Positions 1 through 64,000 of a stretch of DNA of 64,000 nt are shown here, one piece after another. Position 1 is the first letter of the stretch, and each line of letters begins with the position of its first letter. The stretch spans positions 1 through 64,000 of the forward strand of contig NZ_PDOA01000017.1 of NCBI RefSeq assembly GCF_003116135.1, in the 5' to 3' direction. The notes under the pieces were generated by a model. The model was not told where the DNA came from. It was given only the letters and a program-made list of their open reading frames with translations, and did not search any database. The stretch comes from Teichococcus aestuarii. Its GTDB lineage: Bacteria; Pseudomonadota; Alphaproteobacteria; Acetobacterales; Acetobacteraceae. The translations under genes were made by a program, and so were the position numbers.

Positions 1-108
1 CGCTGGCGTCGCCTGGTCCGTGACTACGAGCGCCGCTCCGACGTCTCCGAAGCCATGATCCACGTCGGCATGGGCGCGCTCCTCATCAGGCGCATCGCCC
101 ACCCATGA
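1..108 (+). pseudogene. IS5-family transposase, C-terminal fragment (cut by window edge)
   Basis: An open frame enters from the left edge and ends at TGA 106-108, giving 35 residues that finish DVSEAMIHVGMGALLIRR and then IAHP. This is the typical tail of DDE transposases of IS5-family elements common in Acetobacteraceae. The catalytic residues lie outside the window, so whether the gene is intact cannot be judged. It points towards dps, which lies on the opposite strand only 18 bases further on. Identification rests on recognising the C-terminal motif. Confidence 0.7.
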
Positions 109-126
109 CCATTCTCAAACGGGCAC
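109..126. mobile_element. Probable right end of the IS element
   Basis: These 18 bases separate the transposase stop from the dps stop codon. Read outside-in they run GTGCCCGTTTGAGA, a plausible terminal inverted repeat, although the left partner is outside the window. IS5-group elements often duplicate a TNA trinucleotide. The adjacent TTA at 127-129 would fit and is itself the complement of the dps TAA stop. The exact boundary is inferred. Confidence 0.45.
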
Positions 127-609
127 TTACTTGTCGAGATGCGCTTCCAGCATCCACAGCTTCTTGTCCAGGTCGCGGGACAGGCCGGTCAGCAGGTCGG
201 CCGTGTCGGCATCGCCCGCCTCGTCGGTGGCGTCGATCCCCTCGCGCACGGACTTGGCGAGGTTGGCGAAGCGGTCGGCCAGCTCCTTCACATGCTCCAT
301 GCTGGCCGTGGTGTGCTGCGGGTAGGCCGGCAGGCGGGTCTTCTCGCCCACCAGCTGGCTGGTGCCGTCCGGCGTGCCGCCGATCTGCACCAGGCGCTCG
401 GCCACCTCGTCGGCGGTGGCGAAGAGCTCGTTGTAGAAGCCCTCCAGCATGGTGTGCAGGCCAATGAAGTTGGAGCCGCGCAGGGTCCAGTGCGCCATGC
501 GCACGCAGTTGGTCAGGTCGATGGTGTCGACCAGCGTGCCGTTCAGCACGTTCACGGACACCTTCTTGGCGTTCTCGCCCAGATCATTGCGGGTGGCGCG
601 CAGGCTCAT
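127..609 (-). CDS. dps: Dps family DNA-binding ferritin-like protein
   Basis: 160-residue protein of normal Dps length. Dps forms dodecamers that oxidise and store iron and coat DNA under starvation or peroxide stress. Visible family marks are the AHWTLRG segment with the ferroxidase histidine, then GLHTMLEGFYNEL and ADEVAER. The start is ATG 607-609 because AGGAGA lies just upstream; an in-frame extension of 28 residues back to 693 has no such support. The stop TAA lies next to the IS end, so transcription beyond dps runs straight into the IS element. The coding sequence itself looks intact. Confidence 0.95.
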   Translation of the reverse strand: MSLRATRNDLGENAKKVSVNVLNGTLVDTIDLTNCVRMAHWTLRGSNFIGLHTMLEGFYNELFATADEVAERLVQIGGTPDGTSQLVGEKTRLPAYPQHTTASMEHVKELADRFANLAKSVREGIDATDEAGDADTADLLTGLSRDLDKKLWMLEAHLDK

Positions 610-695
610 GGTTTGGTTCTCCTGTTCGGCGCGGGTAACGCTGAAGCTTGTGTGGGGTTGCCGGGGGCGGCTGTCAGCCCCGCTTCCCGCCAATT

Positions 696-2309
696 CTAGA
701 GGGACTGGTGGATATAGCGCGCGCTCTCGGGGCCGGTTTCACCCCGGTGCAGAACCGCGGCGCGGGCGATGGCGGCATGGTCGGCCGGCTGCAGGCGGTC
801 ATTCTCGCGCAGATGTTCCGTCCAACTGCCCACCGACCACACCTCCACCCACAACTCGGGGTGCGCGACATCCTCGTAGAGCCGCCAGGAGAGCGCCCCG
901 CTGCGCAGCCGGGCGCGGCGCAGATCGGCCATGGCGGCGAGGAAGGCGGCCCGGTCGGCGGGGTCGATGCGGTAGCGGACCATCTCCAGCACCTGGCCGC
1001 GGTCCTGCGCCAGGAGGGGCGCCAGCTCGGCGGCCGGCGCCTCGGGCTGCGGCATGGCGGGGCTGGCCACCTCGGCGGGGCCGGGCTGGTCCAGCCGCCA
1101 GCGGCGCATCGCCAGCGCCGCCGCGGCGCCACAGGCGCCGAAGCCCCACAGCGCCCAGCCCACCCCGACCAGCGTGCCCACCCAGCCGGCGAGCGCCGAG
1201 CCGAAGGCCAGCGCGCCGAAGAAGGAGAGCTGGTAGATGCCGATGGCGCGCGCCCGCACCCAGGCGGGCGATGAGAGCTGCGCCGCCGCCTGCAGGGTGC
1301 TGGCGGCGCCGATCCAGGCCGCGCCGTAGAGCAGCATGCCGAGCCCCGCCGCCGCCCAGCCGCCCAGGGCCAGGCGCGGCGCGAGGCCGAGCAGCAGCAG
1401 CGCGCCGGAGGCGAGCAGCGAGGCCGCCATCACCAGCCCGCCACGGTCCAGCCGGGCGCGGGCGCGCGGCAGCAGCAGCCCGCCGCCCACGGCGCCGACG
1501 CCCATGGCCGCCAGCAGCAGGCCGAAGGCCTCGGGCCCCAGCCCCAGCCCCTCGCGCACCAGCAGCGGCAGCAGCCCCCACATGGCGGCGCCGAAGAAGA
1601 AGAACACCACCGCCCGCAGGATGATGACCCGCAGCGCCGGCGAGGCGCCGACGAAGCGCACCCCGGCGCGCATGGCGGAGAGGAAGTGCTCCTTGGGCAG
1701 CCGGCTGGCCGGCGCCTCCCGCCGCCACAGCACCAGCGCCACGATGAGGATGAGGAAGCAGAAGGCGTTGAAGGCGAAGGCCGCCTGGGTGCCGGCGAGG
1801 CCGATGATGAAGCCTCCCAGCGCCGGCCCCACGGCGCGCGCCAGGTTGAAGCCGATGCCGTTGAGCACGATGGCCTGGGTGAGGTCGGCGCGCGGCACCA
1901 GCTCCGGCGTGGTGGCGGCCCAGGCGGGGAAGTTCATCGCGCTGCCGGCGCCGATGGCGAAGGTGAGCGCCAGCAGCCCCCACGGCCCCAGCAGGCCCAG
2001 CGCCGTGAGGATGCAGAGGAGCAGGCCCATGGCGCACATCCAGGCCTGGGCGAAGATCAGGTAGCGGCGGCGGTCCACGATGTCGGCCATGGCGCCCGAT
2101 GGCAGCGCCAGCAGGAAGACCGGCAGCATCGAGGCCGCCTGCACCAGGCTGACCATGATGGGCGAGGGGGCGAGGCTGGTCATCAGCCAGCCTGCGCCGG
2201 TGTTCTGCACCCACATGCCGGTGTTGCTGGCCAGGTTGGCCAGCCAGAGCAGCCGGAAGGCCGGGTGGCGGAGCGGCGTGAAGGCGGAGGGCGGAGTCGG
2301 TTGGGGCAT
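696..2309 (-). CDS. MFS transporter (MFS_3/EntS-like) with C-terminal ABM-like domain
   Basis: 537 residues. Residues about 10-405 form a 12-helix major facilitator of the enterobactin-exporter type, with ASNTGMWVQNTGAGWL near the start and DIVDRRR in the 2-3 loop. From about residue 430 a soluble tail resembles antibiotic-biosynthesis-monooxygenase/dimeric alpha-beta barrel proteins (VRYRIDPADRAAF, LYEDVAHPELWVEVW). This two-part architecture is common in proteobacterial MFS_3 proteins, probably small-molecule efflux; substrate unknown. ATG 2309 was chosen over TTG 2321; neither has a strong ribosome site. It stands alone between dps and the ketopantoate reductase, all on the minus strand. 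Confidence 0.88.
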   Translation of the reverse strand: MPQPTPPSAFTPLRHPAFRLLWLANLASNTGMWVQNTGAGWLMTSLAPSPIMVSLVQAASMLPVFLLALPSGAMADIVDRRRYLIFAQAWMCAMGLLLCILTALGLLGPWGLLALTFAIGAGSAMNFPAWAATTPELVPRADLTQAIVLNGIGFNLARAVGPALGGFIIGLAGTQAAFAFNAFCFLILIVALVLWRREAPASRLPKEHFLSAMRAGVRFVGASPALRVIILRAVVFFFFGAAMWGLLPLLVREGLGLGPEAFGLLLAAMGVGAVGGGLLLPRARARLDRGGLVMAASLLASGALLLLGLAPRLALGGWAAAGLGMLLYGAAWIGAASTLQAAAQLSSPAWVRARAIGIYQLSFFGALAFGSALAGWVGTLVGVGWALWGFGACGAAAALAMRRWRLDQPGPAEVASPAMPQPEAPAAELAPLLAQDRGQVLEMVRYRIDPADRAAFLAAMADLRRARLRSGALSWRLYEDVAHPELWVEVWSVGSWTEHLRENDRLQPADHAAIARAAVLHRGETGPESARYIHQSL

Positions 2310-2519
2310 GGTGGGGGGCAAGCTGCCTCAATACCCCCCGGGGGGGCGTGACTGTTTGGTCATCTGCGCGCGACCGGCGGGATACACGAGGAAACGTTCA
2401 TTTCCGGAAAAGGGCTCCGAGAAATCATCGCCGGCCTGGCGGCGCCCCGGCGGGGAGCGCCATGCCAGGCTGGCAAGGCCTCCCGGCTTCGTTTTTCCCG
2501 GACCGGAGGACGCTTTCCG

Positions 2520-3443
2520 TCAGGCGAAGTCCCGCTCGCGCTGGCGCACCAGGGCGGTGATGGTGGCGTTCACCGGCGCCGCGCGCCCGGCCAGCGCCGC
2601 CTCGCGCGGGATGGCGCCGTTGATGGCGTCGATCTCGCTGCGGCGGCGGGCCCGGTGGTCGAGCAGCAGGGAAGGGCGGGCATTGGGGATCTTGCGGCCG
2701 AAGGCGGTGATGTGCGCCACCGGGTCCTCCACCGAGAGGCGAACGCCGCGCGCCTTCGCCACTTCCCATGCCTCCACCCCGCAGGCGCGGGCGGTGGGCC
2801 ACAGGTCCTCGTCCGCCATCACCTCGCCGATGGTCAGGCCGGTCAGCGCGCAGATCCCGGAGAAGGTGACGTTGCAGATCAGCTTCTCCCAGGTGAGGGC
2901 CTGGATGTCGTCGCAGGCCTCGGCGCGGAAGCCGGCGCCGCGCCACATCGCGGCGATGGCCGCGAGGCGCGGCGTCGCCGGCCCGTCCAGCTCGCCGATG
3001 CGCACCACCTCCATGCCGTTGTGGTGGGCGTGGCCCGGCCCCTTCAGCGAGGCGCCGAAGCCCCCGGCGATGCCCGCCACCACCCGGTCCTGCCCCAGCG
3101 CCCCGGCCAGCACGGCGCTGCTGCCGAGGCCGTTCTGGATGGTCAGCACCGTGGTCTCCGGCCCCAGCAGGGGCGGGATGGCGCGGGCGGCGGTGGCCAC
3201 GTCCCGCGCCTTGGTGGCGAGGATCACCAGATCCACCGGCGCCTGGCCCTCGGTGGAGGTGGCGGCGGCGAGGCGCACGGTGCGCTCGCCCGAGGCGCCC
3301 TCCAGCCGCAGCCCGTCGCGGTTCATCGCATCGACATGCGCGCCCCAGGAATCGATGGCCAGCACATCGTGCCCCGCGGCGGCGAACAGCCCGGCATAGA
3401 CCGAGCCCATGGCGCCGCAGCCCAGGATGGCGATTCGTGACAT
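2520..3443 (-). CDS. panE: 2-dehydropantoate 2-reductase (ketopantoate reductase) family
   Basis: 307 residues. NADPH-dependent reduction of ketopantoate to pantoate is the classical family activity, although many paralogues act on other 2-keto acids. The N-terminal Rossmann motif is ILGCGAMGSVYAG. The ApbA C-terminal domain carries the catalytic lysine in TWEKLICNVTFSG and the later SEIDAINGAI segment with the conserved Glu and Asn. ATG 3443 is preceded by GGAGGG, so the ten-residue upstream extension is unlikely. It is separated by 57 bases from the next minus-strand gene. No other pantothenate genes are nearby, so the physiological substrate is uncertain. Confidence 0.88.
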   Translation of the reverse strand: MSRIAILGCGAMGSVYAGLFAAAGHDVLAIDSWGAHVDAMNRDGLRLEGASGERTVRLAAATSTEGQAPVDLVILATKARDVATAARAIPPLLGPETTVLTIQNGLGSSAVLAGALGQDRVVAGIAGGFGASLKGPGHAHHNGMEVVRIGELDGPATPRLAAIAAMWRGAGFRAEACDDIQALTWEKLICNVTFSGICALTGLTIGEVMADEDLWPTARACGVEAWEVAKARGVRLSVEDPVAHITAFGRKIPNARPSLLLDHRARRRSEIDAINGAIPREAALAGRAAPVNATITALVRQRERDFA

Positions 3444-3500
3444 GCATTCCCTCCGTCGCGGCGCCTCTGCCACGCCGGAGGTCCGGTCATGCGGGTGCCG

Positions 3501-4073
3501 TCAGGGGGCAAGCCTTCCCCGCTTCAGCGCCGCCACGCAAGCCTCGAAGCCCTCAAGCGCCTGCCAGCGGCGCGCCTCCGGCACCTCCCGCGCGACGAGG
3601 ATGCCGCCCGCGGCGACGATGCCGCCATCGATCATCAGGTTGTCGTGGCAGCCGAAATCCTCCAGCGCCAGCCCCTCGGCATCGGCCCAGCCGCCCCCGG
3701 GGCCCGGCCGCAGCCCGGCGCCCAGGAAGTGCCGCGTGCGCTGGGTGAAGCCCTGGCCGCTGTTGCTGTAGCCCGCCACCGGCCGCCCCAGCGCCCGCAT
3801 GAAGCCCAGCTCGTACACCGTGCCGGCATCGGCCGAGGGGCCGCGGAAGGGGGTGAGGTTGGCCACCAGCGCGTCGCAGGCGCGGATATGCGCCTCGTTG
3901 CGGAGATAGATCTCCAGCCAGCGGCTGTCCGCTGCGTCGGCGGCGGCGCTCTCGATGGGGTCGGTCGGGAAGACGCCTTCCGCGCCGTGGCGGGCGCAGA
4001 TGGCCTTCTTGGCGGCGGCGATGGCGGAGGCGTCGGGGAGGAAGACATCGGGTCCGGCGAGGTAGATGCGCAT
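3501..4073 (-). CDS. Nucleoside 2-deoxyribosyltransferase family protein
   Basis: 190 residues starting [11 protein letters not shown], the canonical opening of nucleoside 2-deoxyribosyltransferase/TIR-like nucleoside hydrolases. Further family features are the central [19 protein letters not shown] stretch and the [13 protein letters not shown] helix with the probable catalytic glutamate. It should cleave or exchange N-glycosidic bonds of deoxynucleosides or a related nucleotide by-product. ATG 4073 was chosen over an upstream TTG because it begins the core fold directly. It lies 49 bases downstream of otsA on the same strand, so co-transcription is possible without an obvious functional link. 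Confidence 0.85.
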
Positions 4074-4122
4074 GGCGCGCAATCTGCCCCGGCCGGGCCC
4101 GGCTGGCCAGGAGCGGCGCGCC

Positions 4123-5541
4123 TCAGGCGGCGTCCAGCGCCCGGGGCGGCAGGGCGTGCAGGTCGCCCACGAAGCGGTCGCGCCAGCGCTCCAGGCTGTT
4201 GTGGCGCATCACCTTCAGCATGGCGGCGTGGCGCTCGCGCCGCTCTGCCAGCGGCATGGCCAGCGCCCGGGCCAGGGCATCGGCCACGCCAGCCTCGTCA
4301 TGCGGGTTCACCAGCAGGGCGGCATCCAACTCCCGCGCGGCCCCGGCGAATTGCGAGAGCACCAGCACGCCCGGATCGGCCGGGTCCTGCGCCGAGACGT
4401 ATTCCTTGGCGACGAGGTTCATGCCGTCCCGCAGCGGCGTCACCAGCCCGACGCGGGCGGCGGCGTAGAGCGGCATCAGGGCGCGGCGGGGGAAGGAGCG
4501 GTTCAGGTAGCGCAGCGGCGTCCAGTCGAGGTCGGCGAAGCGGCCGTTGATGCGGCCCGCCTCGCCCTCCAACTCCCGCCGGATGGCCTGATAGGCCTCC
4601 ACATCGGTGCGGGAGGGCGGCGCGATCTGCAAATACTCCACCTGCCGGTGCCATTCCGGGTGCTTCGCCAGGAAGCGCTCATAGGCGGCGAAGCGCTGGC
4701 GCAGCCCCTTGGAGTAGTCGAGCCGCTCCACGCTCATCATCAGCGCCCGCCCGGCGAGGCCGGAGCGGAGTGCCGCGAGCTGCGGCTGGTCCGCGCCCGC
4801 CACCGCCTCGGCCCGCAGCGCATCGACATCCACGCCGATCGGGTAGACGCCGGTGCGGATCTGGCGGCCCTCGGCGGCCAGCAGCCCGCCCTCCAGCGCC
4901 GTGCCGCCCAGCTCGCGGCAGACATAGTCGGCGAAGGCGGTGCGGTCGGCCTCGGTCTGGAAGCCGATTAGGTCGTACTGGCAGAGGGCGCGCACCAGCT
5001 CGGCATGGACCGGCACGGTCATCAGCACGGAGGGCGCCGGGAAGGGGGTGTGCAGGAAGATGCCGATGCTGTTGCGCAGGCCGAGCGCCCGCAGCGCCCC
5101 CGCCAGGCAGAGCAGATGGAAGTCGTGCGCCCAGATGACGTCGTCCGGCGCCACGAGGTCGGCCAGGTGGCGGGCGAAATGGGCGTTGACGCGGCGGTAG
5201 CCCTCGAACTCCGCCCAGTCGAAGCGGGCGAGGCCGGTCTGGTTGTGCAGGATCGGCCAGAGCGTGCCGTTGGCGAAGCCGCGGTAGTAGTCGTCGTAGT
5301 CCCGCTGCGTCAGGTCGGTGGTGTAGAGGGTGACGGGGCCGCTGCGCGCCACGGCGGGCGGCAGGCCGGGCGGCAGGCTCTCGGGCGGCACCACATCCGG
5401 CACCGTCTGGCCGGACCAGCCGAACCACAGCCCGCCGGTGTGGCGCAGCGCGTCCATCACGCCGGCCGCCAGGCCGCCGGCGGTGGCCTCGCCCTCGTTG
5501 ATCGGGGCGACACGGTTGGAAACCACGACCAGTCGCGACAT
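4123..5541 (-). CDS. otsA: Trehalose-6-phosphate synthase (GT20)
   Basis: 472 residues, standard OtsA length. It transfers glucose from UDP-glucose to glucose-6-phosphate. Motifs include VVVSNRVAP at the N-terminus, [27 protein letters not shown] and the sugar-nucleotide site [13 protein letters not shown] 5541 follows GAGGGGA at good spacing. It begins 12 bases after the ABC exporter stop, so the two form an operon. No trehalose-6-phosphate phosphatase (OtsB) is fused or adjacent, unlike many osmoprotection operons. Confidence 0.95.
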
Positions 5542-5553
5542 GCGCGCTTCCCC

Positions 5554-7332
5554 TCACGCCGCCTCCGGCAGCTCCGGCAGGTTCCCGGAGTGCTGCTGGC
5601 GCAGCAATTCGCGATACGGTCCGTGGCGGCGGGCCAGCTCCGACGGAGGGCCGTCCTCCACGATCCGGCCGTGATTCATCACGATGATTCTGTCGAAATT
5701 TTGCAGGGTCGACAGGCGGTGCGCGATGGCGATGACGGTGCGGCCGCGCATCAGGCTGTCGAGCGCCGCCTGGATGGCGCGCTCACTCTCGCTGTCCAGC
5801 GCCGAGGTGGCCTCGTCGAGCAGCAGGATGGGCGTGTCCTTCAGCAGCGCGCGGGCGATGGCCAGGCGCTGCCGCTGCCCGCCCGAGAGCTTGACGCCAC
5901 GGTTGCCCACCACCGTGTCGAACCCCTCCGGCAGCGCCTCGATGAAGGCGCGGCAATGCGCCATCTCGGCGGCGCGCAGCACCTCCTCGTCCGTCGCGTC
6001 GGGGCGGCCGTAGCGGATGTTCTCCCGCACCGTGCGGTGGAAGAGGGCGGTGTCCTGCGGCACCACGGCCAGCGCCGTGTGCAGGCTCTCCAGCGTGACG
6101 TCGCGCAGATCCTGCCCGTCGATCAGCACGCGGCCGGAATCGGGGTCGTAGAAGCGTTGCAGCAGGGCGAGAACGGTGGATTTGCCGGCGCCCGAGAAGC
6201 CCACCAGCCCGACTCGCTGGCCGGGCGGCACGGTGAGGTCCAGCCCGTCCAGCACCGTCGGGCGGTCCGGATAGGCGAAGTGCACCAATTCGAGCCGCAC
6301 CTCCCCCGCGCCGGGGAGGAGCGGCACGGCGCCGGGGCGGTCCTCCAGCGCGTGCGGCACCAGCAGCGCGCCGGTCGCCTCCTCCAGCCGGGCGAGCTGC
6401 TGGGTCAGTTCCACCAGCGCCACCGCGATGTCCCGCGTGCCGTGCAGGATGGTCAGCGACAGGGTGGCGAGCAGCGCCACGTCCCCCACCGAGGCCTGGC
6501 CGCGCTGCCAGAGCAGCAGGGCGGCGGCCAGCACGGCGCCCGCCATCAGCACGGTGAGCACGGCGTGGATCGTCCGCAGCTTCTCCATGTAGAGCAGGCT
6601 GCGCTGGTGGGCGCCGATCTCCTCGCCCACGGCCCCAGCGATGCGCGCCCGCTCGCGCAGCGTGGCGCCGAAGGCGCGCATGACGCCGATATTGCCCACC
6701 ACGTCCACCAGCTCGCCATCGATGGCGGCGGCGCTGTTGGCGTGCCGGCGGTGCAGTGCGGCGCCACGTCGCGCCAGCCGGTGCATCAGCAGGCCGATGG
6801 CCAGTGCCACGGCGGCCAGCGCCAGTGCCAGCGGCGGGTGGATGGCGCTGGTGAACAGGATGGCGCCGATCACCGCCGCGCTGGGCGGCACCACGTTCCA
6901 GGCGAGCGTGTTCTCCACCGTGAAGGCGGCCTGGGCGGTGGCGGAGACGCGGGCGGCGAGCGCCCCTGGCAGGCGGTCTGCGAAGTAGCCCGGGGTGTGG
7001 CCGGCGAGATGGGCGAAAAGGTCCTGCCGGATGTCGCCGGTGACGGCGGTGAAGCTGCGCGCCGCCGCCCAGCCGCCGACGCGCCAGAGCAGGTTGTCGG
7101 CCGCGATGATGGCGCAGAGCAGCGCGAAGGCCGGCCAGACGCTGCGCGCCGCCGCCTCCGGCCCCATCGCCACGATGTCGATGAGGTGCTTCAGCCCGTA
7201 TTGCGTGGAGATGGAGCACAGCACCGCCAGCAGCACGGCGCCGAACACCACCGCATGGCCGAGCGGCCGGCGCCGGGCGTAGCGGAAGAGGAAGCCGAAG
7301 GCGGAGGGGCGCGGCGCGCTCGGTGCGGTCAA
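5554..7332 (-). CDS. ABC transporter, fused permease/ATPase (MsbA-type exporter)
   Basis: 592 residues: an N-terminal six-helix ABC transmembrane domain to about residue 310, then a nucleotide-binding domain. Walker A is GFSGAGKST, the Q-loop region VVPQDTALF, the signature LSGGQRQR, Walker B ILLLDEATSAL and the switch histidine is in AHRLS. Half-transporters of this kind dimerise to export lipids, peptides or drugs. The start is TTG 7332 by default, since no ATG or GTG precedes the first helix; the ribosome site is weak. It is first in an operon with otsA. Substrate cannot be told from sequence. Confidence 0.9.
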   Translation of the reverse strand: MTAPSAPRPSAFGFLFRYARRRPLGHAVVFGAVLLAVLCSISTQYGLKHLIDIVAMGPEAAARSVWPAFALLCAIIAADNLLWRVGGWAAARSFTAVTGDIRQDLFAHLAGHTPGYFADRLPGALAARVSATAQAAFTVENTLAWNVVPPSAAVIGAILFTSAIHPPLALALAAVALAIGLLMHRLARRGAALHRRHANSAAAIDGELVDVVGNIGVMRAFGATLRERARIAGAVGEEIGAHQRSLLYMEKLRTIHAVLTVLMAGAVLAAALLLWQRGQASVGDVALLATLSLTILHGTRDIAVALVELTQQLARLEEATGALLVPHALEDRPGAVPLLPGAGEVRLELVHFAYPDRPTVLDGLDLTVPPGQRVGLVGFSGAGKSTVLALLQRFYDPDSGRVLIDGQDLRDVTLESLHTALAVVPQDTALFHRTVRENIRYGRPDATDEEVLRAAEMAHCRAFIEALPEGFDTVVGNRGVKLSGGQRQRLAIARALLKDTPILLLDEATSALDSESERAIQAALDSLMRGRTVIAIAHRLSTLQNFDRIIVMNHGRIVEDGPPSELARRHGPYRELLRQQHSGNLPELPEAA

Positions 7333-7463
7333 GGCAGCCTACTTTTCGCCATAATGGATTTGTATAACGCCAATGAAGTAAAGGCGCCGATAAATATTTT
7401 CAACGTTTTCGCGCCCGAACTCAAATAGAAGCTGTGATCTGCCTGAGAAAAGGGATCGCGTTC
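7333..7463. promoter_or_regulatory. AT-rich divergent promoter region (ABC/otsA versus glycosyltransferase)
   Basis: This 131-base spacer is strikingly AT-rich against its surroundings, with ATAATGGATTTGTATAAC and ATAAATATTTTCAACG runs. It separates two genes transcribed away from each other, so promoters for both should lie here. I could not settle on definite -35/-10 pairs. The glycosyltransferase ribosome site AAAAGGGA occupies 7448-7455. Confidence 0.5.
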
Positions 7464-8522
7464 ATGCGTATCGCGCAAATCTCGCCGCTGTTCGAGGCGG
7501 TGCCGCCCAAGTTGTATGGCGGCACGGAACGCGTCGTCTCCTCCCTCACCGAGGAACTGGTGGCCATGGGCCACGATGTCACCCTCTTCGCCAGCGGCGA
7601 TTCCGTCACCGCCGCGAAGCTTGCCGCGATGCGCGACCAGGCGCTGCGCCTCGACCCCACCGTGAAGGACTGGGTGGCGCACTACTACAAGATGGTCGAG
7701 CAGATCGCCCAGCGCGCCGGCGAGTTCGACGTCATCCACTCTCATATCGACTACTTCCCGCTCGGCCTGCTGGACCGGCAGCGCACGCCGTTCCTGACCA
7801 CCCTGCATGGTCGGCTCGACCTGCCGGAATTCAAGATGATCTACGAGACCTACGGGCACACGCCCTTCGTCTCGATCTCCGACAACCAGCGCCTGCCGAT
7901 CCCGAAGCTGAACTGGGCGCGCACCGTGCTGCACGGCATGCCGGCCGACCGGCTGACGCCGCAGCCCGTCGAGCAGAAATACTTCGCCTTCCTCGGCCGC
8001 GTCTCGCCGGAGAAGGGGCTGGACCGTGCCATCCGCATCGCCGCCCGCGCCGGGGTCAAGCTGAAGGTCGCCGCCAAGATCGACGACGCGGACCGCGCCT
8101 ACTACAACCGCGAGATCTCGCCGCTGATGAACCAGTCGCATGTCGAGTACATCGGCGAGATCAACGACAGCCAGAAGCCCGAGTTCCTCTCCGGCGCCCA
8201 TGCCCTGCTCTTCCCGATCGACTGGCCGGAGCCCTTCGGCCTCGTCATGATCGAGGCGATGGCCTGCGGCACGCCCGTCATCGCCATGCGCCGCGGCTCC
8301 GTGCCGGAGGTGATGGAGAACGGGCTGACCGGCTTCATCGTCGAGAACGAGGATGAGGCGGTGGCGGCCGTCGCGCGCATTCCGGAGCTGGACCGCGCCC
8401 GCATCCGCCAGCGCTTCGAGCAGCGCTTCACCGCCCGCCGCATGGCCGAGGACTATGTCTCGGTCTACGAGCAGCTGATCGAGGCGAACAAGAAGCCCCG
8501 CCTGCGGGCGGTCAACGTCTGA
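7464..8522 (+). CDS. GT4-family glycosyltransferase
   Basis: 352 residues with the GT-B fold of retaining GT4 enzymes: an N-terminal YGGTERVV acceptor-side loop, then FLGRVSPEKGLDRAI and EPFGLVMIEAMACGTPV, the nucleotide-sugar-binding E-x7-E region. It should transfer a sugar from a nucleotide donor; acceptor unknown. ATG 7464 is preceded by AAAAGGGA, whereas the upstream GTG 7434 would add ten unsupported residues. It diverges from the ABC-otsA operon and is followed by a hairpin terminator, so it is monocistronic. Confidence 0.9.
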   Translation: MRIAQISPLFEAVPPKLYGGTERVVSSLTEELVAMGHDVTLFASGDSVTAAKLAAMRDQALRLDPTVKDWVAHYYKMVEQIAQRAGEFDVIHSHIDYFPLGLLDRQRTPFLTTLHGRLDLPEFKMIYETYGHTPFVSISDNQRLPIPKLNWARTVLHGMPADRLTPQPVEQKYFAFLGRVSPEKGLDRAIRIAARAGVKLKVAAKIDDADRAYYNREISPLMNQSHVEYIGEINDSQKPEFLSGAHALLFPIDWPEPFGLVMIEAMACGTPVIAMRRGSVPEVMENGLTGFIVENEDEAVAAVARIPELDRARIRQRFEQRFTARRMAEDYVSVYEQLIEANKKPRLRAVNV

Positions 8523-8535
8523 CAGAAAAAAGAAA

Positions 8536-8559
8536 CCTGGGGGAAGGAATTCCCCCAGG
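8536..8559. terminator. Hairpin terminator between convergent genes
   Basis: A perfect 8-bp stem (CCTGGGGG / CCCCCAGG) encloses AAGGAATT. It is flanked by an A-run on the left and a T-rich TCTTCTTTC tract on the right, so it can serve the glycosyltransferase on plus and the ABC permease on minus. Confidence 0.75.
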
Positions 8560-8606
8560 CCCCCATCTTCTTTCTGCAAGGGCCGGCGGACGATGTCCGC
8601 CGGCCT

Positions 8607-10313
8607 TCAATCCTTCCGGTGCATCGCCTTCACCAGCACCAGGACGGGGACCAGGCCCACCGCCACGATCAGCAGCGCCGCCGTCGAGGCCTCGGCCAGC
8701 CGCTCGTCGGAGGCCAGGTTGTGCACCCGTACCGCCAGGGTATCGAGGTCGAAGGGGCGGACGATGAGGGTGGCGGGCAGCTCCTTCATCGTGTCCACGA
8801 ACACCAGCACGGCGGCGGTGAGCAGCGCGCCGCGCGCCAGCGGCGCCTCCACCCGGCGGATCGCCTCGCCCGGGCCGCAGCCCAGCGTGCGGGCGGCCTG
8901 GAACAGGCTGGGCTTGAGGCGGGCCAGACCGCTCTCCACCGCCGACTGCCCCACGGCCAGGAAGCGCACCACATAGGCGAAGACCAGCGCCACCATGGTG
9001 CCCGAGAGCAGCAGCCCGGTGGAGACGCCGAACTGCGCGCGCATCCAGCCATCCAGCGCGTTGTCGGCCAGCCCGAAGGGCACCAGCGTGCCGACGGCGA
9101 TGACCGAGCCCGGCACTGCGTAGCCCAGCCCCGCCACTCGGTTGGCGATGCGGGAGAGGCGCGAGGGATAGAGCCGCAGCCCCCAGCCCAGCAGCGCCGC
9201 CAGCGCCACGCCGATCAGCGCCGTGGTGCCGGCCAGCAGCAGCGAGTTGCGGGCGAAGGGCAGGTAGCGGTGCGGCGCCAGCGCGTCGCCCTGCTCCACC
9301 ATCAGCCAGAGCAGCCCGCCCGCCGGGATGGCGAAGCCCACCAGCACCGGCAGGGTGCAGAAGGCGGTGGCTGCCCAGGCCTTCACGCCATGCAGCGCCA
9401 CCGGCCGCAGCGGCGGCTGGCGGGTGGTGGTGGGGTGGTAGCGGCGCCCGCCGCGCGAGGCGTGCTCGGCCAGCAGCAGCAGCGCCACCACGCCCATCAG
9501 GCAGGCGGCGAGCTGGCTGGCGGCGCCCCGGTCGCCCATGCCGAACCAGGCCTCGTAGATGCCGGTGGTGAAGGTGCGGACGGCGAAGTAGTCCACCGTG
9601 CCGAAATCGGCCAGCGTCTCCATCAGCACCAGGCCGGTGCCGGCGGCCAGCGCCGGCCGCGCCAGCGGCAGCGCCACCCGCAGGAAGGTGCGCGGCAGGG
9701 AGAGGCCGAGCGTGCGGCTGGCCTCGATCAGGCAGGTGCTCTGCTGCAGGAAGGCGGCGCGGCAGAGCAGGTACACGTAAGGGTAGAGCACGGCGGCCAG
9801 CATCAGCGCGGCGCCGGGCAGGCTGCGGATCTCGGGGAACCAGTATTCGCCCCAGCGCAGCCCGGTGGCGTCGCGAATGGCGGTCTGCACCGGGCCGGCG
9901 CCATCCAGCAGCCAGGTGTAGAGATAGCCGCAGACATAGGCCGGCATGGCCACCGGCAGCAGCAGCGCCACCTCCAGCGATTTGCGGCCGGGGAAGCGGC
10001 AGGCGGTGACCAGCCAGGCGCAGACCACGCCGGTGCCCGCCGCCATCACCGCCACCAGCGCGCCGAGCTGCAGCGAGTTGCCCAGATAAGGCAGCAGGTT
10101 GGTCCGGGCGATATGGTGCCAGACCTGGTTGTCGCCGCCGCCGAGCAGGGGGGCGGCGGCGCTGGCCAGCACCGCCAGCACGGGCAGCGCCACCAGCAGG
10201 GCGACGAGCCAGCCCGCGCGCGCCCAGAGCGGCACGCGCCGCCGGGGCGGCTGCCGCGCCGGGGCGCCGGCCTGGGTGACGGGATGGGGGGAGGGGAGAG
10301 TTGTGATTGACAC
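8607..10313 (-). CDS. Ferric-iron-type ABC transporter permease (FbpB-like, fused double permease)
   Basis: 568 residues with about twelve membrane segments arranged as two binding-protein-dependent permease domains. Each has an EAA loop: EASRTLGLSLPRTF in the first half and QAARTLGCGPGEAI in the second. This is the usual architecture of FbpB/SfuB permeases for Fe3+. GTG 10313 opens the protein (VSITTLPS); the open frame extends far upstream, but that part is unlike the family. No periplasmic binding protein or ATPase gene is adjacent, so the permease must work with components encoded elsewhere. Confidence 0.85.
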   Translation of the reverse strand: MSITTLPSPHPVTQAGAPARQPPRRRVPLWARAGWLVALLVALPVLAVLASAAAPLLGGGDNQVWHHIARTNLLPYLGNSLQLGALVAVMAAGTGVVCAWLVTACRFPGRKSLEVALLLPVAMPAYVCGYLYTWLLDGAGPVQTAIRDATGLRWGEYWFPEIRSLPGAALMLAAVLYPYVYLLCRAAFLQQSTCLIEASRTLGLSLPRTFLRVALPLARPALAAGTGLVLMETLADFGTVDYFAVRTFTTGIYEAWFGMGDRGAASQLAACLMGVVALLLLAEHASRGGRRYHPTTTRQPPLRPVALHGVKAWAATAFCTLPVLVGFAIPAGGLLWLMVEQGDALAPHRYLPFARNSLLLAGTTALIGVALAALLGWGLRLYPSRLSRIANRVAGLGYAVPGSVIAVGTLVPFGLADNALDGWMRAQFGVSTGLLLSGTMVALVFAYVVRFLAVGQSAVESGLARLKPSLFQAARTLGCGPGEAIRRVEAPLARGALLTAAVLVFVDTMKELPATLIVRPFDLDTLAVRVHNLASDERLAEASTAALLIVAVGLVPVLVLVKAMHRKD

Positions 10314-10420
10314 GCGACTGCGACTGCTTTTCAGCCGCGTTAGCACCGGCCCCCCGCCGGTGCAAAGGCAATCCCGCCCCGCGGTGTCCCAGGGAGGCGG
10401 CGTGGCGCGGCGTGGGGCCG

Positions 10421-11074
10421 CTACTCGGCGGCGCCGGCCTTCCGGGCCTGCCACTCCGCCAGAGTGGTGCGCGGGATGTCCACCCGGTCCCGCGTGCGGG
10501 TATACCAGCCGCGGCCGTGCATGCGCCCCAGCAGGTCCAGCTTCGGGGTGTCGATGTAGTATTTCTCGGCGTTCAGCACGCAGTCGTCGCGGACATGCAG
10601 CGCCAGCACCCGGCCCAGCACCAGCGTGTGGTGGCCGACGGGCACGAGCTGGAAGGTCTCGCACTCCATCGCCACCGGGCTCTGGGCGATGCGCGGCGGC
10701 GCCACGCGGGTGCTGGCGGCCTTTTCCAGCCCCACCTCGTCCAGCTCGTCCACCCCGGGGGGGAAGTCGGTGGCGGTGGCGCTCATCGCCGGCCCCATCG
10801 CCTCGTTCACCAGGCAGACGACGAACTGGCCGGTGGCGCGGATATTGGCCAGCGTGTCCTTGGCCGGGGCGTCGGCGCCCTCGGGGCGCGGGCCGCAGGA
10901 GAAGCCCACCACCGGCGGATTGTCGCCGAAGGCGTTGAAGAAGGAATAGGGCGCGGCGTTCACCACGCCCCCCTGGTCCTGCGACACCACCCAGGCGATC
11001 GGGCGCGGCACGATGGTCGAGACCATCAGCTTGTAGGCCTCGCGGGTCGGGATCGTCTCGAAGTCGAACAGCAT
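10421..11074 (-). CDS. Flavin reductase family protein (FMN-binding split barrel)
   Basis: 217 residues. The segment STIVPRPIAWVVSQD and the following NAAPYSFFNAFGDNPP are diagnostic of flavin-reductase-like split-barrel proteins. These bind FMN and usually reduce it with NAD(P)H for a partner oxygenase. The ATG at 11074 begins MLFDFETIPTREAYKL, normal for the family. It follows two hydroxyacid dehydrogenase genes by 34 bases on the same strand, suggesting a three-gene operon. No oxygenase partner is visible next to it. Confidence 0.88.
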   Translation of the reverse strand: MLFDFETIPTREAYKLMVSTIVPRPIAWVVSQDQGGVVNAAPYSFFNAFGDNPPVVGFSCGPRPEGADAPAKDTLANIRATGQFVVCLVNEAMGPAMSATATDFPPGVDELDEVGLEKAASTRVAPPRIAQSPVAMECETFQLVPVGHHTLVLGRVLALHVRDDCVLNAEKYYIDTPKLDLLGRMHGRGWYTRTRDRVDIPRTTLAEWQARKAGAAE

Positions 11075-11108
11075 GCGGGGCGTCGTCCTGGCGGAAGGAG
11101 GGAAGGGG

Positions 11109-12080
11109 TCAGCCGACCTTGTGCGGCGCGGGCTCGCCGCGCAGCAGCACAGCGTCGAGGTTGTCGAGGCAGCGGAAGCCCATGGCGTCGCGCGTCTCCA
11201 CCGTGGCGCTGCCGAGATGCGGCAGCAGCACCACGTTGGGCGCCGTGTGGTAGCCCTCGAAGATCTTCGGCTCGCCGTCGAACACGTCGAGCCCGGCGGC
11301 GCGGAGATGGCCGGATTGCAGCGCCGCGCAGAGCGCCGGGTCGTCCACCGTGGTGCCGCGCCCGGTGTTGACCACGATGGCGCCGGGGCGGAGCTGGGCG
11401 ATGCGCCGGGCATCGAGCCAGTGGCGCGTCGCGGCGCCGCCGGGGATGTGCATCGACAGCACGTCGATGGCGCCGAGGAAGGCGGTGTCGTCGCCATGGT
11501 AGGTCGCGCCCTGCTCCTCGGCGGGCGGGAGGCGGTTGCGGTTGCGGTAGTGGATCTCCATGCCGAAGCCGCGCGCCATCTGCGCCAGGGCCTGGCCGAT
11601 GCGCCCCATGCCGAGAATGCCGAGGCGCTTGCCCTCCAGCGTCACCCCCATCAGCTGGGTGGGCGCCCAGCCGGTCCAGGCGCGGGCGCGCACCAGCCGC
11701 TCCGCCTCGCCGCCGCGCCGGGCGGCGGTCAGGATCAGCAGCATGGCGATCTCGGCGGTGGCCACGCTCAGCACGTCCGGCGTGTTGCTCACCACGATGC
11801 CGCGCGCCGCCGCCGCTTCCAGGTCGATATGGTCGGTGCCGACGCTGAAGGTGGCGATGATCTTCACGCCCTCCGGCAGGGCGGCGATGGTCTCGGCCCT
11901 CAGTGCGTCGCCGGCGGCGCAGAGGATGCCCACCGCCTCGCCCTCCGCCGCCGCCCTGGCGATCTGGCTGCCCGACATCGGCACGTCGGCCGGGTTGGGG
12001 ATGGTGGTGTAGTCCCGCTGCGCGCGGGCCTCCACGGCATCCGGGAAGCGGCGGGTCAGCAGGAGGACGGGCTTGCTCAT
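11109..12080 (-). CDS. D-2-hydroxyacid dehydrogenase (glyoxylate/hydroxypyruvate reductase type)
   Basis: 323 residues. The NAD(P) domain is marked by LGILGMGRIGQALA, the catalytic arginine by VNTGRGTTVDD, the glutamate by LDVFDGEPK and the histidine by LLPHLGSAT. It probably interconverts a 2-keto acid such as glyoxylate or hydroxypyruvate with the D-hydroxy acid. It begins 5 bases after a second member of the same family (12086-13096), so the pair look like a tandem duplication that has diverged. A third close relative sits at 46914-47891. Confidence 0.9.
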   Translation of the reverse strand: MSKPVLLLTRRFPDAVEARAQRDYTTIPNPADVPMSGSQIARAAAEGEAVGILCAAGDALRAETIAALPEGVKIIATFSVGTDHIDLEAAAARGIVVSNTPDVLSVATAEIAMLLILTAARRGGEAERLVRARAWTGWAPTQLMGVTLEGKRLGILGMGRIGQALAQMARGFGMEIHYRNRNRLPPAEEQGATYHGDDTAFLGAIDVLSMHIPGGAATRHWLDARRIAQLRPGAIVVNTGRGTTVDDPALCAALQSGHLRAAGLDVFDGEPKIFEGYHTAPNVVLLPHLGSATVETRDAMGFRCLDNLDAVLLRGEPAPHKVG

Positions 12081-12085
12081 GCGGC

Positions 12086-13096
12086 TCAGCTCCAGATCGG
12101 GTCGATGGGGGGGTGGCCGGCCAGCACGGCCGCGATGTTGTCCAGGCTGCGGTGGCCCATGGCGTCGCGCGTCTCCACCGTGCCGCTGCCGATATGCGGC
12201 GCCAGCGCCACGTTGGGCAGGCCGATGAAGCGCCGGTCGAAGCGCGGCTCGCCCTCGAACACATCGAGCCCGGCGGCGGCGACGTGGCCATCCTGCAGCC
12301 GGGCGATCAGCGCTTCCTCGTCGATCAGCCCGCCGCGCGCGGCGTTCACCACCACCGCGCCGCGCGGCAGCAGGGCCAGGGTCTCGCCGTTCAGCACGTG
12401 GCGGGTGGCGGGGGTGAGGGGGCAGTGGAGGGAGAGGAAGTCGCTCTGCGCCAGCAGGGCGGGCAGCGACTCCACGTAGTGCGCGCCTTCCTCCAGCGCC
12501 GGCGGCAGCGGCGCCACGTCGTGGTAGAGCACGCGCATGTCGAAGCCGCGGGCGCGCCGCGCCACCGCGCGCCCGATCCGCCCCATGCCGAGGATGCCGA
12601 GCGTCTTGCCCCAGACCCGCACGCCGAGGAAATCGCCCATGCTGCGCGGCCCCCAGGCGTCGCGCCGCATCAGCGCGTCGGCCTCGGGCAGGCGGCGGGC
12701 GGCGGAGAGCAGCAGGGAGAAGGCGAGGTCGGCGGTGCAGCCGGTCAGCACGTCCGGCGTGTTGGTGACGATGAGGCCGCGCGCCTTGGCCGCCGCCACG
12801 TCGACATGGTCGAAGCCCACCGAGCAGGTGGCGGCCACCTTCACCTGGGGCGGCATGGCGGCGATGTAGCCGGCATCCAGCTTGAAGCTGGAGCTGAACA
12901 GCAGCGCCTCCGCCGCGTGGTCGCGCAGCAGCGCCAGCGACTCCTCGCGCCCGATGTCGTGCTCCACCGCCAGGACGCCGTTATACTCCGCCGCGGCCCG
13001 CGCCGTGACGGCGGGTGGCAGGCGCCGCACCGAGACGAGGCGGTGGCGCGATGCCCCTCCCGAGGGGGGGCTGGGGGGAACGCTGGCTGCGGACAT
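12086..13096 (-). CDS. D-2-hydroxyacid dehydrogenase, tandem paralogue
   Basis: 336 residues. Catalytic arginine is in VNAARGGLIDEE, glutamate in LDVFEGEPR and histidine in APHIGSGT. The dinucleotide motif is LGILGMGRIGRAVA. It is the first gene of the run that continues into 11109-12080 and the flavin reductase. ATG 13096 (MSAASV) was chosen over TTG 13114, because GGGAG lies about 11 bases upstream of the ATG. The first 20 residues are low-complexity and probably not part of the fold. Confidence 0.9.
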   Translation of the reverse strand: MSAASVPPSPPSGGASRHRLVSVRRLPPAVTARAAAEYNGVLAVEHDIGREESLALLRDHAAEALLFSSSFKLDAGYIAAMPPQVKVAATCSVGFDHVDVAAAKARGLIVTNTPDVLTGCTADLAFSLLLSAARRLPEADALMRRDAWGPRSMGDFLGVRVWGKTLGILGMGRIGRAVARRARGFDMRVLYHDVAPLPPALEEGAHYVESLPALLAQSDFLSLHCPLTPATRHVLNGETLALLPRGAVVVNAARGGLIDEEALIARLQDGHVAAAGLDVFEGEPRFDRRFIGLPNVALAPHIGSGTVETRDAMGHRSLDNIAAVLAGHPPIDPIWS

Positions 13097-13242
13097 GGCT
13101 TTCCGGACTCCCAATTCTTTGGAGGTAGCTTAACCACGTCCCCGGCCCTGGCCAGACCCTCCCTTTCCGCGCCCCCCCGTCTTGCCAGGGGCGGGGGAAG
13201 CGTTCACCGTCCGCGCCCAATTCTTTCGGGAGAGTCAGGACC

Positions 13243-14031
13243 ATGGATCTCGGTCTGAGCGGGCGTCGCGCCCTGGTGATGGGGGCCTCGAAGGGCCTCG
13301 GCCGTTCGATCGCCGATGCGCTGGCGGCGGAGGGGGTGGCGGTGGCCGTCTCCGGCCGCAGCCAGGAGAGCCTTGACCGCGTGGCGGCCGAGCTGATGGC
13401 GCTCGGCGCGCCGAAGGCGGTGGGCATCCCGGCCGACGTGGCCGAGGGCGCGCAGATGGACCGGCTGGCCGACGCCGCCGTGGCGGCGCTGGGCGGCGTG
13501 GACATCCTGGTGCTGAACCATGGCGGCCCGCCGACCTGCTCGGCGCTGGAGATGAAGCAGGAGGACCTGATCACCTGGTTCCAGCGCATCGTCCTCTCGC
13601 CCATCCGCATCGCCAACCGGCTGATCCCGGCGATGCGCGAGCAGAAGTGGGGCCGCATCCTGGCGGTGGGCTCCACCGGCATGGTGCAGCCGCTGCCGGG
13701 CCTGGCGCTCTCCAACACGCTGCGCGCCTCGATCGTCGGCTGGAACAAAACCCTCTCGGCCGAGCTGGCGGGCGAGGGCATCACCTGCAACATCCTGGCC
13801 CCCGGCGCCTTCGCCACCGACCGCACGGCGGAGACGCTGGCCGCCGTGGCCGCCAAGACCGGCAAGAGCATCGAGGCGCTGGTGGCCGAGCGCTCCGCCG
13901 CCATCCCCGCCGGCCGCTATGGCGAGCCGCCGGAGTTCGGCCCGATGGCCGCCTTCCTCGCCTCCGACAAGGCCGCCTATACCACGGGCCGCATCCACAT
14001 CATGGATGGCGGGGCCGTCCGCTGTGTCTGA
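13243..14031 (+). CDS. SDR-fold protein of the BKR-like group lacking the catalytic Tyr/Lys
   Basis: 262 residues with a Rossmann fold starting ALVMGASKGLGRSIA and a C-terminal HIMDGGAVR ending. The active-site serine region is AVGSTGMVQPLPG. Where ordinary short-chain dehydrogenases have YxxxK, this protein reads SNTLR, so both catalytic Tyr and Lys are replaced. That matches the described 'BKR-like' SDR subgroup with degenerate tetrad. Activity may be altered or absent. AGGA sits four bases before ATG 13243. Its stop overlaps the start of the next gene by eight bases, so the two are probably co-translated. Confidence 0.85.
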   Translation: MDLGLSGRRALVMGASKGLGRSIADALAAEGVAVAVSGRSQESLDRVAAELMALGAPKAVGIPADVAEGAQMDRLADAAVAALGGVDILVLNHGGPPTCSALEMKQEDLITWFQRIVLSPIRIANRLIPAMREQKWGRILAVGSTGMVQPLPGLALSNTLRASIVGWNKTLSAELAGEGITCNILAPGAFATDRTAETLAAVAAKTGKSIEALVAERSAAIPAGRYGEPPEFGPMAAFLASDKAAYTTGRIHIMDGGAVRCV

Positions 14032-15304
14032 TACGGCTGCCCGACTGAACCTGGTGCCGGATGTCGACCTCGCCGCCCGCATGTTCGACGAGGTGCGGGA
14101 GAAGAGCCGCGACGGCGAGGGCGTGACGCGCGAGGCCTATGGCCCCGGCGAGCGCATGGCCCATGCGCTGGCCCGGCGCGAGGCGGAGGCGCTGGGGCTG
14201 GAGGTGGCCGCCGACCCGGTGGGCAACCTCTACATGACCCTGCCGGGGCGGGACCGGGCGGCGCCGCGCGTGCTGCTCGGCAGCCACCTCGATTCCGTGC
14301 CGAATGGCGGCAATTTCGATGGCGCGGCGGGCGTGCTGGCCGGGCTTGCCGCCGTCTCCGGGCTGAAGCGCGCGGGCTTCGTGCCCGAGCGGGACATCGT
14401 GGTGATGGCGACGCGGGCGGAGGAGGCGGGGGCTTGGTTCCCCACCTCCTACCCCGGCAGTCGCGGCGCGCTGGGCCGGCTGAAGCCCGAGGAGCTTCAG
14501 GTGAAGCGCCAGGACAGCGGCCGGACGCTCGCCGAGCATATGCGCGAGGAAGGCTTCGACCCCGATTTCGCCGCGCGCGGCGAGCGCGTGCTGACGCCGG
14601 AGAACACCGCCGCCTTCCTCGAGCTGCACATCGAGCAGGGGCCGGTGCTGGATGCGGAGCGCATCCCCGTGGCCATCGTCACCGGTATCCCCGGCAGCCG
14701 GCGGCTGCGCCAGGGGCGGGTGCTCGGCGAGTACAACCACTCGGGCGGCACGCCGCGCCGCTACCGGCGGGACGCGGCCATCGCGCTCGCCGAGCTGGCG
14801 GTGGCGCTCGACGAGGAGTGGGCGCTGCTGGAGGCGCGGGGCCACACCCTCGTCGTCACCTTCTGCACCCTGGCCACCACGGCGGAGGCGGGCTTCACCA
14901 AGATTCCCGGCGAGGCCACCTTCATGCTGGACGTGCGCAGCGTGAACCCGGCCAGCGTGGACGCCATCTTCGCGGCGCTCGCCCGCAAGGTGCCGGAGAT
15001 CGAGGCCCGGCGCGGCGTGCGCTTCGAGCTGGGCGCCGAGACCGGCTCGCTGGCCTCGCCCATGGATGCCGGCATCCGCGCCGGCCTGGCCCGCGCGGCG
15101 GAGGCGGCGGGTGTGCGCCACCGCGAGATGGCCTCGGGCGGCGGGCATGACGCGGCGGCCTTCGGCGCCGCCGGCATCCCGGCGGCCATGCTGTTCGTGC
15201 GCAACCAGAATGGCAGCCACAATCCGCACGAGGCGATGCGGATGGAGGATTTCGCCGAAGGCTGCGCCGTGGTGGCGCACTGGCTGCGCGAGGCCGCCGG
15301 CTGA
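14024..15304 (+). CDS. M20 family amidohydrolase (N-carbamoyl-L-amino-acid hydrolase/allantoate amidohydrolase type)
   Basis: 426 residues. The metal-binding motifs of the M20 carbamoylase group are all visible: GSHLDSVPNGGNFDGAAG, the EE pair in TRAEEAGAWF, ELHIEQGPVLD and MASGGGHDAAAF. Enzymes of this group remove carbamoyl groups from N-carbamoyl amino acids, ureidoglycolate precursors or beta-ureidopropionate. The GTG at 14024 overlaps the SDR stop; ATG 14006 is an alternative start. Context gives no hydantoinase, so the substrate is open. A strong hairpin follows. Confidence 0.88.
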   Translation: MSDTAARLNLVPDVDLAARMFDEVREKSRDGEGVTREAYGPGERMAHALARREAEALGLEVAADPVGNLYMTLPGRDRAAPRVLLGSHLDSVPNGGNFDGAAGVLAGLAAVSGLKRAGFVPERDIVVMATRAEEAGAWFPTSYPGSRGALGRLKPEELQVKRQDSGRTLAEHMREEGFDPDFAARGERVLTPENTAAFLELHIEQGPVLDAERIPVAIVTGIPGSRRLRQGRVLGEYNHSGGTPRRYRRDAAIALAELAVALDEEWALLEARGHTLVVTFCTLATTAEAGFTKIPGEATFMLDVRSVNPASVDAIFAALARKVPEIEARRGVRFELGAETGSLASPMDAGIRAGLARAAEAAGVRHREMASGGGHDAAAFGAAGIPAAMLFVRNQNGSHNPHEAMRMEDFAEGCAVVAHWLREAAG

Positions 15305-15307
15305 ACC

Positions 15308-15341
15308 GGCGGGGCCGGGAGGATGGCCTCCCGGCCCCGCC
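15308..15341. terminator. Strong GC hairpin between convergent genes
   Basis: A perfect 15-bp stem (15308-15322 with 15327-15341) closes on the loop ATGG directly after the M20 hydrolase stop. It lies 16 bases before the end of the convergent surface-protein gene. There is no real U-tract, only TTGCT. Confidence 0.65.
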
Positions 15342-15356
15342 TTGCTCCGCAACCGC

Positions 15357-17912
15357 TCAGAGCGGGTCGGAGAAGCGGACGTTGTCCAGCCAGAGATCGG
15401 CGAGGCCGAAGGCCGGCTCTTCCTGGTCGGAATAGAGCAGCGCGGCGAAGCCGAGCTGGTAGGTCCCGCTCTCCTCCACCGTGAAGTAGATGTTGCTCCA
15501 CTGCTGCCCGGTGTCGCTGAAGCCGTAGATCTGGGCGTGCGCCTCGTTCTGCAGCGAGATCAGCGCCAGGCACTCATAGCCTTCCGGCGCCCCGGCCAGC
15601 TCGTTCACCAGCCACATGTCGAAGGAGACGACCTGGCCCGCCTCGAGCTGCACCGTCGTCCGGATGCCCGACGCTTCGGAATGCAGCGGCATGGGCAGGC
15701 CGATCTCGGCGCCGCCGAAGAAGGCGGTCAGCCCGGCCAGGTCGTTCTCCGGCGCCCCGTCCGGCAGGGCCGACATGAGCACCTCGGCCACGCTGAGGTC
15801 GTTGACGTCGAACACCGTGCCGAAGCTCTCCCAGCCCTGCAGCCCGTCCTCGAAGGTGAAGTCGATGCCCGGCTGCTCGTCCGCGCCGGCGATGGTGACG
15901 GTGATCTGCGTCTCCGTCCCGTCGGCCGACCGGACGGTGAGGACATCCAGCAGGCTCTCGCCCGCCTTCAGCGCCTGCACCTCGGGGCGGTCGTGGCCGT
16001 CGAAGATGTAGATCCAGTCGCCCTCCCGGTCGATGGAGAGGGTGCCATAGGCGCTCTCCAGGACCGCCTCGCGGAAGGAGGACTGGCCTGCATCGGGGTC
16101 GGTGACGGTCAGCCTGCCATAGGTGATGGATTCGTCGTCCTCGATGACCGTCCCGGTGCCGGTGCCGCCGAAGACGGGGGCTTCCGGCACGTCGCAGACG
16201 GCGAGGGTGAAGGGGGTGGCGACGGAAAGCCCCTGGCCGTCATGGTCGGTGGCGGTGACCTGGAGGTGCAGCGTGGCGGCGGCTTCGTGGTCCAGCGCGA
16301 TGCCGTCCTTCAGCTTCAGCAGGTTGCCGGCCACCTCGAAGCGCTCGTCATCGACGCGGAAGCGGTGCGTGTCGCCGGCATCGGGGTCGACCGCCGTCAG
16401 CGTGCCGACCACCGCGCCGGCCTCGTTCTCGCGCAGCGAGAAGCCGCTCAGGCGGATGTCGCGGGGCGAGTCGTTGGCGTCCAGCACCGGCACGGCGAGG
16501 CTGCGCTCCGTCCACAGCCCGTGGCTGTCCGTCGCCCGCACCAGCACGGCAATCCCGGCCTCGGTCTCGAAGTCGAGGGAGACGCCCTCCCGCAGCCGCA
16601 GCAGGTTGCCGTCCACCACCTCGAAACGCTCATCCGCCGTGCTGAAGCAGAGGCTGTCGCCCGCATCCGGGTCGGCGGCGGAGAGCCGGCCCAGATTGGC
16701 GCCGGGCAGGTTCTCGTAGAGAGGCACGGGGGAGAGGGTGGGGGCGGCGGGGGCCTCGTTGACGTCGCGCACCGCCAGCTCGAAGCGGCGGGTGACGGAC
16801 AGGCCGCTGGAATCGGTGGCGGTCAAAGCGAGGCACAGCACCGGCTCGGCCTCGAAATCGACAGCGATGCCATCCTTCAGCTTCAGCAGGGTTCCGGCCA
16901 CCTCGAAGCGATCGTCATCCACGCTGTAGGTGAGGCCGTCGCCATCGGGGTCCCGCGCACAGACGGTGCCCACCGCCGCGCCCGGCCGCGCCTCCTCCAG
17001 CGCCAGCGCGGAGAGGCTGAGGTCGGCCGGCGCCTCGTGCACCGGCCGCGCGGCGCGCGCCTCGCCCAGGCCGTGCATCAGGTAGTGCAGCATCGGGTTC
17101 ACGCCGGCCTCGGCCACGTCCGGGTTGTCGGCCAGATACTTGCCGCCGTCGAACCCGGCCGAGGGGCTGCGCTGCTCGCGCCAGCCGAAGCGCAGGTAAT
17201 GCTCCAGCGGGTCCATCCCGCTGGCGGCGACGTCGGGGTTCTGCGCCAGGTAGTGGTCGCGGTCGAACACCGCGTTGGCGGCACGGCCCTCGGCGCGGCC
17301 GAACAACACGTAGTGCTCCTGCGGGTTCATGCCGGAGCGGGCGACGTCGGGGTTCTGCTCCAGGTAGAACGCCGCGTCGAAGCCCAGCACCTCCAGCGCG
17401 CCCGGCGTGGCGGAGCGGCCCTCGAAGCGGCCGAAGGCGATGTAGTGCTCCAGCGGGTCGATGCCGGCGGCGGCGACATCGGGGTTGGCGGCGAGATAGG
17501 CGGCGGTGTCGAAGAAGGGGGAGGGGTCGCGCCCCTCGCGCCAGCCGAAGACGCGGTAATGCGTCAGCGGGTCGATGCCCGAGGCGGCCACGTCGGGGTT
17601 GGCGGCCAGATAGGCCTGGGCGTCGAACAGCCCGCCGGTGGCGCGGCCCTCCTGCCAGCCCTGGCTGGCATAATGCGCGTCGGCATCGGCGCCGGAGAGC
17701 CAGACATCATGGTTGCGGCTGTAGTACAGGAGGTCCTCGACCAGCAGGTCGCCATCGGCGTCGTCCACCGTGCCATCGGTGAACACATAGCGCCCGCCGG
17801 CCGCGGCCCGCACCGGCTCGCCCTCGGGCCCCCACACGGTCACCACGCCGCCATTCCGCTGGATCGTGGCCTCGGTGAGACGGAAATTGAAGGTTGTGGT
17901 GTTGATGGACAT
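15357..17912 (-). CDS. Large secreted repeat/cadherin-like surface protein
   Basis: 851 residues. Residues about 60-290 hold one degenerate and five clear copies of a roughly 40-residue unit with consensus YLAANPDVAAxGIDPLxHY followed by FGxxEGR. Residues about 297-600 contain three cadherin-like repeats (DPDAGD; VDDERFEVAGNLLKLKDG). About 610-700 resembles a VCBS-type domain, and 705-851 looks like a carbohydrate-binding beta-sandwich. There is no N-terminal signal peptide, so type I secretion is my inference, although no transporter lies nearby. ATG 17912 follows GGGGGA. Probably an adhesin or matrix protein. Confidence 0.8.
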   Translation of the reverse strand: MSINTTTFNFRLTEATIQRNGGVVTVWGPEGEPVRAAAGGRYVFTDGTVDDADGDLLVEDLLYYSRNHDVWLSGADADAHYASQGWQEGRATGGLFDAQAYLAANPDVAASGIDPLTHYRVFGWREGRDPSPFFDTAAYLAANPDVAAAGIDPLEHYIAFGRFEGRSATPGALEVLGFDAAFYLEQNPDVARSGMNPQEHYVLFGRAEGRAANAVFDRDHYLAQNPDVAASGMDPLEHYLRFGWREQRSPSAGFDGGKYLADNPDVAEAGVNPMLHYLMHGLGEARAARPVHEAPADLSLSALALEEARPGAAVGTVCARDPDGDGLTYSVDDDRFEVAGTLLKLKDGIAVDFEAEPVLCLALTATDSSGLSVTRRFELAVRDVNEAPAAPTLSPVPLYENLPGANLGRLSAADPDAGDSLCFSTADERFEVVDGNLLRLREGVSLDFETEAGIAVLVRATDSHGLWTERSLAVPVLDANDSPRDIRLSGFSLRENEAGAVVGTLTAVDPDAGDTHRFRVDDERFEVAGNLLKLKDGIALDHEAAATLHLQVTATDHDGQGLSVATPFTLAVCDVPEAPVFGGTGTGTVIEDDESITYGRLTVTDPDAGQSSFREAVLESAYGTLSIDREGDWIYIFDGHDRPEVQALKAGESLLDVLTVRSADGTETQITVTIAGADEQPGIDFTFEDGLQGWESFGTVFDVNDLSVAEVLMSALPDGAPENDLAGLTAFFGGAEIGLPMPLHSEASGIRTTVQLEAGQVVSFDMWLVNELAGAPEGYECLALISLQNEAHAQIYGFSDTGQQWSNIYFTVEESGTYQLGFAALLYSDQEEPAFGLADLWLDNVRFSDPL
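17043..17735 (-). repeat. Degenerate coding repeats, about 38-46 codons each
   Basis: Six tandem units within the surface-protein gene encode the NPDVAxxG-dPxxHY motif followed by GR. The first is degenerate and the other five are similar. This unit occurs in many large alphaproteobacterial extracellular proteins. Unit length varies slightly, one unit having an eight-residue insertion. Confidence 0.75.
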
Positions 17913-18051
17913 GCTTTCCCCCGGACCGCCGGCGTTTCCAGAAAAACCGCCGGCATTGCCATTTTTTATACAGGGGATATTAATTTATTGTCCGATCAAA
18001 ATAATGTTTCCAGGACGTGCAATGTGAGACAATGTAAGAATGGTGGGCACC

Positions 18052-18573
18052 ATGACTGAGCCGGATGCCAAGGCGCCGGAGATCTGGATCGACGGCGATG
18101 CCTGCCCGGTGCGCGAGGAGGTGTTCCGCGTCGCCGGGCGGCTGGGCCTGGTGGTGCATGTCGTCTCCAACGGCGCGCGGGGCATCCGCCTGCCGGAAGT
18201 GCCCTGGATCCGCCGCGTCATCGTGGCCGAGGGCGCCGATGCCGCCGATGACTGGATCGCCGAGCGCATCCGCGGGCAGGATCTCTGCATCACCGCCGAT
18301 ATCCCGCTGGCCTCGCGCTGCCTGGCGCGCGGCGCGCGGGCGCTCTCGCCCAACGGCCGCGTCTGGACCACCGACAACATCGGCAGCGCCCTGGCCGGGC
18401 GCGAGGTGGCGCGCCACCTGCGGGAGATCGGCGCCACCACGCGCGGCCCGGCGCCGATGGCGGCCGCCGACAAGTCCCGCTTCCTCTCGGCGCTGGAGAC
18501 GGAGGTGCAGGCGGCGATCCGGGGCGTGAGCAACCCGGCGCCGGTGCTGTGGCGGCCGGGGCTCGACATCTGA
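18052..18573 (+). CDS. UPF0178 (YaiI/YqxD) family protein
   Basis: 173 residues. The opening IWIDGDACPVREEVFR and the later DIPLASRC and GRVWTTDNIG motifs are diagnostic of the YaiI/YqxD family. These are PIN-like small proteins with conserved acidic residues and no firmly established function. ATG 18052 was preferred over ATG 18040 because GGTGGG lies five bases upstream. The AT-rich spacer before it (17950-18000) probably holds promoters for this gene and for the divergent surface protein. Confidence 0.9.
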   Translation: MTEPDAKAPEIWIDGDACPVREEVFRVAGRLGLVVHVVSNGARGIRLPEVPWIRRVIVAEGADAADDWIAERIRGQDLCITADIPLASRCLARGARALSPNGRVWTTDNIGSALAGREVARHLREIGATTRGPAPMAAADKSRFLSALETEVQAAIRGVSNPAPVLWRPGLDI

Positions 18574-18619
18574 GGCGGCGGGGGAGGCGGGGCTCTCCTC
18601 CCGCTTCCCGCCCGCCGGC

Positions 18620-19597
18620 TCAGGGCGTGGGCGCGTTCGGCGGCAGCAGGGCCTGCTCCTTCAGCGCGGCCCAGAAGGCGGCGGGGATCTCCCGCTTCAT
18701 CAGCGCGGCGTTCTGGCGCACCCGGTCGGGGTGCTTGGCGCCGGGGATCACCGAGGCCACCACCGGGTGCGCGGCGCAGAACTGCAGGGCGGCGGCCTTG
18801 AGGTCCACCCCATGCTCGGCCGCCACGGCGGCCATGCGGTCGCGCGCCGCCACCTGCTCGGGGCCGGCTTCCTGGTAGTCGAAGTTGCGGCCGCCGGCGA
18901 GCAGGCCGGAATTGTAGGGGCCGCCCACCACGATGTGCGCGCCGCGCCCGGCGCAGAGCGGGAACAGCTCCTTCAGCCCTGAGAGGTCCAGCAGGCTGTA
19001 GCGGCCGGCGAGCAGGAACACGTCGGGGTCGGATTCCTTCAGGGCGCGAACGCAGGGCTCGGTCAGGTTTACGCCGAGGCCCCAGGCGCGGATCAGCCCC
19101 TCCTCCCGCATCCTGGTCAGCTCGCGGAAGGCGCCATCGCGCGCGGTGCGGAAGGCCTCGTCATAGCCGTCGCCCAGGTGGTCGGGGGCGAGGTCGTGCA
19201 CATAGGCGATGTCGATGCGCCCCACCGCCATGCGCTGCAGGCTGTCCTCCACCGAGCGGCGGGCGGCGGCGGCGGAATAGTCCACCTGCCGGCGGAACAT
19301 CAGCCCGCTGACGAAGGGCTCGCCGATCTCGGGCTCGACGCTCGGCACCAGCAGCCGGCCGACCTTGGTGGAGAGCACGTAGTCGTCGCGCGGCTTCTCC
19401 CGCAGCACGGCGCCGAAGCGGTGCTCGGAGAGGCCGGCGCCATAATGCGGGGCCGTGTCGTAGTAACGGATGCCGCTTTCCCAGGCGGCCTCCAGGCTGG
19501 CCTCGGCGGTGGCCTCGTCCACGCGGTCGAACATGTCGCCGAGGGGCGCGCCGCCGAAGCCGAGCGGGCCGGGCGGGGCGAAGCGTTGGCTGGGCAT
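18620..19597 (-). CDS. Aldo/keto reductase (D-threo-aldose 1-dehydrogenase-like)
   Basis: 325 residues with a TIM-barrel AKR fold. Catalytic residues are visible in YYDTAPHYG (Asp, Tyr), STKVG (Lys) and YVHDL (His). The VIPGAKHPDRV loop near the C-terminus fits the NADP site. The family oxidises or reduces sugars and aldehydes. The ATG at 19597 follows AGGAGAG. It lies 87 bases downstream of the penicillin acylase homologue on the same strand, as last gene of an IclR-acylase-AKR series. Confidence 0.9.
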   Translation of the reverse strand: MPSQRFAPPGPLGFGGAPLGDMFDRVDEATAEASLEAAWESGIRYYDTAPHYGAGLSEHRFGAVLREKPRDDYVLSTKVGRLLVPSVEPEIGEPFVSGLMFRRQVDYSAAAARRSVEDSLQRMAVGRIDIAYVHDLAPDHLGDGYDEAFRTARDGAFRELTRMREEGLIRAWGLGVNLTEPCVRALKESDPDVFLLAGRYSLLDLSGLKELFPLCAGRGAHIVVGGPYNSGLLAGGRNFDYQEAGPEQVAARDRMAAVAAEHGVDLKAAALQFCAAHPVVASVIPGAKHPDRVRQNAALMKREIPAAFWAALKEQALLPPNAPTP

Positions 19598-19684
19598 CGG
19601 GCATCTCTCCTGCTGGCGGGGCGGCGCCCGGGCAGGGCGCCGCGCTCAACGGAGAGACGCCGCCCGGCGCCCCGGGTTGCCGGC

Positions 19685-22060
19685 TCAGCCGGCCGGGACC
19701 AGCTCGATGCGCTGCATCTCCATCGCGTCCACCGCCGCGCGCGAATAGAGCAGGGGCACATACTCGCCCCGCGCCCAGTGGGGCGCGAGATCGGCGTAAT
19801 GCGGCGAGGCCGGGTCGCCCGACTGGCCCGGCGCGTTGATGCAGAGGCTGTTGTCCCATTCGCCGACATCCATCACCAGCCGGACCGAGGCGCCGTAGGT
19901 GCAGCGGAAATCGGAGGGGCGGTAGCCGGTGTGCATCGGCGTCGAGGCGCTGCCGCCGACGGGGAAGGGGCCGACATCGAGGTTGCCCGCCTCCGGCGCC
20001 ACCCCCATCAGCGCGTGGCTGAAATAGCCCTGGTGCAGCCGGCTCCACTGCCACTCGGCCGGGGAGACGCCCATGCGCGCCTCGCAGTCGCGGAAGGCGG
20101 CGAGCAGGCACTCGGTCAGCAGCGCGTCGCGCGCGCGGGCCGGGTCGGCGCCGAGGCGCGGATCGGGCTGCTCCACGGCGCGCAGCAGGCTCTCCATATC
20201 CTGCGGCAGCAGCAGCGGGCGCAGCGTGGCATCCGGCACCAGCGCCGCCAGCAGGCGCGGCTTCAGGTGCTTGGTGACGAACACCTCGAACAGCGCGGCG
20301 GCGGCGCTGTCCGCCTCCAGCCGGTGGTCCCATTCCTCCAGCAGGGCGCGGGCGGCCCACAGCTCCGGCTCGCGCCCGCGCGGCAGGGAGAGCAGCAGGG
20401 CGCAGAGGCGGCGGGCGGGCAGGGAGGTGACATCCGTCTGCAGGTCGGTGGAATCGGCCAGCGTCAGCAGCGGGCCGCGCGTCAGCGCCTCGCGGATGCG
20501 GCGGGCGCGGGAGGCCTCGGTCCACTCGTAGCCGAAGGTCTTCCGCGCGTGCGGCCAGTCGGCCGGCATGTTCTGCTCGTTGGCGCTGTGCACGAAGCCC
20601 TCCAGCGGGTCCACCCGCCAGGGGTATTCCGCCGGGTCCAGCAGGCCGGACCATTCATGGCTGCCATCGCCCGGCACGGGCAGCAGCCCGTCCCAGTTCG
20701 GCCGTTGCGGCGCGAAGCCGGCCGGTGCCCAAGCCACCGTGCCGCCCGTATCGGCATAGACCTTGTTGACCGAGGGCGTGCCCCAGCGGCGCAGCGCCTC
20801 GCGGAACTCCGCCAGGCTGCGCGCCCGCATCGAGGAGAGGCTGCCGAGATAGGGCGCCGCGCCGGGCTGCGACCAGACGGTGCGGATGGCCACCGCCCGC
20901 CGCGCCGCGCGGTCCTCCGCGATGACGGGGCCGTGCCGGGTGAAGCACAGCTCCAGCACCTGCTCCGGCGCATCCTTCACCGCGAAGCGCTCCTCCACCA
21001 CCTCCATCGGCTCGAAGCCGCCGGCGTGGCGGTAGTGGCGCGGCAGGTCGGCGGCCGTCTCGTAGACATAGACATCCTCCTGGTCGGCGCCGTGGATGGT
21101 CAGCGCGAAGGCCGCCGTGCCGTTGTGGCCGATGGAGATGCCCGGCACCCCCGGCTCGCCGGCGCCGATGGCGTTGAAGCCCGGCGCCTCCAGATGGACG
21201 ATGTAGCGCAGCGAGGGCGCGGCATGGGCGCGGTGCGGGTCGGAGGCCAGGATCGGCCGGCCGCTCTCGGTGCGGCTGCCATGGATGGCCCAGTTGTTGG
21301 AGCCTTCCATCTCGGCGCCCTGCACCACCTCGCCGAGGTCGCTCACCCCCGTCCAGCGGCGCCAATCCCCCAGCGGCGCGGCGAGGCGCTCGGCCGAGAA
21401 GGTGACGCCGGCGGTGGCCAGCTTGAACTGCGTCAGCACCTCGACCCCGAGGGTGGAGAGGTCCAGCCCCTCCGCCCGCACCGGCTCCTTCATCGGCTCC
21501 AGGTTCTTGCGCAGCAGGTCGGTGGCGAGGTCGGCGCGGGAGAGGATGATGGCGCGGATCACCTCCGAGAGGGCGTTGCGCGTCAGGCTGTGGCTGCGGA
21601 TGCGCACCACATCCTCCGCCGCCCAGCGCTGCGGCCGCGTGCCCATGGCGCGGAACTCGGGCGGCAGGCGGTCCGGCTCGGCCTCCACCAGCGCCACATA
21701 GGCGTTGATGCCGGCGACGAAGGCCTCGCAGATGGCGCGTGCATCCGGCGCATAGGCGGCGAATTCCGCCTCGATGTCGCCGCGGTAGAGGAACAGGCGG
21801 GAGGCGCGGTCCTGCGCCAGGTAGCCGGGGCCGAAATCGGCGGCGAGCAGGCCGAGGCCGCGCTTGCGCCAGAGGTCGATCTGCCAGAGCCGGTCGCGCG
21901 CCGCGTTGAAGCCCTGCGCCAGGAACAGGTCGTGCTCGTTCTCCGCCCGCAGGTGCGGGATGCCCCAGCGGTCCACATGGATCGAGGCCGGTTGCCGAAG
22001 CCCGGCCACGGCGATGCGCTCATGCGGCGGCAATGTGTCTTTGGGGGTGGTCTCGGTCAT
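19685..22060 (-). CDS. Penicillin acylase family protein (Ntn hydrolase)
   Basis: 791 residues, normal for the family. The precursor would self-cleave before Ser254 in MEGSNNWAIHG, the conserved GSNNW site. This gives an alpha chain (GIPHLRAENEHDLFLAQG near the N-terminus) and a beta chain with N-terminal nucleophile. Substrates in this family include beta-lactams, acyl-homoserine lactones and other N-acyl compounds. No signal peptide is visible, so a cytoplasmic location is likely, unlike E. coli penicillin G acylase. It follows the IclR regulator, which faces an N-acyl-D-amino-acid deacylase, suggesting a theme of N-acyl amide breakdown. Confidence 0.9.
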   Translation of the reverse strand: MTETTPKDTLPPHERIAVAGLRQPASIHVDRWGIPHLRAENEHDLFLAQGFNAARDRLWQIDLWRKRGLGLLAADFGPGYLAQDRASRLFLYRGDIEAEFAAYAPDARAICEAFVAGINAYVALVEAEPDRLPPEFRAMGTRPQRWAAEDVVRIRSHSLTRNALSEVIRAIILSRADLATDLLRKNLEPMKEPVRAEGLDLSTLGVEVLTQFKLATAGVTFSAERLAAPLGDWRRWTGVSDLGEVVQGAEMEGSNNWAIHGSRTESGRPILASDPHRAHAAPSLRYIVHLEAPGFNAIGAGEPGVPGISIGHNGTAAFALTIHGADQEDVYVYETAADLPRHYRHAGGFEPMEVVEERFAVKDAPEQVLELCFTRHGPVIAEDRAARRAVAIRTVWSQPGAAPYLGSLSSMRARSLAEFREALRRWGTPSVNKVYADTGGTVAWAPAGFAPQRPNWDGLLPVPGDGSHEWSGLLDPAEYPWRVDPLEGFVHSANEQNMPADWPHARKTFGYEWTEASRARRIREALTRGPLLTLADSTDLQTDVTSLPARRLCALLLSLPRGREPELWAARALLEEWDHRLEADSAAAALFEVFVTKHLKPRLLAALVPDATLRPLLLPQDMESLLRAVEQPDPRLGADPARARDALLTECLLAAFRDCEARMGVSPAEWQWSRLHQGYFSHALMGVAPEAGNLDVGPFPVGGSASTPMHTGYRPSDFRCTYGASVRLVMDVGEWDNSLCINAPGQSGDPASPHYADLAPHWARGEYVPLLYSRAAVDAMEMQRIELVPAG

Positions 22061-22200
22061 CGGTCACGGCGTCCCTGGCAGCGCGAGGGCGGGAGGCTAG
22101 AAGCCCGCGCCGCAGGGCGCAATCCGGGGAAAAGTCGTTGCGGGACAAGGCGATATCGGCATGCGATTGTCGCCCCGCCATCCCCGCCGCGCAACGGCCT

Positions 22201-22968
22201 TCAGCGGCCGCTGCCGCCGCTCAGGGCGCGCGCCGCCTCCAGCGCCAGCGGCGCGAAGCGGGCGGCGAAGCGCGCCGCCGGCCACTCGGCCAGCGAGCCG
22301 GCCACATGGATCGCCCCCACCGGCCGCCCCTGCTGGTCGAGGATGGCGGCGCCGATCACCACCTCGCCGATCAGCATCTCCTCCTGCGCCAGGCAGTAGC
22401 CCTCGCGCCGGGCCAGGTCGATGCGGGCGGTGATGGCGTCGGGGTCGAGCAGCGTCTTGGGCGTCACCGGGCGCAGATCGGCGCGGTTGAGCAGCGCGGC
22501 CACCTCCTCGCGCGGCAGGTGGGCCAGGCAGGCGCGGCCGCCGGCGGCGGTGAAGCTCGGCAGGCGGCGGCCCACCAGCGTGGCGAAAAAGGTCTCCCGC
22601 TTGGTCTGCCGGCGCAGCGCGTAGACGATGGTGGTGCCGTCGAACAGGCTGAGGTCGACGCGCTCGCCCGTGCTGCGCTGCAGGTCGATCACAACCGGGG
22701 TGGCGCGCTCCACCAGCGGCCGGCTGCGCAGGAAGTCGAAGCTGCGGTCGAGGATCTTGCGGCCTGGCGTGTAGCCGCGCCCGTTGTTGCCGCGCTCCAG
22801 GTAGCCGAGCTTGAGAAGGGTGTGGGCCATGCGCTGGGCGGAGCTGCGGTCGATGCCGGAGAGGGCGGCCAGCTCGTTCAGGCTCAGCTCGCCCGGCTGC
22901 CGTGAGAAGGCCTCCAGCAGCGCCAGACCTTTCTGCAAGGATTGTACGAACAGCCTGTCGTCCGCCAT
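22201..22968 (-). CDS. IclR family transcriptional regulator
   Basis: 255 residues. An N-terminal winged helix-turn-helix (about 8-65: QSLQKGLALLEAF, LNELAALSGIDRSSAQR) is followed by an IclR effector domain ending in GAIHVAGSLAEW. ATG 22968 is preceded by GGGAGGGG. It diverges from the D-aminoacylase gene and precedes the penicillin acylase on its own strand, so it is likely to control one or both. The effector is unknown. Confidence 0.92.
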   Translation of the reverse strand: MADDRLFVQSLQKGLALLEAFSRQPGELSLNELAALSGIDRSSAQRMAHTLLKLGYLERGNNGRGYTPGRKILDRSFDFLRSRPLVERATPVVIDLQRSTGERVDLSLFDGTTIVYALRRQTKRETFFATLVGRRLPSFTAAGGRACLAHLPREEVAALLNRADLRPVTPKTLLDPDAITARIDLARREGYCLAQEEMLIGEVVIGAAILDQQGRPVGAIHVAGSLAEWPAARFAARFAPLALEAARALSGGSGR

Positions 22969-23154
22969 TTCCGGCCCCTCCCGTTGTGCCGGGCGTCTTG
23001 GGGCCATGGCGGCCATGGTGCAAGAGCGAAGGGGAAAAACCCGCCGCTTTCCGCCCTGCCGCCCTGGATCACCGCGCCGGACGGGGGCATGATCCGCGGC
23101 CCTGCCGTCCGTTGTTCCCGCGGCCCTGCCGCCTGCCAAGAGGATCTGTCCGCC
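22969..23154. promoter_or_regulatory. Divergent IclR/D-aminoacylase intergenic region
   Basis: This 186-base spacer separates divergently transcribed genes, so it should contain both promoters and the IclR operator. I see no convincing IclR-type palindrome or sigma-70 boxes by eye. The deacylase ribosome site AAGAGGA lies at 23138-23144. Confidence 0.4.
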
Positions 23155-24606
23155 ATGGCGCTCCGCTGCGACCTCATCATCCGCGATGCCACGATCTACG
23201 ACGGCACGGGGGGGCCGCGCCGGGTGGGCGATGTCGGCGTCAGCGGCGACCGCATCGTGGGGGTCGGCGACCTCGGCGGCATGAGTGCCGACCGCGAGGT
23301 GATCGGCACCGGCAAGGCCATCGCGCCGGGCTTCATCGACGCGCACACGCATGACGACCGTGCCGTGCTCTGCGGCCCGGCCTGCACGCTGTGCAAGATC
23401 AGCCAGGGCGTCACCACCGTGGTGGTGGGCAATTGCGGCATCAGCCTCTCGCCGATGCGCCACACCGCCAAGCGCCCGCCCGCGCCGCTCGACCTGCTGG
23501 GCGACGAGCAGTGGTGGACCTTCGACAGCTTCGGCGACTACGCCCACGCGCTGAAGACCAAGGGCAGCGAGGTGAACACCTACGCGCTGATCGGCCACCA
23601 GACGCTGCGCGTCGAGGCGATGGGCGGCGATCCCTACCGCGCCGCGACGGATGCCGAGATCCTGCGCATGCAGACGCGGCTGAAGCAGGCGCTGGCCGAG
23701 GGCGGCTCCGGCTTCTCCACCGGCCTCTACTACGCGCCGAACGCCCAGGCCTCCACCGAGGAGGTGATTGCGGTGGGCGAGGCGATGCGCACCATGGGCG
23801 GCCTCTACGTCACCCACATGCGCGACGAGGCGGACAAGATCTGCGCCTCGATCGAGGAGACGCTGAAGATCGCCCGCCGCCTCGGCGTGCCGGCGCATAT
23901 CAGCCACCACAAGTGCTCGATGCCGGAGAATTACGGCCGCTCGGTGCAGACCCTGGCGCTGATCCAGGCCGCCGCCTCGATGCAGGAGGTGGCCTATGAC
24001 GTCTATCCCTACCCCGCCGGCTCCACCGTGCTGATGCCGGACCGGGTGCGGGATGATCTCCGCACCATCATCACCTGGTCCGTCCCCTATCCGGAGATGG
24101 CGGGCAAGGACCTCTCCGAGATTGCGCGCGGCTGGAACACCGACCTGCGCGCCGCCGCCGAGCGGCTGACGCCGGCCGGCGCCGTCACCTTCCAGATGGA
24201 CGAGGAGGATGTGCGCCGCATTATGCGCCACCCCCTCTCGATGATCGGCTCGGACGGGCTGCCGCATGACGAGAAGCCGCACCCGCGCCTGTGGGGCACC
24301 TTCCCGCGTGTGCTGGGCTTCTACACCCGCCAGCTCGGCCTGTTCGACATGGAGACGGCCATCCACAAGATGACCGGCCGCGCCGCGCAGGTCTTCGGCA
24401 TGGTCGATCGCGGCGTGCTGCGCGAGGGCGCCTATGCCGACCTCGTGCTGTTCGACCCCAACACGGTGATGGACAACGCCACCTTCGAGAACCCGGTGCA
24501 GATGAGCGTCGGCATCGAGCAGGTCTGGGCCAATGGCGTGGCCACCTTCGCGGGCGGCAAGGAGACCGGCGAGAAGCCGGGCCGGCTGGTCACCCGCAAC
24601 CGCTGA
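23155..24606 (+). CDS. N-acyl-D-amino-acid deacylase family amidohydrolase
   Basis: 483 residues. Metal ligands are the H64-x-H66 pair in IDAHTHDD, the bridging Cys94 in VVVGNCGIS, and later histidines in HISHHK; the catalytic aspartate is in MIGSDGLPHD. This set is that of D-aminoacylases, which hydrolyse N-acyl-D-amino acids. ATG 23155 was chosen for the upstream AAGAGGA and the normal MALRCDLIIRDATIYDG start; the frame extends 71 codons further upstream without support. The LysE-type exporter follows 69 bases later. Confidence 0.9.
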   Translation: MALRCDLIIRDATIYDGTGGPRRVGDVGVSGDRIVGVGDLGGMSADREVIGTGKAIAPGFIDAHTHDDRAVLCGPACTLCKISQGVTTVVVGNCGISLSPMRHTAKRPPAPLDLLGDEQWWTFDSFGDYAHALKTKGSEVNTYALIGHQTLRVEAMGGDPYRAATDAEILRMQTRLKQALAEGGSGFSTGLYYAPNAQASTEEVIAVGEAMRTMGGLYVTHMRDEADKICASIEETLKIARRLGVPAHISHHKCSMPENYGRSVQTLALIQAAASMQEVAYDVYPYPAGSTVLMPDRVRDDLRTIITWSVPYPEMAGKDLSEIARGWNTDLRAAAERLTPAGAVTFQMDEEDVRRIMRHPLSMIGSDGLPHDEKPHPRLWGTFPRVLGFYTRQLGLFDMETAIHKMTGRAAQVFGMVDRGVLREGAYADLVLFDPNTVMDNATFENPVQMSVGIEQVWANGVATFAGGKETGEKPGRLVTRNR

Positions 24607-24675
24607 GGCCCGCGGCGCGGCACCGGAAAGGTCAGCATTATTGACCTTGATGCCGTTTCGCGCTTCGTTTCGGGC

Positions 24676-25263
24676 ATGGAAACGCTGCTGCCGCTGCTGG
24701 GCTTCGCCATCGCCGCCTCGGTCACGCCGGGGCCGAACACGCTGATGGTGGCGGCCATGGCCGCGCGCGGCGGGGCGCGGGCGCCGCTGCCGGCCATGCT
24801 TGGCATCTCGGCCGGCTTCGTGGTCCTGCTGCTGGTGGTGGCGCTGGGGCTGGCGGCGCCGCTGGCGGCCAGCCCCATGGCGCAATCCGCCATGCGCTGG
24901 GTGGGAGCGGGGTGGCTGCTCTGGCTGGCCTTCCGCATCGGCACCGCGCCGCCGCCGGCGCCCGGCGCGCCCGCGCGGGTGATGGGCTTCTGGGCCGCCG
25001 CCGCCTTCCAGTGGGTGAACCCCAAGGCCTGGCTGGTGGGGCTGGCGGCCACCGCTGCCTTCTCGGTGCCGGGGGAAGGGGCGCTCGCCGGCGGGCTGCG
25101 CATCGCCCTGGCCTTCGGGGTGGTGTCGCTGCCCTGCCTCGCCGTGTGGGTGGCGCTCGGCCTCGGCGCCGGGCGGGCGCTGCGCATGCCGCGCGCCTGG
25201 CGGGTGTTCAACGCCGCCATGGGCCTGCTGCTGGCCGCCAGCCTGCTGCCGCTGCTCGGCTGA
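24676..25263 (+). CDS. LysE/RhtB family amino-acid exporter
   Basis: 195 residues with six predicted membrane segments. The first carries the family motif SVTPGPNTLMV, and FQWVNPKAWL is also typical. Such proteins export amino acids or derivatives by proton antiport. It lies downstream of the D-aminoacylase and upstream of the PhoD-like gene on the same strand, so removal of amino acids released by deacylation is a reasonable but unproven role. Confidence 0.9.
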   Translation: METLLPLLGFAIAASVTPGPNTLMVAAMAARGGARAPLPAMLGISAGFVVLLLVVALGLAAPLAASPMAQSAMRWVGAGWLLWLAFRIGTAPPPAPGAPARVMGFWAAAAFQWVNPKAWLVGLAATAAFSVPGEGALAGGLRIALAFGVVSLPCLAVWVALGLGAGRALRMPRAWRVFNAAMGLLLAASLLPLLG

Positions 25264-25331
25264 GGGCGTCATCCGCCGGTCATGGCCGGCATGGCATGCT
25301 GCGCGCCCGCCGACTCCGCCCGAGGCCCGCT

Positions 25332-26915
25332 ATGGACAGCACCGCCCGCCACATCCTGGAGCTTTCCCGCCGTGGCCTGCTGCGCGGCGCCGCGGGGCTC
25401 GCGGCACTGGCCGCGTTGCAGCCACCCGCCGCCCGCCACGCCTGGGCGCAGCCGCGCTTCACGGACGACCTCTTCACCCTCGGCGTCGCCTCCGGCGAGC
25501 CCTGGCCGGATGGCGTGGTGCTCTGGACCCGGCTGGCGCCGGAGCCGCTGGCGGGGGGCGGCATGCCGAGGCGCGCCGTGCCGGTCTCCTGGCAGGTGGC
25601 GGAGGAGCCGGAGATGCGGACCATCGCCGCCGAGGGGGTGGCGCTGGCGCGGCCGGAGCTGGGCCATGCCGTGCATGTGGAGGTCTCCGGGCTGCGGCCG
25701 GGGCGGCCCTACTGGTACCGCTTCCGCGCCGGCGAGGCTCTCTCGCCGGTTGGCCGCACCCGCACCGCGCCGGCGCCGGGGGCGATGCCGGGGCGGCTGC
25801 GCTTCGCCCAGGCCGGCTGCCAGCACTACGAGCACGGCCACTTCACCGCCTGGCGGCACATCGCGGAGGAGCCGGAACTCGACTTCGTCTTCCACTATGG
25901 CGACTACATCTACGAGGGCGCTCCGCGCGGCGGCCAGCCACGCCGGCACAATTCCGACGAGCTGTATTCGCTCGACGACTACCGCAACCGCTACGCCCAG
26001 TACCGCCTCGACCCCCACCTCGCGGCGGCGCATGCGGCGCACCCCTTCCTGCCCTCCTTCGACGACCACGAGGTGCACAACGACTGGGCCGGCGCCTTCT
26101 CGGCCGATGACGGCACACGGCATGGCCGGCCCGCCGTGCCGCCCGAGATCTTCGCGCTGCGCAGGCAGGCCGCCTTCCAGGCCTGGTACGAGCACATGCC
26201 GCTGCGCGCCGCGCAACTGCCGCGCGGGCCGGAGATCACCGCCTGGCGCGGCTTCCGCTTCGGGCGGCTGCTGGAGGTCTCGGTGCTGGACACCCGCAGC
26301 TTCCGCACCGACCAGCCCTGCGGCGACGGCACCGTGGCACCCTGCGCCGCCTGGGACGACCCGGCGGCGCAGATGCTGGGGCCGGCGCAGGAGGCGTGGC
26401 TGGCCGGCCGCCTCCGCCCCGGCCGGGCGCGCTGGTCGCTGCTGGCCCAGCAGGTGCCGATGCTGCGCCGCGCCTTCGGCGGCGAGCCGCCGCGCCTGTC
26501 GATGGACAAGTGGGACGGCTACCCGGCGGCGCGGGAGCGGCTGCTGGCCGGCGCCGAGGCCGCCGGGCTGCGCGACCTGCTGGTGCTCTCGGGCGACGTG
26601 CACAGTGCCTGGGCCGGAACGCTGCACCGCGACGCCGCGGAGGGGCCGGCGCTGGGGGTGGAATACGTCGCCACCTCCATCTCCTCGGGTGGCGACGGCT
26701 CGGAGCAGCTTGGCACCACGCCGGCGATGCTGGCGCGCAACCCGCACCTCCGCTTCTTCAACAACCGGCGCGGCTACACCCTGCACGAGGCGCGGGAAGG
26801 GCGGGTGGAGAGCGCCTTCGTGGCCGTCGCCGCCGTCACCCGGCCCGGCGCGGCGCGGGAGGAGCGGGGGCGCTTCGTGGTGGAGGCGGGAAATCCGGCC
26901 CTGCTGCCGGGCTGA
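25332..26915 (+). CDS. phoD: PhoD-like alkaline phosphatase/phosphodiesterase, Tat-exported
   Basis: 527 residues. A twin-arginine signal (SRRGLLRG, residues 12-19) followed by a hydrophobic stretch and ARHAWAQ suggests Tat export to the periplasm. The PhoD-type metallophosphatase core is marked by FAQAGCQHYEHG, FHYGDYIYEG, SFDDHEVHNDWAG and LSGDVHSAW, which supply Fe/Ca ligands. PhoD enzymes hydrolyse phosphomono- and diesters. ATG 25332 is the start that places the Tat motif at the N-terminus. No Pho-box was recognised upstream. Confidence 0.9.
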   Translation: MDSTARHILELSRRGLLRGAAGLAALAALQPPAARHAWAQPRFTDDLFTLGVASGEPWPDGVVLWTRLAPEPLAGGGMPRRAVPVSWQVAEEPEMRTIAAEGVALARPELGHAVHVEVSGLRPGRPYWYRFRAGEALSPVGRTRTAPAPGAMPGRLRFAQAGCQHYEHGHFTAWRHIAEEPELDFVFHYGDYIYEGAPRGGQPRRHNSDELYSLDDYRNRYAQYRLDPHLAAAHAAHPFLPSFDDHEVHNDWAGAFSADDGTRHGRPAVPPEIFALRRQAAFQAWYEHMPLRAAQLPRGPEITAWRGFRFGRLLEVSVLDTRSFRTDQPCGDGTVAPCAAWDDPAAQMLGPAQEAWLAGRLRPGRARWSLLAQQVPMLRRAFGGEPPRLSMDKWDGYPAARERLLAGAEAAGLRDLLVLSGDVHSAWAGTLHRDAAEGPALGVEYVATSISSGGDGSEQLGTTPAMLARNPHLRFFNNRRGYTLHEAREGRVESAFVAVAAVTRPGAAREERGRFVVEAGNPALLPG

Positions 26916-27018
26916 GACACGGCTTCCATGCGCTGCGCGGGTGCTTCGGCCGTAGCACTCGGGGGCGTGCTGGGTTTATCCTGCCCGGCCAAGAAATAGT
27001 CTGAGGACGCTAAGTGTC

Positions 27019-28398
27019 ATGACGGTGCGCGGGTGGCAGCCCGGAAGCTGGCGAGAAATGCCGATCCGGCAGGTTCCGGACTATCCGGACCAGGCCAGGC
27101 TGAATGCGATGGAAGCCAGGCTCGCGAGCTTTCCCCCGCTGGTGTTTGCAGGCGAGGCCCGCAGGCTGCAGCAGGCCCTGGCCCTCGCCGGGCAGGGCCG
27201 GGCCTTCGTGCTGCAGGGCGGCGACTGCGCTGAGAGCTTCGCCGACTTCAAGGCCAACCCGATCCGCGACACCTTCCGGGTGCTGCTGCAGATGGCGGTG
27301 GTGCTCACCTTCGGCGCCTCGCTGCCGGTGGTGAAGCTCGGCCGCATGGCCGGGCAGTTCGCCAAGCCGCGCTCCTCGGACACCGAGACGCAGGATGGGG
27401 TCACGCTGCCCTCCTATCGCGGCGACATCATCAACGGCCCCGAATTCACCCCCGAGGCGCGCATCCCCGATCCCGGGCGGATGGAATTCGCCTACATGCA
27501 GTCGGCCGGCACGCTGAACCTGCTGCGCGCCTTCGCCACCGGCGGCTATGCCGACCTGCACGAGGTGCACCGCTGGAACCTGGGCTTCGTCGCCCGCTCG
27601 CCGCTGGCCGAGCGCTACCAGGACCTGGCCAACCGCATCGACGAGACGCTGCGCTTCATGGCCGCCTGCGGCGTGGCCTCGGCGCCGCAGATGCGCGAGA
27701 CGGAGTTCTACACCAGCCACGAGGCGCTGCTGCTGCCCTATGAGGAGGCGCTGACCCGCGTCGATTCGACCACGGGCGACTGGTATGCCTGCTCGGCGCA
27801 CTTCCTCTGGATCGGCGACCGCACGCGGCAGCCGGATGGCGCGCATGTGGAGTTCCTGCGCGGGGTGAAGAACCCGCTCGGCCTCAAGGTCGGCCCGACC
27901 ACGGATGCCGACGAGCTGGTGCGCCTGACCGAGATCCTGAACCCCGAGAACATCCCCGGGCGGCTGACGCTGATCAGCCGCATGGGGGCACAGAAGGTGG
28001 GCGAGAAGCTGCCGCCGCTGCTGCGCGCCATCCAGCGCGCGGGGCGCGAGGTGGTGTGGCTGTGCGACCCGATGCACGGCAACACCCACACCGCCGGCAG
28101 CTACAAGACCCGCTCCTTCGATTCCATCCTGGCCGAGCTGCGCGGCTTCTTCGACGCGCACCAGGAGGTGGGCACCTGGCCCGGCGGCGTGCATGTCGAG
28201 ATGACCGGCAGCAACGTGACGGAGTGCGTGGGCGGCGCCCACCGCCTGACGGAGGCCGACCTCTCCGCCAACTACGCCACCTTCTGCGACCCGCGCCTGA
28301 ACGCCGAGCAGGCGCTGGAACTGGCCTTCCTGGTGGCGGAGGAGCTGAAGGCCCGCCGGCCGGAGGGCGCGGCGCTGCCGCTGATCGCGGCGCAGTGA
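27019..28398 (+). CDS. aroH: 3-deoxy-7-phosphoheptulonate synthase, class II
   Basis: 459 residues, the usual length of plant/actinobacterial-type (class II) DAHP synthase. It condenses PEP with erythrose-4-phosphate, the first step of the shikimate pathway. Signature segments are [10 protein letters not shown] (metal cysteine), [25 protein letters not shown] (metal histidine) and [13 protein letters not shown]. The alphaproteobacterial member is often annotated aroF, aroG or aroH. It is followed by a nicotinate phosphoribosyltransferase-like gene starting within about 20 bases. Prephenate dehydrogenase lies 5 kb away but is not co-transcribed. Confidence 0.95.
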
Positions 28399-28418
28399 CG
28401 CAGGGCCACAACTCGGCG

Positions 28419-29561
28419 ATGGTGGAGGACACCGCCATCGCCCGCCAGACGGACGCCTATTTCAACCGCACCAAGGCCATCGTCGGCCGGTTCGGGGATG
28501 CGCGGGTCACCTACGCGGTGTTCATGCGCCGCCCCGTGGTTTCCGCCCCGCGGCTGATGATCGACTGGCTGGAGCGGGTCTCGGCGGCGCGCGGCACGCC
28601 CTTCGAGATCGAGCTGGTGCACAAGGAAGGCGAGTGGGTCGGCGCGGGCGACCCCATGGTCTATCTCACCGGCTCCTTCCACGCGCTGGCCGACCTGGAG
28701 ACGCTCTATCTCCAGAAGCTCGGCCCCGCCTGCGTGGCGGCGCACAACGCCTTCCAGATGGCGCTGGAACTGCCCCGCGCCAGCTTCCTGGCCATGGATG
28801 CCCGCCACTGCGCCGGCGCCGAGATGCAGGAGATGATGGCCTATGCCGCCTCGGTCGGCAGCGCCGCGGCGCAGCGCGAGGGGGCGAAGGGCTTCATCGG
28901 CAACGCCAACGACGCCACGGCCCACTGGTTCGGCAAGAGCCATGGCTACGGCACCATGCCGCACGCGCTGATCGGCTACGCCCGCAGCACGGTGCGCGCC
29001 GCCGAGATGTTCCACGAGACCTATCCGGACGAGCCGCTGACGGTGCTGGTGGACTATTTCGGCCGCGAGGTGACGGACAGCCTCGGCGTCTGCCAGCGCT
29101 TCCCTGAGCTGGCGGAGAGCGGGCGGCTGGCGGTGCGGCTCGACACCCATGGCGGCCGCTTCCTGGAGGGGCTGGACCCGGCGGAATCCTACGCCGTGCT
29201 GGAGCGGCACGTGCCCGGCGCCATCCGCCGCTACCGCTCCGAGACCGAGCTGCGGCACCTGGTGGGCACCGGCGTCTCCGCCGCCGCCATCTGGCGCATC
29301 CGCGAGGCGCTGGACGAGGCGGGCTTCCCGAAGGTGCGGATCGTCGCCTCCTCCGGCTTCGGCGTGACCAAGTGCCGGGTGATGAACGAGGCGCGCGCGC
29401 CGATCGACGTGGTCGGCACCGGCAGCTTCATCCCCAACACCTGGAGCGAGACCTACGCCACGGCCGACATCGTCTCCTATGACGGCGTGGCGCGGGTCAA
29501 GCTGGGGCGCGAGTTCCTCCTGCACCGCAACGGCGCCCGCCGGAAGCAGCCGGCCAACTGA
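28419..29561 (+). CDS. Nicotinate phosphoribosyltransferase-like protein
   Basis: 380 residues of the NAPRTase/QPRTase superfamily. Conserved stretches are ARQTDAYFNRTKAIV, VTYAVFMRRPVV, AMDARHCAGAEMQEM, GTMPHALIGY and IVASSGFGV. It probably joins phosphoribose to a pyridine base in NAD salvage, though this subgroup differs from PncB and the precise substrate is uncertain. ATG 28419 is used; GTG 28395, overlapping the DAHP synthase stop as GTGA, is an equally plausible coupled start adding eight residues. A hairpin terminator follows. Confidence 0.85.
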   Translation: MVEDTAIARQTDAYFNRTKAIVGRFGDARVTYAVFMRRPVVSAPRLMIDWLERVSAARGTPFEIELVHKEGEWVGAGDPMVYLTGSFHALADLETLYLQKLGPACVAAHNAFQMALELPRASFLAMDARHCAGAEMQEMMAYAASVGSAAAQREGAKGFIGNANDATAHWFGKSHGYGTMPHALIGYARSTVRAAEMFHETYPDEPLTVLVDYFGREVTDSLGVCQRFPELAESGRLAVRLDTHGGRFLEGLDPAESYAVLERHVPGAIRRYRSETELRHLVGTGVSAAAIWRIREALDEAGFPKVRIVASSGFGVTKCRVMNEARAPIDVVGTGSFIPNTWSETYATADIVSYDGVARVKLGREFLLHRNGARRKQPAN

Positions 29562-29564
29562 GCG

Positions 29565-29588
29565 GTGCGGGGCCGCACGGCCCCGCAC
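29565..29588. terminator. Hairpin terminator between convergent genes
   Basis: A 10-bp perfect stem (GTGCGGGGCC / GGCCCCGCAC) with loop GCAC sits right after the phosphoribosyltransferase stop and is followed by CTCTTTCGT. It is eight bases from the stop of the convergent DoxX gene. Confidence 0.7.
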
Positions 29589-29596
29589 CTCTTTCG

Positions 29597-30016
29597 TCAC
29601 CGCGTTGCGGGGCGCGGCGGCACCGGCAGCCAGGCATCCAGCGCCAGCCGTCCGCCGCCGCGCACCGCCACCCAAAGCAGGCAGGCCGCCCAGACGCCAT
29701 GCGTCGGCCAGGCGCCCGGGTAGACGAAGAGCTGGATCACCAGCGTCATCCCCAGCAGCGCCAGCGCCGCCAGCCGGCTGCCCAGCCCCAGCACCAGCAG
29801 CAGCGGGAAGGCGTGCTCGGCCGCCGCCGCCAGCACCGCCGCCACGCCGGGGTCCAGCAGCGGCAGGGCGTATTCGTCGCGGAACAGCTCCACCGTGCCG
29901 GGCGCCAGGGCGAAGCCCTCCACCTTGGTGCGGCCGGACTGCCAGAAGATGGCGGCGGGGAAGACGCGGCTGGCCAGCAGCAGGCCATCCTCCAGGGTCA
30001 GGGCGGGGCGGTTCAT
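29597..30016 (-). CDS. DoxX family membrane protein of the bufferin operon
   Basis: 139 residues with four membrane helices and the family features [17 protein letters not shown] and RDEYALPLL. DoxX proteins are quinone-linked or redox-associated membrane proteins, and they accompany DUF692 and DUF2063 genes in many metal-stress operons. The ATG overlaps the stop of the DUF2063 gene by four bases (ATGA), so it is the last, translationally coupled gene of the run. A role in membrane electron transfer or maturation of the peptide is inference. Confidence 0.88.
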
Positions 30017-30822
30017 GCGGGGGCTCCATGGCTGCGCGGGCCGCGTTCCTGACGGAAGGCGCCCTGGCCGATGAGGATGGAAAGCACCGAGGGCAGGTCG
30101 AGGCCGGGATGCCCGGCGAGGGCCTGCCCGGCGGCCTCACCCAGCGGCCGGCCCGCCGCCAGGGCACGGGCGAGGGCCACCCCCCCGGGCGGCAGGCGGT
30201 GCACCAGCACGGCCTGGTGCGGCCGTGTCACCAGCGCCGCCTCCGGCTGCCAGGCGGAGAGGGGCCCGAGCGGCATCTCGCCCACCTGCATCGCCCAGAT
30301 CGTCACCACCGGCTGCGCCGAGGCCAGCAGCCGCAGCGCCGGGTGGGGCCGCAGCACCCGCCGCTCCAGCCCCCCATCGGCGGTGGCGAGGGCGGCGAGG
30401 GAGAGCGGCGGCGCATCGGCGGCATGGAAGGCGCGGGCGCGCGCATCCTCCAGCCGCAGCAGGTCCGGCAGGTAGGGCAGCGCGGCGGCGGGCGGGAAGC
30501 CGGCCACGAAGCGCGGGAAGCCGCCGCCATAGGCCAGCATCGCCGGCGAGCGCGGCGGGTGGCAGCGGGCATAGGCGGCGGCCATGGCGGCGAAGAAAGC
30601 CTCGCCCACCACGGCCTGCCCGGCCGGGTAGCGCGCGGCCAGCGCCGCCACCAGCCCGGACAGCACGTTGTTGCGGTGGACGGCGAAGCGCCGCTCCGGC
30701 GCCTCGCCCGGCAGGGGGCGCAGCGGCGCTGGCAGCGGCGCCGCCGGGTCCAGCAGCGCGGCGGCGAGCGGCGCCGTCGAGGCGTCGGCCGGCAGCGGCG
30801 GGCGGGGGGCGGGGGCGATCAT
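30013..30822 (-). CDS. bufC: DUF2063 protein, probable MNIO partner (BufC-like)
   Basis: 269 residues. The N-terminal half has the DUF2063 putative DNA-binding-domain signature ([43 protein letters not shown]). In RiPP systems this protein family acts as the partner that presents the precursor peptide to the DUF692 oxidase, rather than as a DNA-binding protein. Its ATG overlaps the oxidase stop by four bases, and its own stop overlaps DoxX. The C-terminal half is poorly conserved but retains VTIWAMQVG. Confidence 0.88.
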
Positions 30823-31676
30823 GCCGCCCGCCGTGTCCGGGCCGGTTGCAGCAGCGCCTCGGCCCGTGCTGCCTCGCGCAGCAGCACCGGCCAGGGCGGC
30901 ACGTCATTGTCCCATTCGATCAGCGTCGGCAGCGGGCCGGTCGCCTCCAGCAGGCGGGCGTAGAGCGCCCAGACCGGGTCGGCCACCGGTGCGCCATGGT
31001 CGTCGATCAGCAGCGGCGGCCCCGCCTCCGGGCCGGTGGCGGCGGCATGGCCGGCGAGATGGACCTGCCGCACAGCGTGCAGCGGGAAGCATGCCAGCTC
31101 GGCCGCCGGGTCGGCGCCGCGGTTGCGCGCGGCGACGTAGAGGTTGTTGACATCGAGCAGCAGGAAGCAGCCGGTGCGGCGGGCGACCTCGGCCAGGAAC
31201 GCGCCCTCCGGCATGGTCTCGCCGGCGAAGGCGACGTAGCTGGCCGGGTTCTCCAGCAGCATCGGTCGGCCGAGCGCCGCCTGCACCGCGTCCACATGGC
31301 GGGCCACCCGCGCCAGGGTCTCGGGCGTGTAGGGCAGCGGCAGCAGGTCGTTGTAGTAGATCCCGTCATGGCGGGACCAGGCGAGGTGCTCGGAGAAGCT
31401 CTCCGGCGCGTAGCGGGCGCAGAGCCGGCGCAGCCGCGCCAGATGCGCCCGGTCCGGCGGCGCCATGCCGCCGATCGAGAGGCCGACGCCATGCAGGGAG
31501 AGCGCATGGTCCTGGCGCAGCCGGGCGAGCTGGGCGTGCGGCGCGCCGCCTTGGCCCATGTAGTTCTCGGCATGCACCTCCAGGAAGCCCACCGCCGGCG
31601 GCGCGGCGATGATCGCTTCGAAATGCGCCGGCTTGAAGCCGAGCCCGGCGCGGGGAGGAAGGCGGGGTTCGGGCAT
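30819..31676 (-). CDS. bufB: DUF692 multinuclear non-haem iron oxidase (MNIO), BufB-like
   Basis: 285 residues, normal DUF692 length. Candidate iron ligands of the TIM barrel are all present: E37-N38 in HAENYM, H62 in SLHGVG, E96-H97 in SEHLAW, E142-N143 in ENPASY, D175-N177 in LDVNNLY, H206 and H210 in QVHLAGH, D226-H227 in IDDHG and E254 in IEWDND. Relatives (MbnB, TglH, ChrH) modify cysteines of peptides; here the substrate should be the DUF2282 peptide encoded just upstream. ATG 31676 follows GGGAG. The stop overlaps the next gene by four bases. Confidence 0.93.
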
Positions 31677-31750
31677 GGCGGTGCTCCCGGCAGGGGGGCG
31701 CAAGGGGGGAAGGGCGGCGGGCTGGCCCGCCGCCACGGGGCCGGCCGGTG

Positions 31751-32041
31751 TCAGGCCGGGCGCTTGATCGGCGTCAGCGAGCCGGGGCCGTGCGGGGTGC
31801 CCATGGTGGTGCAGGTGCCGGCGGGCACCAGCTTCCAGGCATTGCCCTGGTAGTCGACCTTGGAGGTGCCGGCGCAGGTGGTGCCGGGGCCGGCGGCGCA
31901 GCCATTCTGCCCGGCCAGGGCAACGCCGTAGCATTTCTCGGTGGCGGCCTGCTGCGCGGCGGCCGGGGCGGCGCCCAGCGCCAGGGCCGTGCCGAGCGAG
32001 CCGAACAGCGCGAGGGCGAGGGTGGAGGAGGTGGAAGCCAT
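31751..32041 (-). CDS. bufA: DUF2282 four-cysteine secreted peptide, bufferin precursor (BufA1-like)
   Basis: 96 residues: a cleavable signal peptide (about 1-30, ending APAAAQ) and a small mature part with exactly four cysteines at 37, 48, 56 and 77, opening [17 protein letters not shown]. This is the DUF2282 pattern. In characterised bufferins the cysteines are post-translationally modified by the DUF692 oxidase and the product binds copper in the periplasm. GGAGA precedes ATG 32041. First gene of the operon; 74 bases separate it from bufB. The tail [15 protein letters not shown] is an added histidine/proline-rich end. Confidence 0.92.
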
Positions 32042-32090
32042 GGGTCTGTCTCCGTGGTCGGCGGGGCCGGAAGCGGCCCACGGAGGCGGT

Positions 32091-32116
32091 TACGGCCTGG
32101 CGAACCCCGGCATTAC
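32091..32116 (-). promoter_or_regulatory. Candidate ECF-dependent promoter of the bufferin operon
   Basis: On the minus strand GTAATG (32116-32111) is followed after 16 bases by CGTA (32094-32091), about 50 bases upstream of the bufA start. It is a close but imperfect copy of the motif facing the sigma gene (GTAACG-N16-CGAA). Assigned by pattern only. Confidence 0.5.
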
Positions 32117-32150
32117 ACGGCACGGCGGCGGAATATTTTCCCGGCGCCGC

Positions 32151-32176
32151 GTAACGTCCCGCCCCTGGGCGCCGAA
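32151..32176 (+). promoter_or_regulatory. Candidate autoregulatory ECF promoter of the sigma gene
   Basis: GTAACG (32151-32156), a 16-base spacer and CGAA (32173-32176) lie upstream of the sigma gene. As I recall, the sigma-F consensus reported in Caulobacter is GTAACC-N16-CGAA, so this agrees in nine of ten defined bases. The position predicts a short 5' leader. Confidence 0.6.
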
Positions 32177-32241
32177 CGGAGGCAGGCGCATGCAGCACAG
32201 GGGAGGCCGGGCTGACGGAGGATGAGGAATGGTCCGGCTGG

Positions 32242-32760
32242 ATGCAGGCCGGCCTGGCCGGCGACGCCGCGGCCTACCGGCGCCTGCTGGAGGCGCTGAC
32301 GCCGGTGCTGCGGGCGCGGGCGCGGCGCGGCTTCCAGCGCGCCGGCCTGCCGCCGGCCGAGGCGGAGGACGTGGTGCAGGAGGCGCTGCTGGCCATCCAC
32401 CTGAAGCGCCACAGCTGGGACAGCGCGCGGCCGCTCGGGCCGTGGCTGGCCGCCATCCTGCGGCACAAGCTGGTCGATGCGCTGCGCCGCCGGCCCGCCG
32501 CGGCGCATGTGCCGATCGACGACCTGCTGGAGATCCTGCCCGCCGAGGCACCACCCGAGCCGGTGCGCGGACACGAGCTGGACCGGCTGCTGGCGCAGCT
32601 CGGCGCCCGCCAGCGGGACATCGTCCAGGCCCTCACGGTCGAGGGGCTTTCCGCGCGGGAGGCGGCGCAGCGCCTCCGCATGTCCGAGGGCGCGGTGCGC
32701 GTCGCCCTGCACCGGGCGCTGAAGACCCTGGCCCTGCTCACCGGAAGGCAAGCCGCATGA
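32242..32760 (+). CDS. sigF: ECF sigma factor (SigF-like) divergent from the bufferin operon
   Basis: 172 residues with region 2 (about 10-75, [18 protein letters not shown]) and region 4 (about 115-165, [25 protein letters not shown]). It should direct RNA polymerase to metal-stress promoters, including the adjacent operon. ATG 32242 is the first conventional in-frame start. However, a CTG at 32212 is preceded at ideal spacing by GGGAGG (32201-32206) and would add [10 protein letters not shown], which reads like a genuine ECF N-terminus. The stop overlaps the anti-sigma start as ATGA, so the two are coupled. Confidence 0.92.
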
Positions 32761-33395
32761 ACACCACGGAACTCATCAACGCCCTGGTGCAGGACCAGGC
32801 AGCGCCGCGCTGGCGCCTGCCCGCCGCGCTGCGCATCGGGCTGGCGGCGGGGGCGGTGCCGGCCGCGCTGGCCGTGCTGCTGTGGCTGGGGCCGCGCGCC
32901 GGCCTGCTGGCGCTGCTGCCCACCGCGCCGCTGCTGCTGAAATTCGCCACCACCCTGGGCCTGGCCCTCTGCGCCCTGGCGCTGACGCTGCGCCTGGCGC
33001 GGCCCGACGGCACGCCCGGCGCCTGGCCCTGGGGCCTCGCGACGGTGGCGCTGCTGCTGGCGGGCGGCGTGGCGCTGGAGCTGGCCCTGGCGCCGGCCGC
33101 CGAATGGGGCGCCCGGCTGCGCGGACAGAACGCCCTGGCCTGCCTGATCCTGGTCCCGCTGCTGGCCCTGCCGCCGCTGGCCGGGCTGCTGCTGGCGCTG
33201 CGCCAGGGCGCGCCGCGCCGGCCGGGGCTGAGCGGCACCCTGGCCGGGCTGGCGGCCGGCGGCGTGGCCGCCGCGCTCTACGCCCTGCACTGCGTCGACG
33301 ACAGCCCGCTCTTCCTGGCGATGTGGTACGGGCTGGGCATCGGATTCACCGGCCTGCTGGGCGGGCTGGCCGGCCGGATCTGGCTGCGCTGGTAG
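32757..33395 (+). CDS. nrsF: NrsF (DUF1109) membrane anti-sigma factor
   Basis: 212 residues, mostly hydrophobic, with about six membrane helices and a short cytoplasmic N-terminus ([14 protein letters not shown]) characteristic of DUF1109/NrsF. It should hold the ECF factor at the inner membrane until a signal such as copper or another oxidising metal arrives. In Caulobacter NrsF two conserved cysteines matter for sensing; here cysteines are seen in ALACLILVP and ALHCVDDSP. The four-base overlap with the sigma gene enforces balanced synthesis. Confidence 0.92.
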   Translation: MNTTELINALVQDQAAPRWRLPAALRIGLAAGAVPAALAVLLWLGPRAGLLALLPTAPLLLKFATTLGLALCALALTLRLARPDGTPGAWPWGLATVALLLAGGVALELALAPAAEWGARLRGQNALACLILVPLLALPPLAGLLLALRQGAPRRPGLSGTLAGLAAGGVAAALYALHCVDDSPLFLAMWYGLGIGFTGLLGGLAGRIWLRW

Positions 33396-33414
33396 CGGGC
33401 GCCGCGCGGCGGGC

Positions 33415-34140
33415 TCAGGCGGCCAGCGCCGCCGGCGGCGCGCCGAGCACCGCCGCCATCCGCTCCCGGAGCTGCGCCTTCACCTCCTCCACGAAGGGGT
33501 TGTCCTCGGTGATGGTGCGGAACAGCGCCTCGGAATCCTGCGAGACCATGGCGGTGGCACGCATCAGCTGATCGAAGCTGCTGGTGGTGTGGGGCAGGGG
33601 CGGCATCTCCAGCCCCGCCACGACGCGGCCGAGCAGATGCGTCAGCCCCTGCACCCAGGCCATCTGCCGGTCATGCGCCTCCGGCGTCATCACCACCACC
33701 TCCAGCCCGAGGCGGCGCAGCATCCGCCCCGCCAGCCGCCCGCGCGCGCCGGTGCCGGGGCAGAGCACCAGCCGCAGCCCGGCGATGCCCTCCCTCCCGC
33801 TCTGCGGCCCGAACAGGGGATGGGTGCCGAGGATCTCCACATGCGCCGGCAGCAGGGCGCGCAGCGTGGCGAGCGGCCGCACCTTCAGCGAGCAGACCTC
33901 CACCACCAGCGCGCCGGGGCGCAGATGCGGGGCGATGGCACGCGCCGCCTCGGCCAGCCGCGCCACCGGCACGGCCAGCACCACCACGGGCTGGCCGGCG
34001 GCCTCCGCCAGTGTGGCGCCGCCGGGCCGGGCCGGATCGTGCCCGTGAACGGTGAAAAGCTTTTCGAGATGCGGCCGGGCGAAGGCGCCGAAGGCACCGA
34101 GGCCGATCAGGCCGAGAGACGGAAGCGGGGAGGGAGACAT
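33415..34140 (-). CDS. tyrA: Prephenate dehydrogenase family protein
   Basis: 241 residues, a short form. It oxidatively decarboxylates prephenate (or arogenate) towards tyrosine. N-terminal Rossmann motif LGLIGLGAFGAF; substrate-side marks are VEVCSLKV, ILGTHPLFGPQSG and AHDRQMAWVQGLTHLL, which carry the catalytic histidines. ATG 34140 follows CCGAGG, so the 25-residue upstream extension was rejected. Convergent with nrsF, leaving only 19 bases between stops. Two hairpins lie upstream of the gene. Confidence 0.88.
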   Translation of the reverse strand: MSPSPLPSLGLIGLGAFGAFARPHLEKLFTVHGHDPARPGGATLAEAAGQPVVVLAVPVARLAEAARAIAPHLRPGALVVEVCSLKVRPLATLRALLPAHVEILGTHPLFGPQSGREGIAGLRLVLCPGTGARGRLAGRMLRRLGLEVVVMTPEAHDRQMAWVQGLTHLLGRVVAGLEMPPLPHTTSSFDQLMRATAMVSQDSEALFRTITEDNPFVEEVKAQLRERMAAVLGAPPAALAA

Positions 34141-34194
34141 GAAAACCTCGGGCTGGGCTGGGCGCCGACGCCGAGGGGATGCTCCTGAAACACA

Positions 34195-34216
34195 CATGCC
34201 GCCCGGCGGCGGCATG
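34195..34216. other. Perfect hairpin upstream of the prephenate dehydrogenase gene
   Basis: CATGCCGCC and GGCGGCATG form a 9-bp stem around CGGC, some 55 bases before the start codon of the minus-strand gene. It could fold in its leader RNA. Function unknown. Confidence 0.5.
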
Positions 34217-34241
34217 GTTCGATCTGGCAGGGTCGACCGGG

Positions 34242-34263
34242 CCGCTCTCTATGGAGAGAGCGG
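34242..34263. other. Second perfect hairpin upstream of the prephenate dehydrogenase gene
   Basis: CCGCTCTCT and AGAGAGCGG form a 9-bp stem around ATGG, 25 bases from the first hairpin. The stem is purine/pyrimidine-segregated and stands out from the GC-rich background. No U-run follows on either strand. Confidence 0.5.
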
Positions 34264-34347
34264 ATAATAGGATCGCAGCGAGGGCGCGGCCTTGGTCATG
34301 GGCCGACCTTGCGCCCCCGCCGCGAGGCCTGTCAAGCGGCGGGCGGT

Positions 34348-34445
34348 TTGCGCCGGGGGATCAGATAACTGGCGCCTTGCGCCGGGGGATCAGATAACTG
34401 GCGCCTTGCGCCAGGGGATCAGATGACTGGCGCCCTGCGCCAGGG
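34348..34445. repeat. 29-bp tandem repeat across the end of the M20 dipeptidase gene
   Basis: Three full units start at 34348, 34377 and 34406, with an 11-base partial fourth at 34435. Each unit contains TTGCGCC, a G-run, ATCAGAT(A/G)ACTGG and CGCC. Read on the minus strand, every unit encodes ...(W/R)R(K/R)APVI followed by a stop, so the true gene end has been copied downstream at least twice. Each junction GGCGC-CTT-GCGCC can form a small stem. Sequence divergence between copies is only two or three bases. Confidence 0.9.
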
Positions 34446-35831
34446 CGCGAAGGATGCCGCCTCCTGCTCGCCGAGGCGGGAGAGCAGGGCGGGCCAGCCG
34501 CGCAGCCCCTCTTCCAGCGAGGCGAGGCGGAAGAACTCGTTGGGCGCGTGCACATCCTCGTCCGGCATGGCGTAGCCGAACATCAGCGTGTCGATGCCCA
34601 GCATCTCCTGGAAGATGCCGGTGATGGGCAAGGTGCCGCCGATGCGCGCCCGCGCCGGGGCACGGCCCGCGGCCTCGCGCACCACCGCCTCGGCCGCCAC
34701 GAGCAGCGGGTGCCCATCGGGCAGGGTGGAGGAGGGGGAGTTGCCGCCGGGCGGGCTGAATTCCAGCACCACCCCCTCCGGGCAATGCGCCTGGAGATGG
34801 TCCACGATACGCTGCCGCGCCGCGTCCGGGTCCTGCCCCGGCACCAGGCGGGCGGTGATCTTGGCATGGGCCTCGGCGGCGATGACGGTCTTGCTGCCGG
34901 CCCCGGTGTAGCCGCCCCACATGCCGTTCACGTCGATCGAGGGGCGGAGGGTGGTGCGCTCCCGCACGCTGTAGAGCGGGTCGCCATGCGGCAGGGCCTG
35001 CGGGCCGGCGTAGAAGGCGGCCTCGTCTCCGGCCAGCTCCGCGGCATCCGCCCGGTCGCGGTTGGTCAGCGGCGTGGCGTCGCTGTCGAAGCCAGGCACC
35101 TGGATGCGGCCCTCGGCGTCGTGCAGCGTGGCGACGAGGCGGGCCAGCTCATGGATGGCGTTGCGCACGGCACCGCCATAGCGGCCGGAATGCATGTCCT
35201 TCCCCGCCGAGCGCAGCGTCACCTCCAGCTTGCACAGCCCGCGCGAGCCGGTGTTCAGCGTCGGGATCGTGGTGCTGGCGCGGCCGCCATCGGCCGAGAG
35301 CACGGCATCGGCCGCGAGCAGCTCCCGGTGCGCCTCGATGATGCGGCGGATGCTGGGGCTGCCCGTCTCCTCCTCGCCCTCCAGGAAGAACTTCACGTTG
35401 ACCGGGCAGCCGCCCTCCACCGCCAGGAAGGCGCCGATCGTCTCCACCGCGATGAGGGTGGAGCCCTTCACGTCCGAGGCGCCGCGGGCATAGAGCCGGC
35501 CGTCGCGGATGCTGGGCTCGAAGGGCGGCGTCACCCAAAGGTCGAGCGGATCCGGCGGCTGCACGTCGTAATGGCCATAGACGACGATCGTCGGCTTGCC
35601 GGGGGCGCCGAGCCATTCGCCATACACCGCCGGCTGGCCGCCGCCATCGAGCAGCCGGACATTCTGCAGCCCCAGCGCCTCCAGGCGTTGCAGCAGGAAT
35701 TCCCGCGTGGCGCGCATCCCCTCGGCATAGGCCGGGTCGGTGCTGACGCTGGGCAGGCGCAGCAGCGCCATCAGGCGGTCGAGGATCGCATCCTTCTGCG
35801 CGACCAGATGGTCGGCGACGGCTTGGCTCAT
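34419..35831 (-). CDS. M20 family dipeptidase
   Basis: 470 residues. Metal ligands are in VYGHYDVQPPD, the bridging aspartate in GASDVKG, the catalytic EE in FFLEGEEETGSP and the lid domain contains KDMHSGRYGG. The family covers carnosinase-like and other dipeptidases. The last eight residues (WRRAPVI plus stop) lie in the tandem repeat. AAGAAGAG precedes ATG 35831. It follows the metallo-beta-lactamase gene by 27 bases and is the last gene of a four-gene operon headed by a peptide-binding protein, which fits dipeptide use. Confidence 0.92.
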   Translation of the reverse strand: MSQAVADHLVAQKDAILDRLMALLRLPSVSTDPAYAEGMRATREFLLQRLEALGLQNVRLLDGGGQPAVYGEWLGAPGKPTIVVYGHYDVQPPDPLDLWVTPPFEPSIRDGRLYARGASDVKGSTLIAVETIGAFLAVEGGCPVNVKFFLEGEEETGSPSIRRIIEAHRELLAADAVLSADGGRASTTIPTLNTGSRGLCKLEVTLRSAGKDMHSGRYGGAVRNAIHELARLVATLHDAEGRIQVPGFDSDATPLTNRDRADAAELAGDEAAFYAGPQALPHGDPLYSVRERTTLRPSIDVNGMWGGYTGAGSKTVIAAEAHAKITARLVPGQDPDAARQRIVDHLQAHCPEGVVLEFSPPGGNSPSSTLPDGHPLLVAAEAVVREAAGRAPARARIGGTLPITGIFQEMLGIDTLMFGYAMPDEDVHAPNEFFRLASLEEGLRGWPALLSRLGEQEAASFAPWRRAPVI

Positions 35832-35858
35832 CGTGTCACTCTTCTTCGTTGCTGTCGG

Positions 35859-36620
35859 TCACAGGGGCGCCACGAAGCCTTCGGCGCCGTCGCTCACGGC
35901 GGGGTCGTGCGAGGGGATGACCAGCTCCGGCGCGTCGGCCAGGGCCAGCACGCGCTCGAAGGCGGCCAGCGCGTCGCCCACATGCCAGAGGGCGGGGAAG
36001 GGCACGCGCCGCTCCAGATGCGCGCGCAGCGCCACCGTGTCGCTGGCCAGCACCATCCAGCCACGCGCCGTGCGGAGGCGGACGAATTGCAGCCCGTCCG
36101 TGTGGCCGCCCGCATGGTGCAGCTCGAGGCCGGGGAGCAGCTCCACCACCCCGTCATGCAGCGCCAGGCGCCCGGCATGGAGCAGCGCGGTGTGGGCGGC
36201 GATGTCCTCCGCCCGGTAGCCGGCGCGCAGCACGGCGTGGCGCATGGCGGGGCCGTTCACATAGGCCATTTCCCGCGCCTGCATATGGAAGGTGGCGGCG
36301 GGGAAGAGGCCGGGCTGCCCGGCATGGTCCCAGTGCAGATGCGTCTGCACCACATGCCGCACCGCGCCCGGCTCGACGCCGAGCCGCGCCATGGCGGCGG
36401 GCAGGGTGCCGTCGGTGGGCTTGCCGAAGGCGGCGCAGGTCTCGGGGCTGGCGGCGGTGTCCATCGCCACCCAGCCCTGCGGGCCGCGCAGCAGGTAGGC
36501 GTGGTAGGCGAAGGGCGTCGGCGCATCGCCGCCCGCCCCTCCGAGGAAGGTCTGCGCCGCGCGCCGCGCCGGATCGCTGGCGAAGCGGATGGCATAGGCC
36601 TGCCACACCGCGCCGCTCAT
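35859..36620 (-). CDS. Metallo-beta-lactamase-fold hydrolase (N-acyl homoserine lactonase-like)
   Basis: 253 residues. The zinc motif is THLHWDHAGQPG, followed by HAGGHTDGLQ, VLASDTVAL and IPSHDP, the ligand set of AiiA-type lactonases and related hydrolases. It may open lactone rings or hydrolyse thioesters; quorum quenching is possible but not shown. ATG 36620 overlaps the SDR stop by four bases, so it is translationally coupled. It sits between an SDR and an M20 dipeptidase. Confidence 0.88.
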   Translation of the reverse strand: MSGAVWQAYAIRFASDPARRAAQTFLGGAGGDAPTPFAYHAYLLRGPQGWVAMDTAASPETCAAFGKPTDGTLPAAMARLGVEPGAVRHVVQTHLHWDHAGQPGLFPAATFHMQAREMAYVNGPAMRHAVLRAGYRAEDIAAHTALLHAGRLALHDGVVELLPGLELHHAGGHTDGLQFVRLRTARGWMVLASDTVALRAHLERRVPFPALWHVGDALAAFERVLALADAPELVIPSHDPAVSDGAEGFVAPL

Positions 36621-37384
36621 GGCCGCTGCCCCATCAGCGAGAGCCCGCCATCCACCGTGACGGTGCTGCCGGTGACATAGGCCGCGAGGCCGCTGGCGAG
36701 GTAGAGGATGGCGCCCGCCACATCCTCCGGCGTGCCGGTGCGGCCGGCGGGGATGAGGGCGAGCTTCGCCGGGCGCCAGGCCGGGTCCTGCCGGGCGGCG
36801 CGGTTGAAGTCGGTCTCGATGGTGCCGGGAGCGACGAGGTTCACCGTGATGCCATCGGGCGCCAGTTCCAGCGCCATCTGCCGGGCCAGCTGCATCAGCC
36901 CGCCCTTGGAACTGCCATAGGCCACGAGGCCGGGATTGGGCATCCACTGGTTCACCGAGGAGGTGAAGACGATGCGCCCGCCCTGGCCCGCCGCCCGCAT
37001 CAGCCCCGCCGCCTCCCGGGCGAGGGCGAAGGCGCCGCCGAGATTGACAGCGTGGACGCGGGCGAACTCGGCGTCCGTCGTCTCGGCGAGCGGCTTGCGC
37101 AGCAGCATCCCGGCATTGCTCACCAGGATGTCGAGGCCCCCCAGCGCCTCGGCCGCGCGGTGGGCGAGGCCGGCGGCCTGCGCCGTATCGCCGAGATCCG
37201 CCTGCAGCGCGGGGCCGCCGGTCCGTTCGGCAAGGGCGGCGGCGGCCTCCGGCTCGGCATGGTGGTGGATGGCCACGCGCGCGCCGGCCCCGGCCAGCAG
37301 CAGCGCCGCGGCGCGGCCGATGCCCTCCGTGCCCGCGCCCGTGACAAGGGCGCGCCGGCCCGAGAGATCGATGGCGAGCGACAT
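36617..37384 (-). CDS. SDR family oxidoreductase
   Basis: 255 residues, a classical short-chain dehydrogenase. The cofactor motif is TGAGTEGIG, then NAG at position about 90, Ser in FTSSVNQ and YGSSK as catalytic YxxxK; it ends TVDGGLS. The cofactor motif TGAGTEGIG has one residue more than the usual TGxxxGIG spacing. The start overlaps the binding-protein stop as TGATG, and the stop overlaps the lactonase start. Substrate unknown; the operon suggests a small hydroxy or lactone compound. Confidence 0.9.
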   Translation of the reverse strand: MSLAIDLSGRRALVTGAGTEGIGRAAALLLAGAGARVAIHHHAEPEAAAALAERTGGPALQADLGDTAQAAGLAHRAAEALGGLDILVSNAGMLLRKPLAETTDAEFARVHAVNLGGAFALAREAAGLMRAAGQGGRIVFTSSVNQWMPNPGLVAYGSSKGGLMQLARQMALELAPDGITVNLVAPGTIETDFNRAARQDPAWRPAKLALIPAGRTGTPEDVAGAILYLASGLAAYVTGSTVTVDGGLSLMGQRP

Positions 37385-39009
37385 CAGCGGGCCGTGCTTC
37401 CCGCCGGGGTCACCTCGATGGCGAGGGTCTCCTCGTCGGCGCGCGGGGTGAAGTCCACCTTGTCCGCGCGCCCCGCCCACACCGCCTCGAAGGTGAGGAT
37501 AGGGATGATGAGGTTCTCGGCCATGGTCTGCTCCATCACCGTCTCCAGCAGGGCGCGGCGCTGGCCTTCGTCGAGGGTGCGGCGGGCGCGCTGGATCAGC
37601 CCGTCCAGCGCCGGGTTGCCGATGCCGGAGTAGTTGATGGCGCCGAGGCCGAGTTCCTTGTTCGGGGTATGCACCTGGCTGGTGAGGAAATAGCTGCTCT
37701 CGCCCGTCAGGCTGCCCCAGCCGGCGGCGTGCAGCGGCCATTCGCGCCGCGCGCGGGCGGGGAAGAAGGTGGCGCGCGGCTGGGCGTTGAGATCGACGCG
37801 GATGCCGGCGCGCTGCAATTGCTGCGCCGCCGCCTCGCAGATCTTGCTGTCGTTGACGAAGCGGTCGTTCGGGCAGGCGAGGCTGGTCTGGAAGCCGTTG
37901 GGGTAGCCGGCCTCGCGCAGCAGGGCGCGGGCGCGCTCCAGGTCGAAGCGGGCGGGGGCGATTTTCTCCGAGTGGCCGAAGAAGCCCTGCGGCACCGCCT
38001 GGTTGGCCACGCGCGCGCGCCCTTCCATCAGCCGCTCGACGATGGCGGTGCGGTTGAGGGCGAGGGAGACGGCCTCGCGCACCTTCGGGTCCTTCCACGG
38101 GTTCTTCGCCAGCGGCTGCCCCTGCGCGTCCCGCGTGCCGGCGAGCGGCTCCTTCTCCAGCTCGGGGAACAGCATGTAGACATAGGCGGAGGGGCCGCTG
38201 AACACGCGCAGCCGCCGCGCGCCCTCGGTCTTCTCCAGCCGCGCCACGTCCTGCAGCGGCACGGCGTTGATGAAGTCCACATCGCCGGCCAGCAGGGCGC
38301 CGACGCGCGCGCCATCGCTCGGGATGGGGCGGAAGGTGACGCGCGACCAGGCGGGCGCCGTGCCGTGATAGGAGGCGTTGCGCTCCAGCACCAGCGGCTG
38401 CCCCGGCTGCCAGGAGGCCAGGCGATAGGGCCCGGTGCCGATCGCCGCCGCGCCGCTGTTGAACTCGCCCGTGCTGCGCACCCCCTTGGCCGAGGAGAGG
38501 ATGAAGATGTTGGAGAGGTTGACCGGCAGCAGCGGCACCGGCCCGTCGGTGAGGAAGCGCACCGTGCGGGCATCGACCACCTGCACCTCGCGGATGCCCT
38601 GGATGTAGGTGGCGTAGCTGTTCGGGTTGCCCTGCACGCGCGTCACGCGCTCGATGGTGAAGCGCACATCCTCGGCGGTCAGCGTGCTGCCGTCGTGGAA
38701 GGTGACGCCCTCGCGCAGGCGGAACTCCCAGGTGGTGTCGTCCACCGCCTTCCAGGATTCCGCCAGCGACGGGCGGAGCTGGAGCGACGGATCGCGCGAG
38801 AGCAGCGTGTCGTAGATGTTGCGCAGCGCCGAGGTGTTGGTGCCGAGCAGGTTGAACTGCGGGTCCATCGTGCCCGGCTCGCCCTGCATGCCGATGGTCA
38901 GGCTCTGCGCCGCGCCCTGGGCCGCCGCTTCCTGGGTGGCGGCGAGGCCGAGCACGGCGGCGGCGGCGAGAAGGGCGGGCAGGGGACGGGGCGTGCGGGT
39001 GTGGCGCAT
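37384..39009 (-). CDS. Periplasmic peptide/dipeptide ABC transporter binding protein (SBP family 5)
   Basis: 541 residues. A signal peptide (PALLAAAAVLGLAA, cut near QEAAAQG) is followed by family-5 solute-binding features: EPGTMDPQFN, YDTLLSRDP, LAESWKAVDDTTWEF and LREGVTFHDGS. It captures peptides or similar solutes for an ABC importer. No permease or ATPase genes adjoin it. It heads an overlapping operon with an SDR, a metallo-beta-lactamase-fold enzyme and an M20 dipeptidase, an uncommon arrangement. Confidence 0.92.
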   Translation of the reverse strand: MRHTRTPRPLPALLAAAAVLGLAATQEAAAQGAAQSLTIGMQGEPGTMDPQFNLLGTNTSALRNIYDTLLSRDPSLQLRPSLAESWKAVDDTTWEFRLREGVTFHDGSTLTAEDVRFTIERVTRVQGNPNSYATYIQGIREVQVVDARTVRFLTDGPVPLLPVNLSNIFILSSAKGVRSTGEFNSGAAAIGTGPYRLASWQPGQPLVLERNASYHGTAPAWSRVTFRPIPSDGARVGALLAGDVDFINAVPLQDVARLEKTEGARRLRVFSGPSAYVYMLFPELEKEPLAGTRDAQGQPLAKNPWKDPKVREAVSLALNRTAIVERLMEGRARVANQAVPQGFFGHSEKIAPARFDLERARALLREAGYPNGFQTSLACPNDRFVNDSKICEAAAQQLQRAGIRVDLNAQPRATFFPARARREWPLHAAGWGSLTGESSYFLTSQVHTPNKELGLGAINYSGIGNPALDGLIQRARRTLDEGQRRALLETVMEQTMAENLIIPILTFEAVWAGRADKVDFTPRADEETLAIEVTPAGSTAR

Positions 39010-39119
39010 GGGGCAGCCTTTGCGGCAGGGAAGGCCAATATCGGGCGCGCAACGCGGCGGCCTGTCAATCGGTGCGTAACCGTCTTGACGCGGCGCGCCA
39101 TCCTGCGACCCTCCGCGCC

Positions 39120-40112
39120 ATGCGCATCCATGTCCAGAACCCCGCCGACGAGACCGTCTTCCCCATCACGCCGCAGCAATGGGACGCGGCCATCGCGCGC
39201 GCGCCCGACATGGCGGATCTCCAGGTGAGCTTCGCCTCGGACGATGCCGGCTTCGCCGCCGCCATGGCCGATGCCGAGGCCATCGTCACCTGGACGAAGG
39301 TGGTGCACCAGCGCTTCCCGAAGGGTGCGCTGCCCGGCGTGGCGCCGAAGCTGCGCACCATCTTCTGCACCTCGGCCGGGCTGGACCGCCTCGCGCCCTT
39401 CGACTGGCTGCCGGAGCAGATGACGCTGCTGAACAACCGCGGCACCCATGCCGCCAAGGCGGGCGAGTTCGGCATCATGGCGCTGCTGATGCTGGCCAAC
39501 CATGTGCCGTGGTTCGCGCATGACGCGCGCCAGGGGCAGTGGGCGCCGCGCTTCGCCTCCGTGCTTGCGGGGCGCACCGTCTGCGTGGTGGGCCTTGGCT
39601 CGCTCGGCGGCGCGGTCGCCGCGCGGGCGAAGCAGTTCGGCATGCATGTCATCGGCGTGCGCAGCAGCGCCACCCCGCACGAGTCGTGCGACGAGGTGGT
39701 GGCGCAGAGCGATATCGATTCCGTGCTGCCGCGCGCCGAGTTCCTGCTGCTTGCCTGCCCGCTGACGCCGCAGACGCGCGGCATGATCGACGCCCGCCGC
39801 CTCGCCCTGCTGCCGCGCGGTGGCAAGGTGGTGAATATCGGCCGCGGCGCGCTGTGGGACCAGGACGCGGTGTGCGACCTGCTGGAGAGCGGCCATCTCG
39901 GCGGCGCCGTGACCGACGTGGCGGTGCCCGAGCCGCTGGCGCCCGAAAGCCGGCTGTGGCGCACGCCGGGCCTGTTCGTCACGCCGCACATGTCGTCCGA
40001 CGACCCGGCCACCTACAACGACCGCAGCCTGGACATCTTCTTCGAGAATCTGCGGGCGGCGCGCGCCGGCCAGCCCATGCCCAACCGGGTGGTCCCGGAC
40101 CGGGGCTACTGA
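39120..40112 (+). CDS. D-2-hydroxyacid dehydrogenase (glyoxylate/hydroxypyruvate reductase A-like)
   Basis: 330 residues. The NAD(P) motif is VVGLGSLGGAVA, catalytic Arg in VNIGRGALWDQ, Glu in VAVPEPLAPES and His in VTPHMSSDDP. It is a distinct branch from the other three hydroxyacid dehydrogenases of the window. The ATG at 39120 begins MRIHVQNPADE. No ribosome site is visible, and a TTGACG box lies about 35 bases upstream, so the message may be leaderless or nearly so. It is divergent from the peptide-binding protein. Confidence 0.87.
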   Translation: MRIHVQNPADETVFPITPQQWDAAIARAPDMADLQVSFASDDAGFAAAMADAEAIVTWTKVVHQRFPKGALPGVAPKLRTIFCTSAGLDRLAPFDWLPEQMTLLNNRGTHAAKAGEFGIMALLMLANHVPWFAHDARQGQWAPRFASVLAGRTVCVVGLGSLGGAVAARAKQFGMHVIGVRSSATPHESCDEVVAQSDIDSVLPRAEFLLLACPLTPQTRGMIDARRLALLPRGGKVVNIGRGALWDQDAVCDLLESGHLGGAVTDVAVPEPLAPESRLWRTPGLFVTPHMSSDDPATYNDRSLDIFFENLRAARAGQPMPNRVVPDRGY

Positions 40113-40125
40113 GGGGCGGGTGGAA

Positions 40126-40149
40126 CCGGGGCCCGCGCGCGGGCCCCGG
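40126..40149. terminator. Perfect 24-bp palindrome between convergent genes
   Basis: CCGGGGCCCGCG and its exact complement follow one another, 13 bases after the reductase stop and 12 bases before the gpt stop. It should fold into a very stable hairpin; no U-tract is present. Confidence 0.6.
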
Positions 40150-40161
40150 ACTGGCGGTGGC

Positions 40162-40641
40162 CTATTTCGGCACCGCCGAGCGCGCGATGGGGGCGATGAA
40201 CTGCGGCTCGGTGTCCCAGGGGAACAGGATCCAGGTGTCCTGGCTCACCTCGGTGATGTAGGTGTCCACCAGCGGGTTGCCGGCGGGCTTGGCATAGACG
40301 GTGGCGAAGTGGGCCTTGGGCAGCAGGCCGCGCACCACGCGCAGCGTGGTGCCGGTGTCCACCAGGTCGTCCAGCACCAGCCAGCCCTCGCCATCGCCGG
40401 CGGCGACGGGCGGCTTGGCCACCTGCGGCTCGCCGCGCACCTCCTCGTCATAGGTGATGATGGAGACGCTCTCGATCATCCGGCAATCCAGCTCGCGCGC
40501 CACGATGGCGGCGGGGATCAGCCCGCCACGCGTGATGGCGACGATGCCCTTCCACGGGCCCTTCTCGACCAGCCGCCAGGCCAGGGCCTTGCTGTCTCGG
40601 TGAAGCTGGTCCCAGCTGACGGTGTAGTAGCGCGGCGCCAT
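40162..40641 (-). CDS. gpt: Xanthine-guanine phosphoribosyltransferase
   Basis: 159 residues, the exact family length. It salvages guanine and xanthine using PRPP. The PRPP loop is [14 protein letters not shown], with [17 protein letters not shown] near the N-terminus and ILFPWDTEP at the C-terminus, all typical of Gpt. Its ATG lies three bases after the csaA stop, so the two genes form an operon. This order is often seen in alphaproteobacteria. Confidence 0.95.
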
Positions 40642-40644
40642 GGT

Positions 40645-40992
40645 TCAGAACATCCTGCCGCCATTCGGGACGGCGAAATCGGGTCGGAGCAGCACCACCG
40701 CGCCCTCCGGGTCCGGCAGGCCCAGGGTCAGGACCTGGCTCTCGAACCCGGCGATGCGGCGGGGCGGGAAGTTCACCACGCAGAGCACCTGGCGGCCGAT
40801 CAGCTTGTCCGGCGTGTAGTGCACGGTGATCTGCGCCGAGGAGCGGCGGATGCCGAGTTCCGGGCCCAGGTCGATCTCCAGCCGGAAGGCCGGCTTGCGC
40901 GCCCCCTCCAGGGGCTGCGCATCGACCACGGTGCCGACACGGATGTCGAGGCGGTCGAAATCTTCGATCGTCGCGGTGGCTTCCATCTCCAT
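40645..40992 (-). CDS. csaA: tRNA-binding domain protein (CsaA-like)
   Basis: 115 residues forming a single EMAP II/tRNA-binding OB fold. Marks are FDRLDIRVGTVVDAQP, RRSSAQITVHY and GFESQVLTLG. CsaA proteins are dimeric, bind tRNA and have been proposed to act as chaperones. Two candidate ATGs, at 40992 and 40986, differ by two residues, and no clear ribosome site decides between them. It is the first gene of the csaA-gpt pair. Confidence 0.88.
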   Translation of the reverse strand: MEMEATATIEDFDRLDIRVGTVVDAQPLEGARKPAFRLEIDLGPELGIRRSSAQITVHYTPDKLIGRQVLCVVNFPPRRIAGFESQVLTLGLPDPEGAVVLLRPDFAVPNGGRMF

Positions 40993-41189
40993 CCGATAGC
41001 GCAGCGGGGGCGGCGGTGGAAGTGGCCGCATTTACGCGGCGCGCCAGCCGTGCCAGCGTCAGCGCCCCGCGAGAGGCCGCCGAGGCCCGGCCGATGGAAT
41101 GCTGCGCCGCGAAAGGCGCGCCGCCCATCCCCGGGCGCCGGCGGCCTCTCCCCCTGCCCATCGACGTTTTCGCTTCCGTAAGGACCATC

Positions 41190-42797
41190 ATGCGCGACTT
41201 CCACGCCCCCGGCCGCAGCCCCGTCCTGGCCACGCATGGCATGGCCGCCACCTCCATGCCGGCGGCCACCCTCACCGCCATCGACATCCTGCGCCAGGGC
41301 GGCAACGCGCTGGACGCGGCCATCGCCGCCTGCGCCGTGCTGGCGGTGATCGAGCCGCAATCCACCGGCATCGGCGGCGACAATTTCTGCCTCTACGCGC
41401 CCGCCGGCACGGGGCAGGTGATCGCCATGAACGGCTCCGGCCGGGCGCCGGCCGGCGCCACGCCGGAGAAGCTGCGCGCCGATGGCCTCACCGCCATGTC
41501 CGCCACCTCGGCCCATTCGGTGACGGTGCCGGGCGCCATCTCCGCCTGGGAGAAGCTGAACAAGGCGCATGGCAAGCTCAGCCTGGCGCAGATCCTGGCG
41601 CCCGCCATCAGGATCGCCGAGGAAGGCCACCCCGTGCATGCCCGCGTGGCGAGCGACTGGGAATCGGCGGCGCCCAAGCTGGGCAAGCAGGCGGCCGCCG
41701 CGCGCCGCTTCCTGAAGGACGGCAAGCCCTACGCCATCGGCGACCGCTTCGCCCAGCCGGAGCTGGCCCGCACGCTGCGCGCCATCGGCGAGCGCGGCGC
41801 GAAGGCCTTCTATGAGGGCGAGATCGCGGCCGACATGGTGGCGACGCTGCGCGCCGCCGGCGGCACCCACACCGAGGCCGACTTCGCCGCCGGGCTGGAC
41901 GTGGCCGAGTTCGTCACGCCGATCCAGACGCGCTGGAAGGGCCTCGACATCTTCCAGTGCCCGCCGAACGGCTCCGGCCTGCTGGTGCTGCAGATGCTGG
42001 GCGTGCTCGGCCAGTGTGAGACGCCGGAGCAGGGGCCGCTCTCCACCGAGCGGCTGCACCGCCACATCGAGGCGGCGCGCCTCGCCTACCGCGACCGCGA
42101 TGGCTTCCTGGCCGATCCCTCGCAGGTCGAGGTGCCGGTGGCGAAGCTCACCAGCGACGAGTACACGCGCAAGCTGCGCGCGCTGATCCGCGACGACGCG
42201 GCGATGCCCGAGCTGCCGCCCGCCGGCATGGCCGAGATGCTGCCGAAGCACCGGGACACGGTGTATCTCTGCGTCGTCGACGCCGACGGCAACGCCTGCT
42301 CCTTCATCAACTCGCTGTTCGAGAGCTTCGGCTCCGGCCTGCTGGCCGAGAAGAGCGGCGTGATGCTGCACAACCGCGGCTTCGGCTTCCGCCTGGAGGA
42401 AGGCCACCCGAACTGCATCGCGCCGAACAAGCGGCCGATGCACACCATCATCCCCGGCATGGTGATGCAGGATGGCCGCGCCATCATGCCCTATGGCGTG
42501 ATGGGCGGGCATTTCCAGCCGATGGGGCAGACGCTGTTCCTGTCCAACCACTTCGAGTTCGGCCTCGACGTGCAGGCGGCGCTCGATCTGCCGCGCCTCT
42601 TCCCCTACCAGGGCAAGGTGCAGGTGGAACGCGGCGTCCCGGCCTCGGTCATCGACCGGCTGAACCGGCTGGGCCACAGCTGCGAGCTGATCGACAAGCC
42701 GCATGGCGGCGGCCAGGCGATCCTGATCGACCATGCGCGCGGCGTGCTGATCGGCGGCTCCGACCCCCGCAAGGATGGCTGCGCGCTCGGCTATTGA
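41190..42797 (+). CDS. Gamma-glutamyltransferase family protein
   Basis: 535 residues. The family self-cleaves before a conserved threonine; here it is Thr357 in PKHRDTVYLCVVD, followed by the SFINSLFESFGSG loop. The N-terminal half has GGNALDAAIAA and STGIGGDNF. No signal peptide is seen, so this branch is probably cytoplasmic, and it may act on gamma-glutamyl or other amide substrates rather than on glutathione. GTAAGGA sits before ATG 41190. It is followed by an amidase gene on the same strand. Confidence 0.92.
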   Translation: MRDFHAPGRSPVLATHGMAATSMPAATLTAIDILRQGGNALDAAIAACAVLAVIEPQSTGIGGDNFCLYAPAGTGQVIAMNGSGRAPAGATPEKLRADGLTAMSATSAHSVTVPGAISAWEKLNKAHGKLSLAQILAPAIRIAEEGHPVHARVASDWESAAPKLGKQAAAARRFLKDGKPYAIGDRFAQPELARTLRAIGERGAKAFYEGEIAADMVATLRAAGGTHTEADFAAGLDVAEFVTPIQTRWKGLDIFQCPPNGSGLLVLQMLGVLGQCETPEQGPLSTERLHRHIEAARLAYRDRDGFLADPSQVEVPVAKLTSDEYTRKLRALIRDDAAMPELPPAGMAEMLPKHRDTVYLCVVDADGNACSFINSLFESFGSGLLAEKSGVMLHNRGFGFRLEEGHPNCIAPNKRPMHTIIPGMVMQDGRAIMPYGVMGGHFQPMGQTLFLSNHFEFGLDVQAALDLPRLFPYQGKVQVERGVPASVIDRLNRLGHSCELIDKPHGGGQAILIDHARGVLIGGSDPRKDGCALGY

Positions 42798-42803
42798 GGG
42801 AAT

Positions 42804-42830
42804 GGCTGCGCGGCGGGCCGCCGCGCAGCC
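42804..42830 (+). terminator. Intergenic hairpin between gamma-glutamyltransferase and amidase
   Basis: An 11-bp perfect stem (GGCTGCGCGGC / GCCGCGCAGCC) with a five-base loop starts six bases after the stop. It is followed by CCTTGCC without a U-run. It could be a weak or processed terminator between co-directional genes. Confidence 0.5.
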
Positions 42831-42864
42831 CCTTGCCTGGACCGGATGAAAAGGAGCCTGCCGC

Positions 42865-44355
42865 GTGACTGAACCGTGTGACCTGCCCGCCGTGACCGCC
42901 CGCCGCCTGATCGGCGAGAAGAAGCTCTCGCCTGTCGAGCTGCTGGACTCCTGCCTCGCGCGCATCGGCGCCGTGAACCACGCCGTGAACGCCATGACGG
43001 CCATGGACGAGGAGCGCGCCCGCGCGGCCGCGAAGCAGGCCGAGCAGGCGGTGATGCAGGGCGCGGCGCTCGGCGCGCTGCACGGCCTGCCGCTCGGCAT
43101 CAAGGACCTCGACGAGACGGAAGGGCTGCGCACCACCTTCGGCAGCCCGATCTTCAAGGATCACGTGCCCGCCAGGGATTCCTCCATGGTGGCCGACCTG
43201 CGCGAGGCGGGCGGCATCGTGCTTGGCAAGACCAACACGCCGGAATTCGGCGCCGGCGCCAACACGCGCAACGCCGTCTATGGCGCGACGGGCAACCCCT
43301 TCGACCCGACGCGCTCGGCGGCCGGCTCCTCGGGCGGCTCCGGCGTGGCGCTGGCCTGCTCCATGGTGCCGCTGGCCAGCGGCTCGGACACCGGCGGGTC
43401 CTTGCGCAACCCGGCGGCCTTCAACGGCATCGTCGGCTTCCGCCCCAGCCCCGGCCTGGTGCCGGCGGAGCGCCGCCTGCTCGGCTGGTCCAACCTGCCG
43501 GTGCTGGGCCCGATGGCGCGCGACATGGGCGATCTCGCCTTGATGCTCTCCGTCATGGCCGCCGACCACGCGCTCGACCCGCTGGCCTACACCCTGCCCG
43601 ATATCGACGTGCGGCGCGGCATGCCGCTGCACGAGGCGGTGGACCTCTCCACCCTGCACGTGGCCGCCACGCCGGATTTCGGCTTCGCGCCGACCGAGAA
43701 GCACATCCGCGCCGTCTTTGCCGAGCGGATGAAGGCGCTCTCGCCCTTCTTCGCCAGCGTCGAGGAGAAGACGCCGAACTGTGACGGCGCCGACGAGACC
43801 TTCGCCATCCTGCGCGCGCTGAACTTCCTGGCCGCGCATGAGGAGAAGGTGCGGGTGCGGCCGCAGGATGTCGGCCCCAATGTGCGCGCCAATGTCGAGG
43901 AGGGGCTGCGCTACAGCGCCAATGACGTGGCCCGTGCCTCGGTGGCGCAGACGAAGATGTACCGCGCCTGGCAGGGCTTCTTCGAGAGCGGCGTGGACGT
44001 CATCATCACCCCCGCCATCACCCTCTCGCCGCGCCCGTGGAGCGAGCTGTACCCGTCCGAGATCGACGGCCAGCCGACGAAGAACTACTTCCACTGGCTG
44101 GCCATGGCCTACGCGGTGACGCTGGTGGGCCATCCGGCCATCAGCATCCCGCTCGGCGTGGACCATGCAGGCATGCCCTTCGGCCTGCAGATCGTCGGCC
44201 CGCGCGGCGGCGACGCGCTGGTGATCGCGGTGGCCGCCGCCATCGAGGCGGCGACGGCGGGCGACGCGGCGCTCGCCCGCCCGGTGCCGGACCTCGCCAA
44301 GCTGAAGGCCGCGCGGCCGATCAGCGAGATGCCGGGCTTCCTCAGCTTCGACTGA
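42865..44355 (+). CDS. Amidase signature family enzyme
   Basis: 496 residues. The Ser-cisSer-Lys triad is Lys80 (GIKDLDE), Ser155 (AAGSSGGSG) and Ser179 (SDTGGSLRNP). Such enzymes hydrolyse amides, including aryl or acyl amides and, in GatA, glutaminyl amides. GatA is unlikely here because gatB and gatC are absent. GTG 42865 is preceded by AAAAGGAG. It probably belongs with the preceding gamma-glutamyltransferase in one transcription unit. Confidence 0.92.
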   Translation: MTEPCDLPAVTARRLIGEKKLSPVELLDSCLARIGAVNHAVNAMTAMDEERARAAAKQAEQAVMQGAALGALHGLPLGIKDLDETEGLRTTFGSPIFKDHVPARDSSMVADLREAGGIVLGKTNTPEFGAGANTRNAVYGATGNPFDPTRSAAGSSGGSGVALACSMVPLASGSDTGGSLRNPAAFNGIVGFRPSPGLVPAERRLLGWSNLPVLGPMARDMGDLALMLSVMAADHALDPLAYTLPDIDVRRGMPLHEAVDLSTLHVAATPDFGFAPTEKHIRAVFAERMKALSPFFASVEEKTPNCDGADETFAILRALNFLAAHEEKVRVRPQDVGPNVRANVEEGLRYSANDVARASVAQTKMYRAWQGFFESGVDVIITPAITLSPRPWSELYPSEIDGQPTKNYFHWLAMAYAVTLVGHPAISIPLGVDHAGMPFGLQIVGPRGGDALVIAVAAAIEAATAGDAALARPVPDLAKLKAARPISEMPGFLSFD

Positions 44356-44364
44356 GGCGGAGAG

Positions 44365-44392
44365 CGCCGGGGGAGGGTGGCCTCCCCCGGCG
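44365..44392. terminator. Hairpin terminator between convergent genes
   Basis: A perfect 12-bp stem (CGCCGGGGGAGG / CCTCCCCCGGCG) with loop GTGG lies ten bases after the amidase stop and six bases before the stop of the convergent RraA-fold gene. It has no U-tract. Confidence 0.65.
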
Positions 44393-44397
44393 GCGCG

Positions 44398-45114
44398 TCA
44401 GCGCCCGTTCGCCTTCCGCCATTCGGCGAAGGCGGCGAGGTTGCTCTCGTCGGTCGGCGGGTAGAGGCCGAGGATGCTCTGGCCGCCGCGCACCTTCTCC
44501 GTGACGAAATCCTCGAAGGCCGTCATCTCGGTGGCCTCGGTGGCGATCTCGTCGGCGAGATGCGCGGGGATGACGATGACGCCGTCATTGTCGCCGACGA
44601 TGACATCGCCCGGGAACACGGGCGCGTCGCCGCAGCCGATCGGCACGTTGATGTCGATGGCCTGGTGCAGCGTCAGGTTGGTGGGCGCCGAGGGGCGGGC
44701 GTGGAAGGACGGCATGTCGAGCGTGGCGATCTCCGCGCTGTCGCGGAAGCCGCCATCGGTGACGACGCCGGCCACGCCGCGCTGCTGCAGCCGCGTCACC
44801 AGGATGCCGCCCGCCGAGGCGGCGCGCGGGTCCTTGCGGCTGTCCATCACCATCACCGCGCCGGGGGGGCATTCCTCCACCGCCTTGCGCTGCGGGTGGG
44901 CGCGGTCGCGGAACACGTCGAGCTTGTTGAGGTCCTCGCGCGCCGGCATGTAGCGCAGCGTGAAAGCCTCCCCCACCATGCTCTCCGCCATCGGGCGCAG
45001 CGGCTGCACGCCCTGGATCATCTGGCTGCGGAAGCCGCGCTTGAACAGCGCGGTGGCCAGGGTGGCGGTGCTGACCTGCTTCAGCTTGTCGCGGGTCTCG
45101 GGGCTCAGGGCCAT
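44398..45114 (-). CDS. RraA-fold aldolase-like protein
   Basis: 238 residues. The class II pyruvate aldolase signature G-x20-RD-x2-E is intact: Gly103, Arg124-Asp125 in GGFRDSAEI and Glu128. GDNDGVIVIP is the typical C-terminal strand. This favours a metal-dependent retro-aldol activity (as in HMG/CHA aldolase) over RNase E inhibition. The ATG at 45114 follows GAAGGCGA. It lies 17 bases downstream of the IlvD/Edd dehydratase, so cleaving the 2-keto-3-deoxy acid made by that enzyme is a reasonable inference. Confidence 0.88.
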   Translation of the reverse strand: MALSPETRDKLKQVSTATLATALFKRGFRSQMIQGVQPLRPMAESMVGEAFTLRYMPAREDLNKLDVFRDRAHPQRKAVEECPPGAVMVMDSRKDPRAASAGGILVTRLQQRGVAGVVTDGGFRDSAEIATLDMPSFHARPSAPTNLTLHQAIDINVPIGCGDAPVFPGDVIVGDNDGVIVIPAHLADEIATEATEMTAFEDFVTEKVRGGQSILGLYPPTDESNLAAFAEWRKANGR

Positions 45115-45131
45115 GGGCGTTTCGCCTTCGC

Positions 45132-46895
45132 TCAGTAGATGACGGGTTCGGGGACGGGGGCGCCGAATTCGGTGCCCAGGAAGTCGAAGTCGCAGCCCTC
45201 GTCGGCCTGGCGGATGTGCTTGGTGAACATCCAGCCATAGCCGCGCTCGTAGCGCGCCGCGGGCTGCACCCAGGCGGCGCGCCGGCGCTCCAGCTCCGCC
45301 TCGGAGACCAGCATGTTGAGGCTGCGCGCCTGCACATCCATCTCGATGATGTCGCCCGTCCGCAGCAGCGCCAGCGGGCCGCCGACGAAGCTCTCGGGCG
45401 AGACGTGCAGGATGCAGGCGCCGTAGCTGGTGCCGGACATGCGCGCATCCGACATGCGCAGCATGTCGCGCAGCCCCATCTTCAGCAGCTTCTTGGGCAT
45501 CGGCAGCATGCCCCATTCCGGCATGCCGGGGCCGCCCTGCGGGCCGGCGTTGCGCAGCACCAGCACGCTGTCCGGCGTGAAGGGATAATCCTCGTCCTCC
45601 ACGGCCTTCTTCATCGAGGGGTAGTCGTCGAACACCACGGCGGGGCCGGAGTGCTTCAGGAACTTCTGGTCCATGGCAGCGGGCTTGATGACGCAGCCGG
45701 AGGGGGCGAGGTTGCCCTTCAGCACCGCGAGCGACCCCTCGCCATAGATCGGGTTGGAGAGGGGGCGGATCACGTCGTCATTGTAGACCTTCGCGTCGGC
45801 GATGTTCTCGCCCATGGTCCGGCCGGTGACGGTGAGGCAGTCCAGGTGCAGGTGCTCGCGGATGTTGCCCATCAGCGCGCAGATGCCGCCGGCGTAGAAG
45901 AAATCCTCCATCAGATAGGTGCTGCCCGAGGGGCGCACATTGCCGATGACGGGCACCTTGCGGCTGTAGCGCTCGAAATCGTCGAGGCCGATATCCTGCC
46001 CCGCGCGCCGCGCCATGGCGATGAGGTGGATGATGGCGTTGGTCGAGCAGCCCATGGCCATCGCCACGGCGATGGCGTTCTCGAAGGCCGGGCGCGTCTG
46101 GATCTTCTGCGGCGTCAGATCCTCCCACACCATCTCGACGATGCGGCGGCCGCAGGCGGAGGCCATGCGGATGTGGTTGGCATCCGCCGCCGGGATGGAG
46201 GAGGCGCCGGGCAGGCACATGCCGGCCGCTTCCGCAATCGCCGTCATGGTGCTGGCCGTGCCCATGGTCATGCAGGTGCCGTAGCTGCGGGCGATGCCCT
46301 GCTCGACGCCGAGCCAGTCCTTGTCGGTGATCTTGCCGGCGCGCAGCTCGTCCCAGTACTTCCAGGAATCCGAGCCGGAGCCGAGCACCTTGCCGGCCCA
46401 GTTGCCGCGCAGCATGGGGCCGGCGGGCAGGTAGATGGCCGGCACGTTGGCGCTGGTGGCGCCGAGCATCAGGCCCGGCGTCGTCTTGTCGCAGCCGCCC
46501 ATCAGCACCACGCCATCGACGGGGTGGCTGCGGATCAGCTCCTCCGCCTCCATCGCCAGCAGGTTGCGGTAGAGCATGGAGGTGGGCTTGAGGTAGCTCT
46601 CGTCGAGCGAGATCGCCGGCAGCTCGACGGGGAAGCCGCCCGCCTGCAGCACGCCGCGCTTCACGTCATCGACGCGCTGCTTGAAGTGCGCGTGGCAGGG
46701 GTTGAGGTCCGACCAGGTGTTGAGGATGGCGATGATCGGCTTGCCGGTCCACTCCTCCGGCGCGTAGCCCATCTGCATGGCGCGGGAGCGGTGGCCGAAG
46801 GAGCGCAGGTCGGCCGGGCCGAACCAGCGGCGGCTGCGCAGCTCCTCGGGCGACTTGACGCGGGGCAGGGGGGAACTGCTCGGGGATTCGCTCAT
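45132..46895 (-). CDS. IlvD/Edd family sugar-acid dehydratase (L-arabinonate dehydratase-like)
   Basis: 587 residues. The iron-sulfur cysteines are in DLNPCHAHF, MGGCDKTTPG and YGTCMTMGTAS; MSDARMSGTSYG near the C-terminus is typical. The length and IILNTWSDLNPC-type start resemble arabonate/xylonate dehydratases more than IlvD, which makes branched-chain keto acids. It should dehydrate an aldonic acid to its 2-keto-3-deoxy derivative. It sits in the middle of a three-gene operon (hydroxyacid dehydrogenase, dehydratase, aldolase) divergent from a GntR regulator. Confidence 0.92.
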   Translation of the reverse strand: MSESPSSSPLPRVKSPEELRSRRWFGPADLRSFGHRSRAMQMGYAPEEWTGKPIIAILNTWSDLNPCHAHFKQRVDDVKRGVLQAGGFPVELPAISLDESYLKPTSMLYRNLLAMEAEELIRSHPVDGVVLMGGCDKTTPGLMLGATSANVPAIYLPAGPMLRGNWAGKVLGSGSDSWKYWDELRAGKITDKDWLGVEQGIARSYGTCMTMGTASTMTAIAEAAGMCLPGASSIPAADANHIRMASACGRRIVEMVWEDLTPQKIQTRPAFENAIAVAMAMGCSTNAIIHLIAMARRAGQDIGLDDFERYSRKVPVIGNVRPSGSTYLMEDFFYAGGICALMGNIREHLHLDCLTVTGRTMGENIADAKVYNDDVIRPLSNPIYGEGSLAVLKGNLAPSGCVIKPAAMDQKFLKHSGPAVVFDDYPSMKKAVEDEDYPFTPDSVLVLRNAGPQGGPGMPEWGMLPMPKKLLKMGLRDMLRMSDARMSGTSYGACILHVSPESFVGGPLALLRTGDIIEMDVQARSLNMLVSEAELERRRAAWVQPAARYERGYGWMFTKHIRQADEGCDFDFLGTEFGAPVPEPVIY

Positions 46896-46913
46896 GGCGG
46901 CAGGGCTTCCGGG

Positions 46914-47891
46914 TCAGACAGGGTCGAGGGGAGCGCGGCCGGCGGCGATGGCGGCCACGTTGTCGAGGGCGCGCAGGCCCATCGCGTCGCGCGTCTCCAG
47001 CGTGGCGCTGGCGACATGCGGCGTGAGGAACACGTTGGGCAGGGCGGCGAAGCGCGTGTCGTAGTCGGGCTCGCTGCGGAACACGTCGAGCCCGGCGGCG
47101 AAGAGATGGCCGGAGGTGAGCGCCGCGAGCAGCGCGTCCTCGTCCACCAGTGAGCCGCGCGCGGTGTTGACGAAGACGGCGCCGCGCGGCAGGGCGGCGA
47201 AGGCGGCCTCGTCCATCAGCACGCCATTCGCCACGCCGCCCGGCAGGTGCAGCGAGAGGATCTGGCAGTGCGGCAGCATCTCGGGCACCGAGGCGAAGTA
47301 TTCCGCGCCCTGCTCCAGATCGGGCGGGAGGCGGCTGCGGTTGTGGTAGAGGATGCGCATGCCGAAGCCGCGCGCGCGCTGCGCCACGGCCCGCCCGATG
47401 CGCCCCATGCCGACGATGCCGAGCACCTTGCCGGAGGGCCGCACGCCCAGCATGTCCGGCAGGCCGAGCCCCTTGCGCCAGCCCGCGCGCATCAGCGCCT
47501 CGTATTCATGCGCGCGGCGGCAGGCGGCGAGGATGAGCAGGAAGGCGAGGTCGGCGGTGCAGTCGGTCAGCACGTCCGGCGTGTTGGTCACCAGGATGCC
47601 GCGGGCGCGGGCGGCCTCGGCATCCATGTGGTCGTAGCCGACGCTGCTGTTGGCGATCAGCTTCACATGGCCCGGCAGCCGGGCGATGGCGGCGGCATCC
47701 AGCTTCACCTTGGGGCCGATCAGGATGGCCTCCGCCCGGTGCGCGGCGGCGGCGTCGATCGCCTCCTCCGTGCTCATGTCGTGCTCCGCCAGCAGGGCGT
47801 CGAACTCGCGGCGGGCGCGGTCTGTGGCGGCCGGGGTCAGGCGGCGCGCCACCAGGAGGCGGGGCAAGGCTCGGGGCAAGGCTGGGGCCAT
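46914..47891 (-). CDS. D-2-hydroxyacid dehydrogenase of the sugar-acid operon
   Basis: 325 residues. NAD(P) motif LGIVGMGRIGRAVA, Arg in VNTARGSLVDED, Glu in DVFRSEPDYD and His in LTPHVASAT. It closely resembles the two tandem genes at 11-13 kb, including the shared NTPDVLTDCTADLAF stretch and ETRDAMG ending. It may reduce glyoxylate, glycolaldehyde-derived acids or hydroxypyruvate formed by the pathway. First gene of the operon, 18 bases before the dehydratase. Confidence 0.9.
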   Translation of the reverse strand: MAPALPRALPRLLVARRLTPAATDRARREFDALLAEHDMSTEEAIDAAAAHRAEAILIGPKVKLDAAAIARLPGHVKLIANSSVGYDHMDAEAARARGILVTNTPDVLTDCTADLAFLLILAACRRAHEYEALMRAGWRKGLGLPDMLGVRPSGKVLGIVGMGRIGRAVAQRARGFGMRILYHNRSRLPPDLEQGAEYFASVPEMLPHCQILSLHLPGGVANGVLMDEAAFAALPRGAVFVNTARGSLVDEDALLAALTSGHLFAAGLDVFRSEPDYDTRFAALPNVFLTPHVASATLETRDAMGLRALDNVAAIAAGRAPLDPV

Positions 47892-47945
47892 GGAACGTTT
47901 CCCTGATCCGGCCGTCGCGACAGGGCGGCCTTGCCATCCTCGATA

Positions 47946-47965
47946 CCGGACATCACCTTGTCCGG
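47946..47965. promoter_or_regulatory. Palindromic candidate operator in the divergent gntR region
   Basis: CCGGACA and TGTCCGG are perfect 7-bp arms separated by TCACCT, centred between the operon start and the gntR start. Size, symmetry and location suit a dimeric regulator site, most simply the GntR protein encoded next door. Confidence 0.5.
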
Positions 47966-48016
47966 CAAGCAGCCGATATTTCGGATTTCGCGTGCCGGGC
48001 TTATAAGGTTCCCACC

Positions 48017-48727
48017 ATGTCCGTCATCCAGCCGCCTGCCGCCCTTCCCCTGCAGCCCTTCGGCCGCCCTCCCTCAGCGGGCGCCTTCGCCTATGTCAGC
48101 CTGCGCGAGGCCATCCTGACCCTGGCGTTGCCGCCGGGGGCGGTGCTCTCCCGCGCCGCGCTGGCGGCGCAGCTCGGCCTCAGCCAGACGCCGGTGCGCG
48201 AGGCGCTGATGCGGCTGGAGGCGGAGGGGCTGGTGGAGGTGGTGCCGAGCGCCTCCACCCGCGTGGCGCCGATCGACCTGACCAGCGCGCGCCAGGCACA
48301 GTTCCTGCGGCGCGCCGTGGAGCTGGAGATGGTGCAGGCGCTCGCCGCCGCGCCCCCGGCCACGCTGGGCGAGGTGCTGGCCGGGCACCTCGCGCGGCAG
48401 GCGGAGCTGGTGGCGCGGGAGGACCATGCCGGCCTTACCGCCGCCGACGACGCCTTCCACGAGGCGCTCCACGAGGCGGCCGGCATTTCTCCGCTCTGGG
48501 CCATGGTGCGCAGCCGCAGCGGGCATCTCGACCGGCTGCGCCGCCTGCACCTGCCCGCGCCCGGCAAGGCCGAGACCATCCTGCGCGAGCATGAGGCGAT
48601 CGCCGGCGCCATCCTGGCCGGGGACGGCGCCGGCGCCGCCATGGCGCTGCGGCGCCATCTGGCGGACACGCTGGGCCGGGTGGAGACGCTGCGCGCCGCC
48701 CAGCCCGGCCATTTCACCGGTGCCTGA
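48017..48727 (+). CDS. GntR family (FadR-type) transcriptional regulator
   Basis: 236 residues: winged helix-turn-helix at about 25-90 (YVSLREAILTLALPPG, LGLSQTPVREALMRLEAEGL) and an all-helical FCD effector domain with metal-ligand-like D and H residues (DDAFHEALHEAA, LRRHLADTL). It is divergent from the hydroxyacid dehydrogenase-dehydratase-aldolase operon and is probably its repressor, responding to a sugar acid. ATG 48017 is the only plausible start. Confidence 0.92.
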   Translation: MSVIQPPAALPLQPFGRPPSAGAFAYVSLREAILTLALPPGAVLSRAALAAQLGLSQTPVREALMRLEAEGLVEVVPSASTRVAPIDLTSARQAQFLRRAVELEMVQALAAAPPATLGEVLAGHLARQAELVAREDHAGLTAADDAFHEALHEAAGISPLWAMVRSRSGHLDRLRRLHLPAPGKAETILREHEAIAGAILAGDGAGAAMALRRHLADTLGRVETLRAAQPGHFTGA

Positions 48728-48736
48728 GGCGCCGCC

Positions 48737-49588
48737 TCAGCCGAGAAAGGCCAGGGCCACGCCGCAGGCTTCCTCGGCCGGCACCAGGATGCGGCCCGGC
48801 TTCTCCAGCATCGGCACCCCGCCGGACTGGAGCGCCGCCCGCGCCGCGTCCAGCCCGGTTCCCCCGGTGCGGAAGCTCAGCGCCACCATGCGCTCGCCGC
48901 TGGCGGGCAGCTCCGGCAGGCCCTCGCCCCAGTGGCTGCGCGCGGCCTCGGGCAGCAGCACCAGCACGGCGCCCTGCGCCGCCTGGATGGCCAGCCCCCC
49001 CGCCACGGGCCGGATCGCCTCCTCGCCGAACAGCGCCTTGTAGGGCGCCAGCGCCCGCGCCGGGTCGTCGCTGACGATGCCGAACTCGGCGATGCCGGTG
49101 ACGCCATTGGCATGGCGCTGCCATTCCGGCCGCCACACCAGCTCCGGCGTGAAGTGGTGGCAGAAGAAGACGCGCCCGCCGAAGGTGACCTCCGGCCCCA
49201 GATGCGTCACCCGGAAATGCGCCTCCGGGCTGGTGCCGTCCGGCAGCGCGACGGGGCGGACGAATTCGCGGGACTCCTGCACCGGCAGTCCGGCGGCGGC
49301 CACGCGGTCGCGGAAGCCGGCATCGGCCGGCGGCTTGAACACCAGCCCGCCCAGGCCGGCCGGCATGCTCAGCAGCTCCGGCCGCGCCGCCGCGCGGCCC
49401 GGCTCGAAGCCCAGCAGCTCCAGGTAGTCCGTGCCGAAGATGGCGAGGTTGTTGCTGGAACCCAGGGAGTGATGCCCGCGCTCGGTGAGCTGGAAGCCGA
49501 GCCGGGCATAGCGCCCGGCCGCGTCGTCCAGCCTGTCGCCGACATTGATCACCACATGGTCGATGGCGGGCTGCAGCACGGCGGTCAT
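48737..49588 (-). CDS. VOC/glyoxalase-like domain protein
   Basis: 283 residues with a glyoxalase_3-type N-terminus (IDHVVINVGDRLDDAAGRYARLGF) and the FGTDYLELLG and FFCHHFTPELVW segments. A second half-domain ends ACGVALAFLG. It may bind a metal and act as dioxygenase, isomerase or lyase; the specific reaction is unknown. AAAGGAT precedes ATG 49588. Convergent with gntR, nine bases apart, and divergent from mbfA. Confidence 0.85.
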   Translation of the reverse strand: MTAVLQPAIDHVVINVGDRLDDAAGRYARLGFQLTERGHHSLGSSNNLAIFGTDYLELLGFEPGRAAARPELLSMPAGLGGLVFKPPADAGFRDRVAAAGLPVQESREFVRPVALPDGTSPEAHFRVTHLGPEVTFGGRVFFCHHFTPELVWRPEWQRHANGVTGIAEFGIVSDDPARALAPYKALFGEEAIRPVAGGLAIQAAQGAVLVLLPEAARSHWGEGLPELPASGERMVALSFRTGGTGLDAARAALQSGGVPMLEKPGRILVPAEEACGVALAFLG

Positions 49589-49658
49589 GGGCCAGATCCT
49601 TTCCTGCGGGTTCGGAGCCGCATCATGGGCCGTGCCGGGGGCTTTGCGAAGCCGGGTT

Positions 49659-49677
49659 GAGAACGCGGCGCATTCTC
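49659..49677. promoter_or_regulatory. Inverted repeat upstream of mbfA, possible iron-responsive site
   Basis: GAGAA and TTCTC are separated by nine bases in the divergent VOC/mbfA region, about 93-111 bases before the mbfA start. Rhizobial mbfA is controlled by Irr at AGAA/TTCT-type elements, so this is a candidate only. Confidence 0.3.
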
Positions 49678-49769
49678 TCCAAGTGCCTGAAAAATCGGCG
49701 GAAACTGCGCCTGCCGGGTTGCCTCGCCCGGGCTCCGCGGCAACAATGCCGGGCAGGAGAGCCACCCGC

Positions 49770-50726
49770 ATGAAACGCTTCCAGGACCTGACGGAGGCCG
49801 AGACCCTCGCCCTGGCGGTCGCCAATGAGGAGGAGGATGCCCGCATCTACCGCAGCTTCGCGCTGCGGCTGCGGGCCAGCTACCCCGCCTCCGCCGCGCT
49901 GTTCGACGCGATGGCGGCGGAGGAGGAGGAGCACCGCCACCGCCTGCTGACCCTCTACGAAGCGAAGTTCGGGCGGGAGATGCCCTACATCACCCGGCAG
50001 GATGTGCGCGGCTTCATGAAGCGCCGCCCGGTCTGGCTGATGCGGGATCTGCGGATCGAGACGGTGCGCGCCCAGGCGGCGCTGATGGAACGCGAGGCCG
50101 GCCAGTTCTATGCCCGTGCCGCCGAGCGCGCGCGTGACACCGAGGTGCGCCGCCTGCTCGGCGACCTCGCCGAGATCGAGCAGAAGCACGAGGACCGCGC
50201 CGCGGCGCTGGAGGCCGAGCTGCTGCCCGCCGACGCCCGCAGCGCCGAGGATGCCGAGGCGCGGCGGATGCTGCTGCTGCAGGTGGTGCAGCCGGGCCTG
50301 GCGGGGCTGATCGACGGCTCCGTCTCCACACTGGCGCCGATCTTCGCCGCCGCCTTCGTCACGCAGAACTCGGGCGATGCCTTCGTCGTCGGCCTCGCCG
50401 CCTCCATCGGCGCCGGCATCAGCATGGGGCTGACCGAGGCGCTCTCGGACGATGGCGAGATCACCGGGCGCGGCCATCCCTGGCTGCGCGGCGGCGTCTG
50501 CGGCGTGATGACGACGCTGGGCGGCCTCGGCCACACCCTGCCGTATCTGATCCCGGATTTCTGGACCGCCACGGCGGTGGCCGGCGTGATCGTGGCGCTG
50601 GAGCTGTTCGCCATCGCCTGGATCCGCTGGCGCTACATGGAGACGCCCTTCACCAGCGCCATCGTGCAGGTGGTGCTGGGCGGCGTGCTGGTGCTGCTGA
50701 CGGGCATCTTCATCGGCAGCGCCTGA
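49770..50726 (+). CDS. mbfA: MbfA-type iron exporter (ferritin-like domain fused to VIT1-like membrane domain)
   Basis: 318 residues. The first 165 form an erythrin/ferritin-like helical bundle with iron-ligand motifs ANEEEDARIY, AAEEEEHRHRL, EREAGQFYARAAE and EIEQKHEDR. The remaining part carries about five membrane helices resembling the yeast vacuolar iron transporter Ccc1/VIT1 (LIDGSVSTLAPIFAAAF, GLAASIGAGISMGLTEALSDDG). Family members export iron and protect from iron or peroxide stress. CAGGAGA precedes ATG 49770 by nine bases. Confidence 0.93.
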   Translation: MKRFQDLTEAETLALAVANEEEDARIYRSFALRLRASYPASAALFDAMAAEEEEHRHRLLTLYEAKFGREMPYITRQDVRGFMKRRPVWLMRDLRIETVRAQAALMEREAGQFYARAAERARDTEVRRLLGDLAEIEQKHEDRAAALEAELLPADARSAEDAEARRMLLLQVVQPGLAGLIDGSVSTLAPIFAAAFVTQNSGDAFVVGLAASIGAGISMGLTEALSDDGEITGRGHPWLRGGVCGVMTTLGGLGHTLPYLIPDFWTATAVAGVIVALELFAIAWIRWRYMETPFTSAIVQVVLGGVLVLLTGIFIGSA

Positions 50727-50750
50727 AGGGGCCGCGCCACCCCTTCAGGC
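50721..50750. terminator. Hairpin containing both stop codons of convergent genes
   Basis: GCCTGAAGGGG and CCCCTTCAGGC form an 11-bp perfect stem around CCGCGCCA. The mbfA stop lies in the left arm, and the stop of the convergent ABC gene, on the opposite strand, lies in the right arm. Confidence 0.7.
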
Positions 50751-52469
50751 GGGACCGATCCGCCCCTCCGAAAGGCGCAGCACCCGGTCGTGGTGGCGCA
50801 CCACGGCGGGGCGGTGAGCGATGGAGAGGATGGCGGTCTCCGGCAGCTCGCGCCGCAGCGTGGCGTAGAGATGCTCCTCCGCCTCCGGGTCGAGGCTGGC
50901 CGTCGCCTCGTCGAGGAACAGCCAGCGCGGCTTCAGCAGCAGGGCGCGGGCCAGCGCCAGCCGCTGCTGCTCGCCGCCCGAGAGGCGGCGCTCCCAGGGC
51001 TCCACCGCGTCCAGCCGGCCGCGCAGCGCGCCGAGGCCGGCCTGTTCCAACGCCGCCACTACCGCCGCCTCCGGATACCCTGCCGCATCATGCGGGTAGC
51101 AGATGGCGGCGCGCAGCGTGCCGAGCGGGATGTAGGGGCGCTGCGGCAGGAACAGCGCCTCGCCCGGCGGCAGCGCGATGCGCCCGGTGCCGAAGGGCCA
51201 GATGCCGGCGAGCGCCCGGAACAGGGTGGACTTGCCGCTGCCCGAGGCGCCGGTGATGACCACCGCCTCGCCTGGCGCCAGGTGCAGCGCGGCATCCTGT
51301 GTCAGGGCGCGGCCACCGGGCAGGGCGATGGAGAGCGCCTCCACCCGCAGCCCGTCGCCGCCGCCGGCGGTGAGGGAGGGGCCTTCCCCGGCCGCGTCCT
51401 GCGCCGCCCGCAGGGCGCGCTGGAAGCCGGTGAGGCGCTCCACCGTGGCGCGCCACTCGGTCAGCCGCGCGTAGTTGGTGACGATCCAGGAGAGCGAGCC
51501 CTGCACCTCGCCGAAGGCGGAGGAGGTCTGGATTAGCCCGCCGAGCTGGATGCGCCCGGCGAAGAAGGCGGGCGCCGCGACGACGATGGGAAAGATGACC
51601 GCGAGCTGCCCGTAGCCCGCGGTGAAGAAGGTGAGCTGCTTGGTGGCGCGCATGATGCCCCACCAGTTCTGGATGACGGCGCCGAAGCGGGCCAGCAGGC
51701 CGCGCTTCTCCTGCGCCTCGCCGCCATGCAGCGCCACGCCCTCCATGGTCTCGCGGAAGCGCACCAGGGCGTAGCGGAAATCCGCCTCCACCCGCTGCTG
51801 CAGGAAGTTCAGCCCGATCAGCTTGCGGCCGATCAGGTGCGCCAGCCAGGTGCCGAGCCCGGCATAGAGCAGCGCCACCCACACCATGTAGCCGGGGATG
51901 GAGAGGCCGAAGACCTCCATCGGCCCCGACAGGCCCCACAGCACCACCACGAAGGAGGCCAGCGTCACCACCGCGTTCATCAGCCCGAGGCCGAGGACGA
52001 GGGTGCCGTCCACATAGAGGCGGGTGTCGTCGGCGATGCGCTGGTCGGGGTTGTCGGTGCCGGCATCGGTCAGCGCGATGCGGTAATAGGCGCGCTTCTC
52101 CAGCCAGCCGGAGAGCATCCGGTCGGTCAGCCAGCGGCGCCAGCGGATCTGCAGCGCCTGCTGGAGATACAGCGCATAGACGCCCACCAGGATGTAGGCC
52201 GCGGCAATGAGCGAGAAGCCGGGCATGAAGCCTTCCTCGCCGCCCTGGCCCCACAGGATCAGCCCGGTGAAGGCCGCGAAGTCCTTGGCCTCCAGCGCGT
52301 TGTAGAAGGCGCGCTGCCAGTAGGTGAGCAGCACGCCCATGCCCACCAGCGCCAGGTTCAGCAGCACGACCACGGCCAGCAGGCCACGCGCGCGCCAGCG
52401 TTCCTCGCTGTTCCAGTAGGGGCGCGCCAGCGCCCAGGCCTCGCCGAGGAAGGGAAGGATGCGCCGCAT
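50745..52469 (-). CDS. ABC transporter of the SbmA/BacA-YddA type (fused permease/ATPase)
   Basis: 574 residues. The N-terminal SbmA/BacA-like membrane domain ([31 protein letters not shown]) is followed by a nucleotide-binding domain from about 370: Walker [10 protein letters not shown], signature LSGGEQQR, Walker [13 protein letters not shown]. YddA-type proteins transport peptides, vitamins or fatty acyl compounds. GAGGTCGC precedes ATG 52469. The downstream end overlaps the hairpin shared with mbfA. Confidence 0.92.
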
Positions 52470-52509
52470 GGAAAAGCGACCTCGCAGGTGAAGGGAAGCG
52501 GCCCGCGCG

Positions 52510-52785
52510 TCAGGCCGCGCCGGCGGCGCGCAGGCGGATGACGCCGCGCACCTCCTCGGCCGGCACCGGCTTGCCCTTGCGCAGGATCTCGATGCGCCCT
52601 TCCTTCTGCAGCTTCAGCGCGGCGTGGCGCACGGGTGTCATCAGGCTGCGCCATTGCGGGTCCGGCATCAGGGCGCGCGCCACCTCGCTCGGGCAGATAG
52701 ACTTGCCGGGGCCGCAGGCGGCGGTCTGGCGCAGGATCTCCTCTCCCAGCGCCTCGAGGGAGGGGCGTTTCGGCTCGGCGGACAT
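52510..52785 (-). CDS. DUF3253 small protein
   Basis: 91 residues with the DUF3253 pattern: [52 protein letters not shown]. The shape suggests a winged-helix fold with possible nucleic-acid binding. ATG 52785 was chosen over a start nine bases upstream because AGGAG lies eight bases before it. It is between the DHA2 exporter and the ABC transporter on the same strand, so co-transcription is likely. Confidence 0.88.
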
Positions 52786-52810
52786 GGGCGGCACTCCTGG
52801 CAGGGCGATC

Positions 52811-54169
52811 TCAGCGGATGCGGGGTGTGAGGCGTGTGAAGCTGATCAGCGCCGCGCCGGCGGCGATGGTGGCGGCGACGCCGAGCGCCGCCGTGGCGCC
52901 ATTCTCCCCGGCCAGCCGCAAGGTCAAGGCCGCCATCGCCGCGCCGCTGGTCTGCCCCAGCAGGCGGGAGGTGGAGAGCATGCCACTGGCGCCGCCGCTG
53001 CGCTCGCGCGGGGCGGAGGAGAGGAGGGTGCGGTTGTTGGGGCTCTGGAACAGCCCGAAGCCGAGGCCGCACAGCGCCATGCGCCAGCCGATGTCGAGAG
53101 CGGTGGGCGCCTCGGGCAGCCAGGCCAGCAGCGCCAGCCCTGTGGCCATCAGCCCGAGGCCGAGGCCGCCCAGCAAACCTGCCGGCAGCTTGTCGGAGGC
53201 ACGCCCGGCCAGCGGCGAGACGATGATGAGCACCAGCGGCCAGGGTGTCATCAGCAGCCCCGTCTCCACCTGGCTGCGGCCGAGGCCGTGCTGGAGGAAG
53301 AAGGGCAGGGCCACGAAGGCCAGCATCTGCGCCGCGAAGGAGCAGATGGCGGTGGCGACCGACAGGGCGAAGATGGGGATGCGCAGCAGATCCACCGGCA
53401 GCAGCGGCGCCGGCCGCCCGGCCTGGCGCCGCACCAGGGCGATGCCGGCCGCCACGCCGCCGGCCAGGATCAGCCCCGCCTGCCAGGGGGCGGCGCCGCG
53501 GGCGAACTGCTCCAGCGCCGTCATCACCAGGCCGAAGGTGGCGGCGCTGAGCAGGGCGCTGGCCGCGTCGAAGCGGCGCCGGGCGCGCGGCGTGGCGGGC
53601 AGGAAGCGGATGGCGAGCAGCAGCGCCAGCGCCCCCACCGGGATGTTGACGGCGAAGATCCAGGGCCAGTGCGCCACGCTCAGGATGCCCGCCGCCACCG
53701 TCGGCCCGAGCACGGAGGAGATGGCCACCACCAGCGCGTTGACACCCACGCCCTGCCCCAGCAGGCGCTGCGGATAGATGAAGCGCACCAGCGCGGTGTT
53801 GACGCTCATCAGCCCGGCGGCGCCCAGCCCCTGCACGGCCCGCGCGGTGGCGAGGCCGGTGAGGGAATCGGCCATGGCGCAGAACAGCGAGGCGATGACG
53901 AACAGCGCCAGCCCCGTGCGGTACACCTTCTCATGCCCGATCAGCTCGCCCAGCGAGGCCAGCGGCAGCAACGCCATCACCACGGCGATCTGGTAGGCGT
54001 TCACCACCAGGATGGCGTCGGAAGGCGGCACGCGCAGATCGGCCGCGATGGCGGGGAGGGCGACATTGGCGATGGAGGAATCCATGACCGCCATGGCGAT
54101 GGAGACGGCGAGCGCCAGGACCGCCCAGAGCCGCTGCGGCTGCGGCAGGCCATCGTTTTCCTCTTGCAT
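52811..54169 (-). CDS. MFS drug exporter, DHA2-type
   Basis: 452 residues with about 14 membrane helices. The first helix carries MAVMDSSIANVALPAI and motif C appears as LGPTVAAGIL, both usual for drug:H+ antiporters of the DHA2 group (EmrB/QacA-like). Substrate unknown. AGGAGGAAA precedes ATG 54169. No regulator or membrane-fusion partner gene is adjacent. The stop is 25 bases before the DUF3253 start. Confidence 0.9.
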   Translation of the reverse strand: MQEENDGLPQPQRLWAVLALAVSIAMAVMDSSIANVALPAIAADLRVPPSDAILVVNAYQIAVVMALLPLASLGELIGHEKVYRTGLALFVIASLFCAMADSLTGLATARAVQGLGAAGLMSVNTALVRFIYPQRLLGQGVGVNALVVAISSVLGPTVAAGILSVAHWPWIFAVNIPVGALALLLAIRFLPATPRARRRFDAASALLSAATFGLVMTALEQFARGAAPWQAGLILAGGVAAGIALVRRQAGRPAPLLPVDLLRIPIFALSVATAICSFAAQMLAFVALPFFLQHGLGRSQVETGLLMTPWPLVLIIVSPLAGRASDKLPAGLLGGLGLGLMATGLALLAWLPEAPTALDIGWRMALCGLGFGLFQSPNNRTLLSSAPRERSGGASGMLSTSRLLGQTSGAAMAALTLRLAGENGATAALGVAATIAAGAALISFTRLTPRIR

Positions 54170-54288
54170 CCGGCGCCGTTTCCTCCTGTGGGGGCAGAGG
54201 CGCCGACCATGCGCCCGGGCACGCCCCGGCGCCAGAGGGCGGGGCCGGGGGACGGGGCTGCGGGGCGCGCAGGGCAGCGCGCCCGCCC

Positions 54289-55044
54289 TCAGGCGTAGGC
54301 GCGCTCCACCCGCGGGCCGGGCGGCGGATTGCTGGCGATCTCGCGGATGATCTTGCGCCGCACCGCGCCCTCGAAGGCCTGGAAGCCCTCCGCCACCATC
54401 AGGAAGGCGCCCGGGCCGCCGATGACCTCGTCCCGGTAGTAGTCGTCGAGCGGCGGGGTGAGGTTGGCGAACTGCGCGGGGGGCGGGGTGCGGTCCAGCA
54501 CCGCCAGGCCGTTCAGGATGATGCCCCGGGACAGCGCGTCGGCGCGCGCCTGGGCCAGCGGCCGGCCGGAGTTGTTCACGCCGTCGCCGGAGATGTCCAC
54601 CACCTGGCGCGTGCCCTCATAGCCCTGGCCGAACAGCGTGGCCGCGTAGTCGATGGCGGCGGAGATCGAGGTGTAGAGGTGCGTGCGGCGCGGCGCGGCG
54701 TCGATGGCGGCGGCGAAGCGCTCGCCGCTCTCCCGCCCGTCGATGCGCGCCCAGGGCACCAGCAGCTCCTGCACGTTCCAGTCGGACCAGGTGAAGAAGC
54801 ATACGGCGATGGAACCGATCGCCCCGCGCGCGATGCCGTCCAGCAGGCGCGGGTCCCGGAAGGCGGCGGCATAGCCGCGGAATTGCAGCTCCTGCTCCTC
54901 CGCGTCCACCGAGCGGCTGACATCCACCGCCAGCGCCAGCTCCACATCGACCGGCTCCACCGCCCTGGCCCGGCCCGCGGCCAGGAGGGCGGGCGCCGCC
55001 AGCAGCCCCGCCGAGGCATGGCGGACAAAATCCCTACGTCGCAT
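54289..55044 (-). CDS. DUF1194 von Willebrand factor A-like exported protein
   Basis: 251 residues. An N-terminal MRRRDFVRHASAG followed by a hydrophobic stretch ending AAGRARA is a probable twin-arginine signal. The vWA domain has the MIDAS start LAVDVSRSVD and VVDISGDGVNNSG. DUF1194 proteins are periplasmic, of unknown function, and have a metal-ion-dependent adhesion-like site. The gene stands alone, with a 119-base spacer to the DHA2 exporter. Confidence 0.88.
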   Translation of the reverse strand: MRRRDFVRHASAGLLAAPALLAAGRARAVEPVDVELALAVDVSRSVDAEEQELQFRGYAAAFRDPRLLDGIARGAIGSIAVCFFTWSDWNVQELLVPWARIDGRESGERFAAAIDAAPRRTHLYTSISAAIDYAATLFGQGYEGTRQVVDISGDGVNNSGRPLAQARADALSRGIILNGLAVLDRTPPPAQFANLTPPLDDYYRDEVIGGPGAFLMVAEGFQAFEGAVRRKIIREIASNPPPGPRVERAYA

Positions 55045-55235
55045 CCGACTCTCCGTCAGTCGAGGCCGTGCACGGCTTTCCCTCAGTCTCAGACTAGGGG
55101 AGAATTTTTGTGCGCTGCAACATGAGAGATGTCATGGCTGTGTCTCACGCCATGCGGGGCGAATTCGGCGCCCGGGGCGGCAACCCATGGCCGCCCCGCC
55201 CGCTTCTCTATCCTTGAACAGGAGTGAGGGACCCC

Positions 55236-55457
55236 ATGCGAGTCCAAGGCCTGCCAGACACCGGCATCCGGGCGCAGATCCCGATCCCGCCGACCGATCC
55301 GCCGGCGCCGATGCCGCCGCCCGGCGAGCCGCCGGGCCCGGACCTGCCGGAGCCGCCGATCGACGAGCCGCCGGGGCCGGACCAGCCGACGCCGGATGCG
55401 CCCGACATCCCGCCGCTCGGGGATCCGCCGGGCGACCCGCCCACGCGGATGAACTGA
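55236..55457 (+). CDS. Proline-rich 73-residue protein, unknown function
   Basis: Small protein beginning MRVQGLPDTGIRAQIPIPP and then consisting almost entirely of Pro, Gly, Asp and Glu in PPGPDxPEPP-like repeats. Roughly two residues in five are proline. It lacks a signal peptide and would be extended and acidic. AGGAG and GTGAGG sit upstream of ATG 55236, and a near-perfect intrinsic terminator follows, so it looks like a real expressed unit. I do not recognise a family. Confidence 0.6.
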   Translation: MRVQGLPDTGIRAQIPIPPTDPPAPMPPPGEPPGPDLPEPPIDEPPGPDQPTPDAPDIPPLGDPPGDPPTRMN

Positions 55458-55477
55458 GGGATTACACCCACCCGGCC

Positions 55478-55509
55478 GGGCGGGGCGCCATGGCGCCCCG
55501 CCCTTTTTT
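55478..55509 (+). terminator. Intrinsic terminator of the proline-rich gene
   Basis: A 13-bp perfect palindrome (GGGCGGGGCGCCA / TGGCGCCCCGCCC, 55478-55503) is followed by six T residues (55504-55509). It is the most classical terminator in the window. Confidence 0.9.
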
Positions 55510-55547
55510 CATGCCGCCGCCGCGCGGAGGGCGGCATGAAAAAAGGG
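55501..55547. repeat. 18-bp perfect inverted repeat linking the two terminators
   Basis: 55501-55518 and 55530-55547 are exact reverse complements around an 11-base centre. Each arm includes the T-run of one terminator and a CATGCCGCC block. The element is therefore symmetric for both convergent transcripts. Confidence 0.85.
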
Positions 55548-55564
55548 GCGCCTCGCGGCGCCCC
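55539..55564 (-). terminator. Intrinsic terminator of the OmpA-like gene
   Basis: Read on the minus strand, GGGGCGCC-GCGA-GGCGCCCC (55564-55545) is followed by six T residues (55544-55539). It lies 33 bases after the OmpA-like stop. Confidence 0.85.
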
Positions 55565-55596
55565 CCTCTCGTTCCGTGCGGAACCGGCCTGCGTGA

Positions 55597-56817
55597 TCAG
55601 CGCAGGACGATCTCGACGCGGCGGTTCTGCGGCTCGCGCACGCCGTCGGCCGTCGGCACCAGCGGGCGGCTCTCGCCGAAGGCCTGCACGCCGATGGCGG
55701 AGCGGGCGACACCGAGGCGGACCAGCTCGGCGGCGACCGCATCGGCGCGGCGCTGCGAGAGGCGCTGGTTGTACTGCGGCGAGCCCGAGCGGTCGGCGTG
55801 GCCGGCGATCTCGATGCGGGTGGTCTGCACGCGGCTGCTGTTCTGGGCGGCCTCGGCGATGATCTGGCGGGCGCGGTCCGTCAGGTCGGCGCGGTCGAAG
55901 TCGAAGAACACCAGATAGGTGCGGGCCGGAGCCGGGGCAGCGGCGGGCGCGGGGGCCACGACCGGCACGGGCGCGGCCGGCACCGGCTGGTTGAAGGCGT
56001 AGCGCAGGCCCAGCATGGCGGAGTGGTTGTGCGCCTGGTCCACCTCGTAGCTGCCGCGCGAGACGACGCCGCCCGCCGGGTTGCGCACCGTGCCGTCGAA
56101 CTTGGTCTGCAGCGCGCCCGTGTAGCGGTACTCGGCGGTGACCGAGAGGCCCGGCACGGCGGTGATCGGGAAGGCCAGGCCGGCGATGCCCTGATAGGCG
56201 AACTGGCCGGCGGAGTCATCGATGCGGACGCTGTTGGCGCCGGCCGGCAGGCGGGCGCCGCTGGCTTCCAGCTCCGTCCACATGTAGCCCACGCCACCGC
56301 CGATGTAGGGAACGACGGCCACCGGCATGTTCGGGAACCAGCGCGGCAGCTGGAAGTCGTAGAACACGTTCGCCATCACGGCGTACTGCTGCATGTCGCC
56401 GTCGATGTTGCGGAAGGCCACGCCCGGCGCGCCGCCGGCGCGGTTCTGGAAGCCGCCCAGGCGGTCGACGTTGTTGTAGCGGTAGCTGCCCTCGATCTCG
56501 GTGCGGAAGCCGTTGCCAAAGCCGTAGCCGACCGAGAGGGCGCCCATGAAGCCCTCCTCGAAGCCGAGGTTGCCCTGGCGGTTGCCCGAGGTGCCGTCGA
56601 AGTAGGCGGCGTTGCCGCCCTGGGCCGTCAGGCCACGCGCGTCGGAGTGGTTCCAGCCGGCGCCGGCGCCGATATAGACGCCCGAGACCGGCTCGGCCGC
56701 GGCGGTCGGCAGCCAGCCCATGGGCGAGTACCAGGGAGAGGAAGAGGTGCCCTGGGCAAGGGCAACGCCCGGCGTGGCGAGGACGGTGGCGGCGAGAAGC
56801 AGGCGACGAAGCGTCAT
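55597..56817 (-). CDS. OmpA-family outer-membrane beta-barrel protein
   Basis: 406 residues. A signal peptide (LRRLLLAATVLATPGVALA) precedes an eight-strand-type barrel (VYIGAGAGWNHSD, SVGYGFGNGFRTEIEGSYRY, VPYIGGGVGYMW). Then comes a Pro/Ala linker, and an OmpA peptidoglycan-binding domain from about 290 with VFFDFDRADLT, IEIAGHADRSGS and RRADAVAAELVRLGV. ATG 56817 is used: AAGGA is eight bases away from it but only two bases from ATG 56823. A single gene bounded by its own terminator. Confidence 0.92.
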   Translation of the reverse strand: MTLRRLLLAATVLATPGVALAQGTSSSPWYSPMGWLPTAAAEPVSGVYIGAGAGWNHSDARGLTAQGGNAAYFDGTSGNRQGNLGFEEGFMGALSVGYGFGNGFRTEIEGSYRYNNVDRLGGFQNRAGGAPGVAFRNIDGDMQQYAVMANVFYDFQLPRWFPNMPVAVVPYIGGGVGYMWTELEASGARLPAGANSVRIDDSAGQFAYQGIAGLAFPITAVPGLSVTAEYRYTGALQTKFDGTVRNPAGGVVSRGSYEVDQAHNHSAMLGLRYAFNQPVPAAPVPVVAPAPAAAPAPARTYLVFFDFDRADLTDRARQIIAEAAQNSSRVQTTRIEIAGHADRSGSPQYNQRLSQRRADAVAAELVRLGVARSAIGVQAFGESRPLVPTADGVREPQNRRVEIVLR

Positions 56818-57111
56818 GGTCATATTCCTTGGCAACCCAGTGGACGGGCGCAGGGAAAACCAGGGTTTCATCTCCAAGTTGCGGTACGGTTTTGCAATGA
56901 ATGGGGCCTGTGGCGAAACTGTCACAGAGTTCGGTCCAGACTGGTTAAATTGCTGTTTTAGGCAGGAAATCGCCCTGCGAGCCTGGGTGGGACAGCGCAC
57001 GATGCGGCGGCGGGGCGGTGCCGCCCACGCCGCGGCGCGGGGAAGGCCGGATTCGGCGCACGTTCTTGTGAATCGGGCGCAGCGAAACCGGCCCCGCCGC
57101 CGGGCCGGCCT
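56818..57111. other. 294-base intergenic region upstream of the OmpA-like gene
   Basis: The part next to the gene is comparatively AT-rich (AAAACCAGGGTTTCATC; TTTTGCAATGAATGG; GGTTAAATTGCTGTTTTAGG), as expected for a strong minus-strand promoter with a long leader. I see no gene here. The right-hand 50 bases are GC-rich and include a CCGGCCC/GGGCCGG stem after the DUF924 stop. Confidence 0.5.
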
Positions 57112-57690
57112 TCAGAAGCCGGCGCCGGGCTGCGCGAGATAGGCGGCCTCGGCGGCGGTGTCCGCCCGCCCCAGCGCCGCGTTCCGGTGCGGGAAGCGGC
57201 CGAAGCGGCGGATCACTGCCCGGTGCCGCCAGGCATAGTCGATGACGCCGCCGGGCTGGCGGGACGGCGCGTGGTCCCGCAGGCCCTCGAACAGTGCGAC
57301 GGAAAGCTCCTGGTCGGTCATCGCCTCGGAATGCTCGAAGGGCAGGTAGAGGAAGCTCCGCTGCACCGGGTGCAGCGCCAGGTCGTGCCGCCGCTCCAGC
57401 ACCACCTGGCGGGCGGTGGCGCGGGCATGGGCATCGCTGGCGAAGGCCCGCGGCGTGCTGCGGAACAGGTTGCGGGGGAACTGGTCGAGCAGGATCATCA
57501 GCGCCAGGCCGCCCTCCGGCGTCTCCGCCCAGCCATCCAGCGCCCCCTCCCGCGCCGGGTCCACCGCCGCGCCGAAGCGGGCGCGGATGGCCTCGTCGAA
57601 GGCGTCGTCACGCTGGAACCAGCGGGGGCGGAACACCGTGGCGTCGTCGCCGAACCAGAAGCCGAGGACATCCGGCGGGGAGAGGCTCAT
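57112..57690 (-). CDS. DUF924 family protein
   Basis: 192 residues beginning MSLSPPDVLGFWFGDDA. Other family marks are GLALMILLDQFPRNLFR, ASDAHARATARQV, FLYLPFEHSE and FGRFPHRNAALGR. The family is all-helical (TPR-like) with no established function. The start overlaps the stop of the FAD/Fe-S dehydrogenase gene by four bases (ATGA), so the two are co-translated. Confidence 0.9.
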   Translation of the reverse strand: MSLSPPDVLGFWFGDDATVFRPRWFQRDDAFDEAIRARFGAAVDPAREGALDGWAETPEGGLALMILLDQFPRNLFRSTPRAFASDAHARATARQVVLERRHDLALHPVQRSFLYLPFEHSEAMTDQELSVALFEGLRDHAPSRQPGGVIDYAWRHRAVIRRFGRFPHRNAALGRADTAAEAAYLAQPGAGF

Positions 57691-60605
57691 GCCGGGCGCG
57701 CCGCGCGGGCCAGCACCTGCACCGAGTGCAGCGCCTCCCGCCCCGCGAGGTCGCGGATCTGGTGGCGGCAGGAGGTGCCGTCGGCCACGATCAGGTCTTC
57801 CGGCGCCGCCGCGCGCACCGCCGGGATCAGGGAAAGCTCCGCCATCGCCTTGCTCGCCTCCAGATTCTTCGCCTCGTAACCGAAGCTGCCCGCCATGCCG
57901 CAGCAGGAGGAGGCGATGGGCGCCACCTCCAGCCCGGGGATGCGGCGCAGCGTCTTCACCGCCGCCGGGAAGGCGCCGAAGGCCTTCTGGTGGCAATGTC
58001 CGTGGATATGGGCGCGGGGGGCCTGGATGCCGTGCAGCGGCAGCAGCCCATCCTCCTTCGCCAGGAACTCGGTGGCGAGGAAGGCGCGCTCCGAGAGCTT
58101 CCGGCTCTCCTCCCCGGGGAGGAGGGAGAGGAACTCGTCGCGCAGGGTGGTGAGGCAGGAGGGCTCCAGCCCGATCACCGGCGCGTCGCTGTGGGAGAGT
58201 GCCGCCAGCGTGCGCCGGGCCTCCTCCCGCGCGCGGTCCACCATGCCGGCGGCGAGGTAGGTGCGGCCGCAGCAGAGCGGGCGGCCCTCATGCGCATGGG
58301 CCGGGCGCACGCGGTAGCCGGCATGGCCCAGCACCGTCACGGCGTCGCGCAGCACCTCCGGCTCGTAGTAGCGGTTGAAGGTGTCGGCGAAGAGCAGCAC
58401 CTCCCGCTTGGGGCCGCCCGTTACCGCCTCGCGGTCGCGGAACACGTCGCGGCGGAACTTCGGCAGGGTGCGGCCGGCGGCCAAGCCCAGCATCCGCTCG
58501 GAGAGGCCGGCGAGGCCGGGGATGGTGTCGCGTGCGTTGGCCACCTCCGGCAGCCGCGCCGCCCAGGGCGCCCAGCGCGGCAGCTCGGCGATGATGCGGT
58601 CCTTCAGCTTGATGCCATGCTTCCGCGCCCTTGCGTGCTGCACCTCGATCTTCATCTTGGCCATGTCCACGCCGGTCGGGCATTCCCGCTTGCAGCCCTT
58701 GCAGGAGACGCAGAGCGAGAGTGCCTCGGCCACCTCGTCGCCGGCCAGCGCGTCCGGCCCGACCTGGCCGGTCAGCGCCAGCCGCAGCGTGTTGGCGCGG
58801 CCGCGCGTCAGGTGCTGCTCCTCCCGCGTCACGCGGAAGGAGGGGCACATGACGTTGGCGTCGAACTTCCGGCAGGTGCCGTTGTTGTTGCACATCTCGA
58901 CGGCGCCGAGGAAGCCGCCCTGCGGCCCGGGCCAGGCGGACCAGTCCAGCGCCGGCTTCACCGTCTCGTCCGCGCGGTAGCCGGGCGGGTAGCGGAACAG
59001 AGAGCGGTCATCCATGCGCGGCGCGCGGACGACGCGGCCGGGGTTGAGCAGCCCCTCCGGGTCGAAGCCGTCCTTCACCGCCTCGAAGGCGCGGACGATG
59101 CGGGCGCCGAACATGCTCTCGTGGAACTCGGAACGGACGATGCCATCCCCGTGCTCGCCCGAGTGGCTGCCCTTGTATTCGCGGACGAGGGCGAAGCACT
59201 CCTCGGCGATGGCGCGCATCTTCGCGACATCCGCGCCATCCTTCATGTTCAGCACGGGCCGCACATGCAGGCAGCCGACGCTGGCATGGGCGTACCAGGT
59301 GCCCTTGGTGCCGTGGCGCTCGAACACCGCGTTCAGCCGCTCGGTGTAGTCGGCGAGGTCGGGCAGGTCGACCGCCGTGTCCTCGATGAAGGAGACCGGC
59401 TTTCCGTCGCCCTTCATGCTCATCATGATGTTGAGCCCCGCCTCGCGCACCTCGGCGATGCTGGCCTGGAGGGTGGCGTCGGTGGCGCGCACCACGGCAC
59501 CGGGGTAGCCGAGATCGCCCATCATCTCGTCCAGCCGCGCGAGGTCGCGCAGCAGGGCCGCGTCGTCATCGCCGTGGAACTCGACGATGAGCAGGCTATC
59601 CGGCTCGCCGCGCACGATCTGGTCAATGGTGGCGCGGTAGATCGGGATGGAGCGGCCGAGGTCGATCATGGTGCGGTCCACCAGCTCGACCGCCTCGGGG
59701 TTCAGCGTGACGAGGTGCTGGCTGGCGGCCATGGCGGCGCGGAAGGTGGGGAACTGGCAGATGCCCAGCACCTTGCGCGGCTTGATGGGCCACAGCTTCA
59801 GGTCCAGCGAGGCGGAGAAGGCGAGCGTCCCCTCGCTGCCCACCAGCAGCCGCGCCAGGTTGCCGCGCCCCGCGGCCCGCGCTGCCGGCGTCAGCGCCTC
59901 GATGTTGTAGCCGCCGACGCGGCGCAACTGCTTCGGGAAGCGCGCCGCGATCTCCTCCGCCTCGGCCGCCCCCAGGGCGCGCAGCGACTGCACCAGCGCG
60001 GCGACGCCGGCCGGCATCCCCGCCCCGAGATTGTCCGGCAGCTCGCCGAAGGTATGCCGCTCGCCGCTGGCCAGCAGCGCGTCGATGGCCAGCACGTTGT
60101 CGGCCATCAGCCCGTAGCGGATGGACTTGCTGCCGCAGGAATTGTTGCCCGCCATGCCGCCGATGGTGCAGCGCGCCCAGGTGGAGGGATCGACGGGGAA
60201 GAACTTCTTGCGGAACTTCAGCGCGTCGTTCAGCGCGCCGAGGGCGATGCCGGGCTCGACGCGGGCGATGCCGGCCGCCTCGTCCACCTCCAGCACGCGG
60301 CGCAGATGCTTGGTGCAGTCGATCACCAGGGCGCGGTTGACGGTCTGGCCGCACTGGCTGGTGCCGCCGCCGCGCGGCAGCACGGGCACGCCGGCCTCGC
60401 GGCAGATGGCCAGCGCCGCCTGCACGTCCGCGATGGTCTTCGGCACCAGCACGCCGACCGGCTCCACCTGGTAGATGCTGGCATCCGTGGCGTAGCGGCC
60501 GCGGTCGGCGGGGGCGAACTTCACCTCGCCCTCGGTCTCGCGCTTCAGCCGCGCCGCCAGGGCCGGGTCGCCGGGGCGGACCTTGGAGTGGTGGATGGCG
60601 TTCAT
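57687..60605 (-). CDS. FAD-binding and Fe-S-binding oxidoreductase (YdiJ/D-2-hydroxyglutarate or D-lactate dehydrogenase-like)
   Basis: 972 residues in a three-part fusion. An FAD PCMH domain (about 40-270: LPRGGGTSQCGQTVN, GGMAGNNSCGSKSIRYG) is followed by an FAD-linked oxidase C-terminal domain to about 540 (SHSGEHGDGIVRSEF). Then come a 4Fe-4S module (CVSCKGCKRECPTGVDMAK) and CCG cysteine domains (HCHQKAFG, SSCCGMAGSFGYE). It should oxidise a D-2-hydroxyacid and pass electrons to the respiratory chain. Length fits YdiJ-type enzymes. AGGGAA precedes ATG 60605. It diverges from an aminotransferase. Confidence 0.92.
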   Translation of the reverse strand: MNAIHHSKVRPGDPALAARLKRETEGEVKFAPADRGRYATDASIYQVEPVGVLVPKTIADVQAALAICREAGVPVLPRGGGTSQCGQTVNRALVIDCTKHLRRVLEVDEAAGIARVEPGIALGALNDALKFRKKFFPVDPSTWARCTIGGMAGNNSCGSKSIRYGLMADNVLAIDALLASGERHTFGELPDNLGAGMPAGVAALVQSLRALGAAEAEEIAARFPKQLRRVGGYNIEALTPAARAAGRGNLARLLVGSEGTLAFSASLDLKLWPIKPRKVLGICQFPTFRAAMAASQHLVTLNPEAVELVDRTMIDLGRSIPIYRATIDQIVRGEPDSLLIVEFHGDDDAALLRDLARLDEMMGDLGYPGAVVRATDATLQASIAEVREAGLNIMMSMKGDGKPVSFIEDTAVDLPDLADYTERLNAVFERHGTKGTWYAHASVGCLHVRPVLNMKDGADVAKMRAIAEECFALVREYKGSHSGEHGDGIVRSEFHESMFGARIVRAFEAVKDGFDPEGLLNPGRVVRAPRMDDRSLFRYPPGYRADETVKPALDWSAWPGPQGGFLGAVEMCNNNGTCRKFDANVMCPSFRVTREEQHLTRGRANTLRLALTGQVGPDALAGDEVAEALSLCVSCKGCKRECPTGVDMAKMKIEVQHARARKHGIKLKDRIIAELPRWAPWAARLPEVANARDTIPGLAGLSERMLGLAAGRTLPKFRRDVFRDREAVTGGPKREVLLFADTFNRYYEPEVLRDAVTVLGHAGYRVRPAHAHEGRPLCCGRTYLAAGMVDRAREEARRTLAALSHSDAPVIGLEPSCLTTLRDEFLSLLPGEESRKLSERAFLATEFLAKEDGLLPLHGIQAPRAHIHGHCHQKAFGAFPAAVKTLRRIPGLEVAPIASSCCGMAGSFGYEAKNLEASKAMAELSLIPAVRAAAPEDLIVADGTSCRHQIRDLAGREALHSVQVLARAARPA

Positions 60606-60782
60606 CGGGCGTTCCCTGGGTGGCAGCCTGCGGGGCAGGAGAGTGCCTTCTCCCTAGCGCAGCCGGGCGCTCCTGTCCGATCTATAATGCTCATCAATCC
60701 CACGAGCCGAACTCATTGGCGCGGCACATGCACCGCCCGTAAGAGATCGGGCCATCAGCCCGTCCAGGGAAGGAAGCGATCC

Positions 60783-61967
60783 ATGGCCTATTTCCAGTCC
60801 AAGCCCACCGCCGGCCGGCATTTCCTGCAGATCCCGGGGCCTTCCAACGTGCCGGACCGCGTGCTGCGCGCCATGGACAACCCGACCATGGACCATCGCG
60901 GCCCGGATTTCGGCCTGTTCGGCAAGCAGTTGCTGGAGAAGGTGAAGCAGGTCTTCAAGACCGAGCAGCCGGTGATCATCTACCCCGCCTCCGGCACGGG
61001 GGCGTGGGAGGCGGCGCTGGTCAACACCCTCTCCCCTGGCGACACGGTGCTGATGTGCGAGACGGGGCAGTTCGCCTTCCTCTGGCGCGAGATGGCCGAG
61101 CGGCTGGGGCTGAAGCCCGAGCTGATCCAGACCGACTGGCGCCGCGCCGCCGACGTGCCCGGCATCGAGGCCCGGCTGCGGGCGGATACGGCGCACGCCA
61201 TCAAGGCCGTCTGCGTGGTGCACAACGAGACCAGCACGGGCTGCACCTCCCGCATCGCCGAGGTGCGGGCGGCGATGGACGCCACCGGCCACCCGGCGCT
61301 GCTGCTGGTGGACACCATCTCCTCGCTCGGCTCGATGGACTACCGGCATGACGAATGGGGCGTCGATGTCACCGTCTCGGGCAGCCAGAAGGGGCTGATG
61401 CTGCCGCCGGGCCTGTCCTTCAACGCTGTCTCGGAAAAGGCCCTGAAGGCCAGCGAGGGTGCGAAGCTGCCGCGCAGCTTCTGGGACTGGAAGCCGATGA
61501 TCGCCTCCAACGCCACCGGCTACTTCCCCTACACCCCCGCCACCAACATGCTCTACGCGCTGGACACGGCGCTGGACCTGCTGCTGGCCGAGGGGCTGGA
61601 GAACGTCTTCGCCCGCCACGACCGCCACGCCGAGGCCACCCGCCGCGCCGTGCGCGCCTGGGGGCTGGAGGTGCAGTGCGAGGACCCGCGCCACTATTCC
61701 TCCGTGCTGACCGCCGTGCGGCTGCCGGAGGGCCACTCGGCCAACGCGCTGCGCGCCGCCATCCTGGAGAAGTTCAACATGTCGCTCGGCAATGGCCTCG
61801 GGCGGCTGAACGACCGGGTGTTCCGCATCGGCCATCTGGGCGACTTCAACGACCTGGCGCTGATGGGCACGCTCTCGGGCGTCGAGATGGGGCTGCGCAT
61901 CGCCGGCGTGCCGCACAAGGAAGGCGGCGTGAAGGCCGCCATGGACTACCTCTCCGGCAACGCCTGA
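60783..61967 (+). CDS. Alanine/serine-glyoxylate aminotransferase family enzyme
   Basis: 394 residues, class V PLP aminotransferase. The cofactor lysine is Lys203 in VSGSQKGLMLPPG, and IPGPSNVPDRVLRAM and MDHRGPDF are diagnostic of the AGAT/SGAT group used in the serine cycle and in glyoxylate detoxification. GGAAGGAAG precedes ATG 60783. Its neighbour is a hydroxyacid-oxidising dehydrogenase, so the pair could handle glyoxylate and related two- and three-carbon acids. Confidence 0.93.
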   Translation: MAYFQSKPTAGRHFLQIPGPSNVPDRVLRAMDNPTMDHRGPDFGLFGKQLLEKVKQVFKTEQPVIIYPASGTGAWEAALVNTLSPGDTVLMCETGQFAFLWREMAERLGLKPELIQTDWRRAADVPGIEARLRADTAHAIKAVCVVHNETSTGCTSRIAEVRAAMDATGHPALLLVDTISSLGSMDYRHDEWGVDVTVSGSQKGLMLPPGLSFNAVSEKALKASEGAKLPRSFWDWKPMIASNATGYFPYTPATNMLYALDTALDLLLAEGLENVFARHDRHAEATRRAVRAWGLEVQCEDPRHYSSVLTAVRLPEGHSANALRAAILEKFNMSLGNGLGRLNDRVFRIGHLGDFNDLALMGTLSGVEMGLRIAGVPHKEGGVKAAMDYLSGNA

Positions 61968-61977
61968 ACCCCTGAAC

Positions 61978-62005
61978 GCCAGCGGAGCGGCCGCGCCCCG
62001 CTGGC
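61978..62005 (+). terminator. Weak hairpin after the aminotransferase gene
   Basis: GCCAGCGG and CCGCTGGC form an 8-bp stem with a 12-base loop. There is no U-tract. Confidence 0.35.
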
Positions 62006-62037
62006 AACCGGCATCGCGGCGGCGCGTTGATGGCATC

Positions 62038-62481
62038 ATGCAACAGAGCATCACCATCAGCCGTCCCGCCGCCGAGGTCTTCGCCTATGTGGCGGACATC
62101 CGCCACTGGCGGGAATGGCTGCCCCACCTTCGGCGCGAGGAGACCGGCCCGCCGGAGGGCAAGCTCTCGGCGGACAAGGCCGCCCTCACGGTGCGCTGGC
62201 CGTTCGCTCCGAGCGGCGAGTGGCGGGTGGAGGGCGAGGGAAAGGTGGCCCGCCTTTTCCTGACGCTCGGCACCGACACCGCCCAGCCCAACGACCCCAC
62301 GGAGCGGGAGACGCCCCAGGAGGCCCTGGCGCACGGCATGGAGGCGGCCCTGCAGAGCCTGAAATCGCACCTCGAGCGTGCCGAAGGCGGCGATCCCGTC
62401 CTCCACCCCCCTGGTGCCCCGCTCCGCGCCTATGGGCGGGATGCGGGCGAGGATGTCGATCACACGGAGCAGAACCCCTGA
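62038..62481 (+). CDS. SRPBCC (START-like) family protein
   Basis: 147 residues. It begins MQQSITISRPAAEVFAYV and continues HWREWLPHLRR, the usual start of the polyketide-cyclase/START-like helix-grip fold that binds a hydrophobic ligand. The C-terminal 40 residues (GDPVLHPPGAPLRAYG onward) fall outside the core and look disordered. Function unknown. ATG 62038 is the first start after the aminotransferase. It is followed by a hairpin facing the convergent LLM gene. Confidence 0.8.
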   Translation: MQQSITISRPAAEVFAYVADIRHWREWLPHLRREETGPPEGKLSADKAALTVRWPFAPSGEWRVEGEGKVARLFLTLGTDTAQPNDPTERETPQEALAHGMEAALQSLKSHLERAEGGDPVLHPPGAPLRAYGRDAGEDVDHTEQNP

Positions 62482-62501
62482 GGCCTTCCTCCCGGAAGGC
62501 C
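62482..62501. terminator. Hairpin between convergent SRPBCC and LLM genes
   Basis: GGCCTTCC and GGAAGGCC form a perfect 8-bp stem around TCCC, beginning at the base after the SRPBCC stop. There is no U-tract. Confidence 0.5.
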
Positions 62502-62532
62502 GCAGGGGCGGGAAGGACCGGCGCCTGACGGT

Positions 62533-63546
62533 TCAGTGCGCCGCTTCGGGCTGCCGCACCAGTTCGCGGCAGATCTCGGCGGCGATGCTGAAGGAACGAA
62601 GCCGGGCCGTGTGATCGTAGATCTGCCCGGTCAGCATCAGCTCGTCCACGCCTGTCTTCTCCACGAATTCCCCGATCTGGCGCCGCACCGTCTCGGGCGA
62701 CCCCACCGCCGAGCAGGAGAGGCTCTGGCCGACGCCGGCATAGCGGGCCTCGTGCTGCAGCGCCGCCACATCCTCGGCCGGCGGCGGCAGCTTGCCCGGC
62801 GTGCCGCGCCGCAGGTTCAGGAACTGCTGCTGCAGGGAGGTGAACAGGCGCTCGCCTTCCGCGTCCGTGTCGGCGGCGAAGATGTTCATCGCCGCCATGC
62901 TGTAGGGGCGGTCGAGCTGGGCGGAGGGGCGGAAGCCCTCGCGATAGATTTCCAGCGCCTGCATCATCGCCTGCGGCGCGAAATGCGAGGCGAAGGCGAA
63001 GGGCAGCCCCAGAGCCGCCGCCAGCTGCGCGCTGTAGAGGCTGGAGCCCAGCAGCCAGAGCGGCACCTCCATGCCGCCGCCCGGCACCGCCTGCACCGGC
63101 TGGCCGGGCTGCACCGGCGCGAACCAGGCGCGCAGCTCCACCACATCCTGCGGGAAGCTGTCCACGTCGCCGGAGAGGTTGCGCCGGAGCGCGCGGGCGG
63201 TGCGCATGTCGGTGCCCGGCGCGCGGCCGAGGCCGAGGTCGATGCGGCCAGGGAACAGGGCGTTCAGCGTGCCGAACTGCTCGGCGATGACCAGCGGCGC
63301 GTGGTTGGGCAGCATCACCCCGCCCGAGCCCACGCGGATGGTGGAGGTGCCGGCCGCCACATGGCCGATCACGACGGCCGTGGCGGCGCTGGCGATGCCC
63401 GGCATGTTGTGGTGCTCGGCCAGCCAGAAGCGGTGGTAGCCCAGGCGCTCGGCGTGCTGCGCCAGGTCCCGGGCGTTGTGGAAGGCGTGGCTGGCTTCCT
63501 CGCCCTGCTTGATGGGCGCGAGGTCGAGGACGGAGTAGCGGATCAT
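62533..63546 (-). CDS. LLM class flavin-dependent oxidoreductase
   Basis: 337 residues of the bacterial-luciferase-like group. It starts [16 protein letters not shown] and contains [39 protein letters not shown] and the C-terminal [14 protein letters not shown]. These fit the MsnO8/LuxA-like subfamily with FMNH2-dependent oxidation; substrate unknown. GGGGAGG precedes ATG 63546. It stands alone. Confidence 0.92.
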
Positions 63547-63708
63547 GGATATGCCTCCCCAGGCGGGTTGCGGGGATGGAGAAGGACCCCGCGCGGGGCA
63601 GGGCAGTCCTCCCCGATATGGGGCACGGGGGGCCTCGCGTCAGGGGGGTGCCTTGGCAGGAGGGTGGTGCCGGCCCCACCTTGGGCGCTGAGCAAGGAGG
63701 CCCATGCC

Positions 63709-64000
63709 ATGACCACCGAGATCGACCCCGCCACCCGCACCGAGCTGGAGGCCGCCGCCTTCCGCCGCCTCGTCGAGCACCTGCGGGAGCGGACGGATGT
63801 GCAGAACATCGACCTGATGAACCTCTCCGGCTTCTGCCGGAACTGCCTCAGCCGCTGGTACCGCGAGGCCGCCGAGGCGCGCGGCATCGCCCTGCCGGAC
63901 CCGGAGGCGCGCGAGGCCATCTACGGCATGCCCTACAAGGAGTGGCAGGCGAAGCACCAGAAGGAGGCCTCGGCCGAGCAGAAGGCGAAGTTCGCGGCCA
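63709..64000 (+). CDS. DUF1244 family protein (truncated by window end)
   Basis: 97 codons are visible and no stop is reached. The family core is TDVQNIDLMNLSGFCRNCL with conserved cysteines, then SRWYREAAEARG and IYGMPYKEWQAKHQ. DUF1244 proteins are about 100 residues, so nearly all of it is here. Function unknown; the compact helical fold is conserved in alphaproteobacteria. AAGGAGG (63694-63700) lies eight bases before ATG 63709. An ATG at 63704 is closed by an immediate TGA and can be ignored. Confidence 0.9.
   Translation, partial: MTTEIDPATRTELEAAAFRRLVEHLRERTDVQNIDLMNLSGFCRNCLSRWYREAAEARGIALPDPEAREAIYGMPYKEWQAKHQKEASAEQKAKFAA

Follow-up and report, generated by a model that had tools for sequence, protein, structure and literature searches.

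Bufferins are peptides in which cysteines are converted to thiooxazoles and which protect against copper (PMC12452194), and copper binding together with 5-thiooxazole formation has been described for the related EGKCG type (PMC13097082). In Caulobacter, a bufferin operon is encoded beside sigF and nrsF (CC3252-CC3257; PMC3511200). These genes are SigF-dependent (PMC3511200). Copper upregulates them in either medium and either cell type, and a sigF::Tn5 mutant shows copper sensitivity (PMC8224329); release of the sigma factor has been shown for dichromate (PMC3511200). The Sinorhizobium meliloti pair rpoE7/ecfR7 with SMb20530-SMb20527 (ECF16; SMb20527-SMb20532) was called orthologous to Caulobacter SigF-NrsF and CC3254-CC3257 by its authors (PMC6180224). 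Some strains, as well as S. medicae, lack that set altogether, and neither rpoE7 nor the target promoter responded to H2O2, cadmium or chromate (PMC6180224). In the betaproteobacterium Cupriavidus metallidurans, gigPABT forms a divergon with the sigma/anti-sigma pair rpoQ-rsqA, includes DUF2063 and DoxX-like members and a four-cysteine precursor, and is induced by copper and gold; dependence of gig on rpoQ was not shown there, and deletion of rpoQ raised gig expression in metal-treated cells (PMC10304878).

Here we analysed a window of 64,000 nucleotides of Teichococcus aestuarii DNA, in which six genes at 29597-33395 have this same layout (Table 1). The frames of all six are open in the open reading frame list, with doxX, bufC, bufB and bufA on the minus strand and, divergent from bufA, the genes for an ECF sigma factor and for NrsF, an anti-sigma factor, on the plus strand. 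An earlier note on this DNA had described an uninterrupted run of DUF2282, DUF692, DUF2063 and DoxX genes whose last three members overlap by four bases, facing a sigma gene overlapped by that of a DUF1109/NrsF protein, and this description held: bufC overlaps bufB at 30819-30822 and doxX at 30013-30016, and the sigma and nrsF genes share the four bases 32757-32760. Between bufA and bufB there is a gap of 74 bp and no overlap. The implied rarity of such back-to-back modules did not hold up, as the arrangement is published in Caulobacter, S. meliloti and C. metallidurans, and the sigma gene was divergent from bufA in 56 of the 80 best relatives retained from a capped GTDB genome scan. Several bacteria are already known to carry the six-gene set in this layout; the locus leaves knowledge of the bufferin/SigF/NrsF system unchanged and adds a clean example from a Pseudoroseomonas-type acetobacterium.

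Table 1. Features of the bufferin locus and its borders, in positions of the window.
Feature	Position	Strand	Remarks
Probable terminator hairpin	29564..29594	+	between upstream NAPRTase-like gene and doxX
DoxX membrane protein, gigT-like	29597..30016	-	139 aa; PF07681 62.4 bits
bufC, DUF2063 partner of MNIO	30013..30822	-	269 aa; PF09836 78.4 bits
bufB, MNIO (formerly DUF692) bufferin maturase	30819..31676	-	285 aa; PF05114 346.8 bits
bufA, DUF2282 precursor	31751..32041	-	96 aa; PF10048 86.7 bits
SigF-type box pair towards bufA	32092..32117	-	TGTAAT-N17-CGT; motif match
SigF-type box pair towards sigma gene	32150..32175	+	CGTAAC-N17-CGA; motif match
ECF sigma factor, SigF type	32212..32760	+	start uncertain: CTG 32212 or ATG 32242
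NrsF (formerly DUF1109) membrane anti-sigma factor	32757..33395	+	212 aa; PF06532 170.8 bits

The first ATG, GTG or TTG after the preceding in-frame stop of the sigma gene is at 32242. Aligned sigma rows have residues in common upstream of this codon, and a likely, though uncertain, start is the CTG at 32212, which follows GGGGAGG. A frame of 388 aa running from an ATG at 32229 into the NrsF frame was set aside as an artefact of G+C richness, since it cuts through the well-supported sigma gene in a different frame. The terminator candidate bordering doxX is a perfect 11-bp G+C-rich hairpin (29564-29589) followed by TCTTT (-33.7 kcal/mol, z -3.9); the gene on its far side is NAPRTase-like, as judged from its sequence. 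Within the 64-kb window, no RNA family reached its gathering score and no tRNAs were found.

In a profile search, all six proteins exceeded the Pfam gathering cut-offs (23.6 bits for DoxX, 27.2 for DUF2063, 25 for MbnB_TglH_ChrH, 22.4 for DUF2282, 25.7 for Sigma70_r4_2 and 26.8 for NrsF), as the earlier note had anticipated for the four operon proteins; its family assignments and its parallel with Caulobacter and gig were likewise upheld. The sigma factor matched Sigma70_r4_2 at 48.1 bits, as well as Sigma70_r2, and the NCBIfam model NF009165 at 245.2 bits (cut-off 198). BufB scored 369.5 bits against the curated NCBIfam model for the MNIO family bufferin maturase (NF050167, MNIO_BufB; cut-off 310), which dates the description of such loci as four DUFs, and fell well behind with the other curated MNIO models (HvfB 216.1, ApyH 100.4, MbnB 44.1 and ChrH 40.5 bits), so that the closer similarity to MNIOs of unrelated precursors that the earlier note had considered was not seen. 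NrsF, BufC and DoxX stayed under the cut-offs of narrower NCBIfam equivalog models, NrsF with 98.1 bits against 300 for NF042994. Nor does the locus belong with the HvfB/oxazolin (EGKCG) MNIO clusters: BufA carries no EGKCG repeat, and the Hvf models remained under their cut-offs of 360 (HvfB), 142 (HvfC, 24.2 bits) and 80 (HvfX family, NF050144, 47 bits for DoxX). A four-cysteine DUF2282 precursor with a signal-like N-terminus, a bufferin-maturase MNIO, a DUF2063 partner and DoxX, the last being frequent but not obligatory in Buf1 operons, together with an NrsF gene that overlaps an ECF sigma gene and encodes two conserved cysteines, as in SigF/NrsF (ECF16-type) pairs, make this very probably a Buf1-type operon for bufferin biosynthesis that carries its own SigF/NrsF switch.

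The residues on which such a system would depend are conserved. Cys37, Cys48, Cys56 and Cys77 of BufA are each present in 104/104 aligned rows, and Cys129 and Cys179 of NrsF in 66/66, the latter matching Caulobacter C131 and C181 by position number rather than through an alignment. The N-terminus of BufA is a hydrophobic, signal-like segment reaching to AAAQ at about residue 30 (cleavage read by eye), with no basic residue ahead of the hydrophobic stretch. By analogy with its relatives, periplasmic metal stress (most probably copper, possibly chromium, cadmium, gold or silver) would act on the two NrsF cysteines and free the sigma factor from the membrane, which would then fire the two divergent promoters of sigma-NrsF and bufABC-doxX. 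BufC would hand the BufA precursor to BufB for oxidation of its cysteines to thiooxazoles, the peptide would leave via Sec to buffer periplasmic copper, and DoxX may contribute a membrane or redox function that is as yet undefined. Induction, sigma release, peptide modification and copper binding in this organism are thus predicted from relatives, as is the copper role itself, which the earlier note had put in the same terms.

A main duty other than copper, in chromate, cadmium, gold, silver, sulfur or oxidative stress (via DoxX), appears unlikely. It would accord with Caulobacter SigF targets answering chromium and cadmium independently of oxidative stress (PMC3511200), with the induction of gig by gold (PMC10304878) and with the expectation of the authors of an MNIO survey that many MNIO-linked precursors have roles beyond copper excess (PMC12452194). 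Loss of Caulobacter sigF, however, sensitizes cells to copper (PMC8224329) and leaves sensitivity to chromium and cadmium unchanged (PMC3511200).

Having assigned the genes, we turn to their shared promoter region, where two SigF-type boxes stand back-to-back (Table 1). The same six families in the same order, the divergent sigma/NrsF pair, the two NrsF cysteines and SigF-type promoters on both sides are shared with Caulobacter (PMC3511200, PMC8224329), and S. meliloti also has such promoters on both sides (by our count of the spacings, TGTAAC-N16-CGA for rpoE7-ecfR7 and TGTAAC-N17-CGA for SMb20530; PMC6180224). Both boxes of the window are of the GTAAC-N16/17-CGA type, but that facing bufA deviates from it and from its S. 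meliloti counterpart (GTAAT, CGT). The form of the motif was taken in part from the window itself, and GTAAT had to be allowed for the buf-ward box. Among 58 rows with the divergent layout, which include the window and one genome entered twice (as L038 and L083), boxes in both directions were found in 56 (55 of 57 distinct genomes), where mononucleotide shuffles gave 0.14 rows on average; the sig-ward motif was present in 58 and the buf-ward motif in 56. For the window alone, at least two motif matches arose in 7/100 shuffles, so the pair is not rare there. The divergent promoter pair recurs over alphaproteobacterial orders, a signature that predicts control.

Throughout the assembly, the strict motif was found at 18 places, against 133 for a reversed control pattern: one is the sig-ward box of the window, three are on contig C33 and 14 are elsewhere. 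Seven of these 14 overlap with genes of a simple gene call, another five lack any called gene downstream in their direction, and two lie upstream of a gene in the same direction. One strict motif precedes an ATP synthase delta subunit-like gene by ~140 bp (L171) and one a membrane-protein-like gene by ~240 bp (L175); each is either a target or chance. Whereas the Caulobacter SigF regulon includes a second buf operon (CC2907-2905) and MsrPQ genes, bufB and bufA are the sole PF05114 and PF10048 matches in the 5.2-Mb, 106-contig T. aestuarii assembly, and no PF00174 (YedY/MsrP) gene, of which there are matches at four places with one below the cut-off, lies at any of the 18 strict motif matches.

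Contig C33 also carries a second NrsF match beside a sigma gene, with a GGTAAC-N17-CGA box pair upstream of the latter. Its presence, the variant TGTAAT of the buf-ward box and the failure of the rpoQ deletion to reduce gig expression in C. metallidurans (PMC10304878) would fit control of the buf operon by the C33 pair or a housekeeping sigma factor in place of the local pair, or cross-talk between the pairs. We consider this less probable still than a non-copper duty: the two pairs are just 41% (sigma) and 36% (NrsF) identical in matched segments, the C33 pair, with three strict motif places on that contig, obviously has its own regulon, and the divergent promoter pair is a recurrent one. As it holds two pairs with different neighbours, the genome lends itself to a natural test of how specific SigF/NrsF pairs are.

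The sole less ordinary point is that the six genes occupy different chromosomal sites in different species of the genus and are absent from most. An MNIO gene is present in 3/17 genomes of the genus. Within it, Pseudoroseomonas coralli (L038) and genome G208 have loci that match the window in all six genes and in their layout. BufB is 70-72% identical (the P. coralli BufB being identical to that of genome G162), and a quick tree places the window and G208 as sisters (SH-aLRT 99), but their chromosomal neighbours differ. NAPRTase-like and prephenate-dehydrogenase-like genes flank the cassette in the window, and another gene pair does so in P. coralli. Each of these two genomes is without the cassette at the other's site. 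The place that another carrier uses offers too little room for the six-gene set in the window's genome, and 6/10 relatives examined have no interruption where the cassette lies in the window. In the closest relative found (locus L147, genome G207), all of 29562..33414 is absent and 63 bp take its place between the two convergent flanking genes.

We favour, with some reservation, the view that the six genes and their shared 200-bp divergent promoter are a self-regulated, compact cassette of ~3.8 kb that is gained and lost as a unit within the genus. If so, the unit would amount to a copper buffer that is portable and comes with its switch, albeit without a mobility gene among the six. That the locus is an acquisition in decay or without function, as the patchy presence might suggest, is highly improbable given six open frames, retained key residues, both promoter boxes and a third-position G+C (0.90-0.97) close to the 0.92-0.96 of those neighbours that were measured. 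No insertion-sequence or repeat traces were seen by eye at the borders in the printed flanks. The G+C content of the cassette is 0.769 against 0.721 in the rest of the window; it was rejected as a signature of foreign DNA because third-position G+C stays at the level of the measured neighbours, and the rise lies in first and second codon positions and is similar in G162 (0.749 against 0.710) and G208 (0.709 against 0.674). With occupied and empty sites matched between near relatives, the fitness value of the module becomes testable.

The earlier note had read a six-gene bufferin-type system in this stretch, and the system is real, complete and was rightly interpreted there, yet it is ordinary. 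All six reading frames were found at the place named, and the family assignments held when checked, with 6/6 products exceeding the Pfam gathering cut-off in their own family and BufB additionally scoring above the cut-off of the curated bufferin-maturase model in NCBIfam. The gene arrangement was also as described: bufB/bufC and bufC/doxX, the last three genes of the operon, overlap by 4 bp each, and divergent from the buf genes runs an ECF sigma factor gene overlapped by nrsF. The bufA and bufB genes do not overlap and are spaced by 74 bp. Because aligned homologues share residues before the first listed ATG of the sigma gene, and because CTG 32212, a candidate start, has a good ribosome-binding sequence, the true sigma start probably lies upstream of that ATG. 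A 388-aa frame is also open at 32229-33395 (+), crossing the sigma gene into nrsF, and is probably due only to high G+C content.

Coordinates of the cassette, its promoter boxes and the other SigF/NrsF regions (window positions unless a contig or genome is named)
Feature	Position	Strand	Basis or content
bufA, DUF2282 precursor	31751-32041	-	reading frame, Pfam
bufB, MNIO	30819-31676	-	reading frame, Pfam
bufC, DUF2063	30013-30822	-	reading frame, Pfam
DoxX gene	29597-30016	-	reading frame, Pfam
ECF sigma	end at 32760	+	reading frame, Pfam
NrsF	32757-33395	+	reading frame, Pfam; overlaps ECF sigma
Promoter box pair facing bufA (buf-ward)	32092-32117	-	motif search
Promoter box pair facing sigma gene (sig-ward)	32150-32175	+	motif search
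Second SigF/NrsF region, contig C33 (L152)	4139-12243		three GTAAC-N17-CGA boxes
NrsF/sigma region, G203 (L149)	6681-9676		divergent catalase-family gene (PF00199 match), then cytochrome b561
NrsF/sigma region, G202 (L148)	6744-9699		genes equated by eye with those of G203

Published examples of the same six-gene layout come from Caulobacter (PMC3511200), from S. meliloti (PMC6180224) and from C. metallidurans (PMC10304878). A 2025 MNIO survey places sigma and NrsF genes in Buf1 clusters and not in Buf2, and counts gig operons among the bufferin clusters (PMC12452194). In Caulobacter, copper raises the SigF regulon in each of the two media and in each of the two cell types, with two values holding only if the fold-change cut-off is dropped; the sigF::Tn5 mutant is copper-sensitive (PMC8224329). 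Two results complicate this: S. meliloti RpoE7 gave no answer to H2O2, Cd or chromate (PMC6180224), and in C. metallidurans gig expression was not reduced when rpoQ was lost (PMC10304878). Judged from these relatives, copper buffering would be the best-supported function of the window system. Many Hyphomicrobiales loci (L003, L007-L009, L011, L015 and others) differ from the window's single bufA in carrying a tandem bufA pair before bufB.

Conservation was assessed over 104 loci plus the window, the Pseudoroseomonas coralli genome being counted twice (L038, L123). The four BufA cysteines were kept in 104/104 rows; locus L103 yielded no BufA by tblastn, despite a partial DUF2282 match there. 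In BufB, numerous His, Asp, Glu and Asn positions were conserved in >90% of 104 rows. All 66 rows with an NrsF keep its Cys129 and Cys179; matched by position alone, these two correspond to Caulobacter C131 and C181, whose replacement raises SigF-dependent expression (PMC3511200).

Relatives from the capped GTDB genome scan were the best 80 of 579 confirmed stretches. In 56 of these 80 a sigma gene lies no more than 1.5 kb from bufA and diverges from it; in the remaining 24 it is downstream on the same strand, elsewhere, undetected or lost at a contig end. Rhodobacteraceae-type loci L026, L040, L070 and L071 have the sigma/NrsF pair on the same strand downstream of doxX. Adding the window and L083, which duplicates the L038 locus, to the 56 divergent relatives gave a set of 58 rows, searched for TGTAAC/T or VGTAAC, N16-18, CGA/CGT. 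The sig-ward motif occurred in 58/58 rows and the buf-ward motif in 56/58 (missing in L035 and L057). Mononucleotide shuffles averaged 1.68 and 1.74 rows respectively, and 0.14 rows with the two motifs combined; the search was not blind, because the motif form drew on general background and on the window itself. Across the 64-kb window the motif expectation was 0.46, and two were reached in 7/100 shuffles. The S. meliloti promoters printed in PMC6180224 are TGTAAC-N16-CGA (rpoE7) and TGTAAC-N17-CGA (SMb20530), with the spacer lengths counted here.

The strict pattern BGTAAC-N17-CGW, outside which the window's buf-ward box falls, seems under-represented in the window genome, since it occurred at 18 places in the whole assembly versus 133 for the reversed control pattern. 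One place (L171; contig C41, 383993-384018, -) lies ~140 bp upstream of an ATP synthase delta subunit-like gene and may be either a regulatory target or a chance match.

Among 200 sampled genomes of the Acetobacteraceae, DUF2282 was present in 22, and within the genus MNIO was present in 3 of 17; both counts include the window genome. The cassette is flanked, tail to tail, by a NAPRTase-like gene (judged from sequence) and a prephenate-dehydrogenase-like gene (PF02153). Ten of 16 congeneric genomes were inspected at this site, and it was uninterrupted (<200 bp) in six (G207, G162, G016, G202, G210, G211). In G207, the closest relative found, 63 bp stand in place of window 29562-33414, and the NAPRTase is 96% identical. 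G208, another cassette carrier, has a ~1.0 kb gap there without buf matches; G107 has the two flanking genes on different contigs, and in G201 and G203 the second was not found within the 12-kb stretch. In G207, G208 and the window genome (contig C106), ~0.9-1.0 kb separates the genes that flank the P. coralli (G162) cassette, too little for that site to hold a cassette in these three. A quick BufB tree was built from 101 rows, leaving out L086, L090 and L101 as short or partial, and L099 gave no BufB match. In it the window and G208 were sisters (SH-aLRT 99) and fell with G162 in a 42-row, mostly Hyphomicrobiales group (support 94, on an unstarred branch); its rooting is arbitrary, and gain and loss are not distinguishable from the tree alone. 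The family contributes 18 further BufB rows, 15 of which formed a distant clade, with L084, L085 and L095 outside it.

NrsF occurs at two places in the window genome, the second pair lying on the 23.7-kb contig C33, which holds 3/18 strict motifs. These stand upstream of the sigma gene itself, of a MerA-like reductase accompanied by a VTT membrane protein, and of an arsenosugar-like group (TIGR04282- and TIGR04283-like glycosyltransferases and an ArsS-like radical SAM protein, none of which reaches its NCBIfam cut-off), and the C33 pair looks like a separate SigF-type regulon. G202 and G203 gave no MNIO match, and in each an NrsF/sigma pair diverges from a gene with a cytochrome b561 behind it; in G203 this gene matches catalase (PF00199), and the G202 genes were equated with it and its neighbour by eye. 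Given the C33 group and the catalase and cytochrome b561 neighbours in G202 and G203, the SigF/NrsF switch therefore seems tied to different outputs within the genus.
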